64,000 bases of DNA from positions 558,001-622,000 of the forward strand of contig NZ_LBHV01000003.1 of assembly GCF_001005825.1 (NCBI RefSeq). Reading direction: 5' to 3'. The DNA comes from Rhizobium sp. LC145 (GTDB lineage Bacteria > Pseudomonadota > Alphaproteobacteria > Rhizobiales > Rhizobiaceae). Numbering within the stretch: the stretch's first letter is position 1; each line of letters begins with the position of its first letter. Below the pieces are notes generated by a model. That model saw only the letters and a list, made by a program, of their open reading frames with translations. It was not told the DNA's origin and made no database searches. This document shows positions 1 to 64,000 of this stretch, one piece after another. Made by a program: the position numbers and the translations under genes.

Positions 1-155
1 GAAAGGAAGACAATTAAAACCAGGCAGATATGCTTGCTGATCGCGGCCCGCAACCTGCGCCGCTAGAGGCGCAGTCCGAAGTGGATCGATCTTCTCGCCG
101 ATCATCTCTGGTTAAGTGCGGGGGCGCTTCGTGGTCGCGCGATCCGGCCGCAAAG
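1..155. other. Stretch without a recognised gene
   Basis: These bases at the window edge hold no convincing coding frame and no tRNA-like cloverleaf that I can fold by eye. A short palindromic stretch (GCGCCGCTAGAGGCGC near 57-72) is the only structure noticed. It may be the tail of an intergenic region that continues outside the window. Confidence 0.3.
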
Positions 156-308
156 CTACCCATCCCCCTTACCCTGCCACGCGAGCCGCATGGCGATCGC
201 GAGCGCAAGGCCGATGCCTATTCCCATGCCGATATTGTCCATCGCCGCGCCGATCGCGACCCCGAGCACGATGCCGAGGAGGACGGGAATGCCGTTCTTC
301 TTCTCCAT
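156..308 (-). CDS. Small glycine-rich membrane protein, 50 aa
   Basis: This 50-residue ORF starts with MEKKNGIPV and is almost wholly one hydrophobic, glycine-rich stretch (residues 7-44) with repeated GxxxG-like spacing (LGIVLGVAIG, GMGIGIGLAL), ending in a short basic tail. That pattern suggests one membrane hairpin or two short helices. The start is the ATG at 308; the same frame extends upstream, but that part overlaps the glycosylase gene on the other strand and looks non-coding. The gene is divergent from the DNA glycosylase gene, 90 bases away. I do not recognise a named family and assign no function. Confidence 0.5.
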   Translation of the reverse strand: MEKKNGIPVLLGIVLGVAIGAAMDNIGMGIGIGLALAIAMRLAWQGKGDG

Positions 309-398
309 GGGGCAATCATAGCGGCGGAATGCGTCGGGCCCATGGCCTGCTCGGTAGGCTCTACAGAACTTGCCGGCTCTCTGGTCTTCCCGTAAGTC

Positions 399-998
399 AT
401 GGCCATGAGCGACAAGGCTAAAGCATCGCGGCAGGGCGGGTTCTTCGAGCGGAGCGCCGTCGAGGTGGCGCGCGACCTGATTGGGGCCGAACTCGAATTC
501 GATGGCGCCGGCGGCATTATCGTCGAGACCGAGGCCTATGAGCCGGACGATCCGGCTTCCCACAGTTTTCGCGGGCCGACGCCCCGCAACCGCACCATGT
601 TCGGGCCGGCGGGCCATGTCTATGTCTATCGCTCCTACGGCATCCACTGGTGCGTGAACCTCGTCTGCCGTCCGGGCAGCGCGGTCCTCATCCGCGCCCT
701 GGAGCCGGTCTGGGGGATTGCCGCGATGGAAGCGCGCCGGGGCCGTTCCGATCCGCTTCTGCTCTCAGCCGGTCCGGGGCGGGTCTGCCAGGCGCTCGGC
801 ATCACCGGGGGGCACGATGGGCTTTCCCTCTTTAAGCCGCCGTTCCGCTTCAGGCCGGCGGAAGAAGCGCCGCTGGTCGTCACCGGCAGGCGGATCGGCA
901 TCAGCCAGGCGGTCGATCTGCCCTGGCGCTTCGGCCTTGCCGGTTCCGTGCATGTGAGCAAGCGGTTCGCCTTAGAGGCGAAACGGAAGAAGGCCTGA
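399..998 (+). CDS. DNA-3-methyladenine glycosylase (AAG/MPG family)
   Basis: Base-excision repair enzyme that removes alkylated purines such as 3-methyladenine by cleaving the N-glycosidic bond. The 199-residue length fits bacterial AAG-fold proteins. The family core is visible: IVETEAY at residues 41-47, whose second glutamate (E45) corresponds to the catalytic glutamate of human AAG and Y47 to the intercalating pocket tyrosine; H55 in [17 protein letters not shown]; and [13 protein letters not shown] around residues 75-87. It is monofunctional by family (no catalytic lysine). ATG codons at 399 and 405 are both usable starts. It stands alone, upstream of the chemotaxis operon and with no evident functional link to it. 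Confidence 0.93.
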
Positions 999-1328
999 CG
1001 CCTCGGTGCTCCCGTCCGTGCGATTACGGAGCAAAAGCCGCTGCCGGCGGACGCTCCATTAACCTTCGAGCAAGGAATTAACCATACAAATTGGGGACCA
1101 CGGCGAAATGGGGCGACTGCCGTCTCCCTCAGGCATGAAGCCGCACTGCCGTACCGGTTTCGATCCGGTATCCGCTCATGACAATCCAGCAAAAGACTGC
1201 GGTCGTCGCGCCGCCGACGCGAGGCGTCGGACCGCGCGGGGCACCCCGCATTCCTCGTGCCTGGCTGGCAGGGGCTCTTTCTCGCCGATCCTCCAGGGGA
1301 GGTAGGCCCATGATTTTGGGGATGGATT
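999..1328. promoter_or_regulatory. Intergenic leader of the chemotaxis operon with hairpins
   Basis: About 330 bases separate the glycosylase gene from the che operon, and the operon promoter must lie here. Two inverted repeats are visible: TACCGG-tttcgat-CCGGTA at 1152-1170 and CCGACGC-gag-GCGTCGG at 1214-1230. A strong Shine-Dalgarno sequence, GGGGAGG (about 1297-1303), precedes the ATG at 1310, which is out of frame with the receptor gene. The AT-rich stretch at 1056-1095 (ATTAACC...GGAATTAACCATACAAATT) is a candidate promoter region. I cannot assign a sigma factor or a VisNR/Rem site by eye. Confidence 0.4.
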
Positions 1329-2951
1329 TTGGGGCAGGAAACGCCATTGGATCAGGCGCGGCGGGCGCAGGCGGGCAGCCTGGGCGAGCGGCTGGCTTTT
1401 GCCGGCCTCGACGGCGAGTTCTGCGATCTCCTGCGGCGCTTCCGCCCGATGCTGGAACCGCATCTGAAGGCCGGGCTTCGCGACCTTTTCCAGCGTTACC
1501 AGTCTTCCCCGGAAGCGGCCCGCAATTTCCAGAGCGAGAACCAGGTCGACCGGCTCCACGATCTCCAGGCCTCCCATTGGAGCGTGCTGACCGACGCGCG
1601 CTTCGACGCGCTCTATGCCGAGCGCGTGAAGATGCTTTCCGATACGGAAAGCCGCATGGGGCTCGATCCGCGCTGGCATGTGGCGGGTCATGCCGTGGTG
1701 CTCGAACATCTGATTTCCGGCGCGCTTTCCGAGATCGGCGGAAAGGCGATGCTGCCGGCGGCGCGCCGCCGAGAGCGCGAGATCATGGAACTGGTCAGCG
1801 CCGTCATTCGCCTGGTGATGGTGGATGTCGAGATCGCCGTTTCGCTGCGTTTCAACGAACAGCGCCAGAAGCATCAGCGCGCGCTTGCCGAGCAGCGCGA
1901 GGCCGACCAGGTGGAAGTGGTGCAGCTCTTCTCGGGCGTGGCCGCCTCGCTTGCCGAGCGGGACCTTACGGTAACCGCTCCGATGGATGTCCCGGAAGCC
2001 TATGGCGAACTTGCAGCGCTTCTTGGCCAGGCCGTGGAGACCATGCGCACCTCCGTCGAGCGGGCGGAAACGCAGGGGAGGGAGGCGGCAGGCCTTTCCG
2101 AAACGCTGGGCCGGGATGCGCGCACCTTCGCCGCCGCTTCCGTCGAGCACGCAGATCGCCTTGAGGAGGCAGCGCGCCAGCTCACGGCGATCACCGGCAA
2201 GGTGAGGGAAAGCGCTGCCGAAACCGCGGCGGCGGAAAAAGCGGCCGCGGCGACGCGCCGCTCCGTCGAACAAAGCGGTGAAGTGGTGGGACGCGCGATC
2301 AACGCCATGGCGGATATCGAAGCCTCCGCGGAAAAGATCGGCCAGATCATCGGTTCCATCGACGAGATCGCTTTCCAGACCAATCTCCTGGCGTTGAACG
2401 CCGGCATCGAGGCTGCCCGCGCGGGCGAAAGCGGCCGCGGCTTTGCCGTCGTCGCCCAGGAAGTGCGCGCGCTCGCGCAGCGCTCGGCGGAAGCCGCCCG
2501 CGAGATCAAGTCGCTGGTCAACGGCACCAAGACGCAGGTCGATGCGGGCGTGGAAATGGTCCACCGCACGCAGGATGCCATCGGCGGTATCGTCCGGCAG
2601 GTTTCCGAAATCAACGATGCCATCGCCGGCATCGCCCGCGAAAGCGGAGAGCAGGCCGCCGGTCTGGACCGGGTGAGCGCCGAAATCGGCGTGATCGGTG
2701 AGGGTGTCGCCGCGAATGCCGGCATCGCTTCCCGCGCGGGAGGGGGCGCCGACGAGCTGCACAGCGTGATCGTCGAGCTCGGCCGCACGATCCGCGAGTT
2801 CCGCATCGAAAGACAGACCCGCTACCAGTCGGATGCGCCTCGGCCGCCGGCCATGAAAGCCTCGCCGTCCCTCGTTGCAATCGGCTCCTCGGCCGGCGCG
2901 CGTTTCGGCGAGGACGAGTTCGAAATGCACAAGCGACAGGGAATGAGCTGA
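1329..2951 (+). CDS. icpA: Soluble globin-coupled methyl-accepting chemotaxis protein (IcpA-like)
   Basis: A cytoplasmic chemoreceptor without membrane helices. Residues ~20-180 form a protoglobin-like sensor (ASHWSVL at 82-88, [12 protein letters not shown] at 110-121), followed by a linker and an MCP signalling domain containing the conserved hairpin tip ([19 protein letters not shown]). It would signal to CheA/CheW. The position where protoglobin sensors carry the proximal haem histidine is E107 in the run SDTESRMGL, so haem binding is doubtful. The only in-frame start codons near the 5' end are TTG at 1329 and TTG at 1347; the ATG at 1310 with an excellent GGGGAGG ribosome site is one base out of frame. 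The stop overlaps the cheS ATG by one base. It is first in the che operon, as icpA is in S. meliloti. Confidence 0.85.
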
Positions 2952-3244
2952 TGGCGAGCAATAAGCCTGCACCGGGGAGCTTGAAGCTTTCCCCGATACT
3001 GGACCTGAACGAGGCTTCCGTGCTGCACGGCAAGCTGATGTCCATGCGCGGAAGCGACGTCGTCATCGACGCTTCGGACGTGGAACGCGCCGGCGTGCAA
3101 TGCGCGCAGGTGCTTGTCGCCGCGGCCAGGGCCTGGGCGGCGGATGGAAAGTCTTTCCTGGTCGAGAGTGCCTCGGATGCCTTCGACAAGACGGCGCGGC
3201 TCATCGGCATCGATGCCAAGCAATTGGTTGCTAAGGAGATTTGA
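2951..3244 (+). CDS. cheS: CheS, STAS-like chemotaxis protein
   Basis: This 97-residue protein has the alternating pattern of a STAS/anti-sigma-antagonist-like fold (DVVIDASDVERAGVQCAQVLVAAARAW). It occupies the cheS position, between icpA and cheY1. In S. meliloti, CheS binds CheA and speeds removal of phosphate from the sink regulator CheY1; this role is carried over by position and similarity. The start ATG overlaps the icpA stop, and the stop lies two bases before the cheY1 ATG, so the genes are translationally coupled. Confidence 0.8.
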   Translation: MASNKPAPGSLKLSPILDLNEASVLHGKLMSMRGSDVVIDASDVERAGVQCAQVLVAAARAWAADGKSFLVESASDAFDKTARLIGIDAKQLVAKEI

Positions 3245-3246
3245 GC

Positions 3247-3612
3247 ATGAAGAAGAAAGTGCTGACCGTGGATGACTCGCGGACGATCCGGAACATGCTT
3301 CTGGTGACGCTGAACAATGCCGGCTTCGAGACCATTCAGGCCGAGGATGGCGTGGAAGGCCTCGAGGTTCTCGAAGGCGCCAACCCCGACGTCATCGTGA
3401 CCGACATCAACATGCCGAGGCTGGATGGCTTCGGTTTCATCGAGGGCGTGCGCCGCAACGAGAAGTACCGCGCGGTGCCGATCCTCGTGCTGACCACCGA
3501 AAGCGACCAGGAAAAGAAGAACCGGGCGCGCCAGGCCGGTGCGACCGGCTGGATCGTCAAGCCCTTCGACCCCGCGAAACTGATCGATGCGATCGAGCGT
3601 GTAACTGCCTGA
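3247..3612 (+). CDS. cheY1: CheY1 chemotaxis response regulator (phosphate sink)
   Basis: Single receiver domain, 121 residues, no output domain. The acidic pocket is DD at residues 9-10, the phospho-acceptor is D53 in VTDINMP, followed by the LTT switch threonine and the VKPFDP lysine. In the two-CheY scheme of rhizobia, CheY1 drains phosphate from CheA while CheY2 acts on the motor. The frame begins six bases earlier with TTG, but the ATG at 3247, with AAGGAG at 3233-3238, is the natural start. It is located between cheS and cheA. Confidence 0.93.
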   Translation: MKKKVLTVDDSRTIRNMLLVTLNNAGFETIQAEDGVEGLEVLEGANPDVIVTDINMPRLDGFGFIEGVRRNEKYRAVPILVLTTESDQEKKNRARQAGATGWIVKPFDPAKLIDAIERVTA

Positions 3613-3628
3613 ACCGGGATTTCCTCCG

Positions 3629-5911
3629 ATGGACATGAACGAAATCAAAGAGATCTTCTTTCAGGAATGCGAAGAGCAGCTCGCTGAACTGGAATCCGGT
3701 CTTCTCAAGCTGAACGACGGGGATCGCGACCCCGAGACGGTGAATGCCGTTTTTCGCGCCGTTCATTCCATCAAGGGAGGTGCTGGCGCCTTCGGGCTCG
3801 ATGACCTCGTCTCCTTCGCGCATGTCTTCGAGACGACGCTGGATTGCGTCCGCTCCAACCGCCTGGAGCCGACACCCGACGTGCTGAAGGTGATGCTGAA
3901 ATCGGCCGACGTGCTGGCCGATCTCGTGACAGCCTCGCGCGATGGAGGCAGCGTCGACGCCGCGCGCAGCCGTGGCCTGGTGAAGGAACTCGAGGCGCTT
4001 GCCAATGGTGAGCTGCCGGCCCCTTCCGTTCATACCGAGGCGGCCGCTGCAAAGCCGGCCGAGGCCGCTCCGCAGCCGACCGATGAAAGCGGCTTCCAGC
4101 CCATTCCGTTCTCCTTCGACGGGTTTGACGAAGAGGACGAGGTGACGCTCGAAGGCTCCGCCTATGAGATCGTCTTCAAGCCTCGCCGCGAGCTCTATTC
4201 GAAGGGCAATGAGGCGGCACTTCTCCTGCGCGACCTTTCCCGCCTGGGCGAGATGAGCATCCATTGCGATACGGACGCGCTGCCTGCCCTGGACCAGATG
4301 GACCCGGAGGAGGCCTATTTCGCCTGGAAGATTTCGCTGAAGACGACCAGGGGCGAGGAGGATATCCGGACGGTCTTCGAATTCGCCGAATGGGATTGCG
4401 ATCTCGAGGTGAAGCTCGCCGAACCGGCTCGTCCGGACGAAGAGCAGCCGATGGTGCCGGTTCCCTTCGATCTCTCGATCCTGGACGAGACGCCCACCTC
4501 GGAAGAGGAAAGCGAGGAGCCCTCGGCCTCCGGAATCGTCGCTGCTACTCTCGCGGCTGCCGAGACCGCCACGAACGTCACGCGGCTTGCGAGCGTCGCG
4601 GCGCGCGTGGCCGAGCGGCAGGAAGCGTCGGCGGCCGCCGCCGCACCCGCGATTGCCGCGCAGAACACGGCCGCCGCTTCCAGCGCCGGCCAGACGATCC
4701 GCGTCGATCTTGACCGTGTGGACCGGCTCATCAACCTGGTGGGCGAGCTCGTCATCAACCAGGCGATGCTTTCCCAGAGCGTCATCGAGAATGATGCGAC
4801 CGGCACCTCCTCCATCAACATGGGTCTCGAGGAGCTGCAGCAGCTCACCCGCGAGATCCAGGATTCGGTCATGGCGATCCGCGCCCAGCCGGTGAAGCCC
4901 GTCTTCCAGCGCATGTCACGCATCGTCCGCGAAGTGGCCGACATGGTGGGCAAGTCGATCCGCCTGGTGACCGAGGGCGAGAACACGGAAGTTGACAAGA
5001 CGGTCATCGACAAGCTGGCCGAGCCGCTCACGCACATGATCCGCAATGCCGTAGACCACGGTATCGAGACGCCTGAGAAGCGCGAGGCCGCCGGCAAGTC
5101 CCCGGAAGGCACGATCAAGCTCACCGCGAAGCATCGTTCGGGCCGCATTCTCATCGAGCTGCAGGACGACGGTGCCGGCATCAACCGCGAACGCGTGCGC
5201 CAGAAGGCGATCGACAACGACCTGATCGCGGCGGATGCGAACCTCACCGACGACGAGATCGACAACCTGATCTTCATGCCGGGCTTCTCGACCGCCGACA
5301 AGATTTCCGACATTTCCGGCCGCGGCGTCGGCATGGACGTGGTCAAGCGCTCGATCCAGGCGCTCGGCGGCCGCATTTCGATCTCGTCCAGGCCGGGACA
5401 CGGCTCCACCTTCACCATGAGCCTGCCGCTGACGCTCGCCGTGCTCGACGGCATGGTCGTGACGGTCGCGGGCCAGACGCTGGTGGTGCCGTTGACGGCG
5501 ATCGTGGAAACGCTGCAGCCGGAAGCCTCCGCCATCCATTCCTTCGGCGCGAACCACCGGCTGATTTCGATCCGCAATTCCTTCTGCCCGCTGGTCGATG
5601 TCGGCCGTATCCTGAACTTCCGCGCCATCCAGGCGAACCCGGTCGAGGGCGTCGCGCTGCTGGTGGAATCGGAGGGCGGCGGCCAGCGCGCCCTGATGGT
5701 GGATGCCATCCAGGGTCAGCGCCAGGTGGTCATCAAGTCGCTCGAAGCGAACTACACCCATGTGCCGGGCATCGCGGCCGCCACCATTCTCGGCGATGGT
5801 CGCGTCGCCCTCATCCTGGATGTCGATGCGGTCGTTGCGGCCTCGCGCGGCCAGGCCCTTAAACCGGAATTGGCGCTGAAGCCTGAAATGCCTCTTGCAG
5901 CCGCGGGATAA
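3629..5911 (+). CDS. cheA: CheA chemotaxis histidine kinase
   Basis: 760 residues with the standard domain series. The P1 phosphotransfer domain carries H46 in AVHSIKGGAGAFG. A P2-like acidic region (residues ~150-270) follows, then an Ala-rich linker, a P3 dimerisation helix pair (RVDRLINLVGELVINQ), the P4 ATP-binding domain (N box HMIRNAVDHGIE; G boxes ISDISGRGVGMDVVKR and GHGSTF) and a P5 CheW-like domain to the end. It phosphorylates CheY1, CheY2 and CheB in response to receptor state. All catalytic boxes are intact. It lies 16 bases after cheY1 and 3 bases before cheW. Confidence 0.97.
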   Translation: MDMNEIKEIFFQECEEQLAELESGLLKLNDGDRDPETVNAVFRAVHSIKGGAGAFGLDDLVSFAHVFETTLDCVRSNRLEPTPDVLKVMLKSADVLADLVTASRDGGSVDAARSRGLVKELEALANGELPAPSVHTEAAAAKPAEAAPQPTDESGFQPIPFSFDGFDEEDEVTLEGSAYEIVFKPRRELYSKGNEAALLLRDLSRLGEMSIHCDTDALPALDQMDPEEAYFAWKISLKTTRGEEDIRTVFEFAEWDCDLEVKLAEPARPDEEQPMVPVPFDLSILDETPTSEEESEEPSASGIVAATLAAAETATNVTRLASVAARVAERQEASAAAAAPAIAAQNTAAASSAGQTIRVDLDRVDRLINLVGELVINQAMLSQSVIENDATGTSSINMGLEELQQLTREIQDSVMAIRAQPVKPVFQRMSRIVREVADMVGKSIRLVTEGENTEVDKTVIDKLAEPLTHMIRNAVDHGIETPEKREAAGKSPEGTIKLTAKHRSGRILIELQDDGAGINRERVRQKAIDNDLIAADANLTDDEIDNLIFMPGFSTADKISDISGRGVGMDVVKRSIQALGGRISISSRPGHGSTFTMSLPLTLAVLDGMVVTVAGQTLVVPLTAIVETLQPEASAIHSFGANHRLISIRNSFCPLVDVGRILNFRAIQANPVEGVALLVESEGGGQRALMVDAIQGQRQVVIKSLEANYTHVPGIAAATILGDGRVALILDVDAVVAASRGQALKPELALKPEMPLAAAG

Positions 5912-5914
5912 TCC

Positions 5915-6382
5915 ATGTCGTACGCCGTGAAGAATCTGACCCAGGGAAGCCGCGAACTCATCGCCTTTCGCATCGGCGAGCAGGAGTTCTGCGTGAACAT
6001 CATGTCGGTCCGGGAAATCCGCGGGTGGACGCCCGCAACCCCCATGCCGCATGCGCCTGCCTATGTGCTGGGCATCATCAACCTGCGCGGCGCGGTGCTG
6101 CCGATCGTCGATCTGTCGGCCCGGCTCGGAATGAAGCCGACCGAGCCCTCTCCCCGCCACGTCATCATCGTGGCGCAGGTGAAGAGCCGGGTGGTGGGCC
6201 TGCTGGTTGAGGCCGTTTCCGACATCCTGACGGTTACAGACGAGAACATGCAGCCGGTGCCGGAAATCTCCTCCGATATCGAGAAACAGTATGCGCGGGG
6301 CATTCTCGCCATCGAAAAGCGGATGATCTGCATGATCGAGCTGGATGCGCTCTTCCCCGAGAAGGAAAGCGAAGCCGCATGA
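5915..6382 (+). CDS. cheW: CheW chemotaxis coupling protein
   Basis: 155 residues forming a single CheW/SH3-like domain (IAFRIGEQEFCVNIMSVREI, then YVLGIINLRGAVLPIVDL). It links receptors such as IcpA and the Cache receptor further right to the P5 domain of CheA. Its stop overlaps the cheR start (ATGA, 6379-6382), the usual sign of translational coupling in this operon. No anomaly was seen. Confidence 0.95.
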   Translation: MSYAVKNLTQGSRELIAFRIGEQEFCVNIMSVREIRGWTPATPMPHAPAYVLGIINLRGAVLPIVDLSARLGMKPTEPSPRHVIIVAQVKSRVVGLLVEAVSDILTVTDENMQPVPEISSDIEKQYARGILAIEKRMICMIELDALFPEKESEAA

Positions 6383-7287
6383 CGTCCCTGGGCCTTGCCG
6401 AAAGCCGGCAGCATCCCGATGAGATCATGGCGAACGGAGAATATCCGCTGACGCGCCGCGATCTCTCCGAAATCGCGGCGATGATCTATTCCGATGCCGG
6501 AATCTATCTGAACGAATCCAAGGCCTCGCTGGTCTATTCGCGGCTGTCGAAGCATATCCGCGCGCTCGGCCTCAAGGGTTTCCGGGAATATTGCGCGCTC
6601 GTCGCCTCGCCGGAAGGCGCGGTCGCCCGGCGCGAGATGCTCTCGCATCTGACGACCAATTTCACCCGTTTCTTCCGGGAGAACCACCATTTCGAGCACC
6701 TGCGTGATCACGTACTGCCGGGGCTCATTGCCCGTGCGAAGAACGGCGGCCGCGTCCGCATCTGGTCGGCGGCCTGCTCGGACGGGCAGGAGCCCTATTC
6801 GATCGCGCTGACGGTTCTTTCCATGCTGCCGAACGCGGCCGATTACGACTTCCGCATCCTGGCGACCGATATCGACCCGAAGATTCTCGCGGCTGCAAAG
6901 GCCGGCATCTATGACGAGGGCGCGCTGGAGACGGTCTCGCCGCCCATGCGCAAGCAATGGTTTCGCGAGGTGGAGGCGGGCGGCCGCCGCAAGTTCCAGG
7001 TCGATGACCGGGTCAAGAAGCTCATCACCTTCAACGAGCTGAACCTGATGGCCCAATGGCCGTTCAAGGGAAATTTCGACGTCATCTTCTGCCGCAACGT
7101 CGTTATCTATTTCGACGAGCCGACGCAGATGAAGATCTGGTCGCGCTTCGCAGCACTCCTTCCGGAAGGCGGCCACCTCTATATCGGCCATTCCGAGCGC
7201 GTCTCGGGAGACGCCAAGCATCTCTTCGACAACACGGGTATCACCACCTACCGCCATATCGGCAAGAACGTGGGGAGGAAGGCATGA
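6379..7287 (+). CDS. cheR: CheR chemoreceptor glutamate methyltransferase
   Basis: Transfers methyl groups from S-adenosylmethionine to glutamates of chemoreceptors during adaptation. The 302-residue protein has the N-terminal all-helical CheR domain (residues ~15-85) and the SAM-binding methyltransferase domain, with [17 protein letters not shown] as the glycine-rich SAM loop and [13 protein letters not shown] later. A methyl-group target is present in the window in the MCP domains. The stop overlaps the cheB start by four bases. Confidence 0.96.
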
Positions 7288-8324
7288 GCGCCCCTGCACG
7301 CGTTCTCGTCGTCGACGATTCCCCCACCATGCGCGGGCTGATCACGGCCGTGCTGAATTCCGATCCGGAAGTCAACGTGATCGGCCAAGCCGGCGATGCG
7401 CTCGAAGCGCGCGAAGCGATCAAGCGGCTCGATCCCGACGTGGTGACGCTGGATATCGAAATGCCGAACATGAACGGCCTCGATTTCCTCGAAAAGATCA
7501 TGCGGCTGCGCCCCATGCCGGTCATCATGGTTTCGACGCTGACCCATAGGGGCGCGGACGCGACGCTCGCGGCACTCGAGATCGGCGCTTTCGACTGCGT
7601 CGGCAAGCCGGTTCCGGGCGATGTCCGGCCGTTCGTCGATCTCGCAGAGAAGGTAAAGGCGGCGGCCCGCTCGCAGCGCCGCGGCCGCAGTCCGGTTTCC
7701 GCTCCCGCCGTCACGCCGGCTGCCGACTACAGGGTCGGCCGCAAGATCGTGGCGATCGGCTCATCGACCGGGGGCGTGGAAGCACTGATCACGGTGCTGC
7801 AGAAGTTCCCGAAGAACTGCCCGCCCACCATGATCACTCAACATATGCCGCCCACGTTTACCAAAAGTTTTGCGGAGCGGCTTAATCGTATCTGCGCTCC
7901 CGTGGTGCAGGAAGCGACCGATGGCGCGCGGCTGGAGATCGGCAAGGTCTATATAGCGCCAGGTGGCGACCGGCATCTCCAGGTGGTCAATCCGTCGGCC
8001 CCGAGCTGCCGCCTTGTCGAGCGGGAACCGGTCAACGGCCACAGGCCGTCGGTGGATGTCCTGTTCGATTCGGTCGCGGAACTCGCCGGCCGCAGCGCCG
8101 TCGGGGTGATCCTGACGGGCATGGGCCGCGATGGAGCGGCCGGACTGCTCCGGATGCGCAGCGCAGGCGCGCGCACCATCGGGCAGAACGAAAAAACCTG
8201 TGTGGTCTACGGCATGCCGAGGGTTGCCTACGAGATGGGAGCCGTCGAGCAGCAATTGCCGCTGGGCTCCATCGGAGAAGAAGTTTTGAAATTAACTGCC
8301 GCCCGGAAGGAAGGTACCGAATAA
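7284..8324 (+). CDS. cheB: CheB receptor methylesterase / glutamine deamidase
   Basis: 346 residues: an N-terminal receiver domain with phospho-acceptor D57 ([11 protein letters not shown]) and a C-terminal methylesterase domain with the catalytic triad visible as S161 in GSSTGG, H187 in TQHMPP and D283 in GMGRDGAAG. It removes methyl groups added by CheR, activated by CheA. The frame is open further upstream, but the ATG at 7284 preceded by GGAGGAAGG and overlapping the cheR stop is the real start. The stop is immediately followed by cheY2. Confidence 0.97.
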
Positions 8325-8714
8325 ATGTCTCTCGCGGAAAAAATCAAAGTCCTGATCGTCGATGATCAGGTGACCAGCCGCCTGCTGCTCAGCGACGCTC
8401 TGACCCAGCTCGGTTTCAAGCAGATCACCGCCGCCGGCGATGGCGAGCAGGGCATGAAGATCATGGCCGAACAGCCGCATCACCTAGTCATCTCGGATTT
8501 CAACATGCCGAAGATGGACGGCATCGGCTTCCTGCAGGCCGTCCGCAGCAATCCGAACACGAAGAAGGCCGCGTTCATCATTCTGACCGCTCAGGGCGAC
8601 CGCGCACTCGTGCAGAAGGCCGCCCAGCTCGGCGCCAACAACGTTCTCGCCAAGCCGTTCACCATCGAGAAGATGAAGGCAGCCATCGAGGCCGTGTTCG
8701 GAGCGCTGAAATGA
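8325..8714 (+). CDS. cheY2: CheY2 motor-binding response regulator
   Basis: Single receiver domain of 129 residues. Phospho-acceptor D58 lies in [12 protein letters not shown], with DD at 13-14, the LTA switch position and the AKPFT lysine. In rhizobia phosphorylated CheY2 slows the unidirectional motor through FliM. It starts directly after the cheB stop, and its own stop overlaps the cheD ATG. If the flagellum is absent, as the deletion at 23.9 kb suggests, this regulator has no motor to act on. Confidence 0.94.
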
Positions 8715-9265
8715 CAGACGCCGCCGCGGCCAGGCGTGTCCACATCATCCAGGGCGAGTACAAGGTCGAAAACGACCCGAACGTCGTCCTGGCGACGATA
8801 TTGGGCTCATGCGTGGCTGCCTGTCTTCGCGATCCGGTCGCCGGTGTCGGCGGCATGAACCATTTCCTGCTCCCCGGCTCCGGAGGCGCGGCAGCCTCCG
8901 GCGGGGATGCGACGCGCTATGGCGTGCATCTGATGGAACTGCTGATCAACGGTCTCCTGAAGCGGGGAGCCCGACGCGACAGGCTGGAGGCGAAGATCTT
9001 CGGCGGCGCGAAGACCATTGCGAGCTTTTCGAACGTCGGTGAGCAGAACGCGGCCTTCGCCATGCAGTTCCTCAAGGACGAGGGCATTCCGGTGGTCGGC
9101 TCGTCCACCGGGGGCGAGCACGGCCGCAAGCTCGAATACTGGCCGGTCAGCGGCAGGGCGCGCCAGTATCCGCTCACCGGCGCCGAAACGCAGAAGACCG
9201 TGGCCATGGAGCAGCGCCCGGTGCGCGCGCCCAAGCCCGCCGAAAGCTCCATCGAATTCTTTTAG
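8711..9265 (+). CDS. cheD: CheD chemoreceptor glutamine deamidase
   Basis: 184 residues. The CheD fold is recognisable from [11 protein letters not shown] with catalytic C34, [10 protein letters not shown] with H51, and [10 protein letters not shown] further on. It deamidates receptor glutamines and in some bacteria stimulates CheY-P dephosphorylation. The C-terminus ends in SSIEFF, an aromatic tail that resembles the end of the downstream cheT product. It overlaps cheY2 by four bases and lies 42 bases before cheT. Confidence 0.93.
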
Positions 9266-9307
9266 CCCTGAAACGCTCTAAGCAATGCCTTTTCCGGCGA
9301 GGAAACC

Positions 9308-9694
9308 ATGAACGAAGTCGTCACACACGCCGCCTCTACCGAGGAATCCCTTCCTGAGGTCCTGATGCGGCTGGTTTCCGAACTCCACGACGTCGCCTAT
9401 CTCATCGAGCGCGTCGAGCCGCAGCTGCTCGAGCTTGGCGGACCCGACGTCCTCCAGTCGCCGGAGAGCATCAAGGTACTGCAAGGCATCGATCTCGCCG
9501 TCCAGAAGACGCGGGGGCTCGCCGAATTCATCGACACCATCACCGCTACCATTCCGGACCAGTGGACCGTAGACGTGTCCACCGCGCTCAGCCTCGTCAA
9601 GCTTGCCGACATGCGCAAGGCGCTGGCGAACGGGCTCCGTCACGGTCATTCCCAGCCGCTCGGCAAGGCAGCCGGCGATTTCGATTTCTTCTGA
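9308..9694 (+). CDS. cheT: CheT, small chemotaxis-operon protein
   Basis: A 128-residue, mostly helical protein at the end of the che operon in the position of S. meliloti cheT (formerly orf10). Long amphipathic helices (residues ~15-100) and the terminal DFDFF are reminiscent of CheZ, whose C-terminal peptide binds CheY-P; this is only a resemblance seen by eye. No catalytic motif is certain. The next gene, fliF, is 155 bases downstream. Confidence 0.7.
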   Translation: MNEVVTHAASTEESLPEVLMRLVSELHDVAYLIERVEPQLLELGGPDVLQSPESIKVLQGIDLAVQKTRGLAEFIDTITATIPDQWTVDVSTALSLVKLADMRKALANGLRHGHSQPLGKAAGDFDFF

Positions 9695-9849
9695 TTGCGG
9701 GCCTTCTTGCACGGCTGGCTATAAATCACCCGCCACTTTTCACCGTCCCATGAGCGTCGAGCGCACTCGTCCGAAACGCTCGCACAAGCTTCGCTTCCTA
9801 GGGTGAGCCTGGAAAAGGCTCTATTTCCTTGTTTGCGATGTGGGACAGA

Positions 9850-11523
9850 ATGAATCTGTTGGCTCAATTTTCACCTGTTTTCAAGAATCTGGCGGGTCTC
9901 GGCCAGACGCGGCTCATTGCGTTGGCCGGTGTCGGCGTGCTGTCGATCGCGATCGTGCTCGCGGCGGCGATTTTCGTGAACAAACCCGCCTATGAGACCT
10001 TGTATGTGGGGTTGGAAACCACCGACCTGAACCAGGTGAGCATGGCGCTTGCCGAAGCCAGCCTGCCATTCGAGGTCGGCCCGGACGGGACGAGTATCCG
10101 GGTGCCGGTCGGCAGCACGAGCAAGGCGCGCCTTCTGCTCGCCGAGCGCGGCCTGCCGAACAGCGCCAATGCCGGTTACGAACTCTTCGACAATGTCGGT
10201 TCGCTCGGTCTTACCTCCTTCATGCAGGAAGTCACCCGGGTGCGGGCGCTCGAAGGGGAGATCGGCCGCTCGGTCCAGCAGATCAACGGCGTGTCCGCCG
10301 CCCGCGTCCACATCGTCATGCCGGATGTCGGCAACTTCCGGCGCGGGGAGCAGAAGCCGACCGCCTCCGTCATGATCCGTGCGAGCACGTCGGCCGGCCG
10401 GAAGGCCGCGGCAGCGATCCGGCATCTGGTGGCCTCCGCCGTGCCTGGTCTCGATGTCGATGACGTCACCATTCTCGATTCCACGGGCCAGTTGCTGGCC
10501 GCCGGCGACGAATACGGTAACAACGAACTCAACCGGTCCCTGAACATCGTCCAGACCGTCCAGCAGGAAGTCGAGTCGAACATCGACAAGGCGCTTGCGC
10601 CCTTCCTCGGAATGGACAATTTCCGCTCCAGCGTGACGGCCCAGCTCAACACCGACAGCCAGCAGATCCAGGAGACGGTCTTCGATCCGGAATCGCGGGT
10701 CGAGCGTTCGGTGCGGGTCACCCGCGAAGAGCAGCGCTCGCAGCAGTCCCAGAACGATTCCGCGACGACCGTCGAGCAGAACGTGCCCCAGGCCGCGCCC
10801 GAGCCGGGCGGAGCCGCCGGTCCCCAATCCTCCGACCAGTCGAACAAGCGCGAAGAGCAGACCAATTACGAGATCAACTCGAAGACGGTCGCGACCACGC
10901 GTAACAGCTACCAGATCGAGAAGCTCTCGGTGGCGGTTGTGGTCAATCGTGGCCGGATCGCCAAGATGGTCGGCGAGCCCGCGGACCAGGCCAAGATCGA
11001 TGCCTATCTCGCCGAGATGCAGAAGATCGTGACCTCGGCCTCCGGTCTGAACCCGGAGCGCGGCGACGTTGTTACGCTGACGGCAATGGACTTTCTCGAG
11101 ACCCAGCTTCTGGATGAAGCTGCGGGCGGCCCCGGCGTCATGGAATCGCTCAGCCGCAATCTCGGCACCATCGTCAACTCGCTTGCCTTCGTCGCGGTCG
11201 CCTTTCTCGTGGTCTGGCTCGGCATCCGTCCGCTGGTGCGCAGCGTCACCGGCACCGGCGTTGCAGCGGAGACGACGGCGGACGCAGCCGGCCTGGAACT
11301 GCCCGACTTCTCTCCGGCCGGCGGCAGCCCGGGACTCATGGAAGGTTTCGGCGCGGACTTCGGGTTCGACAGCTCCGACGATCTTCTGGGCGGAGGCGAC
11401 GAGGGCGGCTTCAACCGCCGCCTCAAGGAAGGTCCGGAACGGCGTCTCTCCCGCATGGTGGAGATCAGCGAGGAGCGCGCCGCCAAGATTCTCCGCAAAT
11501 GGGCGGTCGACGAAGCGGCCTGA
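9850..11523 (+). CDS. fliF: FliF flagellar MS-ring protein
   Basis: 557 residues forming the membrane-embedded MS ring, first structure assembled in the basal body. Visible are TM1 at ~20-42 (LIALAGVGVLSIAIVLAAAIF), the periplasmic ring-building region (FMQEVTRVRALEGEIGRSVQ), a low-complexity Q/S/E-rich loop, TM2 near 435-457 (SLAFVAVAFLVVWLGI) and a C-terminal cytoplasmic tail (ISEERAAKILRKWAVDEAA) that binds FliG. The frame also offers ATG 9838 and TTG 9829. ATG 9850 was chosen because GTGGGACAG precedes it and the product then starts MNLL, as in relatives. A strong terminator follows. Confidence 0.95.
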   Translation: MNLLAQFSPVFKNLAGLGQTRLIALAGVGVLSIAIVLAAAIFVNKPAYETLYVGLETTDLNQVSMALAEASLPFEVGPDGTSIRVPVGSTSKARLLLAERGLPNSANAGYELFDNVGSLGLTSFMQEVTRVRALEGEIGRSVQQINGVSAARVHIVMPDVGNFRRGEQKPTASVMIRASTSAGRKAAAAIRHLVASAVPGLDVDDVTILDSTGQLLAAGDEYGNNELNRSLNIVQTVQQEVESNIDKALAPFLGMDNFRSSVTAQLNTDSQQIQETVFDPESRVERSVRVTREEQRSQQSQNDSATTVEQNVPQAAPEPGGAAGPQSSDQSNKREEQTNYEINSKTVATTRNSYQIEKLSVAVVVNRGRIAKMVGEPADQAKIDAYLAEMQKIVTSASGLNPERGDVVTLTAMDFLETQLLDEAAGGPGVMESLSRNLGTIVNSLAFVAVAFLVVWLGIRPLVRSVTGTGVAAETTADAAGLELPDFSPAGGSPGLMEGFGADFGFDSSDDLLGGGDEGGFNRRLKEGPERRLSRMVEISEERAAKILRKWAVDEAA

Positions 11524-11547
11524 GCAGCCTTCACAAAAAAATGATCA

Positions 11548-11582
11548 GCATGGGCCGGACAAAATCCGGCCCATGCCTTTTA
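11548..11582 (+). terminator. Intrinsic terminator after fliF
   Basis: A perfect 12-base-pair stem (GCATGGGCCGGA / TCCGGCCCATGC) with a CAAAA loop is followed by CTTTT. It begins 25 bases after the fliF stop and separates the che-fliF unit from visN. Confidence 0.85.
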
Positions 11583-11853
11583 ATGCATGTGTACATTCGG
11601 TCCACGACAGGCGTATCAGTAGACGCTGTCGTCCAGGCCACAGGAAACGGCGGAAGCTCCAATGGCGATTCCCCGGACGTTTCCTACAATGCTCTCGATT
11701 TAATGAGACGCGCCGAACCATGATGGTGGGCCTGCGGGAATGCGGCAGCGAGTATTTTGTTGGAGGTGAACTTGCCGGGACATGCGTCCCTGCAAGGCGA
11801 TACAGATAGGAATGGGGTTGTTGGGGGCAGACACGGCATCGGAGGGGCGACAT
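11583..11853. promoter_or_regulatory. Intergenic region upstream of visN
   Basis: Between the fliF terminator and the likely visN start lie about 270 bases without a convincing gene. It must carry the visNR promoter. GGAGG at 11762-11766 and GGAGGGG at 11841-11847 are two good ribosome sites; the second is six bases before TTG 11854. No operator could be assigned. Confidence 0.35.
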
Positions 11854-12546
11854 TTGGAGCCCACGGACACCAAGGCCTTGTCGCGCGAACAGCTGGCCCG
11901 GCGGATCACTGTTGCCGCGGGCGCCAACAACATCCAGGCCGTCATGCGCATCCTGGCCGATTATGTCGGGGCCTCACACTTCCTGCTCGCCAGATACGAC
12001 CTCATTCAGGAACAGGGCCTCGATTTCATCGTCACCTCCAACTGGCCCTTCGATCTCGTTCGCAGGCTCGGATCGGAACTTGCGAGCGGTTACTCCCGCT
12101 CGACCGAGCTGGAAAAATGCCTTTCCCTGCTGACGCCGACCTTCTCGGTGCTGCCGGAAGATGCGCAGGTTCCGCATGAACTCGGCAGGCGATATTGTTC
12201 TCTTACCTTCTGCGTCGGGCGCACGCGCTTTTCCCTGATGCTGCTGTTCCTCGAAGGAGCCATCCTGTCCCAGGAGCGCCTGCGTGAGATCGGATTGCTG
12301 GCGGCCTACGGAGCGAGCTTCGCGGAGAGCAGGGATGTCCGCTCCGAGCGGGATTTCGAACTGACGGAACGCGAGCTCGAATGCCTGTTCTGGATCGCGG
12401 AGGGCAAGACCAGCGACGAGATTGCCGTCATTCTCGGTATCTCGCGCAATACCATCAACAACTACATCACCAGCGTGATGCGCAAGACGGCGACGAAAAC
12501 CCGCTCCGAGGCGATTGCCTATGCGGTGCGGAACAATCTGGTTTAG
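11854..12546 (+). CDS. visN: VisN, LuxR-type master regulator of flagellar genes
   Basis: Together with VisR it forms the top-level activator of flagellar, motility and chemotaxis genes in rhizobia, acting through rem. The N-terminal ~165 residues form an autoinducer-type ligand domain, and the C-terminal LuxR helix-turn-helix is clear (TERELECLFWIAEGKTSDEI, then LGISRNTINNYI). The start is uncertain: TTG 11854 has a near-ideal GGAGGGG ribosome site; ATG 11812 (244 aa) and ATG 11782 (254 aa) are alternatives with poorly spaced sites. It is followed nine bases later by visR. The rem gene it would activate is not in the window. Confidence 0.9.
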   Translation: MEPTDTKALSREQLARRITVAAGANNIQAVMRILADYVGASHFLLARYDLIQEQGLDFIVTSNWPFDLVRRLGSELASGYSRSTELEKCLSLLTPTFSVLPEDAQVPHELGRRYCSLTFCVGRTRFSLMLLFLEGAILSQERLREIGLLAAYGASFAESRDVRSERDFELTERELECLFWIAEGKTSDEIAVILGISRNTINNYITSVMRKTATKTRSEAIAYAVRNNLV

Positions 12547-12555
12547 GCGGGGCAT

Positions 12556-13305
12556 ATGGCGTATACACGCGGCGGTTCAGAAGGCCAGGGGGGCATCCAG
12601 TATCTGCGCCTCCAGCGCGCTTCCAGCCGATCGGATATCTTTCCGAAAATGATCGCCATGCAGAAGAATCTGAAGGCCCGCAACTTCGCGGTCTTCCGGA
12701 TCGCCGGCGCCGGCCTGCCGAACAAGCGCAAGCTGGTCTGCGAGCTGGAGAATTGGGGCGCGGGCGGTCTCGAGAACGGCAACAGGCTCATCGAAGGCTA
12801 TGGCGAGGTTTTCCTCGAACATATGGAACTCTCGCTGTTGCCGCTGATCTGGCGCGGCGCGGACGCAACCGGGGCCGGCTCTGCCGAGGCTGGCGAACTT
12901 TCTCCCCTTGTCCGCCGGCTCGAACCGGACGTGGTGCCGGTTTCCGGCGTCGCCTTTCCGGTGCGGCTCGGCGCGCTCGGCAACGGCTATGCCGTATTCC
13001 TCGGCAATTCGATGGATCTGGGAAGCGATGCCATCATCGAGCAGCATATCCGCAGTTGCCAGGTGATGATGGACCTGCTGGCCCTCGACGAAAAGCGAAG
13101 CGTGCCCGCCGAATCGCTCAGCGAGCGCGAAATCTCCTGTCTGCAGCTCGCCGGTGACGGCAGGATCAGCGAGGAGATTGCCGAAATCCTTGGGCTTTCG
13201 GTTCACACCGTCAATGCCTATCTCGGCTCGGCGACCATCAAGCTGGATTCGGTCAACCGCATCCAGGCGATCGCCAAGGCCATCCGGCTCGGCTACATCA
13301 ACTGA
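12556..13305 (+). CDS. visR: VisR, LuxR-type regulator partner of VisN
   Basis: 249 residues. An N-terminal sensor-like domain (~30-180) precedes a LuxR-type helix-turn-helix (LSEREISCLQLAGDGRISEE, then LGLSVHTVNAYLGSATIKL). It works with VisN as a heteromeric global regulator of motility. The ATG at 12556 follows the visN stop by nine bases, so the two are co-transcribed. The gene is intact, and convergent with the minus-strand gene that follows. Confidence 0.92.
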   Translation: MAYTRGGSEGQGGIQYLRLQRASSRSDIFPKMIAMQKNLKARNFAVFRIAGAGLPNKRKLVCELENWGAGGLENGNRLIEGYGEVFLEHMELSLLPLIWRGADATGAGSAEAGELSPLVRRLEPDVVPVSGVAFPVRLGALGNGYAVFLGNSMDLGSDAIIEQHIRSCQVMMDLLALDEKRSVPAESLSEREISCLQLAGDGRISEEIAEILGLSVHTVNAYLGSATIKLDSVNRIQAIAKAIRLGYIN

Positions 13306-13347
13306 CGCAGGCCGTCGGTCCGCGTCAGTCCGTACTGCATTAGATGG

Positions 13348-13788
13348 CTAAAACACCGCCGCGGAGGATTCGCTCCGCATGAATTGCGCTTCCGCAAGGC
13401 TCCGCTCCAGAAAAGCGGTGTTCTCCTCCGGGCTCTCCGACGGATCGTGAAAGGCGATGTGATCGATCTCGATGCCCGCCTGCGCGTCGGTCAGTGTCAA
13501 TCGCGCGTAGACGTTTATGCCCGGCGGCTTGATCTCGAGGTCGAGGATGACCTCCGCGGGACCGCTCCATTCCAGCCTGTATTCTCCGCCGGCGCCGAAA
13601 TTGACGGTTCCGGGGTGGAAATAAAGCTCCGCGGCCGAGGCGACCAGGTCGGAGAGATTGCCGTAGCATTCGAAGCGCAGCAGGGAAATGAGGTCTGCGG
13701 CGTCGAGAAGGCGCAATTCCGTCGCCACGGGGCTCAGGGCTCGGGCGAGGATCTTTTCACGTTCTGTGGAATGGGAGCATTTCTTCAT
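13348..13788 (-). CDS. Conserved flagellar-cluster protein of unknown function
   Basis: 146 residues, soluble, no membrane segment. It begins MKKCSHSTEREKILARAL and shows an alternating strand-rich middle (EYRLEWSGPAEVILDLEI, GINVYARLTL). It starts five bases after the flhB stop, so it is the last gene of the leftward flhB unit, and a gene of this size sits at this place in related rhizobia. I do not recognise a catalytic motif. Confidence 0.75.
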   Translation of the reverse strand: MKKCSHSTEREKILARALSPVATELRLLDAADLISLLRFECYGNLSDLVASAAELYFHPGTVNFGAGGEYRLEWSGPAEVILDLEIKPPGINVYARLTLTDAQAGIEIDHIAFHDPSESPEENTAFLERSLAEAQFMRSESSAAVF

Positions 13789-13793
13789 GACGC

Positions 13794-14870
13794 CTAGCGT
13801 GTCCGTTGCTTGAGCGACCGGGTTGCGTAGACCCGGTGCACGAGTTCTGCCACTGCCTTGTAGAAGGCTGGTGGTATGACACTATCTACCGAGACTTGCG
13901 CAAACATGGAGCGCGCAAGCGGCGGGTCCTCGAAGACGGGGATGGCATTGGCCTCCGCGATCTCGCGAATTTTCAACGCGATGAGATCCTGGCCCTTGGC
14001 GACGACGATCGGCGCATCGTTTTCTTCCCGCACATAGCGGAGCGCCACCGCATAGTGGGTCGGGTTGGCGATCACCAGCGTGGCGCGGGGAACATTGTTG
14101 ATCATGCGCCGGCGGGCGCGGTCGCGCGCCACGGATCTCTGGCGGGATTTGACCAGCGGATCGCCCTGCGACTGCTTGTGTTCGTCCTTCACTTCCTGCT
14201 TCGTCATCTTCAGCTCGGTGAACCAGTGATGGCGCGTCCAGAGGAAATCGATGACCGAAAGCACGGCGGTCGACAGCAGGATGACGACGACCATCTTGCG
14301 CGTGATCGTATCGAGCTTGACGAGAATCACCTGCGGATCGGAAAACATCGCGTCCAGCGAGGCGAAGAACTCGCCCCGCAGCGCGAAATACATGATGATC
14401 GAGACGACGACGATCTTGAATACCGATTTGCCGAACTCGATCAGGCCCGGCAGGCTGTAGATGCGCTTGAAGCCCTTGGCCGGCGAAAGCCGTGACGCCT
14501 GCGGCCTGATTCGCTCGAGCACCAGTGACGGCATGTTCTGCGAGATCGAGGACACGATGCCGAATACGATGAAGAGCAGCATGGCGGGCGCCAGCACCGC
14601 GGCGGCGGCCCAGGCAAGATGCACGCCGAGCGAAATCAGGTCCTGTGTATTCTCCAGGCGCCATTGATCGGGCTGCTCGAAGAGGTCCTTCAGCGTTTCG
14701 CCGAGTTGCGAGACGCTTGAGGGAAGAAAGAAGACGAGAAAGAGATAGAAGGCGAGCGTCGAGGCGAAGATCGTCACCTCGCGGGAAAAGGGCACATTGC
14801 CTTTCTCGGCCGCCTCGGTCAGCTTCTTGGCTGTCGGGCTTTCTGTTTTGCTGTCTTTATCGTCCGACAA
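13794..14870 (-). CDS. flhB: FlhB flagellar export apparatus switch protein
   Basis: 358 residues. Inner-membrane component of the flagellar type III export gate that changes export from rod/hook to filament substrates. Four hydrophobic segments lie near residues 32-50, 85-108, 148-165 and 192-210, followed by the cytoplasmic domain with the autocleavage motif NPTH (269-272) in [14 protein letters not shown]. The N-terminus is polar ([19 protein letters not shown]), as usual. The gene is intact, but its export partner FliP is not found in this window. Confidence 0.96.
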
Positions 14871-14980
14871 GGCTCATCCCTGCACGCGAATCGGCTCCCT
14901 GCCTCGCTTCACGTTATCTCATTGCCGGCTAAATCCCATTCGGGACGGCAAAAAGCCTGTGTACGAGAGTGCCAAAACGG

Positions 14981-15015
14981 CAAGGGCGGAACCGGCATCA
15001 GCCCGCTCCGCCCCT
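14981..15015 (-). terminator. Probable terminator between fliG and flhB
   Basis: Read leftward, AAGGGGCGGA and TCCGCCCTT can pair (one bulged G) around a 16-base loop and are followed by GCCGTTTTGG. The hairpin lies 22 bases beyond the fliG stop. The U tract is weak, so read-through into flhB is possible. Confidence 0.4.
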
Positions 15016-15036
15016 TAATAGTTTTCATATTCAGGC

Positions 15037-16086
15037 TCAGGCGGCTTCCGCGGCCTTCTCGTCCTCGGTCTTCTCCTTGAGCAGGATCTGGCCAGAATTG
15101 GAAAGCCGGATCGCTTCCTGGGCGATGGCGCGGCGGGCGATGGCGATCTCGCGCGGGTTGAGCGGCGCGCCGAGAACTTCCAGATCGGACTCGATCATGC
15201 GGCGCTGGCGAGGGCTGATCGCCGAAAGGACGCATTCCTTCATCTCGACCGTCGCGCCGCGCAGCGCCATGGTCAGCACGTCGGATGCCACGTCGTTGAG
15301 CAGAAGAACACGGCTGCGTTGCGGCATGTACAGAAGGTCCTCGAAAAGGAAGATCTTCGGGCGCACCTTGGTCGCGGCTTCCTTGCTGATCGATTCCAGC
15401 GAGGTGAGAAGCGTATCGACCTGCGGCTTTTCGAGCTCGTTCATCAGCTCGGCGACCTTGTTCGTGCCATTGGAGTTGCGCTCCGCCTCGATGGCCTTGG
15501 TAAGCTCGACCACCCGGTTCTCGATGATCTGCGCGGCCTTCGGGCTGACTTCCTTCATGTTCACCGTGCGGTTCATGACATCGGCGCGGCGGCTTTCGGG
15601 AAGCTTGAGCAGAACCTTGGCGCCGAAGGAGGAAGGCATCATCGAAAGGATGTAGGCGATCGTCTGCGGGTGTTCGCGCGAGACGAACTTCGCCACGAAT
15701 TCCGGCTCGGCTTCCTGCAGCTGATCCCAGATGGAGGCTTCATAGGCCTGGAAGGCCGTGCGGCGGCCGAGCAGCCCGTCGACTTCTTCCGGCGTCAGGC
15801 CTTCCTCCAGGATGGCCTCGATCGCCGTGGCATTGTCCATGAGGCCCGTGCCTTCGGTGAAGAGGTCCTCGAATTCGTTGACGAGCTGGGCGAGCTCGTC
15901 CGGCGGGATTGCCCGGAGCGTCTGCGCCGAAGCGATGATCCGCTGCAGTTCGTTCTGGGTGAAATACTTGAGAAGTTTGCCGGCGACGCCCTTGCCCATA
16001 GCGAGGAGGACAGCCGCCGCCTTTTCAGTATGGGACAACGGCTTCTCGGCGACTGCACCGCCACCGAAATCGTCAAAGTCCATCAT
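15037..16086 (-). CDS. fliG: FliG flagellar motor switch protein
   Basis: 349 residues. Torque-generating rotor protein that joins FliF to FliM/FliN and contacts the MotA stator. The N-terminal FliF-binding region (SHTEKAAAVLLAMGKGVAGK), the middle domain (ANALYSILSMMP-like run IAYILSMMPSSFGAKVLLKL) and the C-terminal charged torque helix (EMKECVLSAISPRQRRMIES) are recognisable. It starts 27 bases after fliN. All of the switch genes (fliG, fliN, fliM) are intact here. Confidence 0.95.
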   Translation of the reverse strand: MMDFDDFGGGAVAEKPLSHTEKAAAVLLAMGKGVAGKLLKYFTQNELQRIIASAQTLRAIPPDELAQLVNEFEDLFTEGTGLMDNATAIEAILEEGLTPEEVDGLLGRRTAFQAYEASIWDQLQEAEPEFVAKFVSREHPQTIAYILSMMPSSFGAKVLLKLPESRRADVMNRTVNMKEVSPKAAQIIENRVVELTKAIEAERNSNGTNKVAELMNELEKPQVDTLLTSLESISKEAATKVRPKIFLFEDLLYMPQRSRVLLLNDVASDVLTMALRGATVEMKECVLSAISPRQRRMIESDLEVLGAPLNPREIAIARRAIAQEAIRLSNSGQILLKEKTEDEKAAEAA

Positions 16087-16113
16087 GGCCTTTCCTCTCT
16101 GTCCCCACAGGGA

Positions 16114-16638
16114 TCAGGTTCTTCTCGTGCTCAGCACTTCCGTCAGTTTCACGCCGAAGCGCGTGTCGTCGTGTTCCAGCACGGTGATTTCACCCTTGCC
16201 GATCCGGCGTCCGTTGACGGTGATTTCCACGGGCTCGCCGATCCTCTTGTCGAGGGCGATGGTCGCGCCTTCCTCGAGGTTCATCAGACCGGAGACCTGC
16301 ATGCGGCTGGAGCCGAGGACGATCTCCACGTCGATCGGGATATCCATGATGAGGTCGAGATTGGCGTTGAGCGCGCTGCCAGGTTGCGGCATGGCTTCCG
16401 CGGAAGCGGAGAAATTCTCGCTACCGAAGCCTGCGCCGTTCATGTCGAACCCGCCGCCGAAGGCCGGGGTCTCGGCGGCGGAAAAATCGCTGCCGCCGAT
16501 GTCGAAATCGGCGGGCGGCACGTCGGCATCGGCCTTCAGCACGCCGCGCAGATCGTCGATGGCCTGATCCAGTGCGACTTCATTGCCGACCGGCATCAAT
16601 GCGTCGTCTTCGGTAAGGGGTATTTTCTTCGTAGCCAT
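16114..16638 (-). CDS. fliN: FliN flagellar switch protein
   Basis: 174 residues. A long N-terminal extension rich in Ala, Asp and Gly (residues 1-85), typical of rhizobial FliN, precedes the conserved SpoA domain ([60 protein letters not shown]). It forms the lower C-ring with FliM. It lies 73 bases after fliM in the same leftward unit. Confidence 0.93.
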
Positions 16639-16711
16639 GCGATCATTATTCCCATTGAAACTTGCGTCAGCCTGCCCTTGGCGAATGAGACATGCACTCG
16701 GCTTGCGAGGC

Positions 16712-17665
16712 TCATCCCATAAGGTGCTTCAGGATCTCGTCGTCGGTGCTGATATTGTCCTTCACGCGGACCGTATAGCGCTCGCCCGAACGCCCGAACT
16801 CGCACGAATACATGTCCTTGCCGTTGGCGCTCACCCGAACCTGCACGTCTCCCTTGTCCTTGAAGGCGATGATATCACCCACCGCGAGCCGGGAAACCGT
16901 ACCGAGCGTCAGGGCCTGCAGGCGGATCGTCGCCTCGAGCGTCACCTGGGACCGGCGGACTTGCTCTTCCATCCGCTCGGTCCATTCCTGCTTGCTCTTC
17001 GAAACCTGCCCTTTCGATCTCGGTGCGACCACCTTGGTCTTCAGGAAGGCGCGCTGGGGAATGATGAGGGCGAATTCCGAAACGACCGGGCCGAGCTCCA
17101 GCCCCATGCGGATCGCGACGCCGTATTCGAGCGGAGCGGCCTCGTCCGGCTGCGGCCGGTCTTCCGCATTGAGGGGCCGTTCGAGGCTAGCCTCGAAGCC
17201 GCCGGGCGCGTTGACGCCGGAGCGCAGAACATTCGCCATACGATCGAACACCATGGACGCAAGGTCGAGTTCGATATCGGAAAGCGGCCGCTCGATCGGC
17301 TGTTCGACGGTATGAGGACCGGCGCCCAGCATCAGCTCCATCAGCGCGATCACGAAACTGTTGCCGCAGGCGAACACGAAATTCGGGCACCAGTTGCGCA
17401 AGGTCCCGTCGGTAAGAGCGAAGGTATCCCCCAGGTCGGCGATCAGATCCGGCATCAGGCCGGATGTGCAGCCCTGATAGGAGACGGCGATGTCGATGCC
17501 GGTTTCGCTCTGGAACACGTCGGGGAAGAATTCGGTGTAGAGCTGCGCGAACTCGCCGCCGATCCTCTCGACCGTATTTCTGTCGCCGAGCCCTCCCGTC
17601 AGCTTCGCGAGAAGGGCGTGGTTCATGGCTGGTGGTGTGCTTCGCATCGCCTGGCTCATCGTCAT
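16712..17665 (-). CDS. fliM: FliM flagellar switch protein
   Basis: 317 residues, C-ring protein that receives CheY2-P. The C-terminal SpoA domain ([20 protein letters not shown]) and the middle CheC-like domain can be followed; the divergent N-terminus ([12 protein letters not shown]) is not an obvious copy of the enteric CheY-binding peptide. The start overlaps the motA stop by four bases, so motA and fliM are translationally coupled. Confidence 0.9.
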
Positions 17666-18531
17666 GCCGCCTTTTCACCGCCCGGATTCATCATTTCCTG
17701 CTCGACGGAGTCGATCGACGGGCGCTCCTTGTTGGAAATCGTCTTGCGGCCGTATTCCAGAGCGACCTGCGGCACCGAGCCGTTCATGTAGGCGAGCAGG
17801 GTCTGCTTGACGATGATGTAGAGCCGGTGCTGCTTGTTGCGCACGATCTTGATCTGCGAGGCGAGCGGGTTGCAGACCGAGTAGGAAAGCACGATGCCGA
17901 GCATGGTGCCGACGAGGGCCGCGCCGACCAGGCCACCGAGAACTTCCGGCGATTCGTTGATCTTGCCCATCGCCTTGATGACGCCGAGCACGGCCGCGAC
18001 GATGCCGATGGCGGGGAAGCTGTCTCCCATGGCGGTGATCGCGTGATACGGCTTCATCTTGTCGTGGTGCATGGTCTCGATTTCCTCGTCCATCAGCGCC
18101 TCGATCTCGTGGCTGCGGGCATTGCCGATGATGATGAGGCGCACGTAGTCGCAGATGAACGCGGTCAGTTCCTTGTTCTTCAGCACGGCTGGAGCGGACA
18201 GGAAGATCGAGGATTCTTCCGGGTTGTCGATATGGGCTTCGATCTCGTTGCGCGATTTGGTGCGCAGGTCGCGCATCAGCGAATAGAGCACGCCGAGAAC
18301 GTCGAGATAGTCCCGCTCCTTGGGCACGACATTCCTGAAGGCTTCGCCCAGCGCCTTGCCGGAATCCTTCACGACCTTCATCGGGTTCGCCATGATGAAG
18401 CCGCCGATCCCCGCACCGCCGATGATCACCAGCTCGAACGGCTGGACGAGTACGTCGATGTGGCCGCCCATCGCCATGTAGCCGCCGATGATGCAGCCGA
18501 AGGTGATGACGAAACCGATGATAATGTTCAT
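17662..18531 (-). CDS. motA: MotA flagellar motor stator protein
   Basis: 289 residues. Four membrane segments: 1-22 ([20 protein letters not shown]), 30-50, ~170-190 ([16 protein letters not shown]) and ~200-225 ([20 protein letters not shown]). The cytoplasmic loop carries charged residues for FliG contact. It forms the proton channel with MotB. The frame is open further upstream, but ATG 18531, which begins the first helix, is the real start. First gene of the leftward motA-fliM-fliN-fliG-flhB unit and divergent from the DUF1217-like gene. motB is absent from the window. Confidence 0.94.
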
Positions 18532-18730
18532 CCCATACCTGCGCTTGGTCGTTGTCCAATGCTCTCGGGATAAGGCGTCTGGCTTGCGTGAGGCTGGTTG
18601 GCCAAGCGTTTTCACCTGCGGGAAACGGAACAGTTTCGCGCAAGTCTTTTCCCATAGCTTCGGCAGGATCGGACCGGATTGCCGGCCGTAGAGCGATCTC
18701 CCGCGTTTTCCACGAATTTGGGCGAAGAAG

Positions 18731-19510
18731 ATGATCACGACCTATGTCAGCTATACCCTGATCAGCCGCGACCTTCCGAAGTCGCTGGCCCGCGTCGCCG
18801 AGAAGCCGGATGTGGCGCGCGAGACGGAATATTATCTTTCCAAGATCGGCAGCATCAAATCGGTCGACGAATTCATGGCCGACAGCCGCCTTTATAACTA
18901 TGCGCTGAAGGCGCATGGCCTGGAGGACATGGCCTATGCCAAGGCCTTCATGCGCAAGGTGCTGACCGAGGGCAACCGCGACGAGAACGCCTTCGCCCGC
19001 CAGCTGTCGGACAGCCGCTATGCGTCGCTGGTCGAATCGCTGAATTTCGAGACTCACGGCGCGGCGGCGACATCCTTCGAACGGGCGCAGAAGGGCGTGG
19101 TCGACAAATTCCAGCGCCAGACCCTGGAAGAGGAGGCGGGCGAGGAAAATCCCGGCGTGCGGCTTGCGCTTTATTTCGCGCGCACGGCTCCTTCCATCAA
19201 GTCTGGCATGGAAATCCTTGCCGACGACGCGCTCACGGAAGTGGTGCGCACCGTCCTCCAGATGCCCGTCGAGATGGCGTCGCTCGATGTCGACCGCCAG
19301 GCGGCCTTCATCGAGGAGGCTCTGAACATCGAGGATTTCCAGGATACGACGAAGGTCAACAAGTTCCTGGAGCGCTTCTCGGCCATGTGGGAGCTGCAAA
19401 ATCCCTCCGATACCGGAACGAGTGCATCGGCGCTTTTTGCTCCCGCGTCGCAGGGGATCTCGCCCGATCTGCTTCTTTCCATCAATAACCTGAAACTCGG
19501 AGGCAAATGA
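18731..19510 (+). CDS. DUF1217-like flagellar-cluster protein
   Basis: 259 residues, soluble and helical, beginning [20 protein letters not shown] and including [20 protein letters not shown] and the long helix [20 protein letters not shown]. It resembles the DUF1217 family found at this locus in rhizobia between motA and flgF. Its role is not established. It starts 200 bases from motA, divergently, and its stop is one base before flgF, so it heads the flgF-fliI operon. Confidence 0.8.
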
Positions 19511-19511
19511 C

Positions 19512-20246
19512 ATGCAATCCGGACTTTACGTCGGCATTTCTTCGCAGATCGCGCTGGAGCGCCGCCTGAACACGATCGCCGACAACATGGCCAACATGAA
19601 CACGGTCGGGTTCCGGGCGACCGAGATCAAGTTCGACGAGGTCATGAGCAAGACGCGCAACGAGCAGAACGCCAAGATCGCATTCGTGACACAGGGCAAC
19701 GACTATCTCGCCACGCGCACCGGGCAGTTGCAGCAGACGGGCAATCCGCTCGATTTCGCCGTCAAGGGCGATGCCTGGTTCGCGCTCGATACGCCCGCCG
19801 GCCAGGTGCTGACCCGTGACGGCCGCTTCACGATGGACGAAACCGGCCAGCTCCGCTCGATCCGAGGCTTTTCCGTTCTCGGTGCCGGCGGCGCGCCGAT
19901 CCAGCTGAACCGCGACGGTGGTCCGCCGAGTGTCGGCGCCGACGGCATCATCATGCAGGACGGCCGGCCGGTCGCCAATCTCGGCCTCTTCACCGCAGAC
20001 GTTTCGCAGGGCTACCTGCGCTACGACAACAGCGGCGTGATCCCCGTTCAGGCGCCGCAGCCGGTGGTCAACAATTTCGAATACGGCGTGGTCCAGGGCT
20101 ATGTCGAGCAGTCGAACGTCAACGGCCTCGGCGAGATGACCGAGCTGATCCAGGTCAACCGTGCTTTCGAGAGCATTTCCGCCCTGATGCGGGATTCCGA
20201 ATCCTCCTTCGGCGAGGCGCTCAGGACCCTCGGCGGCGCCCGATAA
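19512..20246 (+). CDS. flgF: FlgF proximal rod protein
   Basis: 244 residues of the flagellar rod/hook family: N-terminal LYVGISSQIALERRLNTIADNMANMNTVGF with the NxANxNTxG motif, the central DFAVKGDAWFAL segment and the C-terminal helix (GEMTELIQVNRAFESISALM). It forms part of the proximal rod. It starts two bases after the DUF1217-like gene stop and is followed by fliI. Confidence 0.92.
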   Translation: MQSGLYVGISSQIALERRLNTIADNMANMNTVGFRATEIKFDEVMSKTRNEQNAKIAFVTQGNDYLATRTGQLQQTGNPLDFAVKGDAWFALDTPAGQVLTRDGRFTMDETGQLRSIRGFSVLGAGGAPIQLNRDGGPPSVGADGIIMQDGRPVANLGLFTADVSQGYLRYDNSGVIPVQAPQPVVNNFEYGVVQGYVEQSNVNGLGEMTELIQVNRAFESISALMRDSESSFGEALRTLGGAR

Positions 20247-20267
20247 GGCTGAGAGAGACAACGGATC

Positions 20268-21665
20268 ATGAGCATTCAGGCAACGGTATTCGAAACGGCA
20301 AATGGCGGAAGGCTGGCGCAGCTGGCCGGGCTCACGACGCGTTATGCCGATCCGGCGTTCTCGGTCGCGCCGGGCGGGCATGTGCGCACCATCGCTGCCG
20401 GGCACTATACCGTTGCAGGGCTTTCGCGGCATGTGCGGCTCGGCGAGTTCGTGGCGCATCGCAGCGCCACCGGCATCCATCTTGGCGAAGTGGTGCGCGT
20501 CGAACCCGACCTCGTCTATGTCTGCCCGATCGAGCCCGGCGAACCGATCGGCATCGGCGATACCGTCATCCGCAAGGGCGCCTTTCGCGTCGCGCCCGAC
20601 GATAGCTGGTGCGGCCGCACCATCAATGCCCTTTGCGAACCGATAGACGGCAAGGGGCCGCTCTCGAAAGGCCTCGATCCGCGTTCGATTTCCAGCACCG
20701 CGCCGCCTTCCATGACGCGCAGCCGGGTCGAGACCGGCTTTCGCACCGGGGTGCGCGCGATCGACATCTTCTCGCCGCTCTGCCTCGGCCAGCGTCTCGG
20801 CATCTTCGCGGGCTCGGGCGTCGGCAAGTCGACGCTGCTTTCGATGCTGGCGCGCGCCGAAGCTTTCGACAAGGTGGTGATAGCCCTCGTCGGCGAGCGC
20901 GGCCGCGAGGTGCGCGAATTCATCGAGGATACGCTCGGCGAGCATATGTCGAAGTCGATCGCCGTCGTTGCGACGAGCGATGAAAGCCCGATGCTGCGGA
21001 AGATGGCGCCGCTGGTCGCAGTCACCATCGCCGAGCATTTCCGCGACAAGGGTGAAAACATCCTCTTCATCGTCGACAGCGTCACGCGTTTTGCCCATGC
21101 GATCCGCGAGGTGGCGGTCGCCTCCGGCGAGCCGCCGGTGGCGCGCGGTTATCCGGCCTCCGTCTTCACCGAGCTTCCGCGCCTTCTCGAACGGGCGGGG
21201 CCGGGCGTCGAAGGCACGGGCACGGTGACGGCGATCATCTCGATCCTCGTCGATGGCGACAACCACAACGATCCGATCGCCGATTCCACCCGCGGCATTC
21301 TCGACGGCCATATCGTGCTCGACCGCAGCCTGGCGGAGGAAGGGCGCTATCCGCCGATCAATCCGCTGGCATCCATTTCCCGTCTCGCCCGCAAGGCCTG
21401 GACACCGGATCAGGAAAAGCTGGTTTCGCGGCTGAAATCGCTCATCCATCGCTACGAGGAGACGCGCGATTTGCGGCTCATCGGCGGCTATCGCACCGGC
21501 AGCGATCCCGATCTCGATATGGCGATCAAGCAGGTGCCGGTGATCTATGACGTGCTGAAGCAGACGCCGGGAGAAAAGCCCGCGCCGGATGCCTATGCCG
21601 ATCTTGCGACGGCGCTCAGGGCTGGCGCGGGTCAGCCGCCGGCACCGCCCGCCAGACAGAGGTAG
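20268..21665 (+). CDS. fliI: FliI flagellar export ATPase
   Basis: 465 residues, cytoplasmic ATPase of the flagellar type III export apparatus, related to F1 beta. The Walker A loop is at residues 181-189 (AGSGVGKST), Walker B in NILFIVDSVTRFA, and the catalytic GERGREVREF follows the first. The N-terminal barrel and C-terminal helical domain are complete. It lies 22 bases after flgF and seven bases before the next gene. Confidence 0.96.
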   Translation: MSIQATVFETANGGRLAQLAGLTTRYADPAFSVAPGGHVRTIAAGHYTVAGLSRHVRLGEFVAHRSATGIHLGEVVRVEPDLVYVCPIEPGEPIGIGDTVIRKGAFRVAPDDSWCGRTINALCEPIDGKGPLSKGLDPRSISSTAPPSMTRSRVETGFRTGVRAIDIFSPLCLGQRLGIFAGSGVGKSTLLSMLARAEAFDKVVIALVGERGREVREFIEDTLGEHMSKSIAVVATSDESPMLRKMAPLVAVTIAEHFRDKGENILFIVDSVTRFAHAIREVAVASGEPPVARGYPASVFTELPRLLERAGPGVEGTGTVTAIISILVDGDNHNDPIADSTRGILDGHIVLDRSLAEEGRYPPINPLASISRLARKAWTPDQEKLVSRLKSLIHRYEETRDLRLIGGYRTGSDPDLDMAIKQVPVIYDVLKQTPGEKPAPDAYADLATALRAGAGQPPAPPARQR

Positions 21666-21671
21666 CAGATC

Positions 21672-22232
21672 GTGAAGAAGAAAGAAGAGCCCATGGCTTC
21701 GGCCCAGTTTCCCAGGAAGGCATCGCGTCTGAGCGACCGCGTGCTGGTCGCCACTGGCCTGGCGCTCGCCACTGCATCGGCGCTGTTCCCATGGTATGTC
21801 TTCTTCAACCAGGACAAGTTCGGCATCAACGCGAGCGATCTGGACCGAACCCGCGATCTGCCGCCGATGGCTCCGCGCGACGTCTTCAGCGTTTCGCCCC
21901 TCGCCATGGTGGACAACACGCCGGACGAGGCGTTGCCGGCTCCGCTCCAGCCCCTGGATAGATTGACCACGGCCACCGTCTCCTCGATCGGCGAGGAACG
22001 GCAGACCGGTCCGTTGATCGAGGAGCAGCCATTTCCCGGCAAGGGCAGTTTCCGTCTTCTCCATGTCGCCAACGGCCGCGCCCTCATAGAGGACGGATCG
22101 GGCATGTACATGGTCCGCGTCGGTTCGACCCTGCCGGACGAAAGCAAGCTTGCGAAGCTGGAGCAGCGCGAAGGCCGCTGGGCCATCATCACCTCTGCCG
22201 GCGAAATGGTTCAGGAGCCGGAAAGCCCGTAA
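21672..22232 (+). CDS. Membrane-anchored flagellar-cluster protein of unknown function
   Basis: 186 residues. One membrane helix at ~20-40 (VLVATGLALATASALFPWYV) follows a basic N-terminus, which predicts a periplasmic C-terminal part rich in Pro and charged residues; the last 60 residues form a compact domain (FRLLHVANGRALIEDGSGMY). The start is GTG 21672, six bases after the fliI stop, with ATG 21693 as an alternative. A protein of this kind sits between fliI and flgB in related rhizobia. Function unknown. Confidence 0.75.
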   Translation: MKKKEEPMASAQFPRKASRLSDRVLVATGLALATASALFPWYVFFNQDKFGINASDLDRTRDLPPMAPRDVFSVSPLAMVDNTPDEALPAPLQPLDRLTTATVSSIGEERQTGPLIEEQPFPGKGSFRLLHVANGRALIEDGSGMYMVRVGSTLPDESKLAKLEQREGRWAIITSAGEMVQEPESP

Positions 22233-22285
22233 GTCTGACGCAAGTTTACCGGCCTAGGCTTCGACGCAAAGATGGAGAGAAGCCT

Positions 22286-22672
22286 ATGCAACCGATTCAA
22301 CTGTTTGCCCTCGCATCGCGCCAGGCCGAGTGGCTTTCCGTGCGGCAGGAAGTTGTTGCCGGCAACATCGCCAACGCCAACACCCCCAAATACACGGCCA
22401 AGGACGTGACCCCCTTCGAGGCGGTTTTGAACCGGACCTATGTGCCCATGGCCCGCACGCACGCAGCGCATCTCGCCGAAAGCGCACTGAGCGACGACAT
22501 CCGGATAGAGGACAGCGAACTCAACAACGAGATCGGCATGCAGGAATCCGGCAACACCGTCTCGCTGTCGCAGGAAATGACGAAGACGGGCGAGATCAAG
22601 CGGCAGTACGAGCTCGGCACCAATCTCGTGAAGTCGTTCCACAACATGATGTTGATGACTGTAAGAAGGTAA
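22286..22672 (+). CDS. flgB: FlgB proximal rod protein
   Basis: 128 residues, N-terminal rod motif ([19 protein letters not shown], including the NxANxxTPxY pattern) and C-terminal helix ([20 protein letters not shown]). Exported by the flagellar system and forms the rod base. It is followed four bases later by flgC. Confidence 0.92.
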
Positions 22673-22676
22673 GATC

Positions 22677-23096
22677 ATGGATCCTCTTTCAGCCGCGTCC
22701 AAGATTGCCGGCTCGGGACTTGAGGCGCAATCCACGCGCCTGCGCATCGTCTCGGAAAATATCGCCAACGCCCGCACGACCGGGGATACGCCCGGCGCCG
22801 ATCCCTATCGGCGCAAGACGATCACCTTCGGTGAGGTGATGGATGCCAGCCGGCAGGTGGACCTCGTGGGCGTCAAGAAGCTCGGCGTGGACAATTCGGA
22901 ATTCCACGAGGAGTTCGATCCCAATCATCCGGCAGCCGACGAGCGCGGCATGGTCAAGACGCCCAACGTCAACCTCCTGATCGAGATGGCGGACATGCGG
23001 GAAGCCAACCGCTCCTATGACGCCAATCTCCAGGTGATCAAGCAGACGCGGGAACTCGTCGCCTCCACCATCGACCTTCTGAAGAGCGGACAATGA
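22677..23096 (+). CDS. flgC: FlgC proximal rod protein
   Basis: 139 residues with the rod signature [20 protein letters not shown] near the N-terminus and the C-terminal [20 protein letters not shown]. Part of the proximal rod with FlgB and FlgF. The stop overlaps the fliE ATG by four bases. Confidence 0.94.
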
Positions 23097-23428
23097 TCGA
23101 CAATATTCAAAAAGTCAGTTCCCTTTCGCTGACCCGCGGCCTCGACGAAGCCACAAGCGAAACCACCTCCAGCCTTCGCGGCGCCGGGCAGGTCTCCGGC
23201 GAAAACACGGGCCTCAACTTCGCAAGCGTCCTCGGCAACGTGGCGACGGACGCCATGAACAGCCTGAAGGGCGCGGAGGCCATGTCGTTCAAGGCGATCG
23301 AGGGCAAGGCGAACACCCGCGAGGTGGTCGATGCGGTTCTTGAAGCACAGCAGTCCCTTCAGACGGCGATCGCGCTGCGCGACAAGATCGTCTCCGCCTA
23401 TCTCGAAATCACGAAGATGCCGATCTAA
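23093..23428 (+). CDS. fliE: FliE rod adaptor protein
   Basis: 111 residues. FliE links the MS ring to the rod and is an early export substrate. The family C-terminal half is clear ([20 protein letters not shown], then [20 protein letters not shown]). It overlaps flgC by four bases and ends 18 bases before the chimeric flgG. Confidence 0.92.
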
Positions 23429-23446
23429 CGCATTGAGGACGAAGAC

Positions 23447-24139
23447 ATGAGAGCGCTTTCAGTCGCGGCGACGGGCATGGATGCCCAGCAGACCAATCTC
23501 GAGGTCATCGCCAACAACATCGCCAATATCAACACGACCGGCTACAAGCGGGCCCGCGCGGAATTCGCCGACCTGCTCTACCAGACCGAGCGCGCCCAGG
23601 GCGTGCCCAACCGTGCCAACCAGGCGATCGTTCCGGAGGGCGCCAATATCGGCCTCGGCGTGCAGACGGCGGCCGTGCGCAACATCCATACGCAAGGCGA
23701 GCTGACCCACACGGAAAACAGCCTCGATCTCGCACTCGTCGGCCGCGGCTGGTTCCAGATCCAGACGCCTGACGGCAACACCGTCTATACCCGCGCCGGC
23801 GCGTTCAACCAGAATGCCGACGGCCAGCTCGTGACGATCGACGGCTATACCGTCGTCCCCAACATCGTCTTCCCGGCGAATGTTCAGAGCCCGGACATGC
23901 TGAAGCCGCTGGCCGGCAACGTCTACAGCCAGAGCAACGATTCCGGCGTCATCGTCATGGGTTATCCCGGCAATGGCAGCTACGGCAAAGTCCTCTCCGG
24001 TGCGCTGGAAGATTCCAACGTCGATATCGCCGAGGAGCTCACCAGCATGATCGAGTCTCAGCGTAACTACACGGCGAACTCGAAGGTTTTCCAGACAGGC
24101 TCCGAGCTCATGGAAGTCCTGGTCAACCTGAAGAGATAA
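23447..24139 (+). CDS. FlgG-FlgE chimera: 5' flgG fused in frame to 3' flgE
   Basis: A 230-residue ORF in the flgG position. Residues 1-143 are FlgG (distal rod): [58 protein letters not shown]. From about residue 144 the sequence is the C-terminal end of a rhizobial FlgE (hook): [54 protein letters not shown] and the terminal VLVNLKR. Normal FlgG is about 262 residues and ends in a SAQRAYEMNSKV-type helix, which is missing here. The join lies near 23873-23881, and flgK follows 31 bases later, as it normally follows flgE. I infer an in-frame deletion from inside flgG to inside flgE. The product is unlikely to work as rod or hook. Confidence 0.88.
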
Positions 24140-24170
24140 AGAAGCCTAGAGGTTTGTAGAGGCAGTCGAA

Positions 24171-25664
24171 ATGTCACTCTCGTCCGCAATGTCCACGGCT
24201 CAGTCGATCTTCAACAACACCGGCACACAGTCGTCGGTGGTGGCGAAGAATATCCAGAACGCCCAGAACCCGAACTATGTTCGCCGTTCTGCCGTGTACG
24301 TCACCGGTGGTGCCGGCGCTCTCGTCGTCGGCATCGAGCGGGCGCAGAACCTTTCCCTGCAGCGCCAGACCATTGAAAGCACCTCGTTTGCGACCGGCCA
24401 GCGCACCGTGCTGACCGGCCTCACGGAAATCAAGAGCCTGCTCGGCGGCAACGACTACGAGAACTCGCCGGAGGTGCGGCTGAGGGCGCTCTTCAACAAC
24501 CTCAACGCCTATGCGGCCACGCCCAATGATGCCACGGTGGGCACCACCGTGGTGTCGAGCGCCCAGGATGTCGTCAACACGCTAAACACCACTTCCAAGG
24601 AACTGCAGGCCATCCGCAAGCGCGCGGACGAGCAGATCAAGGAAGACGTCGATACGCTGAACAACCTGCTGAAGCAGTTCGAGGCGGCAAACAACAAGGT
24701 CAAGAGCGCGACTGCCGTCGGCGGCGATCCCAATGACGCGCTGGACGAGCGCGACACTGTCCTCAAGCAGATTTCCGAAATCGTCGGTGTCACCAGCTAT
24801 GTCCGCGAAAACAACGACATGGTGCTCTATACCTCGGAAGGCACCACGCTGTTCGAGACCGTGCCGCGCGCGGTGACCTTTACTCCGACAAATACATATG
24901 ATGCCGCGACCACCGGCAACGGCATTTATATCGACGGCGCGCCCATGAAGGCGGGCGTCGGTGCGGATACCAGCGCCAAGGGCTCGCTCCAGGGGCTCCT
25001 GCAATTGCGCGACGAGATCGCGCCGCAATTCCAGACCCAGCTCGACGAGATTGCGCGCGGCGTGATCGTCGCTTTCGCCGAAACCGGACCGGACGGCACC
25101 CTGACGCCGCTCACGGGCCTCTTCACCTACAAGGACAGCTTCGGGGTTCAGCAGACCGCCATTCCCGCCTCCGGCGCGATTGTCCCCGGCCTTGCCTCGC
25201 GGATATTCGTCAATCCCGCGGTCGTCCCGCCGGCCGGCAACCCGACGCTGCTGCGCGACGGCGGCATCAACGATATCGACACCGATCCGGCCACGCCAAA
25301 TCCCTATATCGTCAACAGAGATGGCGCGAGCGGCTTCTCCGATCTGCTCGACAAGTATTACAAGGCAATGGACGGCGCTATCCCCTTCGACCCGGCAACG
25401 GGGATCGGCGGCAACAAGGACCTCTTCTCCTTTGCAGCCGATTCCGTCGGCTGGCTCGAGCAGCTTCGCAGCTCCGCGACGGTCGCGGACGAGACGAAGA
25501 CCGCGATGCTCAGCCGCGCCATGGATGCCTATTCGAGCCAGACCGGCGTGAACCTGGACGAGGAAATGTCCCTGCTGCTCGATATCGAGCAATCCTACAA
25601 GGCTGCCGCCAAGCTCATGGCTGCCGTCGACGAAATGTTGCGGGCCCTCATGGAGGCAGCATAA
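24171..25664 (+). CDS. flgK: FlgK hook-filament junction protein (HAP1)
   Basis: 497 residues. N-terminal MSLSSAMSTAQSIFNNTGTQ and VVAKNIQNAQNPNYVRRSAV match the rhizobial FlgK start; the C-terminal helix (TGVNLDEEMSLLLDIEQSYK) is characteristic. The protein joins hook to filament. It is intact, with ribosome site AGAGGCAG before the ATG, and is followed three bases later by flgL. With flagellins and hook missing from this locus it has no structure to join unless they are elsewhere. Confidence 0.93.
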   Translation: MSLSSAMSTAQSIFNNTGTQSSVVAKNIQNAQNPNYVRRSAVYVTGGAGALVVGIERAQNLSLQRQTIESTSFATGQRTVLTGLTEIKSLLGGNDYENSPEVRLRALFNNLNAYAATPNDATVGTTVVSSAQDVVNTLNTTSKELQAIRKRADEQIKEDVDTLNNLLKQFEAANNKVKSATAVGGDPNDALDERDTVLKQISEIVGVTSYVRENNDMVLYTSEGTTLFETVPRAVTFTPTNTYDAATTGNGIYIDGAPMKAGVGADTSAKGSLQGLLQLRDEIAPQFQTQLDEIARGVIVAFAETGPDGTLTPLTGLFTYKDSFGVQQTAIPASGAIVPGLASRIFVNPAVVPPAGNPTLLRDGGINDIDTDPATPNPYIVNRDGASGFSDLLDKYYKAMDGAIPFDPATGIGGNKDLFSFAADSVGWLEQLRSSATVADETKTAMLSRAMDAYSSQTGVNLDEEMSLLLDIEQSYKAAAKLMAAVDEMLRALMEAA

Positions 25665-25667
25665 ATC

Positions 25668-26753
25668 ATGAAAACCTCTTTCATCTCTTCAATGTCCATG
25701 CAGACGACGCTGCGCCACACGATGGCCAAGGCGCAGCAGCAGTTGACCGCCGCCACCAACGAGGCGGCCACCGGCGTCCACAACGATATCGGCGTCGCGC
25801 TCGGCTCGGCAACCGCCCGCAGCCTGGATTTGAACCGCGACGTCATTCGCATCCAATCCCTGATCGATACCAACGCCATCGCTACGCAGCGCCTGGAATC
25901 CTCCGACGAGGCGCTCGACAAGATGGCGCAGTCCGCCCAGAGCGTGCTGGCTGGGCTTCTGGCGCTGACCGATAGCAGCCAGACGGTGAACGCCGTCAAG
26001 CAGACCATCGAGGCCAATCTCACGGCCTTCACGGGCTTTGCGAATTCGGCGGTCAAGGGCGAATATCTATTCTCCGGCGTGAACACCGATGTGAAGCCGC
26101 TGGAGGATTACTCCGCCGCGAATTCTCCGATCCAGGCGGCCGTCGATCGCGAACTCCAGGCGTTCAAGGCGGCCAATGGCATTGCGACCGATGCGGGCTT
26201 CACGAAGGACCAGATGGAAACCTTCTTGGGCGACCTGGAAAAGAAGTTCATGGGAGAGGAGCCGATCACCAGCCCTCCCCATCCAGCACCGCTGGAAAGC
26301 ACCGACTTCTGGACGGCCTTCGTGTCGAACGCCAGCGACGTGAACATGAAGAGCCGCATCAGCCAGGGGGAGATCGTGCAGACCTCCACCAATGCGAATA
26401 CCGATGGCATGCGCAGCTTCGTGTTCGGCTCGATCGTAGCGATCGAGTTCCTCGGCGGGGATTTCGCGAACGTGCAGGAAGCCGTCGTTCAAAAATCCCG
26501 AGACGCGATCGGGCGCGGCGAAACCGGCATCACCGCCGAGCGCAGCTCGCTGGGTCTCTCCGCCGAACGGGTCAAGAAGGCCGATGAGTCGCTCAAGGCG
26601 CAGCAGACGATCATCAAGAACCATCTGCTCGAACTGGAAGGCATAGACGTGGAGGAGGCTTCGGTCCGCGTCAACGCGCTCAAGCTTCTTCTCGAGACCT
26701 CTTACACGCTGACAGGGAGGCTCCAGAGTCTGAGCCTGGTAAACTACCTTTGA
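25668..26753 (+). CDS. flgL: FlgL hook-filament junction protein (HAP3)
   Basis: 361 residues, flagellin-like ends: N-terminal MKTSFISSMSMQTTLRHTMA and C-terminal heptad helix (LLELEGIDVEEASVRVNALK). It caps the hook next to FlgK and receives the filament. It starts three bases after flgK. No frameshift was seen. Confidence 0.92.
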   Translation: MKTSFISSMSMQTTLRHTMAKAQQQLTAATNEAATGVHNDIGVALGSATARSLDLNRDVIRIQSLIDTNAIATQRLESSDEALDKMAQSAQSVLAGLLALTDSSQTVNAVKQTIEANLTAFTGFANSAVKGEYLFSGVNTDVKPLEDYSAANSPIQAAVDRELQAFKAANGIATDAGFTKDQMETFLGDLEKKFMGEEPITSPPHPAPLESTDFWTAFVSNASDVNMKSRISQGEIVQTSTNANTDGMRSFVFGSIVAIEFLGGDFANVQEAVVQKSRDAIGRGETGITAERSSLGLSAERVKKADESLKAQQTIIKNHLLELEGIDVEEASVRVNALKLLLETSYTLTGRLQSLSLVNYL

Positions 26754-26791
26754 TGTCAAAAGGTAGCCTCATGAAAATGAAGGATACGTGA

Positions 26792-27139
26792 ATGTACCAG
26801 TTTTCATATGCCGAGATCATGGAGGATGGCGTCGCGGACGCCAAGGAGCGTGAGCGGCAGACCCTCGAGCGCTCGATCGAGCTTCTGACGGCGGCGCGCG
26901 ACGAGGGGAAATATTCGCGGCACACCATCGAGGCGGTCTTCTATACGCGCCGTGTATGGATCAGGTTCATCGAAGACCTGAAGCAGCCGGAAAACGAGCT
27001 CGACGTGGAGCTCCGGGCCAATCTGATCTCCATCGCGATCTGGATATTGAAAGAGTGCGAGAAGATCAGGACGCGCCAGTCCGAGAACTATCAAGGCATT
27101 ATCGACGTGACCACCATCATCAAGGATGGATTGAAATGA
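26792..27139 (+). CDS. flaF: FlaF flagellin synthesis regulator
   Basis: 115 residues. Conserved helical protein of alphaproteobacteria ([39 protein letters not shown]). FlaF promotes flagellin synthesis or secretion, antagonistic to FlbT. The stop overlaps the flbT ATG by four bases. Its flagellin targets are not in the window. Confidence 0.9.
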
Positions 27140-27585
27140 AAAGTACGCTGCGCATCTCACTGAAATCCGGCGAAAAGATCTTCATCAACGGCGCCGTACT
27201 TCGCGTCGATCGGAAGGTTGCGCTGGAATTCCTGAACGACGTCACGTTCCTGCTCGAAAACCATGTTCTCCAGCCGGAGGATGCGACCACCCCGCTGCGG
27301 CAGCTCTATTTCATCGCGCAGATGATCCTGATCAATCCGGAAGGCAAGGAACAGTCCACGACGCTTTTCCGCAAGTCGGTCGCCATGCTGCTGACCTGCT
27401 TCCGCGACGAGGAGATCCTGGCGGAATTGAAGCGTGTCGATGGTCTCGTCATGTCCGGCCGGGCTTTCGATGCCCTGAAGGCGATCCGCGGGCTCTATGC
27501 GGCGGAGGATCGCATCCTCAACAGCCAGGAGATGGCGCCGGCAACGGTCGAACAGATCCGCAAGGAGATCGCGCCATGGCGGTAG
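27136..27585 (+). CDS. flbT: FlbT flagellin mRNA regulator
   Basis: 149 residues, beginning [19 protein letters not shown] and containing [20 protein letters not shown]. In Caulobacter FlbT binds the 5' end of flagellin mRNA and limits its translation. The frame is open further upstream, inside flaF, but ATG 27136, overlapping the flaF stop, is the proper start. It overlaps flgD by ten bases. Confidence 0.9.
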
Positions 27586-28064
27586 ATACGGTCGGCGCGG
27601 TAGCCTCGAATCCCTGGGCCAATGCGGGCGCCTCCAATTCGGCGTCCAATGCCGCCAGCCTGAACTATAACAGCTTCCTGCAGCTCCTCATCGCGCAGAT
27701 GAAGAACCAGGACCCGACCGAGCCGATGGACGCCACGGAGCAGATTTCCCAGCTCGCGACGTTCTCTCAGGTCGAGCAGACGATCCAGACCAACTCGCAC
27801 CTGAAGAGCATGCTCCAGGCGGAAGCGCTCACGCGCGCGAGCGATCTCGTCGGCAAATACGTCAAGAGCGCCGACGACAAGATCATGGGCGTGGTCAAGG
27901 AAGTCGAGGTCTATAGTGATGGCGTCATCGTCATCACCGACAAGAAGGAGAAGGTCCTGCTGCAGGCGGGCGTCGTCTTCTCCAACCAGCCGATCGAGGT
28001 CGATCCTCCGAAAGAAGAGGGATCGACCGGCGGTTCGGATAGCGATACAGAGGCCGAAACGTAA
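27576..28064 (+). CDS. flgD: FlgD hook-cap protein
   Basis: 162 residues. The conserved N-terminal FlgD region is clear: [20 protein letters not shown] followed by [18 protein letters not shown]. The protein caps the growing hook so that FlgE can assemble. It is short compared with enteric FlgD and ends in an acidic Gly/Ser-rich tail, as usual in rhizobia. Followed by fliQ after 32 bases. Confidence 0.92.
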
Positions 28065-28096
28065 CGCCCGAATGAGTCGGGCTCGGGAATACGGCA

Positions 28097-28363
28097 ATGA
28101 ACGAAGCCGACGCCTTGGATATCATGCAAGCGGCGATCTGGACCATCCTGATCGCCTCCGGCCCCGCAGTTCTGGTGGCCATGGTTGTCGGCGTGGTGAT
28201 CGCGGTTCTCCAGGCGCTCACGCAGGTCCAGGAAATGACGCTGACCTTCGTGCCGAAGATCGTGGCGATCATGATCACCATCGGCATCTCGGCGCCCTTC
28301 ATCGGCGCCCAGATCAACCTCTTCGCCAATCTGGTCTTTTCGCGCATCGAATCCGGCTTCTAG
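28097..28363 (+). CDS. fliQ: FliQ flagellar export gate protein
   Basis: 88 residues with two membrane segments (~15-40, IWTILIASGPAVLVAMVVGV; ~50-75, VPKIVAIMITIGISAPFIGA). It is a core part of the FliPQR export gate. FliR and FlhA follow in the same operon, but FliP, the main gate subunit, is absent from the window. Confidence 0.93.
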   Translation: MNEADALDIMQAAIWTILIASGPAVLVAMVVGVVIAVLQALTQVQEMTLTFVPKIVAIMITIGISAPFIGAQINLFANLVFSRIESGF

Positions 28364-28476
28364 CCGGCTTTTTCCTTCCGTCCTCCTCCTGCCACCCTCG
28401 CGCAAGCTTCGTCCGCTAGTCAAGCAGACGAACCGGCAGCATGTCTGCCACCTTCTCATGAAGAGACGGGACCGCT

Positions 28477-30564
28477 ATGGCGCAACCACCTGCACTCTCC
28501 ATTCCGAAGGTCGCTCCGAGCGGCCGGGACATAGGCTTCGCGCTCGGCATTATCGCGATCCTTTGCATCCTCTTCCTGCCGATCCCGACATTTCTGATCG
28601 ATGTCGGTCTGGCCTTCTCGATCGCCTTTTCGGTGCTGATCCTGATGGTGGCGCTGTGGATACAGCGCCCGCTGGATTTCTCCTCCTTTCCGACCATCCT
28701 CCTGATCGCGACGATGGTGCGCCTGTCGCTCAACATCGCGACGACCCGCGTGATCCTCTCCCACGGCAACGAGGGACACGATGCGGCGGGCGGCGTGATC
28801 GCGGGCTTTTCGAGCCTCGTGATGTCCGGCGATTTCGTGATCGGCGTGATCGTCTTTTTGATCCTCGTCACGGTCAACTTCATCGTCATCACCAAGGGCG
28901 CGACGCGTATCGCGGAAGTCGGCGCCCGCTTCACCCTCGATGCCATCCCAGGCAAGCAGATGTCGATCGACGCCGACCTTTCCGCCGGCATCATCGACGA
29001 GAAGGAGGCACAGCGCCGCCGGCGCGAGCTCGAGGAGGAAAGCTCCTTCTTCGGCGCCATGGATGGTGCCTCGAAATTCGTGCGCGGCGATGCGATCGCC
29101 GGCCTCCTCATCACCGCCATCAACATCTTCGGCGGCATCATCATCGGCTATTTCCGCCATGGCATGCCGATCGGCGAAGCCGCCGACGTCTTCGTCAAGC
29201 TGTCGGTTGGTGACGGTATCGTCTCGCAGGTTCCCGCACTCATCGTTTCGCTCGCCGCCGGCCTTCTGGTCACCCGGGGAGGAACCGCGGGTTCGACCGA
29301 CAAGGCGGTCGTCGACCAGCTCAGCGGCTATCCGCGTGCGCTTTCCATGGCAGCGGCGCTCATGGGCCTGCTGGCGGTCGTTCCGGGTCTGCCCATGCTG
29401 CCGTTCATGGCGCTCGGCGGTGTGATGGGCTTCGGCGCCTGGCTGGTGCCGCGCCGCATCGAGGCCGAGAACAAGGCCCGCCGCGAGGACGAGGAAAAGA
29501 AGGTCGTCGAGAGCAAGGAAGCGGAAAAGGATTCGGTCAAATCCGTTCTCAAGACGGCGGAGATCGAACTGGCGCTCGGCAAGCAGGTCTCCACGCGCCT
29601 ATTAGGCGCGCATCAGGAGCTCGCCTTCCGCGTCGGCAAGATGCGCAAGAAGTTCGCCGCCCAATACGGTTTCGTAGTGCCGGAGATCAAGGTTTCCGAC
29701 GACATCTCCATTCAGGAGAAGTCCTACCAGATCCGCATCCACGGCACGACCGTGGCCTCGAATGCGCTGCGCGTCGGCGAAGTGCTCGTGGTGACCGGGG
29801 CGGGCCGCAAGCCGAGCATTCCTGGCGACGAAATCCGCGAGCCCGCTTTCGGAATGCCGGCGGTTTCGATCCTCGAGACATTCGCCGAAGATCTGAAGCG
29901 TGAAGGCTTCCAGCCGATCGACAATGTTTCCGTGGTGCTGACCCACGTTTCGGAGGTGATCCGCAACAATCTTCCGCAGCTTCTCTCCTACAAGGACGTG
30001 AAGGTTCTCATCGATCGCCTCGATCCGGAATACAAGAAGCTCGCCGACGAGATCTGCTCCTCGCATATGTCCTATTCCGGGCTGCAGGCCGTGCTCAAGC
30101 TGCTGCTTGCGGAACGCGTCTCGATCCGCAACCTTCACCTCATCCTGGAAGCGGTGGCCGAACTCGCCCCGCATGTGCGCAAGACCGAGCAGATCGTCGA
30201 GCACGTGCGCGTGCGCATGTCTCAGCAGCTCTGCGGCGATCTCGCTGACAACGGTGTGCTGCGCGTGCTCCGCCTCGGCACCAAGTGGGACATGCTGTTC
30301 CACCAGGCGCTCAAGCGCGATGCCAAGGGCGAGGTGGTGGAGTTCGATATCGATCCCCGCAGCCTCGAGGAGTTCAGCGAGCAGGCGACGAAAGTTATCC
30401 GTGAATTCATGGACCGCGGCCTGCCTTTCGTTCTTGTAACCTCGCCGGAAACACGCTCCTATGTGCGCATGATCATCGAGCGACTCTTCGCCACGCTGCC
30501 CGTTCTCTCCCATGTGGAACTCGCCAAGGGGCTCGAAATCAAGATATTGGGCGCCATCTCGTGA
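28477..30564 (+). CDS. flhA: FlhA flagellar export gate protein
   Basis: 695 residues. Eight hydrophobic segments in the first ~330 residues (for example [20 protein letters not shown] and [20 protein letters not shown]) include the conserved FHIPEP-type loop ([20 protein letters not shown]), and a large cytoplasmic domain follows that binds FliH, FliI and chaperone complexes. It forms the nonameric export ring. Its stop overlaps the fliR GTG start by four bases. Confidence 0.96.
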
Positions 30565-31313
30565 TAACCGACCCCCAGGGGACCATTCTTGCACTTTTCC
30601 TGGCATTCTGCCGCATGGGAGCGTGCGTGATGGTCCTGCCGGGGTTCGGCAGTGCGCGTATCTCCACCAATATCCGTCTTTTCCTCGCCGTCGCGATCTC
30701 CATGGCCGTGCTGCCGGTGCTATGGGACACCATCTATCCGCGGGCTTCCGAGCCGACCGCCACCTATCTCGGCCTGATCGCCAGCGAAACGCTGATCGGC
30801 GCCGTCTACGGACTGATCGCCCGTCTCTATGCGCTGGGGCTGCAATTCGCCGGCACGATCGTCGCCATGTCTATCGGGTTCACCGCGCCGGGCGGGCATG
30901 ACGTGCTGGAAGATACCTCCGAGAACCAGCTCACCACGCTTCTGACCTTCAGCGGGCTATTGCTGCTGTTCATGCTGGATTTCCACCATGTGGTCTTTCG
31001 CGCGCTGGTCGAATCCTATGCAGCGACCCCGGTTGGCGCCATCGCCGATCCGCAGCGGATGCTGATCACCCTGACCGATACGCTGAGGGCCTCCACCTAT
31101 CTGATGCTGCAATTGGCGAGCCCCTTTCTCATCTACGGCCTGATGTTCAACGTGGCGATCGGCCTCATCAACAAGCTCGCGCCACAGATCCCGGTCTTCT
31201 TCATCTCCACGCCCTTCCTGCTGGTGGGCGGCATCTTTCTTCTCTACCTCTCCATCGCGGTGATGATCCGGCAGTTCGCCGGCGGATTCGCCCCGATCTT
31301 CCTGTCGTTCTGA
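30561..31313 (+). CDS. fliR: FliR flagellar export gate protein
   Basis: 250 residues with about six hydrophobic segments, including [20 protein letters not shown] near the start and [20 protein letters not shown] near the end. Part of the FliPQR gate. The start is GTG 30561 overlapping the flhA stop (GTGA). Followed 11 bases later by a FliJ-like gene. Confidence 0.94.
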
Positions 31314-31324
31314 AGGAGAGCGGA

Positions 31325-31744
31325 ATGGCGGCGGATCAGGGACGCAGGTCGGAGAAACTGAAACGCCTCGTGGCGGTGCAACGTCATCTCGAGAAGATGG
31401 CGGAGAACGATCTTGCCGCGACCAGCCGACACCGCGTCGAAGTAGCCGAATCGATGGATGTGGTGATCGAGGCGATCGGCTCCATGCACCCGATCCATCG
31501 GCAGTTTTCCCATGAATATGCGGAGCGCTTCGGCCGCCTGACGGTAAAGGAGCGGCAATTGGCGGGAATCCAGCAGGCCCAGGAGGCGAGGATGCTGAAA
31601 GAACGCACCAAGGCCGACCGCCTGGAAGACCACATGAAGGCCGCACGCGTGCTCGAGGATCGCGAGGCAGAGGACAACGCCATATACGAGCTCCTCGAAA
31701 TGACCTTGGCCGCGCCAGCCTCCAGCAAGCTTCGCACGTCATAG
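31325..31744 (+). CDS. FliJ-like coiled-coil protein of the flagellar operon
   Basis: 139 residues, highly charged and almost entirely helical (KLKRLVAVQRHLEKMAENDL, KERTKADRLEDHMKAARVLE), which is the pattern of FliJ, the stalk-like export factor that works with FliI. It has no membrane segment. It is placed directly after fliR, as in related rhizobia, and has a good ribosome site (GAAGGAGAG). The FliJ assignment rests on size, coiled-coil character and position only. Confidence 0.6.
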   Translation: MAADQGRRSEKLKRLVAVQRHLEKMAENDLAATSRHRVEVAESMDVVIEAIGSMHPIHRQFSHEYAERFGRLTVKERQLAGIQQAQEARMLKERTKADRLEDHMKAARVLEDREAEDNAIYELLEMTLAAPASSKLRTS

Positions 31745-31867
31745 TCCCGTCATCTGACGCGATTCCCCGAAGGGTAGTTTCTTTCTCGGAACGCGCTGTT
31801 GGAAATCGACAATCCTGTGTGGACCCGTGGCGGCGGGTGTTTCGCAGTCGTGATGAAGGGAGCTGAA

Positions 31868-32425
31868 GTGGCTATATCACCTCCGAGCGATCTGGTCCTG
31901 GATGTCGTCCGTGCCGCGGACCCGACGGAAGTCCAGGCGGCTCAGGCAAAGCTGAGGGCAAACAAGGCGGCCTTTGCCGCAACCAGTCTGGCGGAAGCCG
32001 GCGCCGGCTTCGGCGCGGCCGTCGATATTCTCGACACACCGGCGACGAAGGCGGGGCTCGGCAATGCCGCGCTCTCCAAGAAGACCGCCGAAATGCCGGA
32101 AGAATATCGCAAGTTCGAGGCCAGCATCCTGCAGACCTTCGTGAACTCCATGCTGCCGGAAGACAGCGCGGAGGTTTATGGCAAGGGTTCGGCCGGCGAA
32201 TTCTGGAAGAGCATGATGGCCGAACAGGTCGCCGAGGAAATGTCGAAGCGAGGCGGCATCGGCATTGCCGAGCAGATGTATTCCCAGGCGCTGGCGCGCG
32301 CCGAGCGCGGTGGCATGGTGAACGCCACTACGGATGAGCATGACCGCACCCGTGCCATGAGCATGATCACCGATTTCGAGCGAAAGGTACTTGGCGTTTC
32401 AGCCACAGAGAAGGGCGAGGCCTGA
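31868..32425 (+). CDS. Rod-binding protein (FlgJ N-terminal-domain type)
   Basis: 185 residues from the GTG at 31868. The C-terminal half carries the Rod_binding signature: FEASILQTFVNSMLPEDSAE, FWKSMMAEQVAEEMSKRGGI and GIAEQMYSQALAR. It helps assemble the rod under the peptidoglycan; the muramidase domain of enteric FlgJ is absent, as in other alphaproteobacteria. The GTG was chosen because AAGGGAG lies six bases upstream; ATG 31853 and TTG 31799 in the same frame have poor sites. Confidence 0.8.
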   Translation: MAISPPSDLVLDVVRAADPTEVQAAQAKLRANKAAFAATSLAEAGAGFGAAVDILDTPATKAGLGNAALSKKTAEMPEEYRKFEASILQTFVNSMLPEDSAEVYGKGSAGEFWKSMMAEQVAEEMSKRGGIGIAEQMYSQALARAERGGMVNATTDEHDRTRAMSMITDFERKVLGVSATEKGEA

Positions 32426-32426
32426 T

Positions 32427-32816
32427 ATGAACCATACCGGGACAGAACATATGGAAGCCGTTTCGAACGATTATCGCATCAAGTCCGTGCTCGGACGGCT
32501 CGAAATGATCATCGACAATGAGAATCAAAGGATCGGCAGCGATCCCGAGTTCGACCTCAAGGTTTCCAACGCGCACAAGAGCCGTTGCCTTTACGAACTT
32601 ACCATGCTGTTCCGCAGCACCGATCCCGAGGAGTTCGCGGCCGCTCATATCGACCAGATGCACCACCTCAAGAGCAAGCTGGCGCTGAACGCCCGCCGTG
32701 TCGAGGCGCATCTGCATGCGGTGCGTTCGGTGGCCGATCTCCTGAAGGACGCCGCCCGCGAGGCGGAGGGCGACGGCACCTACACCCAGGAACAATTCCT
32801 TTATAGCGAGAACTGA
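32427..32816 (+). CDS. Probable FlgN-like export chaperone
   Basis: 129 residues, helical, soluble. Sequence such as VLGRLEMIIDNENQRIGSD and a C-terminus DGTYTQEQFLYSEN resemble the alphaproteobacterial FlgN-like proteins that escort FlgK and FlgL, but this is by eye and uncertain. An alternative start is ATG 32451. The ATG at 32427 follows the previous stop by one base, and the stop overlaps the next ATG by one base, so it is part of the flagellar operon. Confidence 0.6.
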   Translation: MNHTGTEHMEAVSNDYRIKSVLGRLEMIIDNENQRIGSDPEFDLKVSNAHKSRCLYELTMLFRSTDPEEFAAAHIDQMHHLKSKLALNARRVEAHLHAVRSVADLLKDAAREAEGDGTYTQEQFLYSEN

Positions 32817-33358
32817 TGCTGAAGCTCCTTCTCACCGGTCTGTGGGTCTGCGTCGTCACTCTGGGGGCGGTGTATTTTTCCGTGCAGATGGCCGCCGCTC
32901 CCGCGCCGGTCGATGAAGAGGCGGCCAGGAGGAACATGCTGGAGCTGGTGCGCGGCGAATCGATCACCGTTCCGCTGATCGATAACGGCGCCATCACCGG
33001 CTACTTCCTTGGGCGCGTCTCCTTCATGATGGACAAGGAGAAGATCAGGTCCGTCCAGCTGCCGATGACGGAGCTTATGACCGACCAGCTCTTCACCCTG
33101 CTCGTCGGCAACAAGATGGTCGATCTCGGAAACCCCGGCGCCTTCGACCTGGAGACCTTCCGCAGCCGCATCAAGGAAGACATGAACCGGAAGCTCGGCG
33201 ATACAATGGTGGCCGAGGTTCTGGTCGAACAGCTCGACTATCTGTCGAAAGAGGACATCCGGAACAATGCCTCTCGCGGCGGGCGAAATCCCATGGCTCC
33301 CGTAAAGATCATCGAGGGAGCGAAAGTCGACGATCCCGGAACTGCCTCGGGACATTGA
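32816..33358 (+). CDS. Membrane-anchored protein at the end of the flagellar operon
   Basis: 180 residues. One N-terminal membrane helix (residues 2-24, LKLLLTGLWVCVVTLGAVYF) acts as signal anchor, then a periplasmic domain with strand-rich sequence (ITVPLIDNGAITGYFLGRVS) and a charged C-terminus. A gene of this kind closes the operon in related rhizobia. Some features (single helix, periplasmic charged domain) recall FliL, which is otherwise missing, but I see no FliL motif and do not call it so. Confidence 0.7.
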   Translation: MLKLLLTGLWVCVVTLGAVYFSVQMAAAPAPVDEEAARRNMLELVRGESITVPLIDNGAITGYFLGRVSFMMDKEKIRSVQLPMTELMTDQLFTLLVGNKMVDLGNPGAFDLETFRSRIKEDMNRKLGDTMVAEVLVEQLDYLSKEDIRNNASRGGRNPMAPVKIIEGAKVDDPGTASGH

Positions 33359-33480
33359 ACTGCGGCCTCGAAGTGGCGCAAAATCGGGCGGGCCGCTCGC
33401 ATTTTAGCGAAAGGCTTAAACGCGGCTTCACCGCTATGCGGATAGAAAGCAGGTCAAGCTTTCTTCGTGCCGAGTGGTAG

Positions 33481-34131
33481 ATGCGGTCGATGTTCGTTCA
33501 GTCTTTCGCGCCCCTGCGCCATATCTTCGGTTTTCCCGTGCTGGAGATGGACTGGAACGGCGCGCTCGCCTTCTTCGAGGGACACCTCGCGACTTCCCGG
33601 CAAAGGCTGGCGGTTTCGTTTTTCGATGAGGGCGCCGCCCTGCGGCAACTGGTTGACCCCGCCTATCGTAACTCCCTTTCGCACCGGATCTTGCTGCCGG
33701 CGGCGGGTGCGCCGTTGAGGGCATGGGAGTGCCTGACCCGAAAAGGCTCCGCTCCTACGCATTTCCGGGCGGACCAGTTCGTACCGGCGTTTCTGACCTT
33801 TCTCGCCGAGGGCCGCCGCGTAGCGCTTGTCGGAGACGAGGCCAGTGGCATCGGGCGGCTGCGCGAAGAGCTTTCCATCCATGCGCCCTGGCATGAAATC
33901 GTGGCGATCGCCGCTTCGGAAATCGCCGAATATCGAAATGATGTCTTCGATGTGATCCTCGTGCAGGCGAGCAACCCGGCTGAGGAGCAGCGCATCGAAA
34001 CCCAGCTTTCCTCCCTGCACACCGGCCTCATCATGATGACCGGCACCAAGCTTGCCGGCTTCGTGGCAGAGAGGCCGGCATTCAGGGTCTCTGCGGCCAC
34101 CGCGCCCCTCGAAACAAGCGCAGCGGCTTGA
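33481..34131 (+). CDS. Degenerate WecG/TagA-like (GT26) protein
   Basis: 216 residues. The layout follows GT26 glycosyltransferases: an N-terminal GFPVLEMDWNGALAFFEGHL in place of the usual G-P-D-x-L-T-x-x-E-A segment, LLPAAGAPLRAW where family members have a PDG motif, RRVALVGDEASGIGRLREEL in place of the mid-domain strand-loop, and FDVILVQASNPAEEQRIETQ for the Q-E motif. The acidic residue of the PDG motif is missing, so it is probably not active as a standard GT26 enzyme. Alternative start ATG 33490. It precedes the Wzz-type gene and follows the flagellar operon after 122 bases. Confidence 0.5.
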   Translation: MRSMFVQSFAPLRHIFGFPVLEMDWNGALAFFEGHLATSRQRLAVSFFDEGAALRQLVDPAYRNSLSHRILLPAAGAPLRAWECLTRKGSAPTHFRADQFVPAFLTFLAEGRRVALVGDEASGIGRLREELSIHAPWHEIVAIAASEIAEYRNDVFDVILVQASNPAEEQRIETQLSSLHTGLIMMTGTKLAGFVAERPAFRVSAATAPLETSAAA

Positions 34132-34220
34132 GGAATTAACCTTTTCTTTGCCATGAAAATTTAGGCTGCCTTAATCATGGCGGCGCGGGCCTGCGCCGTC
34201 GGTTAGCGCGGTCATGATCC

Positions 34221-35921
34221 ATGTACGACCCCGAGAAGCATACGCAAACTCCTGACCGGGAACGGCTGCTGCCGATCCCGCATGATGTCACGCGCTCATC
34301 GGGCCGGTGGTTGGGTCTGCGAAGTGCCTTCCTGAAGATTGCTGCGCTCACGGCAATCGGGGCTGTCCTGCCGCTCCTCTTCAACGATTTTTGGCCGAGG
34401 GACTTCGCGGCCGAGACGCGGCTGAAGGTCGAAGCCGCGGATGCGGACGACAAATCGATTGCCGAAGCGGCGGCGAACCTGCGCTCGAAGGCCCATCTCG
34501 ATCATCTCATCCGGGAGCTGGATCTCGGCCGCGACAGCGAGTTCGCGGTTGATCGCACGAGCGTGTTCAGGCTCGTTCTCGACATCGTCTCGGGCCAGGA
34601 AACGACGGTCGGCAAGGCTGAAGCCGGAATTCGCCGCCGGCTCGCGGAGGCGATCGCGGTGCGCTACGATCCCGCTACCGGCGAGGTCTCGATTTCGGTC
34701 ACGGCGGACCGGGCGGATGAGGCGGCCCGCATAGCCAATGCGCTGGGCGGCATGCTGCGCGACGAAACGGCGGCGACCGGCCTTCGGCGCGCTGATCCGG
34801 CGCTGGAAAATCTCCGGCAGGCGTTCGAGAAGGCCCAGGCTGATCTCTCCGGTTTTCTTGCCGGCGTCGATGGCACGAGGCTCGCACAACTGCGCCGGGC
34901 GGATGGCGAGGAGAGGGCGCTGGCCGCGCAGGTCTCCGGCACCGAGGCGGAACTGACCGGCCTCAGGCGGAAACTCGGCCAGGCATCGGAAATGACGCTG
35001 GCCGATGTCCTCGACAATCCGCTGCCGAACAGCCTCGAATTCACCGCGCTCGACTATCAGCGGCAAAGGCTCGTCGAGGCGAAGCTTACAGTCGATCAGC
35101 TCTCGGCCGAGCTCGGTCCGCGTCACCCGCGCCTGCTCGCCGCTCAGGCCGCTGTCGACAGCGTGCGCTCGGATATCGGCAAGGCGCTGGACCGGCTGAA
35201 AGCCTCCCTGAAGGATCAGGAAGCGGCGACGGCAAAGCGGCTCGCGGAACTTAAAGCCAGGCAGCGGAAGACATCACCCGACAAGCAGATGGTCGAAACC
35301 GGAACCAAGCTCGCGGCCTTGGAAGGCGAGGCGGAGGAAGCGCGTTCCCGTTATCTTGAAGCCATGCGGCGCTCCAAGGCGACCTCCACCCCCGCGCCGG
35401 CAGCGGCTCAGGTCATATCGGCCGCGAATGCCGGGAATGCCCGGCCTCTCGGTCCCTCTTCCCTGGTGCTTGCCGGCATTGGCGGGGCTGCCGGTTTTGC
35501 TCTCGGAAGCACGCTCACCTATTTCACCCGCCGGCGTCCCGAGGAAATCGACATCGATGCTCTCTTGGAAAACGAGGACTTGCTTGCCGTGGAGAACGCC
35601 GGCGAGACGAGGGAAGAGCCGCCGCTGGACGTGGAAATCGCTTCGTCTGACGTAATGGAAGAGGAAGCAGCTCCTGCTCCGTCGCATGACGTGGCTGCCA
35701 ACGATACTCCCTTCGGCGATCGGATCCGCGCGATCCTGATGGCGAACCGCATTCCCGAGCGCGAGGCGGACCTGCCGCCGCTGGTCGCCGCCGCAATCGC
35801 TGAACAGAGGGTCAGGGCCGCCGGCCGCCAGGAGGAGGTGCTCGAATTGCGCCGCGATATGGCGGAGCTTCGCGAACGGGTACAGTCCTATACCGCCCGG
35901 CGGGCCGCTTCCGGCCGCTGA
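34221..35921 (+). CDS. Wzz/GNVR-type polysaccharide chain-length or export protein
   Basis: 566 residues. TM1 near 33-52 (FLKIAALTAIGAVLPLLFND), a long periplasmic region with extended coiled coil (residues ~190-390), a GNVR-like segment (RHPRLLAAQAAVDSVRSD), and TM2 near 413-434 (SLVLAGIGGAAGFALGSTLT), followed by a ~130-residue acidic cytoplasmic tail ending in another coiled coil. This is the build of Wzz/GumC polysaccharide co-polymerases without the BY-kinase domain. It probably influences surface polysaccharide synthesis. The neighbouring GT26-like gene supports a polysaccharide link. Confidence 0.75.
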   Translation: MYDPEKHTQTPDRERLLPIPHDVTRSSGRWLGLRSAFLKIAALTAIGAVLPLLFNDFWPRDFAAETRLKVEAADADDKSIAEAAANLRSKAHLDHLIRELDLGRDSEFAVDRTSVFRLVLDIVSGQETTVGKAEAGIRRRLAEAIAVRYDPATGEVSISVTADRADEAARIANALGGMLRDETAATGLRRADPALENLRQAFEKAQADLSGFLAGVDGTRLAQLRRADGEERALAAQVSGTEAELTGLRRKLGQASEMTLADVLDNPLPNSLEFTALDYQRQRLVEAKLTVDQLSAELGPRHPRLLAAQAAVDSVRSDIGKALDRLKASLKDQEAATAKRLAELKARQRKTSPDKQMVETGTKLAALEGEAEEARSRYLEAMRRSKATSTPAPAAAQVISAANAGNARPLGPSSLVLAGIGGAAGFALGSTLTYFTRRRPEEIDIDALLENEDLLAVENAGETREEPPLDVEIASSDVMEEEAAPAPSHDVAANDTPFGDRIRAILMANRIPEREADLPPLVAAAIAEQRVRAAGRQEEVLELRRDMAELRERVQSYTARRAASGR

Positions 35922-36051
35922 TTGCGACACCAAGATCCTTGCATTTTCCGCTCGAGGACAGCATAGGGCGCTGACGGGCAAATTCTGCAGTTTGCCACTT
36001 TGTAGATTGGGCTGCTCTGTAGATTGACGGCGAAAAACGGGAGACACGCAC

Positions 36052-36951
36052 GTGGCATTCGTGATCGATGGAAAAGAAGCGGCGGCATCCGTAATCACCG
36101 CGGTAAGCGAGGCGGCAGCGTCGCTCGAGAACCTGACTGGCACCAAGCCGGGCCTTGCGGTGGTCATCGTCGGCGATGATCCGGCAAGCCACGCCTACGT
36201 CAATTCCAAGAGCCGGATGGCAAAGCAGTGTGGTTTCAACTCGATCCAGCACAGCCTGCCGGAAGAGACCACGCAGGAAGAGCTGGAAAAGCTCGTGCGC
36301 GAGCTGAATGCCGATCCTGCCGTGCATGGCATCCTCGTGCAGCTTCCATTGCCGAAGCACCTGAATTCTGAGCCGGTCATCGGGTCGATCTCGCCGGAGA
36401 AGGACGTCGACGGCCTGAACGTGGTCAATGCCGGCAAGCTGGCGACGGGCGATCTCGCAAGCGGTCTCATCTCCTGCACGCCGGCCGGCGCGATGATCCT
36501 CGTCAACAAGATACACGGGCCTGATCTTTCCGGCCTCAATGCGGTGGTGATCGGCCGCTCCAACCTGTTCGGCAAGCCGATGGGCCTTCTGCTGCTTTCC
36601 GCCAATGCCACCGTCACCATGGCACATTCGAAGAGCCGCGATTTGCCCGCCATCTGCCGCAATGCCGATATCCTGGTCGCCGCCGTCGGTCGTCCGGGCA
36701 TGGTGAAGGCCGATTGGGTGAAGCCGGGCGCGACCATCATCGACGTGGGTATCAACCGCGTCCCCGCACCTGAAAAGGGCGAGGGCAAGAACAAACTGGT
36801 CGGAGACGTGGCCTTTGCGGAATGCGCGGAAATCGCCGGCGCGATCACGCCCGTTCCCGGCGGTGTCGGCCCTATGACGATCGCCATGCTGATGGCGAAT
36901 ACGCTGATTGCCGCCCATCGTGCGGCGGGCCGCCCGATCCCAAAATTCTGA
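36052..36951 (+). CDS. folD: FolD methylenetetrahydrofolate dehydrogenase/cyclohydrolase
   Basis: 299 residues, bifunctional one-carbon enzyme converting 5,10-methylene-THF to 10-formyl-THF. Family motifs: [20 protein letters not shown] with the catalytic lysine region, [10 protein letters not shown], the P(x)DVDGLN region ([10 protein letters not shown]), the dinucleotide loop [15 protein letters not shown] and the C-terminal [16 protein letters not shown]. The start is GTG 36052 preceded by GGGAGA. It ends 112 bases before the aglE leader. Confidence 0.96.
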
Positions 36952-37096
36952 CCCTTCCGCGCGCCGCGCCAAATCCCCCTTGTCTTGAGGGGTATTGACT
37001 CCCCCGGAGGCGCGTTAAATCTCTTCCCATGCTTCGGGTTTCCGGGCAGGCTGAAGTTCGACCATGCATAATGGAACGAAACGGGAGGAGAATGTG

Positions 37097-38458
37097 ATGA
37101 AGCTATCGCTTTTGATGGGCGCCGCTCTTGCAGCCCTTGTCGCGGGCTCGGCAGGCGCGCAGGAATTGAAATTCCCGCCGGGCGAGGATTCCCGCTTCAA
37201 CTGGAAGAGCTATGAGGATTTCAAGGCCGCTCATTCGGACCTCAAGGGACAGCCGCTGACGGTTTTCGGTCCTTGGCGCGGGGAGGATGAGGCGCTTTTT
37301 ACAAGCGTCCTCAATTATTTCATCGCAGCGACCGGCATCGATGCCCGCTACTCCTCCTCGGAAAACTACGAACAGCAGATCGTCATCGACACGCAGGCCG
37401 GTTCGCCGCCGAACATCGCCATCCTGCCGCAACCGGGCCTGCTCGCCGATCTGTCGGCCAAGGGATTCCTGACGCCGCTCGGCGAGGAGACCGCCACCTG
37501 GGTGAAGGAGAATTACGGGGCCGGCGAGAGCTGGATCGGGTATGGCACCTACAAGGGCAAGGACGGTCAGGAAGCGTTCTATGCCTTTCCATACAAGGCG
37601 GACGTCAAGTCGCTGGTCTGGTACGTGCCGGAGAACTTCGAGGAAGCCGGCTATGAAGTCCCGACCACCATGGAAGACCTGATCAAGCTCAGCGACCAGA
37701 TCGTGGAGGATGGCGGCGTGCCTTGGTGCATCGGCCTCGGCTCCGGCGGCGCAACGGGGTGGCCCGCGACGGACTGGGTGGAGGACATGATGCTCCGCAC
37801 CCAGAGCCCGGAGACCTATGACAAATGGGTCAGCAATGAAATCAAGTTCGATGATCCGGCGGTTGTCGGAGCGATCGAGGAATTCGGCAAATTCGCCAAG
37901 AACGAGAAATATGTCAGCGGCGGGCTCGCGGCCGTAGCCTCGACCGATTTCCGCGACAGTCCCAAGGGTCTCTTTGATATTCCGCCGAAGTGCTACCTGC
38001 ATCACCAGGCATCCTTCATTCCGTCGTTCTTCCCGGAAGGTAAGGAACTCGGTACGGATGCCGACTTCTTCTACATGCCAACCTGTGCCTCGAAACCGGA
38101 GCTCGGCAAACCGGTCCTCGGCGCCGGAACGCTGGTGGCGATCACCAGGGATTCGCCGACCGCCAAGGCCTTTATCGAGTTCCTTAAGACCCCGATCGCC
38201 CACGAGGTCTGGATGGCCCAGTCCGGTTTCCTGACGCCGTATAAGGGTGTAAAGCCCGAGGCCTATGGCAACGACACGTTGCGCAAGGAAGGCGAGCTTC
38301 TGATCACGGCGACGACCTTCCGCTTTGACGGCTCCGACCTGATGCCGGGCAAGATCGGCGCGGGCGCCTTCTGGACCGGCATGGTCGATTATGTCGGCGG
38401 CAAGGATGCTCAGACGGCTGCCGGTGATATCCAGAAGGCCTGGGAAGGTCTGAAATAG
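37097..38458 (+). CDS. aglE: AglE alpha-glucoside ABC transporter substrate-binding protein
   Basis: 453 residues with a signal peptide (MKLSLLMGAALAALVAGSAG, cleavage after AGA-QE). Periplasmic solute-binding protein of the MalE-type family; the ligand cleft region includes SSEN(Y)EQQIVIDTQAGSPPN and GLGSGGATGWPATDWVEDMM. It delivers alpha-glucosides such as sucrose, maltose and trehalose to AglF/AglG/AglK. ATG 37097 with AGGAGAATG upstream was chosen over 37064, since it begins the signal peptide. A palindromic repeat lies between it and aglF. The regulator gene aglR, usual upstream of aglE in S. meliloti, is not present. Confidence 0.93.
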   Translation: MKLSLLMGAALAALVAGSAGAQELKFPPGEDSRFNWKSYEDFKAAHSDLKGQPLTVFGPWRGEDEALFTSVLNYFIAATGIDARYSSSENYEQQIVIDTQAGSPPNIAILPQPGLLADLSAKGFLTPLGEETATWVKENYGAGESWIGYGTYKGKDGQEAFYAFPYKADVKSLVWYVPENFEEAGYEVPTTMEDLIKLSDQIVEDGGVPWCIGLGSGGATGWPATDWVEDMMLRTQSPETYDKWVSNEIKFDDPAVVGAIEEFGKFAKNEKYVSGGLAAVASTDFRDSPKGLFDIPPKCYLHHQASFIPSFFPEGKELGTDADFFYMPTCASKPELGKPVLGAGTLVAITRDSPTAKAFIEFLKTPIAHEVWMAQSGFLTPYKGVKPEAYGNDTLRKEGELLITATTFRFDGSDLMPGKIGAGAFWTGMVDYVGGKDAQTAAGDIQKAWEGLK

Positions 38459-38481
38459 GTCCGGACAGGCGCTCGATGAAT

Positions 38482-38613
38482 CAGCCCCTCACCCCGCCTC
38501 CGCTTCGCTCGGCGATCCTCTCCCCGTAAACGGGGCGAGGGGGACCGGGAGGGTGCGGCATATACCTTCTCCCCGCTTGTGGGGAGAAGGTGCCGGAAGG
38601 CGGATGAGGGGCA
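38482..38613. repeat. RIME-like composite palindromic repeat between aglE and aglF
   Basis: An outer imperfect inverted repeat, GCCCCTCACCCCGCCTCCG against GCCCCTCATCCGCCTTCCG on the other strand, encloses two hairpins: CCCCG-TAAA-CGGGG (38522-38535) and CCTTCTCCCC-gcttgt-GGGGAGAAGG (38565-38590). This matches the type of intergenic mosaic element common in Rhizobiaceae. Its place just after the binding-protein gene suggests it could protect or terminate the aglE mRNA. Confidence 0.75.
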
Positions 38614-38645
38614 GTATGAAACAGGCTTAAGCGAGAGGGGCACTT

Positions 38646-39659
38646 ATGGCATCGCAGATCGTGTCGGCCTTCGGGGCGGTGATCGTCGGCGTTTTCGCCT
38701 GCGCCTTGTATTACTGGCTTTCGGACAAGCTGCTGCAGGTCATCTTTCCGGTGCCCGAAGGCAATGTCCGCGCCGCCTCGGTAAACCTCAATCGCCGCGC
38801 GGTCGTGCGGCCTTGGCTGTTCATGGGGCCGGCACTCATTCTTCTCGTCGTCTACCTCGTCTATCCGGTGCTCGCGACCTTTGTGCTCTCCTTCTACGAT
38901 CGCTCCGGCGTCAACTTCGTCGGGTTGGCCAATTACCGCTGGGCGGTTTCGGATGCGCAGTTCCGCCAGTCGATCTTCAACAATATCCTCTGGCTTGCCG
39001 TGGTGCCGGCTGCCTGCACCTTCTTCGGCCTGGTGATTGCGGTTCTCACCGATCGCATATGGTGGGGCAATATCGCCAAGAGCCTCGTCTTCATGCCGAT
39101 GGCGATCTCCTTCGTGGGCGCCTCGGTGATCTGGAAGTTCGTCTACGAATATCGCGGCGGCAACGAGACGCAGATCGGCCTCCTGAACGCCATCGTGCAG
39201 TTCTTCGGCGGCGATCCGCAGGTCTGGATATCGCTGCCCTTCTGGAACAACTTCTTCCTGATGGTCATCCTGATCTGGATACAGACCGGCTTTGCGATGG
39301 TGATCCTGTCAGCCGCGCTGCGCGGTATTCCGGAAGAGACGATCGAGGCGGCGGTGATCGACGGCGCCAACGGCTGGCAGATCTTCTGGAAGATCATGGT
39401 ACCGCAGATCTGGGGCACGATCGCGGTCGTCTGGACGACGATCACCATCCTGGTGCTGAAGGTCTTCGATATCGTACTGACCATGACCAATGGCCAGTGG
39501 AACACCATGGTGCTCGCCAATCTCATGTTCGACTGGATGTTCCGCGGCGGCGGCGACAGCGGCCGAAGCGCCGTGATCGCGCTCGTCATCATGGCGGCCG
39601 TGACCCCGATCATGATCTGGAACATCCGGCAGGCGAACCGGGAAACGGGAGACCATTGA
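38646..39659 (+). CDS. aglF: AglF alpha-glucoside ABC transporter permease
   Basis: 337 residues, MalF-type inner-membrane permease. An extra N-terminal hydrophobic segment (residues 3-28) precedes the six-helix core, and the EAA-type loop is seen near GIPEETIEAAVIDGANGWQI. It forms the channel with AglG. The stop lies one base before the aglG ATG, indicating tight coupling. Confidence 0.93.
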   Translation: MASQIVSAFGAVIVGVFACALYYWLSDKLLQVIFPVPEGNVRAASVNLNRRAVVRPWLFMGPALILLVVYLVYPVLATFVLSFYDRSGVNFVGLANYRWAVSDAQFRQSIFNNILWLAVVPAACTFFGLVIAVLTDRIWWGNIAKSLVFMPMAISFVGASVIWKFVYEYRGGNETQIGLLNAIVQFFGGDPQVWISLPFWNNFFLMVILIWIQTGFAMVILSAALRGIPEETIEAAVIDGANGWQIFWKIMVPQIWGTIAVVWTTITILVLKVFDIVLTMTNGQWNTMVLANLMFDWMFRGGGDSGRSAVIALVIMAAVTPIMIWNIRQANRETGDH

Positions 39660-39660
39660 G

Positions 39661-40821
39661 ATGAATGCCGCAGCAAGCTTGCGCCGCATCGGCCTTCCGC
39701 GCCTCGTCGTCCATTTCGCGGTGCTTCTCATCTGCATCGTCTGGCTGATCCCGACCCTGGGCATCCTGATGACATCCTTCCGGGAGCCGGCGCAGATCAC
39801 CTCGTCCGGCTGGTGGACGGCCTTCACCAGCGCCGCCCAGACGAGCGCCGCAAGGCTCGCAGACCCTTCGACCGCACGGCAGGAGGGTGCCAATTACGTG
39901 ATTTCCGGCTCGGTCTTCGAGGAAGGGCAGGGCGGTACGGTCCGGGCCTTCGGCACGCGCGTACAGGAGCCGGCCGCCTATCCCGCTGGGCAGCCGGCCG
40001 ATCTCGGCGACGGCGAAACGTTGACGATCAACGAGGACGGCAGCTACACCTATGCAAAGGCCGGCCCTTTCGACGGGGAGAGGGGACGCCGCGTCTATCT
40101 CCAGGTCGCCACGCCGCCGTCCTTCACAACGGAAAACTACAATACTGTCCTCACCTCGCAAGGGATCGGCCAGGCCTTCGTCAATTCGCTGACGGTCGCC
40201 ATTCCCTCCACCATCATCCCGATCCTGATCGCCGCCTTTGCGGCTTACGCCCTCTCGTGGATGGAGTTTCCCGGCCGGGCGCTGCTCATCGCCATGGTGG
40301 TGGGCTTGATCGTCGTGCCGCTACAGATGTCGCTCATTCCGCTTCTGAGGATGTACAACGAAATCGGCGGCCTGCTCGGCGTGCCTTCGCGAAGCTATGC
40401 CGGCATCTGGCTTGCCCATTCGGCCTTCGGAATGCCGCTCGCGATCTATCTTCTGCGCAACTATATCGCCGGCCTGCCGAAGGAGATCATCGAATCCGCC
40501 CGGGTCGACGGCGCAAGCGATTTCGAGATTTTCCTGAAGATAGTCCTGCCGCTCTCCTTCCCCGCTCTTGCCTCTTTCGCGATCTTCCAGTTCCTGTGGA
40601 CATGGAACGATCTTCTGGTGGCCATGGTTTTCCTCGGAACCGGACGGGACCAGCTCGTCCTGACGGGAGCCTTGAACGCGCTTCTGGGCTCCCAGGGGGG
40701 GAAATGGGAAATTCTGACCGCATCCGCCTTTATCACCATCGTCGTTCCTCTGCTCGTCTTCTTCCTCCTCCAGCGGTATCTCGTCAGAGGCCTGCTGGCC
40801 GGCTCGGTAAAAGGCGGCTGA
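39661..40821 (+). CDS. aglG: AglG alpha-glucoside ABC transporter permease with large periplasmic insert
   Basis: 386 residues, about 100 longer than a usual MalG-type permease. TM1 (residues ~18-40) is followed by a ~130-residue periplasmic segment containing GETLTINEDGSYTYAKAG, a sequence like those of VCBS/cadherin-type repeats, before the remaining five helices. The EAA loop is GLPKEIIESARVDGASDFEI. AglG proteins of rhizobia carry such an insert, as far as I recall. It ends 35 bases before aglA. Confidence 0.92.
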   Translation: MNAAASLRRIGLPRLVVHFAVLLICIVWLIPTLGILMTSFREPAQITSSGWWTAFTSAAQTSAARLADPSTARQEGANYVISGSVFEEGQGGTVRAFGTRVQEPAAYPAGQPADLGDGETLTINEDGSYTYAKAGPFDGERGRRVYLQVATPPSFTTENYNTVLTSQGIGQAFVNSLTVAIPSTIIPILIAAFAAYALSWMEFPGRALLIAMVVGLIVVPLQMSLIPLLRMYNEIGGLLGVPSRSYAGIWLAHSAFGMPLAIYLLRNYIAGLPKEIIESARVDGASDFEIFLKIVLPLSFPALASFAIFQFLWTWNDLLVAMVFLGTGRDQLVLTGALNALLGSQGGKWEILTASAFITIVVPLLVFFLLQRYLVRGLLAGSVKGG

Positions 40822-40856
40822 AACAGCGATAAAACTGACAAGAAACAGGATTTGGA

Positions 40857-42512
40857 ATGGCTATTTTCGCCGAGAACAATGCGGCCCCCGACAAGGATTG
40901 GTGGCGCGGCGCCGTCATCTATCAGATTTATCCCCGCTCCTTTCAGGATTCCAACGGTGACGGCATCGGTGACCTCAAGGGCATTACCGCGCGCCTCTCG
41001 CATGTGGCGGCGCTCGGTGCCGACGCGATCTGGATTTCGCCGTTCTTTCCCTCGCCGATGAAGGATTTCGGCTACGACGTTGCCGATTACTGCGGCGTCG
41101 ATCCGATGTTCGGAACGCTGTCGGATTTCGACGGCCTGATCGCCGAGGCGCACCGGCTCGGCCTCAAGGTGATGATCGATCTGGTGATATCCCATAGTTC
41201 CGATCAGCATCCATGGTTCCTCGAAAGCCGGTCGAGCCGCTTCAATCCCAAGGCCGATTGGTATGTCTGGTCGGATGCCAAGCCGGACGGCACTCCGCCC
41301 AACAACTGGCTGTCGATCTTCGGCGGGTCCGCCTGGCATTGGGACCCGACGCGCATGCAATATTACATGCACAACTTCCTGATGTCGCAGCCGGATCTCA
41401 ACCTCCATAATCCCGAAGTGCAGGATGCGCTGCTCGACATGACGCGCTTCTGGCTGCGGCGCGGCGTCGATGGCTTCCGGCTGGATACGATCAACTTCTA
41501 CTTCCACGATAAGGAATTGCGGGACAACCCTTCGCTCGAGCCTTCGCGCCGGAATGCGGCCACGGCCCCCGCCGTCAATCCCTATAATTTCCAGGAGCAT
41601 ATCTACGACAAGAACCGGCCGGAGAACCTGGAATTCCTCAAGCGTTTCCGCGCTGTCCTGGAGGAGTTTCCGGCGATCGCTGCCGTCGGTGAGGTGGGCG
41701 ACAGCCAGCGCGGGCTCGAGATCGTCGGCGAGTACACCTCCGGCAACGACAAGATGCAGATGTGCTATGCCTTCGAATTCCTGGCGCCCGATCCGCTCAC
41801 GCCGGAGCGCGTGAGGAATGTCCAGAACGCCTTTTCCGCGGCCGCCCCCGATGGCTGGGCCTGCTGGGCCTTCTCCAACCACGACGTGGTGCGCCATGTG
41901 AGCCGCTGGGGGGGCGAGGTTCTCGATCGCGACGCCTATGCCAGGATGCTCTCGGCGATCCTGCTCACCCAGCGCGGCTCCGTCTGCATCTATCAGGGAG
42001 AGGAACTGGGGCTGACCGAAGCCGATATCGCCTACGCGGACCTTCAGGATCCCTACGGCATTCAGTTCTGGCCGGAGTTCAAGGGGCGCGACGGATGCCG
42101 CACGCCGATGGTGTGGGATGCCCAGGCGCTGCAGGCGGGCTTTTCGACGGCCGAACGCCCCTGGCTGCCTATCCCGGTAGAGCACCAGATGCGGGCGGTC
42201 AGCTCGCAATACGGCGATCCGGCCTCGGTGCTGGAGCAGTATCGCCGCTTTCTGGCGTTCCGCAAACTGCATCCGGCTTTCGCCAAGGGTGATATTCTCT
42301 TCCTGCCTCAGGATGGCTCGCTGCTTGCCTATAAGCGGCAGCACGGCAATGAGGTGCTGCTGTGCATGTTCAATGTAAGCGCGGTGCCGATCGCGACAGA
42401 ACTGCCGATCGGCGACTGGGAGGTGCTGACCGGCCACGGTTTCGAAAACGGCTGGGAAGGCAATCGGGTGGAACTGCCCGCCTGGGGGGCGTTCTTCGCC
42501 CGCCACGCATAG
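40857..42512 (+). CDS. aglA: AglA alpha-glucosidase (GH13)
   Basis: 551 residues, cytoplasmic glycoside hydrolase of family 13 that splits imported alpha-glucosides. The barrel motifs are present: YQIYPRSFQDSNGDGIGDLK, DLVISHSSDQHPWF, nucleophile D210 in DGFRLDTINF, acid/base E279 in AAVGEVGD and D343 in FSNHDVVRH. No signal peptide. Located between the permease and the ATPase genes of the operon. Confidence 0.95.
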   Translation: MAIFAENNAAPDKDWWRGAVIYQIYPRSFQDSNGDGIGDLKGITARLSHVAALGADAIWISPFFPSPMKDFGYDVADYCGVDPMFGTLSDFDGLIAEAHRLGLKVMIDLVISHSSDQHPWFLESRSSRFNPKADWYVWSDAKPDGTPPNNWLSIFGGSAWHWDPTRMQYYMHNFLMSQPDLNLHNPEVQDALLDMTRFWLRRGVDGFRLDTINFYFHDKELRDNPSLEPSRRNAATAPAVNPYNFQEHIYDKNRPENLEFLKRFRAVLEEFPAIAAVGEVGDSQRGLEIVGEYTSGNDKMQMCYAFEFLAPDPLTPERVRNVQNAFSAAAPDGWACWAFSNHDVVRHVSRWGGEVLDRDAYARMLSAILLTQRGSVCIYQGEELGLTEADIAYADLQDPYGIQFWPEFKGRDGCRTPMVWDAQALQAGFSTAERPWLPIPVEHQMRAVSSQYGDPASVLEQYRRFLAFRKLHPAFAKGDILFLPQDGSLLAYKRQHGNEVLLCMFNVSAVPIATELPIGDWEVLTGHGFENGWEGNRVELPAWGAFFARHA

Positions 42513-42530
42513 AGAAGAAGAGGGGGCAAC

Positions 42531-43619
42531 ATGGCCGGCGTCGTTCTGAAGGATATCCGGAAGGCATATGGTTCGGTGGAGGTGATCCACGGGATAGATC
42601 TGGAGATACGACAGGGAGAGTTCGTCGTCTTCGTCGGCCCTTCCGGCTGCGGAAAATCGACGCTGCTCCGGATGATCGCCGGCCTGGAAAGCATCACTGG
42701 CGGCGAGATGCGGATCGCCGAACAGGTCGTCAACGACGTGCCTCCTTCCAAGCGTGGCATCGCCATGGTCTTCCAGTCCTATGCGCTCTATCCGCATATG
42801 ACGGTCTACGACAACATGGCCTTCGGCATGCGGATCGCGCGTGAGAGCCGGGACGAGATCGAACGGCGGGTCCGCGCGGCGGCGGAAATCCTGCAGCTCA
42901 CGCCTTATCTCGAGCGCTTGCCCAAGGCGCTTTCCGGCGGTCAGCGGCAGCGTGTGGCGATCGGCCGGGCGATCTGCCGCGATCCGAAGGTCTTTCTCTT
43001 CGATGAGCCGCTTTCCAATCTCGATGCGGCGCTGCGCGTCGCCACCCGTATCGAGATCGCCAAGCTTAACGAATCCATGCCGGATACGACGATGATCTAC
43101 GTCACGCACGATCAGGTGGAGGCGATGACGCTGGCCGACCGGATCGTCGTGCTTTCCGCCGGCCGCATCGAACAGGTCGGCGCGCCGCTGGAACTTTACG
43201 AGCGACCGGACAACCTTTTCGTCGCCCGCTTCATAGGCTCTCCGGCCATGAACATCATTCCGGCGACGGTGACCGAGACGGGTGAGGCGACGGTCGTGGA
43301 GCTCAAGGGCGGCAAGTCGGTGCGTGTGCCGGTGCCGTCGGCCGCCTCGGAAAAGGGGAGCGTCGCCAGTTTCGGCGTGCGCCCGGAGGACCTGACGATC
43401 GCAACGGGCGAGGATTACCTCTTCGCAGGCCAGGTCTCGATCGTCGAGGCGTTGGGCGAGGTGACTTTGCTCTATGTGGAAGGTCTCACGAGCGAGGAGC
43501 CGATTATCGCGAAGATCCCCGGCATTCTCGACGTGAAGAAGGGAGAGACCATGCGTTTCTCGGCCGATCCGAAGAAATTGCATCTCTTCGATACAGCCGG
43601 CCAGAGTTATCGCCGCTAA
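42531..43619 (+). CDS. aglK: AglK alpha-glucoside ABC transporter ATPase
   Basis: 362 residues of the MalK/UgpC type. Walker A GPSGCGKST at 36-44, Q loop near MVFQSYALYPHM, signature LSGGQRQRVAIGRA (133-146), Walker B VFLFDEPLSNLD and switch histidine in YVTHDQVEAMTLADRI; the C-terminal ~120 residues form the TOBE/regulatory domain. It energises AglFG. Last gene of the agl operon; no clear terminator follows. Confidence 0.95.
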   Translation: MAGVVLKDIRKAYGSVEVIHGIDLEIRQGEFVVFVGPSGCGKSTLLRMIAGLESITGGEMRIAEQVVNDVPPSKRGIAMVFQSYALYPHMTVYDNMAFGMRIARESRDEIERRVRAAAEILQLTPYLERLPKALSGGQRQRVAIGRAICRDPKVFLFDEPLSNLDAALRVATRIEIAKLNESMPDTTMIYVTHDQVEAMTLADRIVVLSAGRIEQVGAPLELYERPDNLFVARFIGSPAMNIIPATVTETGEATVVELKGGKSVRVPVPSAASEKGSVASFGVRPEDLTIATGEDYLFAGQVSIVEALGEVTLLYVEGLTSEEPIIAKIPGILDVKKGETMRFSADPKKLHLFDTAGQSYRR

Positions 43620-43830
43620 TTGCTAAGGTCTTTCAAACGCTCTGTTAAACTTCATCGGCTAGTCTTTTTTCTGCGTAAGGCGATGAAGCCGAATACATCA
43701 GGGAATGACCCCGCGCGGAAATAACCCGTTGCGGCTCGACGTGGATGCGTCCTCCCAACGGAAAGGGAGACAGGTCGTGGGTGCGGCAGCAAGTAGCGGA
43801 AATCATTTTCTAAATAGAGAAGAGTCTTTC

Positions 43831-44187
43831 ATGTACGACCGGGAGAGCCGGTTCAAGATGGAAGACACAATGAATGCGGCGCGCATCGAGTATACCGAAA
43901 AGGGCGTGCTGAACATGGCGCAACGCCGATGCGACGTGCTGCGCATCTCCCGCAGCGGCGCCGTTCTTGGCCTGCTGACGCAGTATAAGCTGCCGGAACA
44001 GTTCTATCTCGATATTCCGGACGCCCGCATCTCCAAGATCGGCTGTCTGCTGATGCGCGCCAACATGAACAACACGATCGATGTGCGTTTCCTAAGCCTT
44101 CTCAGCCAGAAGGACCTGGACCGTATCTTCGTGTTCAGCACGCACCCCAGCCATCGCGACCGGACGCTGGATATTCGCAGCTGGTGA
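43831..44187 (+). CDS. PilZ-like small protein
   Basis: 118 residues from ATG 43831. The run QRRCDVLRISRSGAVLGL resembles the PilZ core (arginine cluster then D/N-x-S-x-x-G), but the acidic residue is replaced by arginine (R-I-S-R-S-G), so c-di-GMP binding is uncertain. Upstream codons to 43705 are open but have no ribosome site. A ~210-base gap separates it from aglK. Similar small PilZ-type genes sit next to the agl region in relatives. Function not known. Confidence 0.55.
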   Translation: MYDRESRFKMEDTMNAARIEYTEKGVLNMAQRRCDVLRISRSGAVLGLLTQYKLPEQFYLDIPDARISKIGCLLMRANMNNTIDVRFLSLLSQKDLDRIFVFSTHPSHRDRTLDIRSW

Positions 44188-44220
44188 GCGGCTCCTGAAA
44201 GGGCGGCTCGAAATCTCCAT

Positions 44221-44643
44221 CTAGCAGGCTATGATTTCGAGGTATCCTGGGACACACAACTCGGCTATCGCCTTATCCCGTGTAACAAGCGGGATTTTCT
44301 TAATTCTTGCCGTTGCTATGAGATAGCAATCACCGGGATCTTTGTGGCCGGTCACAGCAACAACTTCCGCAGCTTCCAGCGCAATTCGGTGGGTTATCGG
44401 AGCAACCTTCGCGGTAGTTTCCCGAATTGCGGCGCGGAACCATTTTGACACCGTCGCATCGCCGAGCTGCGGAGCATTGTTGGGTTTGCGCACCGCCAGC
44501 GGTAATTCCCAGGCGGTGATGGGAGAAACATAGAGGTTTCCGGCAGCTTGGCCCTGACCAATGGCGACAAGGGCCTCGTTTGAGAGGTCTGCCCCTTTCA
44601 CCAGCCAATAGAGAGCGTGGGTATCGAGCAGAACTCCCGCCAA
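44221..44643 (-). CDS. PIN-domain ribonuclease toxin (VapC-like)
   Basis: 140 residues. The PIN active-site acidic residues are visible: D7 in LLDTHAL, E46 in SPITAWELPLAV, and D101 plus D105 region in GHKDPGDCYLIATA, followed by the final VTRDKAI aspartate. VapC-type toxins cleave RNA and are held by a co-expressed antitoxin. The start is TTG 44643, 11 bases after the antitoxin stop. The module lies between the PilZ-like gene and edd, and its base composition looks less GC-rich than its neighbours. Confidence 0.82.
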   Translation of the reverse strand: MAGVLLDTHALYWLVKGADLSNEALVAIGQGQAAGNLYVSPITAWELPLAVRKPNNAPQLGDATVSKWFRAAIRETTAKVAPITHRIALEAAEVVAVTGHKDPGDCYLIATARIKKIPLVTRDKAIAELCVPGYLEIIAC

Positions 44644-44654
44644 GGTCCGTTAGC

Positions 44655-44825
44655 CTATTTCCGTTCTTCTTTGAGAACCTGGGGCGCAATCGGTTTGGTC
44701 AGGTCGACGCCTTTGTTTATCGGCAGATCGATACCCTTTAGCGAGCCAGCGCCACGTACGGTGACCAGCTTCCCCGTTTTCGTGTCACGGACGGTTATCA
44801 CGGATTGTGCTGAACTCTTTGCCAT
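44655..44825 (-). CDS. Probable antitoxin partner of the PIN toxin, 56 aa
   Basis: A 56-residue ORF, MAKSSAQSVITVRDTKTGKL at the N-terminus and TKPIAPQVLKEERK at the end, lies directly upstream of the PIN toxin on the same strand with an 11-base gap. It is strand-rich at the start and basic/acidic at the end, which fits a small antitoxin with a toxin-wrapping C-terminal tail, but no AbrB or ribbon-helix-helix motif of the usual VapB is obvious. Its call rests on position and size. Confidence 0.6.
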   Translation of the reverse strand: MAKSSAQSVITVRDTKTGKLVTVRGAGSLKGIDLPINKGVDLTKPIAPQVLKEERK

Positions 44826-44870
44826 AGGGTCTTATAGCCTGTTCTATGCGTGAATGCGAGTGGTTCTCAT

Positions 44871-46688
44871 TCACGCAAACACGCTGGCGCCCTGGTCGGC
44901 CGGTCCCGCATTGCGCCGGAAGCTGGCGAAGAGTTCGCGGCCCATGCCGAACTCGTTTTCCGAAAGATCGGTTTCGGCAAGCGGGCGGGCGGCAAGTTCG
45001 GCGGCGTCGACAAGCACTTCCAGCGTACCGGCGACCGCGTCGAGGCGGATCATGTCTCCGTCCCTGATCCTGGCGATCGGGCCCCCGTCCGCAGCCTCGG
45101 GCGTGATGTGGATCGCGGCCGGCACCTTGCCCGAAGCGCCGGACATGCGCCCGTCGGTGACGAGCGCCACCTTGAAGCCGCGGTCCTGCAGCACGCCGAG
45201 CGGCGGCGTGAGGCGGTGAAGTTCCGGCATGCCGTTCGCCTTCGGTCCCTGGAAACGCACGACGGCGATGAAATCGCGGTTGAGCTCGCCGCGCTTGAAG
45301 GCGTCCTGCATTTCCTGCTGGTCATGAAAGACGATGGCCGGTGCCTGGATGACGTGGCGCTCCGGCTTGACGGCGGAGATCTTGATGACCGACCGGCCGA
45401 TATTGCCGGTCAGCATCTTGAGACCGCCGGTCGGCTGGAAGGGGGCCTCGATACGGGCGAGCACCTTCGGATCGCCGCTCTCGTCCGGGATCGGCTCACG
45501 CATGACGGAGCCGTTCGCATCGAGCTTGGCTTCGACGGTATAGGCTTCCAGTCCATGGCCGAAGACGGTGCGGACGTCATCGTGGAGCAGACCCTTCTTG
45601 AGGAGCTGCTTGATGAGGAAGCCGATGCCGCCTGCGGCATGGAAGTGGTTCACGTCGGAAAGCCCGTTCGGATAGACGCGGGCCAGCAGCGGTATGATGT
45701 CCGAAAGCTCGGAAATATCCTGCCAGGTGAGCTGGATGCCGGCCGCTCGCGCCATGGCGACCAGGTGCATGGTGTGATTGGTCGAGCCACCGGTGGCATG
45801 CAGGCCGACCACGCCGTTGACGATCGAGCGCTCGTCGATCATCTCGCCGGCCGGCGTGAATTCGTTGCCGAGTGCGGTAATGGCGAGCGCCCGCTTGGTC
45901 GCTTCGCGGGTCAGCGCGTCGCGCAGCGGCGTGCCGGGATTGACGAAGGAGGCGCCCGGCATATGGAAGCCCATGATCTCCATCAGCATCTGGTTGGAAT
46001 TGGCGGTGCCGTAGAAGGTGCAGGTGCCGGGACCGTGATAGGATTTCGATTCCGCCTCCAGAAGCTCGGCGCGGCCGACCTTGCCTTCCGCGTAAAGCTG
46101 GCGGATTCGCGATTTCTCGTCGTTGGGCAGGCCGGTGGTCATCGGACCGGCCGGAATGAAGACGGCCGGCAGATGGCCGAAGCTGAGCGCGGCGATCACG
46201 AGGCCGGGCACGATCTTGTCGCAGATGCCGAGGAAGAGGGCGGCATCGAACATGTTGTGCGAGAGCCCGATGCCCGCCGCCATGGCGATCGCATCGCGCG
46301 AGAAGAGCGAAAGCTCCATGCCCGGCTGGCCCTGGGTCACGCCGTCGCACATGGCCGGAACGCCGCCGGCGACCTGGGCGATGCCGCCGGCCTCCCGCGC
46401 CGCATCCCGGATGATCGCGGGATAGGTTTCATAAGGCTGGTGGGCCGAGAGCATGTCGTTATAGGCGGTGATGATGCCGAGATTGGGAATGACGTCTCCC
46501 GCGAGCGCCTCCTTCTCGGCGGGGGAACAGACCGCGAAGCCATGCGCGAGGTTGCCGCATGAGAGGACCGCCCGGTGCGGCCCTTTGCTGGAAGCGCGCC
46601 GTACGCGGTCGAGATAGGCTTCGCGATGCGGCTTCGATCGTTCGACGATACGGGCGGTGATCGCCTCTATGCTGGAATGGGCGGCCAT
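44871..46688 (-). CDS. edd: Edd phosphogluconate dehydratase
   Basis: 605 residues. Entner-Doudoroff enzyme turning 6-phosphogluconate into 2-keto-3-deoxy-6-phosphogluconate. Belongs to the IlvD/Edd family; conserved stretches include [20 protein letters not shown], the Fe-S ligands region ([10 protein letters not shown]), [20 protein letters not shown] and [20 protein letters not shown]. Third gene of the leftward zwf-pgl-edd operon. The product is complete. Confidence 0.97.
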
Positions 46689-46780
46689 GGTCTAGTCCTC
46701 TTCGTCCATCCCGGCTTGGGAGGGGCGCGAAGCCGGCCGGGATCGGGTTCTCTCAATGTTTCCGGCGGGTAGCCGGCATG

Positions 46781-46797
46781 GGGCGCCTTACGGCGCC
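46781..46797 (-). promoter_or_regulatory. Hairpin overlapping the pgl stop
   Basis: GGGCGCC-TTA-CGGCGCCC forms a compact stem at the pgl stop codon, about 90 bases before edd. There is no U tract. It may slow ribosomes, protect the upstream mRNA segment or mark the processing point between pgl and edd. Confidence 0.35.
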
Positions 46798-47486
46798 CAA
46801 TAGATATCGACCGGCGAGCTTGCGCGATTGAGCACGGCGCGGATCGGCATCTCCATCTCGTCGGAGCCGGATTTCGCCTTCTCCAAGACCTCTTTCTTCC
46901 CTTCGCCCTCGATATGCAGAACCAGGAAGCGGGCATCCGAAAGGCTGGCGAAGGAGAATGTCAGGCGCTCTTCGCCGGCGCCGTCAGCCGTCATGGTCAG
47001 CACGCCGCGCGGACCGGAAGGATCGAGCGCTCTCTTCAGGTTGTTGCCATGCGGGAAGAACGAGGCCGTATGGCCGTCCGTTCCCATGCCGAGGATCGCG
47101 ACATCGAAGGGATTGCCGATGCCGGCAGCCTTTTCCGTGGCGACAGCCGCTGCCTCGCCGATCGAGGCGCGGTCATAGTAGAGCGGGAAGAATTGGGCGG
47201 CCGCCGCCTTGCCCATCAGGAGGTGCGTGGCGACCAGAAGATGGTTCGAGCGCGGATTGTCGGCGGGCACGAAGCGCTCGTCCACCAGCGTGACCGCGAC
47301 CTTGGACCAGTCCATATCGCGGGCCGAAAGCGCCTCGAAAAATTTCTTCGGCGTCGACCCGCCGGAGACGGCGATCGATGCGCCGCCCCGCTCTGCGATG
47401 GCCGCGGCGAGCCGCGAGGAGACCGCTTCCGCCAGCGCTTCGGCCAGCGTCGCGGCGTCGGAAAAAGAATGCAGCTTCGCCGTCAT
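46788..47486 (-). CDS. pgl: Pgl 6-phosphogluconolactonase
   Basis: 232 residues, hydrolyses 6-phosphogluconolactone made by Zwf. Family features: SIAVSGGSTPKKFFEALS, VTLVDERFVPADNPRSNHLL and DVAILGMGTDGHTASFFPHG. ATG 47486 with GAGGGG eight bases upstream was chosen; GTG 47495 overlaps the zwf stop but has no spaced site. Second gene of the zwf-pgl-edd operon. Confidence 0.94.
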   Translation of the reverse strand: MTAKLHSFSDAATLAEALAEAVSSRLAAAIAERGGASIAVSGGSTPKKFFEALSARDMDWSKVAVTLVDERFVPADNPRSNHLLVATHLLMGKAAAAQFFPLYYDRASIGEAAAVATEKAAGIGNPFDVAILGMGTDGHTASFFPHGNNLKRALDPSGPRGVLTMTADGAGEERLTFSFASLSDARFLVLHIEGEGKKEVLEKAKSGSDEMEMPIRAVLNRASSPVDIYWAP

Positions 47487-47491
47487 CGCCG

Positions 47492-48964
47492 TCACCCCTC
47501 ATGCCAGGTGCGGCCGTCGCGCTCGATCAGTGCGATGGCCTGGCTCGGTCCCCAGGTGCCGGCGGTATAGCCCTGCGCCTGCTGGCCGGTCACTTCCCAG
47601 CCCTTGAGGATCGGGTCCACCCAGCGCCATGCGGCTTCCACCTCGTCGCGGCGCATGAAAAGCGTCTGGTTCGAGCGGATCGTGTCCATCAGCAGCCGCT
47701 CATAGGCATCCGGATTGCGGACCGAGAAGGATTCGGCAAAGCTCATATCGAGCGAAACCTCGCGCAGGCGCATGCCGCCGGGACCGGGGTCCTTGATCAT
47801 CAGCGACTGCTTGACGCCCTCGTCCGGCTGCAGCCGGATGATGAGCTGGTTGGCTGAGATGCGCCCAGCCGACTGGTCGAAGATGTTGTGCGGGATCGGC
47901 TTGAAGGTGATGACGATTTCCGAAACGCGGTTGGCAAGCCGCTTGCCGGTGCGGATATAGAAGGGCACGCCCGCCCAGCGCCAGTTGCCGATCTCCGCTT
48001 TGATGGCGACGAAGGTCTCGGTGTTGGAGACGCCGCCCTCAAGCTCTTCGAGATAGCCCTTGACCGGACCTCCGGCCGATGCGCCGGCACGATACTGGCC
48101 GCGAACGGTAACCTGCTCGGCATTGGCTTCGGTGATGGGCTTCAATGCGCGCAGCACCTTCAGCTTCTCGTCGCGGACGGATTCGGAATCCATCGAGGCC
48201 GGCACTTCCATGGCGACCAGGCAGAGAAGCTGCAGGATATGGTTCTGCACCATGTCGCGCAGCGCCCCGGCGGTGTCGTAATAGCCCGCGCGGCCTTCCA
48301 GGCCGACGGATTCTGCCACCGTGATCTGCACGTGGTCGATATGATTGGCGTTCCAAAGCGGTTCGTAGAGCGCATTGGCGAAGCGCAGCGCCATCAGGTT
48401 CTGCACCGTCTCCTTGCCGAGATAGTGGTCGATGCGGAAGATCTGCTCTTCACGGAAGACGCTGCCGATTGTGTCGTTGAGTGTCAGCGCCGAGGCGAGA
48501 TCGCGGCCAATGGGCTTCTCCACGACGATCCGCGTGGATTTGGTGATCAGTTTATGATCGCGGATCTTTTCCGAGATCGGCCCGAAAATGCCGGGAGCCA
48601 CGGCCAGATAGAAGGCGCGGATGCGATCCTTGCCGTCGTCCAGCAGCTTCTTCAGCGCATCCCAGCCCTGGTCCGACTTGGCATCGACGGAAACGTAGAA
48701 AAGCCGCTGGCAGAATTTCTTGACTTCCGCCTCGTCGTATTCGCCTTTCTTCAGATGCTCCTTCAGGGCATCGTCCGCGAACTTTCGATATTCGTCGTCG
48801 GAAAGCGTGCTGCGTGAGGCGCCGATGATGCGCGTCGGCTCGCTGAACTGGCCTTCGATCTGGCGGTGATAGAGGGCCGGCAGGAGCTTGCGCTCGGCAA
48901 GGTCGCCCGTGCCGCCGAATACGACACAATCAAAGGGTTCAACAGGAATGATCTGGCTGCTCAT
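47492..48964 (-). CDS. zwf: Zwf glucose-6-phosphate dehydrogenase
   Basis: 490 residues. First enzyme of the oxidative pentose phosphate and Entner-Doudoroff entry. N-terminal nucleotide-binding VVFGGTGDLAERKLLPALY, the active-site motif RIDHYLGKETVQNLMALRFA and VPFYIRTGKRL are present. First gene of the operon; the stop is just before pgl. Upstream, the sequence TTTAATCTAATCGATTTAAA (49001-49020) is an imperfect palindrome that could be an operator. Confidence 0.97.
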   Translation of the reverse strand: MSSQIIPVEPFDCVVFGGTGDLAERKLLPALYHRQIEGQFSEPTRIIGASRSTLSDDEYRKFADDALKEHLKKGEYDEAEVKKFCQRLFYVSVDAKSDQGWDALKKLLDDGKDRIRAFYLAVAPGIFGPISEKIRDHKLITKSTRIVVEKPIGRDLASALTLNDTIGSVFREEQIFRIDHYLGKETVQNLMALRFANALYEPLWNANHIDHVQITVAESVGLEGRAGYYDTAGALRDMVQNHILQLLCLVAMEVPASMDSESVRDEKLKVLRALKPITEANAEQVTVRGQYRAGASAGGPVKGYLEELEGGVSNTETFVAIKAEIGNWRWAGVPFYIRTGKRLANRVSEIVITFKPIPHNIFDQSAGRISANQLIIRLQPDEGVKQSLMIKDPGPGGMRLREVSLDMSFAESFSVRNPDAYERLLMDTIRSNQTLFMRRDEVEAAWRWVDPILKGWEVTGQQAQGYTAGTWGPSQAIALIERDGRTWHEG

Positions 48965-49000
48965 ACGCTGGTCTTTCGTCTTCGTATGGTTGGAGGCTTG

Positions 49001-49020
49001 TTTAATCTAATCGATTTAAA
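49001..49020. promoter_or_regulatory. Imperfect palindrome upstream of zwf
   Basis: TTTAATC and GATTTAAA flank a short centre, 37 bases upstream of the zwf ATG. An AT-rich palindrome in a GC-rich setting at a sugar-catabolism promoter is a plausible operator for a LacI- or RpiR-type repressor, but no regulator is encoded next to it. Confidence 0.25.
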
Positions 49021-49072
49021 AAGGCTAGCCCGATTTGGGGCATGGCGGATAACTTGTTGGCGCGGCGCCTTG

Positions 49073-50362
49073 TCACAGCCTGTCGCGCAGGGCAAACCAC
49101 GTCAAGGCAAGGAATAGCAGCGGCGTGCGCAGGTGCCGCCCGCCGGGGAAGGCGGGAACGTCGAGCGCCTCGAGAAGATCGAGGTCCGTCGCCTTGCCGC
49201 CGACCATATCAGCATAGAGTTTGCCACAATAGTTTGACAGCATGACGCCATGCCCGGAATAGCCGCCGATCGAGGTGACGCCCGGCATGACCTCCCGCAC
49301 GAAAGGCTGGCGCGGCATGGTAATGCCCACATTGCCGCCCCAAGCATGGGTGACTTCGACGTCTTTCAGTGCCGGATAGGTTTCGACGATCTGGCGGCGG
49401 ATGGCATCGGCGGTGTCCTGCGGATTGCGTGACGAGTAGACCTCGCGGCCTCCGAAGAGGAGGCGATTGTCACGCGACTTGCGGAAATAGCGCACCACGA
49501 AGCGCGAATCGGCAACCGCCTCGCCGCCTGAAAGCACCTCCGGAAAATCGTCGAGCGGCGCGGTCGCGGCGATGAAGGAGCCGATCGGCATCACATGCGC
49601 GGCCGTCACCGGTTCCAGATTGCCGATATAGGCATTGGTCGCGATCAGCGCCCGGTCGGCCGTGAGCGTGCCTTTCGGCGTATCGATCATGATCTTGCCC
49701 GAGGCACGCCTGATCGCCGTCGCCTGCGTCATCTCGTGGATCTGCGCGCCGGCCTCCTTCGCCACGCGGGCGAGGCCGACCAGGAGTTTCAGCGGGTGGA
49801 TATGGCCGGTGCCGGTGTCGCGCACGCCGCAATAATAGCTTTTGCTGCCGACCCGTTCGGCCGTCTCGCGTGCGTCCATGAAGGAAAGATGCGGATAGTC
49901 GTAACGCTCCGCGGCGATCTCGGCATTGGCCTGATATTCCTTCTCGTAGCCGGGCTTGTGGGCGACGTTCATCTGTCCCGGCATGTAGTCGATATCGATG
50001 CCGTGAGCGGCCGCGAAGTCGAGAAGATGGCGCTTGGCGTCCTCGGCCATGTCGAACAAGGCCTTGGAGCGTTCGTAGCCGATCTTCCGCTCCAGCTCCT
50101 CCGGCCACGAGCGCTGACCCGTGCCGAACTGGCCGCCATTGCGCCCCGAAGCGCCGTCGCCGAGCCGGCAGGCTTCGATCAGCGCGACCGAAACGCCAGC
50201 CTTGGCGAGGTTGTAGGCCGCCTGCAGGCCGGTGAAGCCGCCGCCGACGATCGCCACGTCGACGGTCCTGGAACCGTCGAGCGCGGGATAGACGGGGCGT
50301 TCACCGATTGTCGCCTGATACCAGGAAATGCCGGGCGCTATGGGGCTCTGCCATGAATTCAC
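49073..50362 (-). CDS. puuB: Gamma-glutamylputrescine oxidase-like FAD oxidoreductase (PuuB type)
   Basis: 429 residues of the DAO family. The N-terminal FAD-binding Rossmann motif is VAIVGGGFTGLQAAYNLAKA (residues ~36-55); ASGRNGGQFGTGQR is the conserved loop that follows, and GGYSGHGVMLSNYCGK near the end closes the FAD site. PuuB oxidises gamma-glutamylputrescine. The start is GTG 50362. It lies 19 bases after a glutamine synthetase-like gene on the same strand, the usual PuuA-PuuB pair, so the two probably act in putrescine breakdown. Confidence 0.82.
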   Translation of the reverse strand: MNSWQSPIAPGISWYQATIGERPVYPALDGSRTVDVAIVGGGFTGLQAAYNLAKAGVSVALIEACRLGDGASGRNGGQFGTGQRSWPEELERKIGYERSKALFDMAEDAKRHLLDFAAAHGIDIDYMPGQMNVAHKPGYEKEYQANAEIAAERYDYPHLSFMDARETAERVGSKSYYCGVRDTGTGHIHPLKLLVGLARVAKEAGAQIHEMTQATAIRRASGKIMIDTPKGTLTADRALIATNAYIGNLEPVTAAHVMPIGSFIAATAPLDDFPEVLSGGEAVADSRFVVRYFRKSRDNRLLFGGREVYSSRNPQDTADAIRRQIVETYPALKDVEVTHAWGGNVGITMPRQPFVREVMPGVTSIGGYSGHGVMLSNYCGKLYADMVGGKATDLDLLEALDVPAFPGGRHLRTPLLFLALTWFALRDRL

Positions 50363-50381
50363 GATGCGGTACTCATGTTAC

Positions 50382-51821
50382 TCAGACGTTCAGAAGCAGG
50401 AATTCCCGCTCCCATGGGCTGATCACCTGCATGAAGGTCTCGAACTCACCGCGCTTGACGCCCGCATAGAGCCCGATGAACTCGGGGCTGAACACGTCCG
50501 TCAGCGCGGGTTCGGATTCCATCAGCGACACCGCCTCGAGCAGGCCGCGCGGCAGGTCGATCGAGCCTTCGTTCGCCGAATCCTCCGTCGGCGGGTCGGG
50601 CTCGATTGCGCGCAGGATGCCGAGCAGCCCGCAGCCGAGCGAGGCGGCAAGCGCCAGATAGGGATTGGCGTCCGAGCTCGGCAAGCGGTTCTCCACCCGG
50701 CGCGCCGCGGCATCCGAAACCGGCACGCGGAAGGCGGTGGTGCGGTTGTCGTAACCCCAGGCATTGTTGACCGGCGCCGCCATGTCGGGGGTCAGGCGGC
50801 GATAGGAGTTCACATAGGGCGCCATCATCACCAGCGCCTTCGGCACATAGGTCTGCATGCCGCCGATGAAGTGGAAGAATTCCTTGGAGGGCGATCCGTC
50901 GGGATTGGAGAAGACGTTCTTGCCGGTCGCGATATCGACCACCGATTGGTGGATATGCATCGCCGAGCCTGCCTGGCCCTGCATCGGCTTGGCCATGAAG
51001 GTGGCGTAGATGCCGTGTTTGAGCGCCGCCTCGCGGATGGTGCGCTTGAACAGGAAAACCTGGTCGGCAAGCTCGATCGGATCGCCGTGGCGCAGGTTGA
51101 TCTCGAGCTGGGCAGGCCCTTCCTCGTGGATCAGCGTATCGATCTCTAATCCCTGCTTTTCGGAGAAATGATAGATGTCGTCGATCAGCTCGTCGAACTC
51201 GTTGATGCCGGCGATCGAATAGCCCTGGCCGCCGAGGATGGAGCGGCCGGAGCGGCCTTTCGGCGGACGCAGCGGATAATCCGGATCGTCGTTCTTGGCG
51301 ACGAGATAGAATTCGATTTCCGGCGCCACGACGGGTTTCCAGCCGCGCTGCTTGTAGAGGTTGACGATGTTCTTCAGGACATTGCGCGGCGTATAGGCGA
51401 CGGCCTGGCCGGTCGTATCCACGATGTCGCAGATCACCTGGGCCGTCGGATCGGTTTCCCAGGGCACGACTGAAAGCGTCGAAAGATCCGGCATCAGTTT
51501 GAGGTCGCTGTCGCGCGGCTCATAGCGGAAGTTGGCGGTTTCCTCCGGATATTCGCCCGATATCGTATGGCGATAGAGCGCCGAAGGCAGCGCCAGTGAG
51601 GTGTTCGAAGTGAACTTCGACGAAGGCATCATCTTGCCGCGCGGCACGCCTGCAAGGTCCGGCGTGATGCACTCCACGTCCTCTATGCCGCGAGCCCTCA
51701 GCCATGCCGCCGCTTCGCGCCAGTCGGAGACGCCGCGCAGGGAGGTGAGGGTGGGCTGGGTTGTGGCAGCTTTGAGGACGCTGCCTGTGGTGGACGTCGG
51801 GGTGGGTTTCTTTCGCGGCAT
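50382..51821 (-). CDS. puuA: Glutamine synthetase-family gamma-glutamylpolyamine synthetase (PuuA type)
   Basis: 479 residues. GS catalytic-domain signatures are seen: APEIEFYLVAKNDD, EEGPAQLEINLRHGD, AGSAMHIHQSVVD and NRTTAFRVPVSDAAARRVEN. Compared with true GlnA, the N-terminal beta-grasp region is short and a ~50-residue polar extension precedes it. Members next to a PuuB gene ligate glutamate to putrescine. Upstream gene of a two-gene leftward unit. Confidence 0.82.
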   Translation of the reverse strand: MPRKKPTPTSTTGSVLKAATTQPTLTSLRGVSDWREAAAWLRARGIEDVECITPDLAGVPRGKMMPSSKFTSNTSLALPSALYRHTISGEYPEETANFRYEPRDSDLKLMPDLSTLSVVPWETDPTAQVICDIVDTTGQAVAYTPRNVLKNIVNLYKQRGWKPVVAPEIEFYLVAKNDDPDYPLRPPKGRSGRSILGGQGYSIAGINEFDELIDDIYHFSEKQGLEIDTLIHEEGPAQLEINLRHGDPIELADQVFLFKRTIREAALKHGIYATFMAKPMQGQAGSAMHIHQSVVDIATGKNVFSNPDGSPSKEFFHFIGGMQTYVPKALVMMAPYVNSYRRLTPDMAAPVNNAWGYDNRTTAFRVPVSDAAARRVENRLPSSDANPYLALAASLGCGLLGILRAIEPDPPTEDSANEGSIDLPRGLLEAVSLMESEPALTDVFSPEFIGLYAGVKRGEFETFMQVISPWEREFLLLNV

Positions 51822-51947
51822 GGCGCACCGGAGTGGGGTTGATCGGGAATCCCATCATAACCACTCATTGGCGATTGGCGAGGGGGCGGCATTGACTTTG
51901 AAGTAAGGATCGCGAACACCGCTGGCGGCGATTGAAAGGGGCAGCGC

Positions 51948-53129
51948 GTGGCGCGGAAATTCGACGTTGTGGTTCTGGGTGCCGGCGCGGCCGGCATGAT
52001 GTGCGCGATCCGGGCGGGCGGGCGCGGCCGTTCGGTGCTGGTTCTCGACCACGCGAAGGCGCCCGGCGAGAAGATCCGCATCTCCGGCGGCGGCCGCTGC
52101 AATTTCACCAACATCCATGCGACGGCGAAGAACTACCTTTCCGGCAATCCGCATTTCGCAAAATCCGCGCTCGCCCGCTACACGCCCCGCGATTTCCTCG
52201 ACATGGTCGAGGCGCATGGCATCGCATGGCATGAAAAGACGCTCGGCCAACTTTTCTGCGACGAGAGTGCCAAGGACATCATCCGCATGCTGCTCGCGGA
52301 AATGCGCAGGGTGAAGGCCGAACTCGAATTGCAGACCGAGATCACCTCGGTCGAAAAGGCAATCGACGGGTTTCGCCTTGCGACCTCTTCCGGTCCGATA
52401 GAAGCACAGGCCCTGGTCATCGCCACGGGTGGCAAGTCGATCCCCAAGATGGGGGCCACCGGCTTTGCCTACCGCATCGCAGAGCAATTCGGGCTGAAGG
52501 TGACGGAAACGCGCCCCGCCCTCGTGCCGCTGACCCTTGATCCGGGGCTCCTGGAAAAGCTGGCGCCCCTTTCGGGTATTGCCGTGCCGGCGGAGGTTCG
52601 CCATGGCAAGACCACCTTCCGGGAAGCACTGCTCTTCACGCATCGCGGCTTGAGCGGTCCGTCGATCCTGCAGATATCCTCCTATTGGCGGGAGGGCGAC
52701 GAGATCACCCTCGTGGTCGAGCCGGATATGGATTTGGCGGCCATGCTCAAGGCCGCGCGCGGACAGAACGGCAGGCAGGCGCCGCAGACGGTGCTTGCCG
52801 AGACATTGCCGAAGCGGCTCGCCCAGTTCTTCGTCGAAACGCGCGGCATAGCAAGCCATCTCGCCGACCTTTCGGACAAGGCGATCCACGCGCTGGCCGC
52901 TTCCATCCAGAGCTGGACGATCCGCCCGGCGGGGTCCGAGGGATACCGCACCGCGGAGGTCACCTCCGGCGGCATCGATACGTCCGGGCTGGATTCACGA
53001 ACGATGGAAGCCAAGGCCATACCCGGCCTCTATTTCATCGGCGAATGCGTGGACGTGACCGGCTGGCTCGGCGGCTATAATTTCCAATGGGCCTGGGCCT
53101 CCGGCCATGTATGCGGGGAAGCATTGTAG
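51948..53129 (+). CDS. HI0933/BaiN-like FAD-dependent oxidoreductase
   Basis: 393 residues. Dinucleotide fold DVVVLGAGAAGMMCAIRAGG at the N-terminus, then KIRISGGGRCNFTN, the signature of the HI0933 (YhiN/BaiN) flavoprotein family, and ATGGKSIPKMGATGF in the middle; the C-terminus has VTSGGIDTSGLDSRTMEAK and WLGGYNFQWAWASGH. The substrate is unknown. The start is GTG 51948. It stands alone, divergent from the puuA-like gene. Confidence 0.85.
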   Translation: MARKFDVVVLGAGAAGMMCAIRAGGRGRSVLVLDHAKAPGEKIRISGGGRCNFTNIHATAKNYLSGNPHFAKSALARYTPRDFLDMVEAHGIAWHEKTLGQLFCDESAKDIIRMLLAEMRRVKAELELQTEITSVEKAIDGFRLATSSGPIEAQALVIATGGKSIPKMGATGFAYRIAEQFGLKVTETRPALVPLTLDPGLLEKLAPLSGIAVPAEVRHGKTTFREALLFTHRGLSGPSILQISSYWREGDEITLVVEPDMDLAAMLKAARGQNGRQAPQTVLAETLPKRLAQFFVETRGIASHLADLSDKAIHALAASIQSWTIRPAGSEGYRTAEVTSGGIDTSGLDSRTMEAKAIPGLYFIGECVDVTGWLGGYNFQWAWASGHVCGEAL

Positions 53130-53271
53130 GAGCCGGCTGATTCAGCACTTTTTAATGTGCCGGCGCGATCCTGCCTTAATCCAAGCAAAGTCCTGCTCAT
53201 ATTTGTTTGGGTGAGTGCCGGTCTGCTGCCCTGCGGCAGAAAATAACAACAAGTGTTTCGAGGCTATTTCC

Positions 53272-53403
53272 ATGCAGAAAAAACGCGCTCGTGCCATTGC
53301 CATCGCAACAACCCGCGACGCCGAACGTTTCGCTCGCCTGCGCCTTCTTGCGATCACTATTAGCGCAGTAGCGGCATTGCTTGCCCTGCCGGTTCTGTTC
53401 TGA
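53272..53403 (+). CDS. Small membrane protein, 43 aa
   Basis: 43 residues beginning MQKKRARAIAIATTRDAERF and ending in a hydrophobic helix (LLAITISAVAALLALPVLF). The basic N-terminus followed by one membrane segment suggests a small inner-membrane peptide. The frame is open upstream to 53215, but those codons lack a ribosome site. Not recognised; position between two unrelated genes gives no hint of function. Confidence 0.4.
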   Translation: MQKKRARAIAIATTRDAERFARLRLLAITISAVAALLALPVLF

Positions 53404-53571
53404 CAGCTCGGAACGGATTGCGAGTGTAAACTGCTCCTTAAAGGAGGAGTAAACAGCGGCGATTAACGCAACAGGCCGCAGCACTAGACCTGACGACAAG
53501 CCAATTCAGTAAATTTTTACATAGTTCTAATAAAAAGGTCCCACGCCAATCTATTTTGGAAAGCTGGGCCC

Positions 53572-55416
53572 ATGCGCGGAATTCTTCCGTCTTCGATTGC
53601 CACCCGTATCGTCTTTCTCTGTCTTTTCCTGATCTTTGCCGCGGTCTCTGCCGTGGGCGGGCTTACCTATGCTTATCTGCGCGCGGATATCATGAATACG
53701 GCGCTGCGCGACGCCAAGGAAGCCGCCCGCGCCATGGGGCTTCTCTATGAGACCGACGTGGAGGGGGCGCGGGTCGAAATCCGCGACGCCGAACTCGTCC
53801 GCGCCATCCAGGGCCAGGGCTCGGTGGCCGATCATGATCTCGTGGACCGCACGGCCAAGTCGATCGACGGCGTTGCGACCGTCTTCGAGAAGCAGGGCAG
53901 CGAATATGTCCGCATCTCCACGAACGTGAAAACCGAAAAGGGCGAGCGTGCGATCGGCACCAAGCTTGCCGCCAATCATCCGGCGCAGCCCTTTCTTGCC
54001 CGTGGCGAGGCCTATTTCGGGCCCGCCGTTCTTTTCGGCCGGGATTTCATGACCGGCTATTTCCCGATCACGGATGCTTCCAAAGCCGTCACCGGGCTGC
54101 TCTTCATCGGCATTCCGATGGAGGTCTATTTCGCGCAGATGACGTCGCTTTTCCATGTCGTGCTCGCCACCTCGCTCGTGGCGCTCGCGGTGGTCAGCCT
54201 TTTGAGCTTCCTTGCCCTGCGTGCCCTGATACGTCCGCTCGGCATCCTGACCGGCACCGTGCGCAAGATCGCCGAAGGCGATCATCATGCGGAGGTTCCC
54301 TACCTCGATAGCCGCACGGAATTCGGCAACATCGCCCGCGCACTGGAAGTATTCCGCGACAATGCCCGCGAGAAGCAGGTCATAGAGGCTCGCGGCGCCG
54401 AGGAGCGCGCCGGGGCGGAGGCCGAGCGGCAGCGCAACGATGTGGAAAAGCAGCGCGTCGATGCTCAGATCGATCTGGCCGTCACCGAACTCGGCAAGGC
54501 GCTTGCCCGGCTTGCCCAGGGCGATCTTTCCTCCGTGATCGATACCGGTTTCTCCGGCCGGCTCGAACAGCTCCGCCTCGATTTCAACGGCTCGATCATC
54601 CGCCTGCGCGACACGCTCTCTCACATCCGCGAAAGCACGTTCACGATTCAGCAAAGCAGCGCCGGCCTCAGCCATTCCTCGGCGGAGCTTTCCAAGCGCA
54701 CCGAAGCCCAGGCCGCCTCGCTGGAGGAAACCGCTGCCGCCGTCGACGAGATCACCGTGACGGTCCGCTCCACCGCCGAGCGGGCGAGGGAAGCCAACGA
54801 GGCGGTGACGACGACGCGCAAGAGCGCCGACAGTTCCGGAACGGTGGTGAAGAACGCCGTCGAGGCCATGGGCCGCATCGAAGAGGCGTCGAAGAAGATC
54901 GAACTCATCATCGAGGTGATCGACGATATCGCCTTCCAGACCAATCTCCTGGCGCTGAATGCGGGCATCGAGGCGGCGCGCGCGGGCGAAGCCGGCAAGG
55001 GCTTCGCGGTGGTGGCGCAGGAAGTGCGGGAACTCGCGCAGCGCTCGGCGGGCGCCGCCCACGAGATCAAGGCGCTCATCAACCAATCCACCCGGGAAGT
55101 CGGCGCAGGCGCTGGCCTCGTGCAGCAGGCGGGCGAGGTGCTGGCGGCGATCAGCCGGCAGATCGCGGGCGTCAGCCAGCATGTGGAAATGATCGCCACC
55201 GCAAGCCAGGATCAATCCGCGGCGCTGCAGGAGATCAACACCTCCGTCAATCGCATGGACCAGATGACCCAGCAGAACGGCGCCATGGTCAGCGAAACCA
55301 GCGAGGCAAACCGGCGCCTCGCCGAAGAGGCGGATGTGCTCAGGCAGCTTGTCGAGCAGTTCCGCATTGGGGGCGACGATGCGGTCCAGCGGGAGCGGCG
55401 TCCCCGGGCGGCATAA
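53572..55416 (+). CDS. Methyl-accepting chemotaxis protein with Cache sensor
   Basis: 614 residues. TM1 near 10-30 (IVFLCLFLIFAAVSAVGGLT), a periplasmic Cache domain (about 35-180, ending in FGRDFMTGYFPITDASKAVT and GLLFIGIPMEVYF), TM2 near 192-215 (ATSLVALAVVSLLSFLALRA), a HAMP domain (~215-267) and a long MCP signalling domain with the tip [19 protein letters not shown]. Ligand unknown; Cache_3/Cache_2-type domains often sense carboxylates. The C-terminus lacks the CheR/CheB-tethering pentapeptide. Away from the che operon, and followed by a terminator. Confidence 0.92.
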   Translation: MRGILPSSIATRIVFLCLFLIFAAVSAVGGLTYAYLRADIMNTALRDAKEAARAMGLLYETDVEGARVEIRDAELVRAIQGQGSVADHDLVDRTAKSIDGVATVFEKQGSEYVRISTNVKTEKGERAIGTKLAANHPAQPFLARGEAYFGPAVLFGRDFMTGYFPITDASKAVTGLLFIGIPMEVYFAQMTSLFHVVLATSLVALAVVSLLSFLALRALIRPLGILTGTVRKIAEGDHHAEVPYLDSRTEFGNIARALEVFRDNAREKQVIEARGAEERAGAEAERQRNDVEKQRVDAQIDLAVTELGKALARLAQGDLSSVIDTGFSGRLEQLRLDFNGSIIRLRDTLSHIRESTFTIQQSSAGLSHSSAELSKRTEAQAASLEETAAAVDEITVTVRSTAERAREANEAVTTTRKSADSSGTVVKNAVEAMGRIEEASKKIELIIEVIDDIAFQTNLLALNAGIEAARAGEAGKGFAVVAQEVRELAQRSAGAAHEIKALINQSTREVGAGAGLVQQAGEVLAAISRQIAGVSQHVEMIATASQDQSAALQEINTSVNRMDQMTQQNGAMVSETSEANRRLAEEADVLRQLVEQFRIGGDDAVQRERRPRAA

Positions 55417-55428
55417 GGGCATCGTCAC

Positions 55429-55457
55429 AATGGGCGGTCTGCGGGCCGCCCATTTTC
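55429..55457 (+). terminator. Intrinsic terminator after the Cache-MCP gene
   Basis: AATGGGCGG and CCGCCCATT pair around the eight-base loop TCTGCGGG, followed by TTC. It lies 12 bases after the stop of the chemoreceptor gene. Confidence 0.7.
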
Positions 55458-55468
55458 ATCGCTCGTTC

Positions 55469-55612
55469 GCGGCTCAGCCATTTTGCGAGCCGGCTGATCC
55501 AGCGCGGCAGCGGCTGACCGAAGTCACGATAGAAGCGTTCCTCCGCATGGCGGTTATGCTCGGGCAAATTCATTTGCCGCTTCATGACGATAGCTGCGAC
55601 TGTCTCGTACAT
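55469..55612 (-). CDS. Small protein divergent from the LysR gene (tentative)
   Basis: The frame read leftward from ATG 55612 begins MYETVAAIVMKRQMNLPEHN and continues with the basic helix PRWISRLAKWLSRERAMKMG. The N-terminal ~48 residues look like a real small protein; the open frame continues to 55340, but there it runs through the chemoreceptor terminator and the end of that gene, so only the first part is listed and the true stop is 55340-55342. Promoter region shared with the LysR gene. Weakly supported. Confidence 0.35.
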
Positions 55613-55703
55613 TTGATGACTCCTTCGCTTGAAAAGCCATCTCCTCTATTAAGCGCAAAAATCTGCTTCTTGAACAGCCGGGATCGGGCTATGTTTTTCA
55701 CCC

Positions 55704-56567
55704 ATGAAAAACATCGGCTGGGACGCTTACGAACTTTTCCTCGAGGTCGCGCGCCATGGCGGGCTTTCCGGTGCTGCCGGGGTGACGGGGCTCAGCCCCG
55801 CCACCATCGGAAGACGCATGCTGGAACTGGAAGAGGCGGTCGGGCGTCCGCTCTTCATCCGCAGCCGCACGGGCTATAGGCTGAGCGGCGAGGGCTCGCT
55901 TCTCCTCGATCAGATACTGGAAATGGAAGGTGCCGCCCGACGCATCGATGCCTGGAAGCGGCAGGGCTCCGGTTCGGCCCTCGTCCGGGTTGCCTGCGGC
56001 ACCTGGCTTGCCTGGATGTTCAACCGCAATTTTTCGGCGATCCGCACGGAAAGCGATGATTTCCGGCTGGATTTCTTCATCGCGGAGCGGCGCGCGGCGC
56101 TCACCCATCGCGAAAGCGATATCGGCATCCGTGCCTTCGAACCGGAGGAGCCTAACCTTGCGACGACCAGGCTGGGAGAGGTGGCCTATGCGGCCTACAG
56201 GGCCCGCTCGGCCCATCCCTCGACGGCGGAAAAGTGGCTCGCCGTATCGGAAGAGGATGCCATCTCCGCCTATCTGCGCTTTCCGCACGAGGTGCGCGCC
56301 GGGCAGATCGTCGTGACGGTCAACAGGCCGCGTTCGCTGCGCGATCTGGCGCTTGCCGGCGCGGGCACCGCCGTGCTGCCCTGTTTCGTCGGCGATCAGG
56401 ATATCCGGCTTGTCCGGGTAGGGGAGGAGATTGCCGAGCTGCGCCACAGCCAGTGGATCGTGATGAACAATGACGATCGCCACCGGCGCGAAATCCGCAC
56501 GGTCGTGGATCGCATGGTAAGCCTGGTCCGGGGGCACGCGGAACTCTTTGCCGGACGTCGGCCATAA
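55704..56567 (+). CDS. LysR-family transcriptional regulator
   Basis: 287 residues. N-terminal winged helix-turn-helix (YELFLEVARHGGLSGAAGVT then LSPATIGRRMLELEEAVGRP) with DNA-recognition helix near 20-45, and a C-terminal effector domain (~90-280). The central residues differ from classic LysR members, and the target gene is not evident; the divergent small ORF is one candidate. Ends 22 bases before a hairpin. Confidence 0.88.
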   Translation: MKNIGWDAYELFLEVARHGGLSGAAGVTGLSPATIGRRMLELEEAVGRPLFIRSRTGYRLSGEGSLLLDQILEMEGAARRIDAWKRQGSGSALVRVACGTWLAWMFNRNFSAIRTESDDFRLDFFIAERRAALTHRESDIGIRAFEPEEPNLATTRLGEVAYAAYRARSAHPSTAEKWLAVSEEDAISAYLRFPHEVRAGQIVVTVNRPRSLRDLALAGAGTAVLPCFVGDQDIRLVRVGEEIAELRHSQWIVMNNDDRHRREIRTVVDRMVSLVRGHAELFAGRRP

Positions 56568-56588
56568 CCTTGAGTTTCCCCGCATGCG

Positions 56589-56614
56589 GAAGGCGCCCGG
56601 TTAAGGGCGCCTTC
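56589..56614. terminator. Bidirectional hairpin between the LysR gene and a small minus-strand ORF
   Basis: GAAGGCGCCC-ggttaa-GGGCGCCTTC is a perfect 10-base-pair stem between two convergent genes. U tracts are weak on both sides, but its position fits a shared terminator. Confidence 0.65.
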
Positions 56615-56616
56615 GT

Positions 56617-56739
56617 TCAGCGCTTGAGGCGCGCGATGACAGGGCTCGGAACGTAGCCCTGGCGATTGCCTGCCCGCTGGCTCAGGCCTGCAAGGCTGAG
56701 CAGCATCGCCGCGAGGGCGAGTGTCGTAAGCACCATCAT
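56617..56739 (-). CDS. Small hydrophobic peptide ORF, 40 aa
   Basis: A 40-residue ORF, MMVLTTLALAAMLLSLAGLS followed by a polar tail (YVPSPVIARLKR). The N-terminus looks like a signal peptide or a single membrane helix. Its ATG overlaps the stop of the upstream ORF (ATGATG over TGA), which indicates translational coupling and supports reality. No family recognised. Confidence 0.5.
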   Translation of the reverse strand: MMVLTTLALAAMLLSLAGLSQRAGNRQGYVPSPVIARLKR

Positions 56740-56972
56740 CTGTTGCTTGCGATCACAACGGGGATCATGAGATCGCCCCAGTGGCCGTCTCCGCCATGAT
56801 GGCGCGCGGAGCGGACGAGTTCCACGGAAACGCCCGCCTCGACCGCCTTTATGACGGAATGGTTGAGCCGGTGCAGGTCGTTGGCCAGCGAACGGATCGC
56901 CGCCTGCTGATCGGCCGTCATGCTGGTGGATTGCTCTTCTGCGCGTTCCTTGACGCGGGTCTGGACGTTCAT
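56736..56972 (-). CDS. Small soluble protein, 78 aa
   Basis: 78 residues, beginning MNVQTRVKERAEEQSTSMTA, then a helical middle (DLHRLNHSVIKAVEAGVSVE) and ending GDLMIPVVIASNR. The ATG at 56972 is preceded by GAGAGGAG, a strong ribosome site; codons further upstream run into the repeat region and are not used. It overlaps the 40-residue ORF by four bases. I do not recognise it; it lies 183 bases downstream of the aceA stop on the same strand. Confidence 0.6.
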   Translation of the reverse strand: MNVQTRVKERAEEQSTSMTADQQAAIRSLANDLHRLNHSVIKAVEAGVSVELVRSARHHGGDGHWGDLMIPVVIASNR

Positions 56973-57007
56973 GGCATTTCTCCTCTCTCGGGGTTCTTGA
57001 AAAATGA

Positions 57008-57149
57008 CCCCTCCCCAGCCCCTCCCCACAAGGGGGAGGGGGACTATGCCGCGCGTCTCGTATTCCACCTCAAACTCATGGGGTGAGTAAGGGTAGGAGG
57101 GTCGCTGCTGGTAGCCCCTCCCCCTTGTGGGGAGGGGTTGGGGAGGGGT
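57008..57149. repeat. Inverted repeat of CCCCTCCCC-rich arms downstream of aceA
   Basis: Left arm 57008-57042 (CCCCTCCCCAGCCCCTCCCC, then ACAAGGGGGAGGGG) and right arm 57114-57149 (GCCCCTCCCCCTTGTGGGGA, then GGGGTTGGGGAGGGG) are near-perfect reverse complements. Each arm itself folds as a hairpin. The element lies between the aceA stop and the 78-residue ORF and looks like a member of a genome-wide palindromic repeat family; similar CTTGTGGGGAG cores occur at 38565-38590 and 60086-60113. Confidence 0.7.
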
Positions 57150-57155
57150 AGCTCG

Positions 57156-58445
<1,290 letters not shown>

Positions 58446-58652
58446 TATCCTCTTTCCCGTTGAAAATTGCCACGCATCCCATGGCGAGGTCGTGTGACCG
58501 AATTTACAGAAGAGAAGGCATTACCGCCAGAAAAGTTGCGAAAACAGCGCTATGAAAGAGGTTATGTTGTCTTGCGTTTCACAAACTGTTCTGTGAAGAT
58601 GTAAATCTAGTAAAACTTAGTTGGGGCCTTCGAATTGTAAAAGGTGTAACAG
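58446..58652. promoter_or_regulatory. Divergent promoter region aceA / ScfR-type regulator with palindrome
   Basis: Two sites stand out in this 207-base region. TTCACA-aactgttc-TGTGAA at 58578-58597 is a perfect 6-base inverted repeat. AAAAGTTGCGAAAA at 58531-58544 is loosely like the AAACTTTGCAAA box bound by RamB in Corynebacterium. Either could be the operator of the adjacent regulator. No further structure is obvious. Confidence 0.45.
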
Positions 58653-60068
58653 ATGGCGGAGCGGAAGATTTTCGCAGGGCCGCGCGTCCGGCGCGTCCGG
58701 ATCGGCCTTGGATTGACCCAGACGGCAATGGCCGAGGCGCTCGGCATTTCGCCGTCTTATCTCAATCTGATCGAGCGCAATCAGCGGCCGCTCACGGTTC
58801 AGCTCCTCCTGAAGCTTGCCACCGTCTACAAGGTCGATCTCGATGCCTTGCAGGGGGAGGGCGGAGGCTTGGCGAGCCAATTGCGCGAGGTCTTTTCCGA
58901 TCCGCTGCTGGTCGGCGAAATTCCGGGCGACCAGGAAATCATCGAAGTGGCCGAAGCCGCCCCCAATGCCGCGCTCGGCATGATGAAGCTCTATCGCGCC
59001 TATCGGGAGCAGGCCGCGCGGCTTTCCGATCTTTCCGATCTTCTGGCGCGCGAAGGTCATGAGACGTCGATCGCCGGTGCGCGGCTGCCGATCGACGAAG
59101 TGCGGGAGACACTGGAGCGCCGGCCGAATTCCTTCTCCCGGATAGAAGACGCCGCGGAAGCGTTTGCCGAAAGACTTGCCGGCGGCGACGATCTGCCGGG
59201 CGCCCTCAAGGGCTGGCTGAAGGCGGAACATGGCATCGTGGTTCGCACGCTGCCGGATCACGTCATGCCGGATCTGCGCCGCCGCTATGACCGCCATTCG
59301 ATGCGGCTTTTCCTGTCGGAAAGGCTTTCGCCCTTCGACCGCACTCGCGAGCTTGCCATGGAAGCAGCACTTCTGGCGCTCGGGCCGGAGATCATGGCGG
59401 AGCTGGATGCGCTTGTCCTTTCCACCGGCGAGGCCCGGCGCATCGCCCGTTTCGAACTCGCCCGCTATGCGGCTCATGCGCTGATGATGCCCTATGCGCC
59501 GTTCCTCGCCGCCGCGCAGCGGGCCCGCTACGATATCGATGTCCTTCGCGGACGCTTCGACGTCTCGTTCGAGCAGGCGGCGACGCGCCTTACCACGCTC
59601 TGTCGCGCCAGCGCCGCGGGCATCCCCTTCTTCCTGCTGGAACTCGATCATGCCGGCAACGCGATCCGCCGTGCCGGCGCGCAAGGCTTTCCGCAGGCGC
59701 GCTTCGGCGGCCTCTGTCCGAAGCTCGGCATCCACACGGCCTTCGCCCAGCCGGGGCAGGTGCTGGTCGATGCGGTGGAGATGATGGACGGCAACGCCTT
59801 CCTGACGCTTTCCCGCACGCTGGAAGGGCCGCAGGCCGGTTTCGGGGAGCGGGTGCGGCGCACGGCGCTCCTCATCGGCTGCGACCTCCCCCGCGCCGGC
59901 GAAACAGTCTATGGGGATGTGGTGGCGGCATCGGCGAAAGTGCTCGCCGGCACGGCCTGCCGCCTCTGCGAACGGCGGGGCTGTCTCTCCCGCGCCGAAC
60001 CGCCGCTGACCCGCCCGCTCGGGCTCGACGAGATGGTGACGGGGCTTAGCGCGTTCGATTTCCAGTAG
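58653..60068 (+). CDS. ScfR/RamB-type short-chain fatty acyl regulator (XRE HTH)
   Basis: 471 residues. N-terminal XRE helix-turn-helix (RVRRVRIGLGLTQTAMAEAL, SPSYLNLIERNQRPLTVQ), a middle DUF955/ImmA-like segment without the metal-binding HExxH motif (the corresponding stretch is TRELAMEAALLALGPEI), RYAAHALMMPYAPFLAAAQR, and a C-terminal DUF2083-like domain with a cluster of cysteines (GTACRLCERRGCL). Proteins of this type regulate acetate/propionate genes such as aceA. Ribosome site is weak. Divergent from aceA. Confidence 0.85.
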   Translation: MAERKIFAGPRVRRVRIGLGLTQTAMAEALGISPSYLNLIERNQRPLTVQLLLKLATVYKVDLDALQGEGGGLASQLREVFSDPLLVGEIPGDQEIIEVAEAAPNAALGMMKLYRAYREQAARLSDLSDLLAREGHETSIAGARLPIDEVRETLERRPNSFSRIEDAAEAFAERLAGGDDLPGALKGWLKAEHGIVVRTLPDHVMPDLRRRYDRHSMRLFLSERLSPFDRTRELAMEAALLALGPEIMAELDALVLSTGEARRIARFELARYAAHALMMPYAPFLAAAQRARYDIDVLRGRFDVSFEQAATRLTTLCRASAAGIPFFLLELDHAGNAIRRAGAQGFPQARFGGLCPKLGIHTAFAQPGQVLVDAVEMMDGNAFLTLSRTLEGPQAGFGERVRRTALLIGCDLPRAGETVYGDVVAASAKVLAGTACRLCERRGCLSRAEPPLTRPLGLDEMVTGLSAFDFQ

Positions 60069-60085
60069 TCCCTTGTGGCGGCGCA

Positions 60086-60113
60086 CATTTCCCCTCTTGT
60101 GGGGAGGAAATTT
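60086..60113. repeat. Palindromic hairpin after the ScfR-type gene
   Basis: ATTTCCCCTCTTGTGGGGAG followed by GAAAT forms a hairpin 18 bases downstream of the regulator stop. The core is like those of the repeat elements at 38565-38590 and 57008-57149 and may also terminate transcription. Confidence 0.5.
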
Positions 60114-60196
60114 CCTTCTTACTCTGGTTGAAAAACATGCGGGAATTCATGCGCGGCGCCCCCGCCTGCGCGGGAAAAACTGGAACAGGAGAGATC

Positions 60197-61294
60197 ATGA
60201 AAACCCATTTGCTCCGTCTTGCCGCCGCCGTTGCCGCGTCGGCGATTGCCGCCACCGCTGCCATGGCGCAGGAACGGGTGGTGCATGTCTTCAACTGGTC
60301 CGACTATATCGATGAATCGGTCCTAGCGGATTTCACCAAGGAAACCGGCATCAAGGTCGTCTACGACGTGTTCGACAACAACGAAATCGTCGAGACCAAG
60401 CTGCTCGCCGGCGGTTCGGGTTACGATGTTGTGGTCCCGACCGGTCCTTTCCTTGCCCGCCAGATCCAGGCCGGCGTTTTCCAGAAGCTCGACAAGTCGA
60501 AGCTGCCGAACCTTTCCAATCTCTGGCCGGAAATTTCGGAGCGGCTCGCCAAGTACGATCCCGGCAACGAATATGCCGTGAACTACATGTGGGGCACGAC
60601 CGGCATCGGCTACAATGTCGAGAAGGTGAAGGCCGCGCTCGGCGATGTGCCGATCGACAGTTGGGACATCATCTTCAAGCCGGAGAACGCCGAAAAGCTG
60701 AAGGCATGCGGCATCAATATCCTGGATGCTTCCGACGAGACCTTCGCCATTGCCATGAATTACCTTGGCAAGGACCCCGACAGCAAGGAGACCGCCGATC
60801 TCGAGGCCGGCGGCGAGGTTTACCAGAAGATCCGCCCCTTCGTCCGCTCTTTCAACTCATCCGCCTATATCGACGAACTTGCCAATGGCGATACCTGCAT
60901 CACCATCGGCTGGTCGGGCGACGTGCTGCAGGCGAAAGACCGTGCTGAGGAAGCCGGCAAAGGCGTGCAGGTCAACTATGTGATCCCCAAGGAAGGCACC
61001 TATATGTGGTTCGACAATCTCGCGATCCCGGCGGATGCGAAGAATGTCGAAGAGGCGCATGCCTTCATCAACTACATGATGAAGCCGGAAGTCATCGCCA
61101 AGTCGTCGAACTATGTGCAGTATGCGAACGGAAACCTCGCTTCCCAGCAGTTCATCGACAAGGAAGTGCTGGAAAATCCCTCCGTCTATCCTCCCGCCGA
61201 AGTGCTTTCCAAACTCTTCGTCATTTCGTCCTATGGGCCCAAAGAGCAGCGCGTGTTGAACCGAGTCTGGACGAAGATCAAGACCGGTAGCTGA
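60197..61294 (+). CDS. potF: Polyamine (putrescine) ABC transporter substrate-binding protein, PotF type
   Basis: 365 residues. Signal peptide residues 1-24 (LLRLAAAVAASAIAATAAMA, cleavage before QERV). Periplasmic binding protein of the PotD/PotF family: VHVFNWSDYIDESVLADFTK, GSGYDVVVPTGPFLARQIQA and the C-terminal NYMMKPEVIAKSSNYVQYAN. ATG 60197 with AGGAGAG upstream was chosen over the open frame from 60128, which lacks a site. Followed by a strong terminator, then potG. The puuAB-like genes at 49-51.8 kb could use the imported substrate. Confidence 0.9.
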   Translation: MKTHLLRLAAAVAASAIAATAAMAQERVVHVFNWSDYIDESVLADFTKETGIKVVYDVFDNNEIVETKLLAGGSGYDVVVPTGPFLARQIQAGVFQKLDKSKLPNLSNLWPEISERLAKYDPGNEYAVNYMWGTTGIGYNVEKVKAALGDVPIDSWDIIFKPENAEKLKACGINILDASDETFAIAMNYLGKDPDSKETADLEAGGEVYQKIRPFVRSFNSSAYIDELANGDTCITIGWSGDVLQAKDRAEEAGKGVQVNYVIPKEGTYMWFDNLAIPADAKNVEEAHAFINYMMKPEVIAKSSNYVQYANGNLASQQFIDKEVLENPSVYPPAEVLSKLFVISSYGPKEQRVLNRVWTKIKTGS

Positions 61295-61299
61295 GTTGA

Positions 61300-61330
61300 G
61301 AAAAGGGCAGGCGATGCGCCTGCCCTTTTC
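61300..61330 (+). terminator. Strong intrinsic hairpin between potF and potG
   Basis: A perfect 14-base-pair stem (GAAAAGGGCAGGCG / CGCCTGCCCTTTTC) with a three-base loop ATG lies six bases after the potF stop. The U tract is inside the 3' arm. It probably limits read-through, so that binding protein is made in excess over the membrane components, as in many ABC operons. Confidence 0.85.
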
Positions 61331-61370
61331 GGCTTGGCGTGAGTGTTAACGGGGCGAATTGGGGTGGGGC

Positions 61371-62519
61371 ATGGCGAAATCTCTCGGACCGGTAAAGCGT
61401 AAATTCTCACCTTGGACGGACCCTGCCGCGGTTCCCTTCATCCGTTTCGAGAACATCACCAAGCGTTTCGGCGACTTCACCGCCGTCGACAATCTGACCC
61501 TCGACATCTACGAGCGGGAGTTTTTCTCGCTTCTCGGCCCTTCGGGCTGCGGCAAGACCACGCTGATGCGCATGCTGGCGGGCTTCGAGGAGCCGACCGA
61601 GGGCCGCATCCTGCTGCAGGGCAAGGATATTTCCGGCGTACCGCCCTATCGCCGCCCCACCAACATGATGTTCCAGAGCTATGCGCTCTTCCCGCATATG
61701 ACGGTGGAGAAGAACATCGCCTTCGGCCTCCAGCAGGACAATCTCCCGAAAGGGGAGATCGCTGCCCGCGTCGAGGAGATGCTCAAGCTCGTCAAGCTCG
61801 AGTCCTTCGCCAAGCGCAAGCCCAACCAGCTTTCCGGCGGCCAGCGCCAGCGCGTCGCGCTCGCCCGCTCGCTCGCCAAGCGTCCGAAGGTGCTGCTGCT
61901 CGACGAACCGCTCGGCGCGCTCGACAAGAAGCTGCGCGAGGAAACCCAATTCGAGCTGATGGACATCCAGACCAATCTCGGCCTCACCTTCTTCATCGTG
62001 ACCCACGACCAGGAGGAGGCGATGACGGTCTCGGACCGCATCGCGGTGATGGACAAGGGCGTCATCGTGCAGGTGGCGACGCCCGCGGAAATCTATGAGG
62101 CGCCGAACAGCCGCTATGTCGCGGATTTCATCGGCGACATCAACATCCTTGAGGGAACGGTCGTCGCGACCGAAAATACGCCCGGCGTCGTGCGGCTGGA
62201 TAGCAGCGGCGTCGCGGTGGCCGTCGAGCAGGAATGCCAGGTGGTGAAGGGCGATCAGGTCGCCTTCGCGATCCGCCCGGAAAAGGTGCGCATGTCCCTC
62301 GATGCGCCGGCCGAGACCTCTGTGAACGCGGTATACGGCGAGGTCTGGGACATCGGTTACCTCGGAGATTTCTCCGTCTTCCTCGTCAAGCTCGCCGATG
62401 ACCGCATTGTTCGCGCCGCCCAGGCCAATGTCTCGCGCCTGGTCGACCGGCCGGTTACCTTCGGCGACATGGTCTGGCTCACCTGGCCGCGCGATGCCGG
62501 CATCGTTCTGACACGATAG
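61371..62519 (+). CDS. potG: Polyamine ABC transporter ATPase, PotG type
   Basis: 382 residues. Walker A GPSGCGKTT in FSLLGPSGCGKTTLMRMLAG, signature QLSGGQRQRVALARSLAKRP, Walker B VLLLDEPLGALD, switch FIVTHDQEEAMTVSDRI, then a TOBE domain. It powers polyamine import. ATG 61371, preceded by GGGGTGGGG, was chosen over the TTG at 61359. Followed 10 bases later by potH. Confidence 0.94.
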   Translation: MAKSLGPVKRKFSPWTDPAAVPFIRFENITKRFGDFTAVDNLTLDIYEREFFSLLGPSGCGKTTLMRMLAGFEEPTEGRILLQGKDISGVPPYRRPTNMMFQSYALFPHMTVEKNIAFGLQQDNLPKGEIAARVEEMLKLVKLESFAKRKPNQLSGGQRQRVALARSLAKRPKVLLLDEPLGALDKKLREETQFELMDIQTNLGLTFFIVTHDQEEAMTVSDRIAVMDKGVIVQVATPAEIYEAPNSRYVADFIGDINILEGTVVATENTPGVVRLDSSGVAVAVEQECQVVKGDQVAFAIRPEKVRMSLDAPAETSVNAVYGEVWDIGYLGDFSVFLVKLADDRIVRAAQANVSRLVDRPVTFGDMVWLTWPRDAGIVLTR

Positions 62520-62529
62520 GGGAACCCGC

Positions 62530-63441
62530 ATGGCCGAGACCAGCGCCACCACCACCCACGCGTCACCCGCCCGCTGGCTGGTGGTCGCGGTTCCCTATCT
62601 CTGGCTGCTGCTCTTCTTCGCCGCGCCCTTCTTCATCATCCTCAAGATATCGCTCTCAGATACCGCGATCGCGATGCCGCCCTACACGCCGGTCTTTCAG
62701 GGCTTCGGTGCGATCCGCGATTTCTTCTCCAATCTCGACATGGAGAACTATCTCTTCCTCACGGAAGATCCGCTCTATGTGCAGTCCTATCTCTCGTCCC
62801 TCAGAATCGCGCTGATCTCGACGCTGCTGCTTCTCCTGATCGGCTATCCGATCGCGCTTGCCATGGCGCGTGCGCCGACGACCATCCGGCCGCTGCTGGT
62901 CATGCTGGTGATCCTGCCCTTCTGGACCTCGTTCCTCATCCGCGTGTATGCCTGGATCGGCATCCTGAAGCCGGACGGGCTCCTAACGCTCCTGCTCCAG
63001 ACAGTAGGCTTCCTCGGGCCGAACGATCAGGTGCAGATTTTCCGCACCGACATCGCCGTCTTCATCGGTATCGTCTATTCCTATCTTCCCTTCATGGTGC
63101 TGCCGCTCTATTCGGCGCTGGAGAAGATGGACAATACGCTCCTGGAGGCCGCGAACGACCTCGGCTGCCCGCCTCTCAAGGCCTTCTGGAAGATCACCTT
63201 TCCTCTTTCGCTGCCAGGCGTCATCGCGGGCTCGATGATCTGCTTCATCCCGATCACGGGGGAATTCGTCATCCCCGATCTGCTCGGAGGCGCCGATACG
63301 CTGATGATCGGCAAGACGCTCTGGACGGAGTTCTTCGGCAACCGCGACTGGCCGCTTGCCTCGGCGGTCGCCGTCCTCCTGCTCCTCGCGCTGGTGGTGC
63401 CGATCGTCATCTTCCAGAACCAGCAGAAGAAGGTGGTTTAG
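62530..63441 (+). CDS. potH: Polyamine ABC transporter permease, PotH type
   Basis: 303 residues, six membrane segments beginning at WLVVAVPYLWLLLFFAAPFF. The EAA loop reads LEAANDLGCPPLKAFWKITF. Inner-membrane channel with PotI. The stop is directly followed by the potI ATG. Confidence 0.94.
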   Translation: MAETSATTTHASPARWLVVAVPYLWLLLFFAAPFFIILKISLSDTAIAMPPYTPVFQGFGAIRDFFSNLDMENYLFLTEDPLYVQSYLSSLRIALISTLLLLLIGYPIALAMARAPTTIRPLLVMLVILPFWTSFLIRVYAWIGILKPDGLLTLLLQTVGFLGPNDQVQIFRTDIAVFIGIVYSYLPFMVLPLYSALEKMDNTLLEAANDLGCPPLKAFWKITFPLSLPGVIAGSMICFIPITGEFVIPDLLGGADTLMIGKTLWTEFFGNRDWPLASAVAVLLLLALVVPIVIFQNQQKKVV

Positions 63442-64000
63442 ATGAAATCGTCAAAGTTCGACGCCACCGTCCTGACCCTCGGTTTTGCCTTCCTCTATAT
63501 CCCGATCATCATCCTGGTGGTCTATTCCTTCAACGCTTCCCGGCTCGTGACGGTCTGGGGAGGGTTTTCGCTGCATTGGTATCGCACCGTGTGGTCTAAC
63601 CAGGGGCTCATGGATGCCGCCTGGGTGACGGCCCGCGTCGGCCTTCTCAGTGCGACGATCGGCACGGTGCTCGGCACGCTCGCTGCGCTGGCGCTTGTCC
63701 GCTACGGGCGGTTTCCCGGCCGCATGCTGTTTTCCGGCATGATCTATGCGCCGCTCGTCATGCCGGAGGTCATCACCGGTCTTTCGCTGCTCCTGCTCTT
63801 TGTCGCGGCAGGCATCGATCGCGGCTTCTGGACGGTCACGATCGCGCATACGACTTTCACCATGTGCTATGTGGCGATCGTCGTGCAATCGCGCCTGCTC
63901 ACTTTCGACCGCAGTCTGGAGGAGGCCGCGCTCGATCTCGGCAGCCCGCCTGTGAAAACCTTCTTCACGATCACCCTGCCGCTGATCCTGCCCGCCGTGC
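63442..64000 (+). CDS. potI: Polyamine ABC transporter permease, PotI type (partial)
   Basis: The gene starts at ATG 63442 right after the potH stop and runs off the window; 186 residues are seen. It begins MKSSKFDATVLTLGFAFLYI with the first membrane segment, and shows the EAA loop LEEAALDLGSPPVKTFFTI near the end. It would pair with PotH. The missing part lies beyond 64000. Confidence 0.9.
   Translation, partial: MKSSKFDATVLTLGFAFLYIPIIILVVYSFNASRLVTVWGGFSLHWYRTVWSNQGLMDAAWVTARVGLLSATIGTVLGTLAALALVRYGRFPGRMLFSGMIYAPLVMPEVITGLSLLLLFVAAGIDRGFWTVTIAHTTFTMCYVAIVVQSRLLTFDRSLEEAALDLGSPPVKTFFTITLPLILPAV

Follow-up and report, generated by a model that had tools for sequence, protein, structure and literature searches.

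The chemoreceptor IcpA of Rhizobium sp. LC145, encoded at the head of a che operon in the 64,000-nucleotide stretch analysed here (the window), was found to carry a globin-type sensor domain with glutamate (E107) at the place of the proximal haem-binding histidine (F8). As far as sequences can tell, the losses seen in this receptor, their sharing among orthologues, the single origin of the histidine loss, the selection on the domain and the operon place of the gene are established. IcpA is very probably haem-free and probably works without oxygen sensing. The reading preferred here, held with middling confidence, is that of a haem-free, non-adapting array receptor, the main task of which would be to set array gain or baseline and not to detect oxygen. 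Glutamate at F8 and missing globin residues have in part been published before; what is added here is a family-wide count, a single origin, a coordinated change of the pocket and a parallel loss of methylation sites.

The icpA gene and its operon

The icpA gene (1329-2951; its features and the operon genes that follow it lie on the plus strand and are numbered as in the window) is an ORF with a TTG start, encoding a soluble chemoreceptor of 540 amino acids. Pfam matches were obtained to PF11563 (Protoglobin, 115.9 bits against a cut-off of 25) and PF00015 (MCPsignal, 151.5 bits). The protoglobin-type sensor domain, supported by Pfam and an AlphaFold model, covers residues 16-178 (1374-1862) and the MCP signalling domain residues 305-453 (2241-2687). 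In the genome of the window, icpA is the only protoglobin match found, with MCP signalling domains numbering 11. In rhizobia and agrobacteria this receptor is encoded alongside the core chemotaxis proteins, and its protoglobin profile hints at a haem protein.

The next gene in the operon encodes a STAS-domain protein (2951-3244, PF13466) and is followed by cheY1 (3241-3612, PF00072), cheA (3629-5911, with Hpt, H-kinase_dim, HATPase_c and CheW domains), cheW (5915-6382, PF01584), cheR (6379-7287, PF01739), cheB (7284-8324, PF01339), cheY2 (8325-8714, PF00072) and cheD (8711-9265, PF03975). The gene is thus the first before STAS-cheY1-cheA, the place by which IcpA is recognised, and the gene order matches the rhizobial che operon with icpA first, as named in PMC7617929. 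A methylpurine-DNA glycosylase gene (399-998, PF02245), an ordinary neighbour, lies upstream of icpA.

The codon at the IcpA start place is TTG in 107, GTG in 21 and ATG in none of 148 hits, so that the che operon seemingly opens with a weak start codon that has been conserved; an in-frame ATG occurs further upstream in 52 of the 148, and in those the true start is unsure. One genome (G461) has two IcpA genes (L048 and L142) of more than 60% identity; a STAS gene comes after both, which hints at two che operons.

The proximal position and its history

E107 (GAA, 1647-1649) lies inside a 13-residue run (residues 104-116), and the preliminary description had placed it at the position of the proximal histidine. 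This is borne out by the alignment with HemAT-Bs (1or4), which is gapless from HemAT H99 to W132 and sets H123 on E107; the histidines of V. vulnificus RsbR and of G. sulfurreducens GCS fall in the same column. No gaps or inserts occur over residues 83-116 in 196 aligned rows and no histidine occurs at residues 85-116 in 141 IcpA rows, so that another histidine at the proximal place is rejected. The range quoted earlier also takes in H117 (1677-1679), which is replaced by Q, R, N or L in some other IcpA proteins, and H121 (1689-1691) of helix G; these align with HemAT Y133 and F137, respectively, and not with F8. Both sides of F8 are conserved in IcpA and canonical relatives alike, with H83-W84 before it and G111, P114 and W116 after it.

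Every hit of more than 50% identity to the window protein was taken as IcpA, giving 150 hits from a family search (297 genomes, 69 rows above that identity), a scan of named genomes (80 loci) and the window gene once again. A STAS gene follows icpA in all 150 (the window gene being counted twice), and cheA is absent from the fetched stretch in 32 of them, short flanks being the likely cause. The 44 canonical rows consist of 30 loci, the best protoglobin hits in 199 genomes, and 14 of the next-best family hits. A sister group of eight proteins (33-40% identity), heading the same operon and likewise followed by the STAS gene (8/8), has arginine at F8 throughout; the residue at F8 gave this Arg group its name, and it still forms one clade on a tree built without that column.

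The comparison with other IcpA proteins proposed in the preliminary description showed the loss to be shared. Among 141 distinct IcpA domains, F8 is occupied by glutamate in 127, glutamine in seven, alanine in four, cysteine in two, serine in one and histidine in none, and histidine is present in 44/44 canonical relatives, a count which covers the best hits and leaves out weaker protoglobin hits at more than 100 places. Because of this contrast, the absence of the F8 histidine from IcpA is far beyond chance. No type of ligand is kept at the position, since five different residues occur there in IcpA and arginine in the sister group. Retention of glutamate as a haem ligand was considered and rejected, given Gln, Ala, Cys, Ser and Arg at F8 in orthologues. 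An order-wide profile search of 297 genomes gave 28 new loci among its best 30; 24 of the new loci belong to other families, and each of these has His at F8 and Tyr at the place of residue 121, some of these genes being shared with the 44.

In a maximum-likelihood tree of 102 rows with the F8 column dropped, IcpA and the Arg group lie together on one side of a branch (support 100/99), the program warning of meeting long branches, that of the Arg group with IcpA included, and HemAT-Bs and GsGCS being short fragments on very long branches. A single change from His to non-His is needed on this tree, and the F8 letter itself changes at least 11 times. Judged from this phylogeny, the loss of the F8 histidine is shared, old and of single origin. 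The exact root of IcpA and the Arg group among the canonical proteins is unsure because the branches are long.

No che operon was seen beside 43 of the 44 canonical rows, most of which were fetched with only ~1.5 kb of flank, too little to speak for or against one. In two genomes of one genus of the family (L194 and L216), a canonical HemAT with the F8 histidine heads a STAS-cheY-cheA operon, in the slot of IcpA. The CheA proteins of these operons have 45-46% identity to the window CheA, compared with 53-57% for the closest operons of other families (L202-L205, L207, L211) and 42-44% for the farthest (L208, L209, L212, L213, L215). A haem-bearing ancestor in the same operon slot, as L194 and L216 might suggest, is disfavoured, their CheA being distant, like that of the farthest families. 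The HemAT-headed operon may be a separate arrangement, since its CheA identity is below that of the closest other-family operons. Six of the operons from other families (L202-L207) have in this slot an MCP that matches HAMP but not the globin profile. In L206, a canonical HemAT gene (2636-4270 of that locus) lies directly upstream of the HAMP-bearing slot MCP (4431-6275).

Pocket, fold and methylation sites

After thinning at 80% identity the canonical set comprised 37 domains, in which 23 columns are at least 95% fixed; eight of these are replaced in IcpA (53, 54, 104, 107, 117, 121, 168 and 174). From globin topology, six of the eight are taken to lie at or beside the haem, with columns 53, 104, 117 and 121 presumably adjacent on the haem side, within helices B, F and G. 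In helix B, L53-F54 (1485-1490) replaces an invariant Phe-Tyr pair; F54 stands at the place of the distal (B10) Tyr70 of HemAT, where tyrosine is found in 44/44 canonical and 0/141 IcpA domains. Two other pocket tyrosines are also replaced in IcpA. Position 121 is His in 137/141 IcpA and 8/8 Arg-group proteins and Tyr in all 44 canonical ones; the remaining four IcpA combine Q121 with R117 and E107 and thus have no histidine at any of the three places. The sole histidine present in all 141 IcpA is H83, which is also found in all 44 canonical proteins.

New invariant residues have appeared in IcpA, for example D89, R99, D105 and R174; D89, R99 and R174 are present in 8/8 of the Arg group, with position 105 being Asp in five and Glu in three. 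When side-chain volumes are added up for 19 pocket places chosen from globin topology, IcpA comes to 3153, the Arg group to 3088 and canonical proteins to 3111; larger side chains, a possible cause of haem loss, thus do not clearly fill the pocket.

It had been proposed earlier that the globin fold is kept, and structure prediction agrees. An AlphaFold2 model (window protein plus 51 relatives; pLDDT 86.9, pTM 0.80) has E107 within a helix of residues 94-109. The best Foldseek match of the model is 1or6 (E 6.9e-05), and VIA-align gave Z scores of 18.2 to AfGcHK (5ohf), 17.8 to GsGCS and 17.6 to HemAT (1or4). As modelled, then, IcpA keeps the globin fold and lacks the proximal histidine. The sensor domain is under purifying selection, with a median dN/dS of 0.078 over 615 related (not independent) pairs and 0.074 for the window protein against L062.

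A second loss concerns adaptation. With the consensus [ASTG][ASTG]xx[EQ][EQ]xx[ASTG][ASTG] (PMC6391922), a motif scan of residues 1-540 of the window IcpA found no methylation motif. Among the 144 other distinct IcpA proteins (the window gene having been scanned apart) the motif is absent in 137 and occurs once in seven; at least one motif occurs in 15% of shuffled sequences. It is also absent in 7/8 of the Arg group, and one to four motifs were found in all 41 canonical relatives counted, 3 of the 44 having been left out as no tip was found in them. Glu or Gln at the eight aligned site positions is present in 3-36% of IcpA rows versus 50-100% of canonical rows (the 20 of 41 in which the tip pattern used was present). 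Nine of the 11 MCPs in the window genome have the motif. The two without it are IcpA and L253 (G000:C1:329714-330175).

The hairpin tip which binds CheA and CheW is intact in the window protein (residues 346-366, 2364-2426), and all of its 21 letters are kept in 125/144 IcpA. Since the operon of IcpA also includes cheR, cheB and cheD, the adaptation enzymes are present and the usual sites are missing in IcpA, which may be methylated at non-consensus sites. No mention of the missing methylation sites was found in the open-library literature searched. Older papers in J. Bacteriol. reportedly call IcpA 'transducer-like' and may mention them.

Probable role and relation to known systems

The course of events suggested by these observations begins with a haem globin as the ancestor of the IcpA sensor domain. 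Haem ligation would have been lost in one ancient step in Rhizobiaceae, in which the F8 histidine, the distal tyrosine and the pocket tyrosines were replaced and the consensus methylation sites disappeared, with the globin fold and the CheA/CheW-binding tip apparently retained throughout. In the cell, IcpA would carry no haem, dimerise like its relatives and enter the polar receptor array via its tip; CheR and CheB would not reset it, and its main effect would be on array gain or baseline. The receptor would sit in mixed arrays, and its globin domain, free of haem, would most likely serve for dimerisation and signalling. A slow internal input via the old pocket side (E107, H117, H121) is possible.

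Published work on the A. fabrum orthologue bears on this role. MCP514 (Atu0514) has a polar location even when CheW is missing, and cells in which it is deleted still respond to four unlike chemicals, though less strongly (PMC8466855). This broad, partial phenotype fits a gain-setting member of the array better than a specific sensor. His100 is needed in Atu1027, an ordinary paralogue of the same organism (PMC10851874). Two points count against this role. The domain is strongly conserved and has acquired new invariant residues (for example D89, D105 and R174), for which a mere spacer would have no need. The IcpA of S. meliloti is reportedly a low-abundance receptor, as Zatakia et al. are said to have found in 2018, and a scaffold role is weakened for that reason.

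The main rival to the helper reading is that IcpA does sense a cytoplasmic signal other than one bound to haem (a metabolite, an anion, a metal, pH or a protein partner), received through the helix interface or the old pocket, and adapts in some other way; this is entertained tentatively, as a substantial alternative. It is favoured by the strong purifying selection on the domain and by the new invariant polar residues together with H121, nearly fixed in IcpA and shared with the whole Arg group. HemAT-Bs binds ethanol with haem taking no part (PMC7542364), and in R. leguminosarum, mutation of icpA lowers rhizosphere growth by about 18% (PMC11103875), both of which suit a sensor. However, the A. 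fabrum phenotype is broad rather than specific, E107 and H117 vary among orthologues, and no ligand is known. Since the methylation motifs are missing, a helper role without sensing is at least as likely as the sensing of something else. A stronger version of the helper reading, less likely than not as a whole, would make IcpA a 'pseudo-chemoreceptor': a former oxygen receptor, deprived of cofactor and methylation sites, selected family-wide as an adaptation-blind tuner of the array, with the globin as a pure conformational or partner-binding module.

Continued haem binding through H121, H117 or glutamate, as in globins with swapped sites, is improbable. H121, a residue of helix G, is almost invariant, and HGbRL is a globin-coupled sensor able to swap sites (PMC4476040), but H121 is disfavoured as an obligate ligand because four IcpA have Gln121 and no histidine at 107 or 117; H83, being in all canonical proteins too, is not a new ligand, and the distal tyrosine is gone from 141/141. 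Still less probable is a functionless, decaying sensor domain that persists solely on account of the indispensable tip: F8, position 117 and the methylation places do vary, but a dN/dS of about 0.08 and the many domain residues invariant over the family oppose decay. The doubt that the alignment itself misleads and the true proximal histidine lies elsewhere dates from 2015, when 21 globin-coupled sensors of rhizobia were described as having glutamate at F8, with a warning of an alignment artefact, and caution was urged on that ground (PMC4648194, the models of which still give 'proximal H/E' distances to the haem iron). Given the ungapped, insert-free stretch in all aligned rows, the lack of any histidine near F8 in IcpA and the invariant anchors on both sides, an artefact is hardly credible and the doubt can be dropped.

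The preliminary description was thus right on the residue and on probable haem loss. The loss of both haem ligand and adaptation sites in this lineage tells experimenters what not to seek, and whether an array uses a never-adapting receptor, and how an old haem globin is reused, are now testable questions.

Among the closest known systems are the HemAT-type receptors (HemAT-Bs and Atu1027 of Agrobacterium), which share with IcpA the soluble protoglobin plus MCP arrangement and the fold. Their relatives in Rhizobiales and IcpA have the same conserved frame (H83-W84, Y96, W116), whereas IcpA is without the proximal histidine, the distal tyrosine, the other pocket tyrosines and the consensus methylation motif. 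MCP514/Atu0514 of A. fabrum and the IcpA proteins of R. leguminosarum and S. meliloti are orthologues by operon place and description, and by description no difference in kind is seen; the protein of R. leguminosarum bv. viciae USDA 2370 (L120) has Glu at F8. In 2024, Atu0514 was noted to be without three residues conserved in globins and possibly to differ from typical globin receptors (PMC10851874).

The likeness to the non-haem globin RsbR drawn in the preliminary description is fair as an analogy and goes no further. RsbR of Bacillus is a stressosome protein with a STAS domain in the same chain. Such an architecture with STAS is named in PMC9237108, and RsbR resembles IcpA as a globin sensor without haem-binding and distal residues (PMC4976288). 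The entry 3zta, the title of which names a bacterial stressosome, gave a Z score of 11.6 to the IcpA model. RsbR acts in the stressosome, whereas in IcpA the globin is joined to an MCP domain; no STAS output is present in the IcpA chain, its output being MCPsignal and the STAS protein being the product of the next gene. By the same consensus, FlmB of Comamonas testosteroni also has no methylation motif (PMC6391922), but its pathway is likewise without CheR and CheB, whereas the operon of IcpA encodes both.
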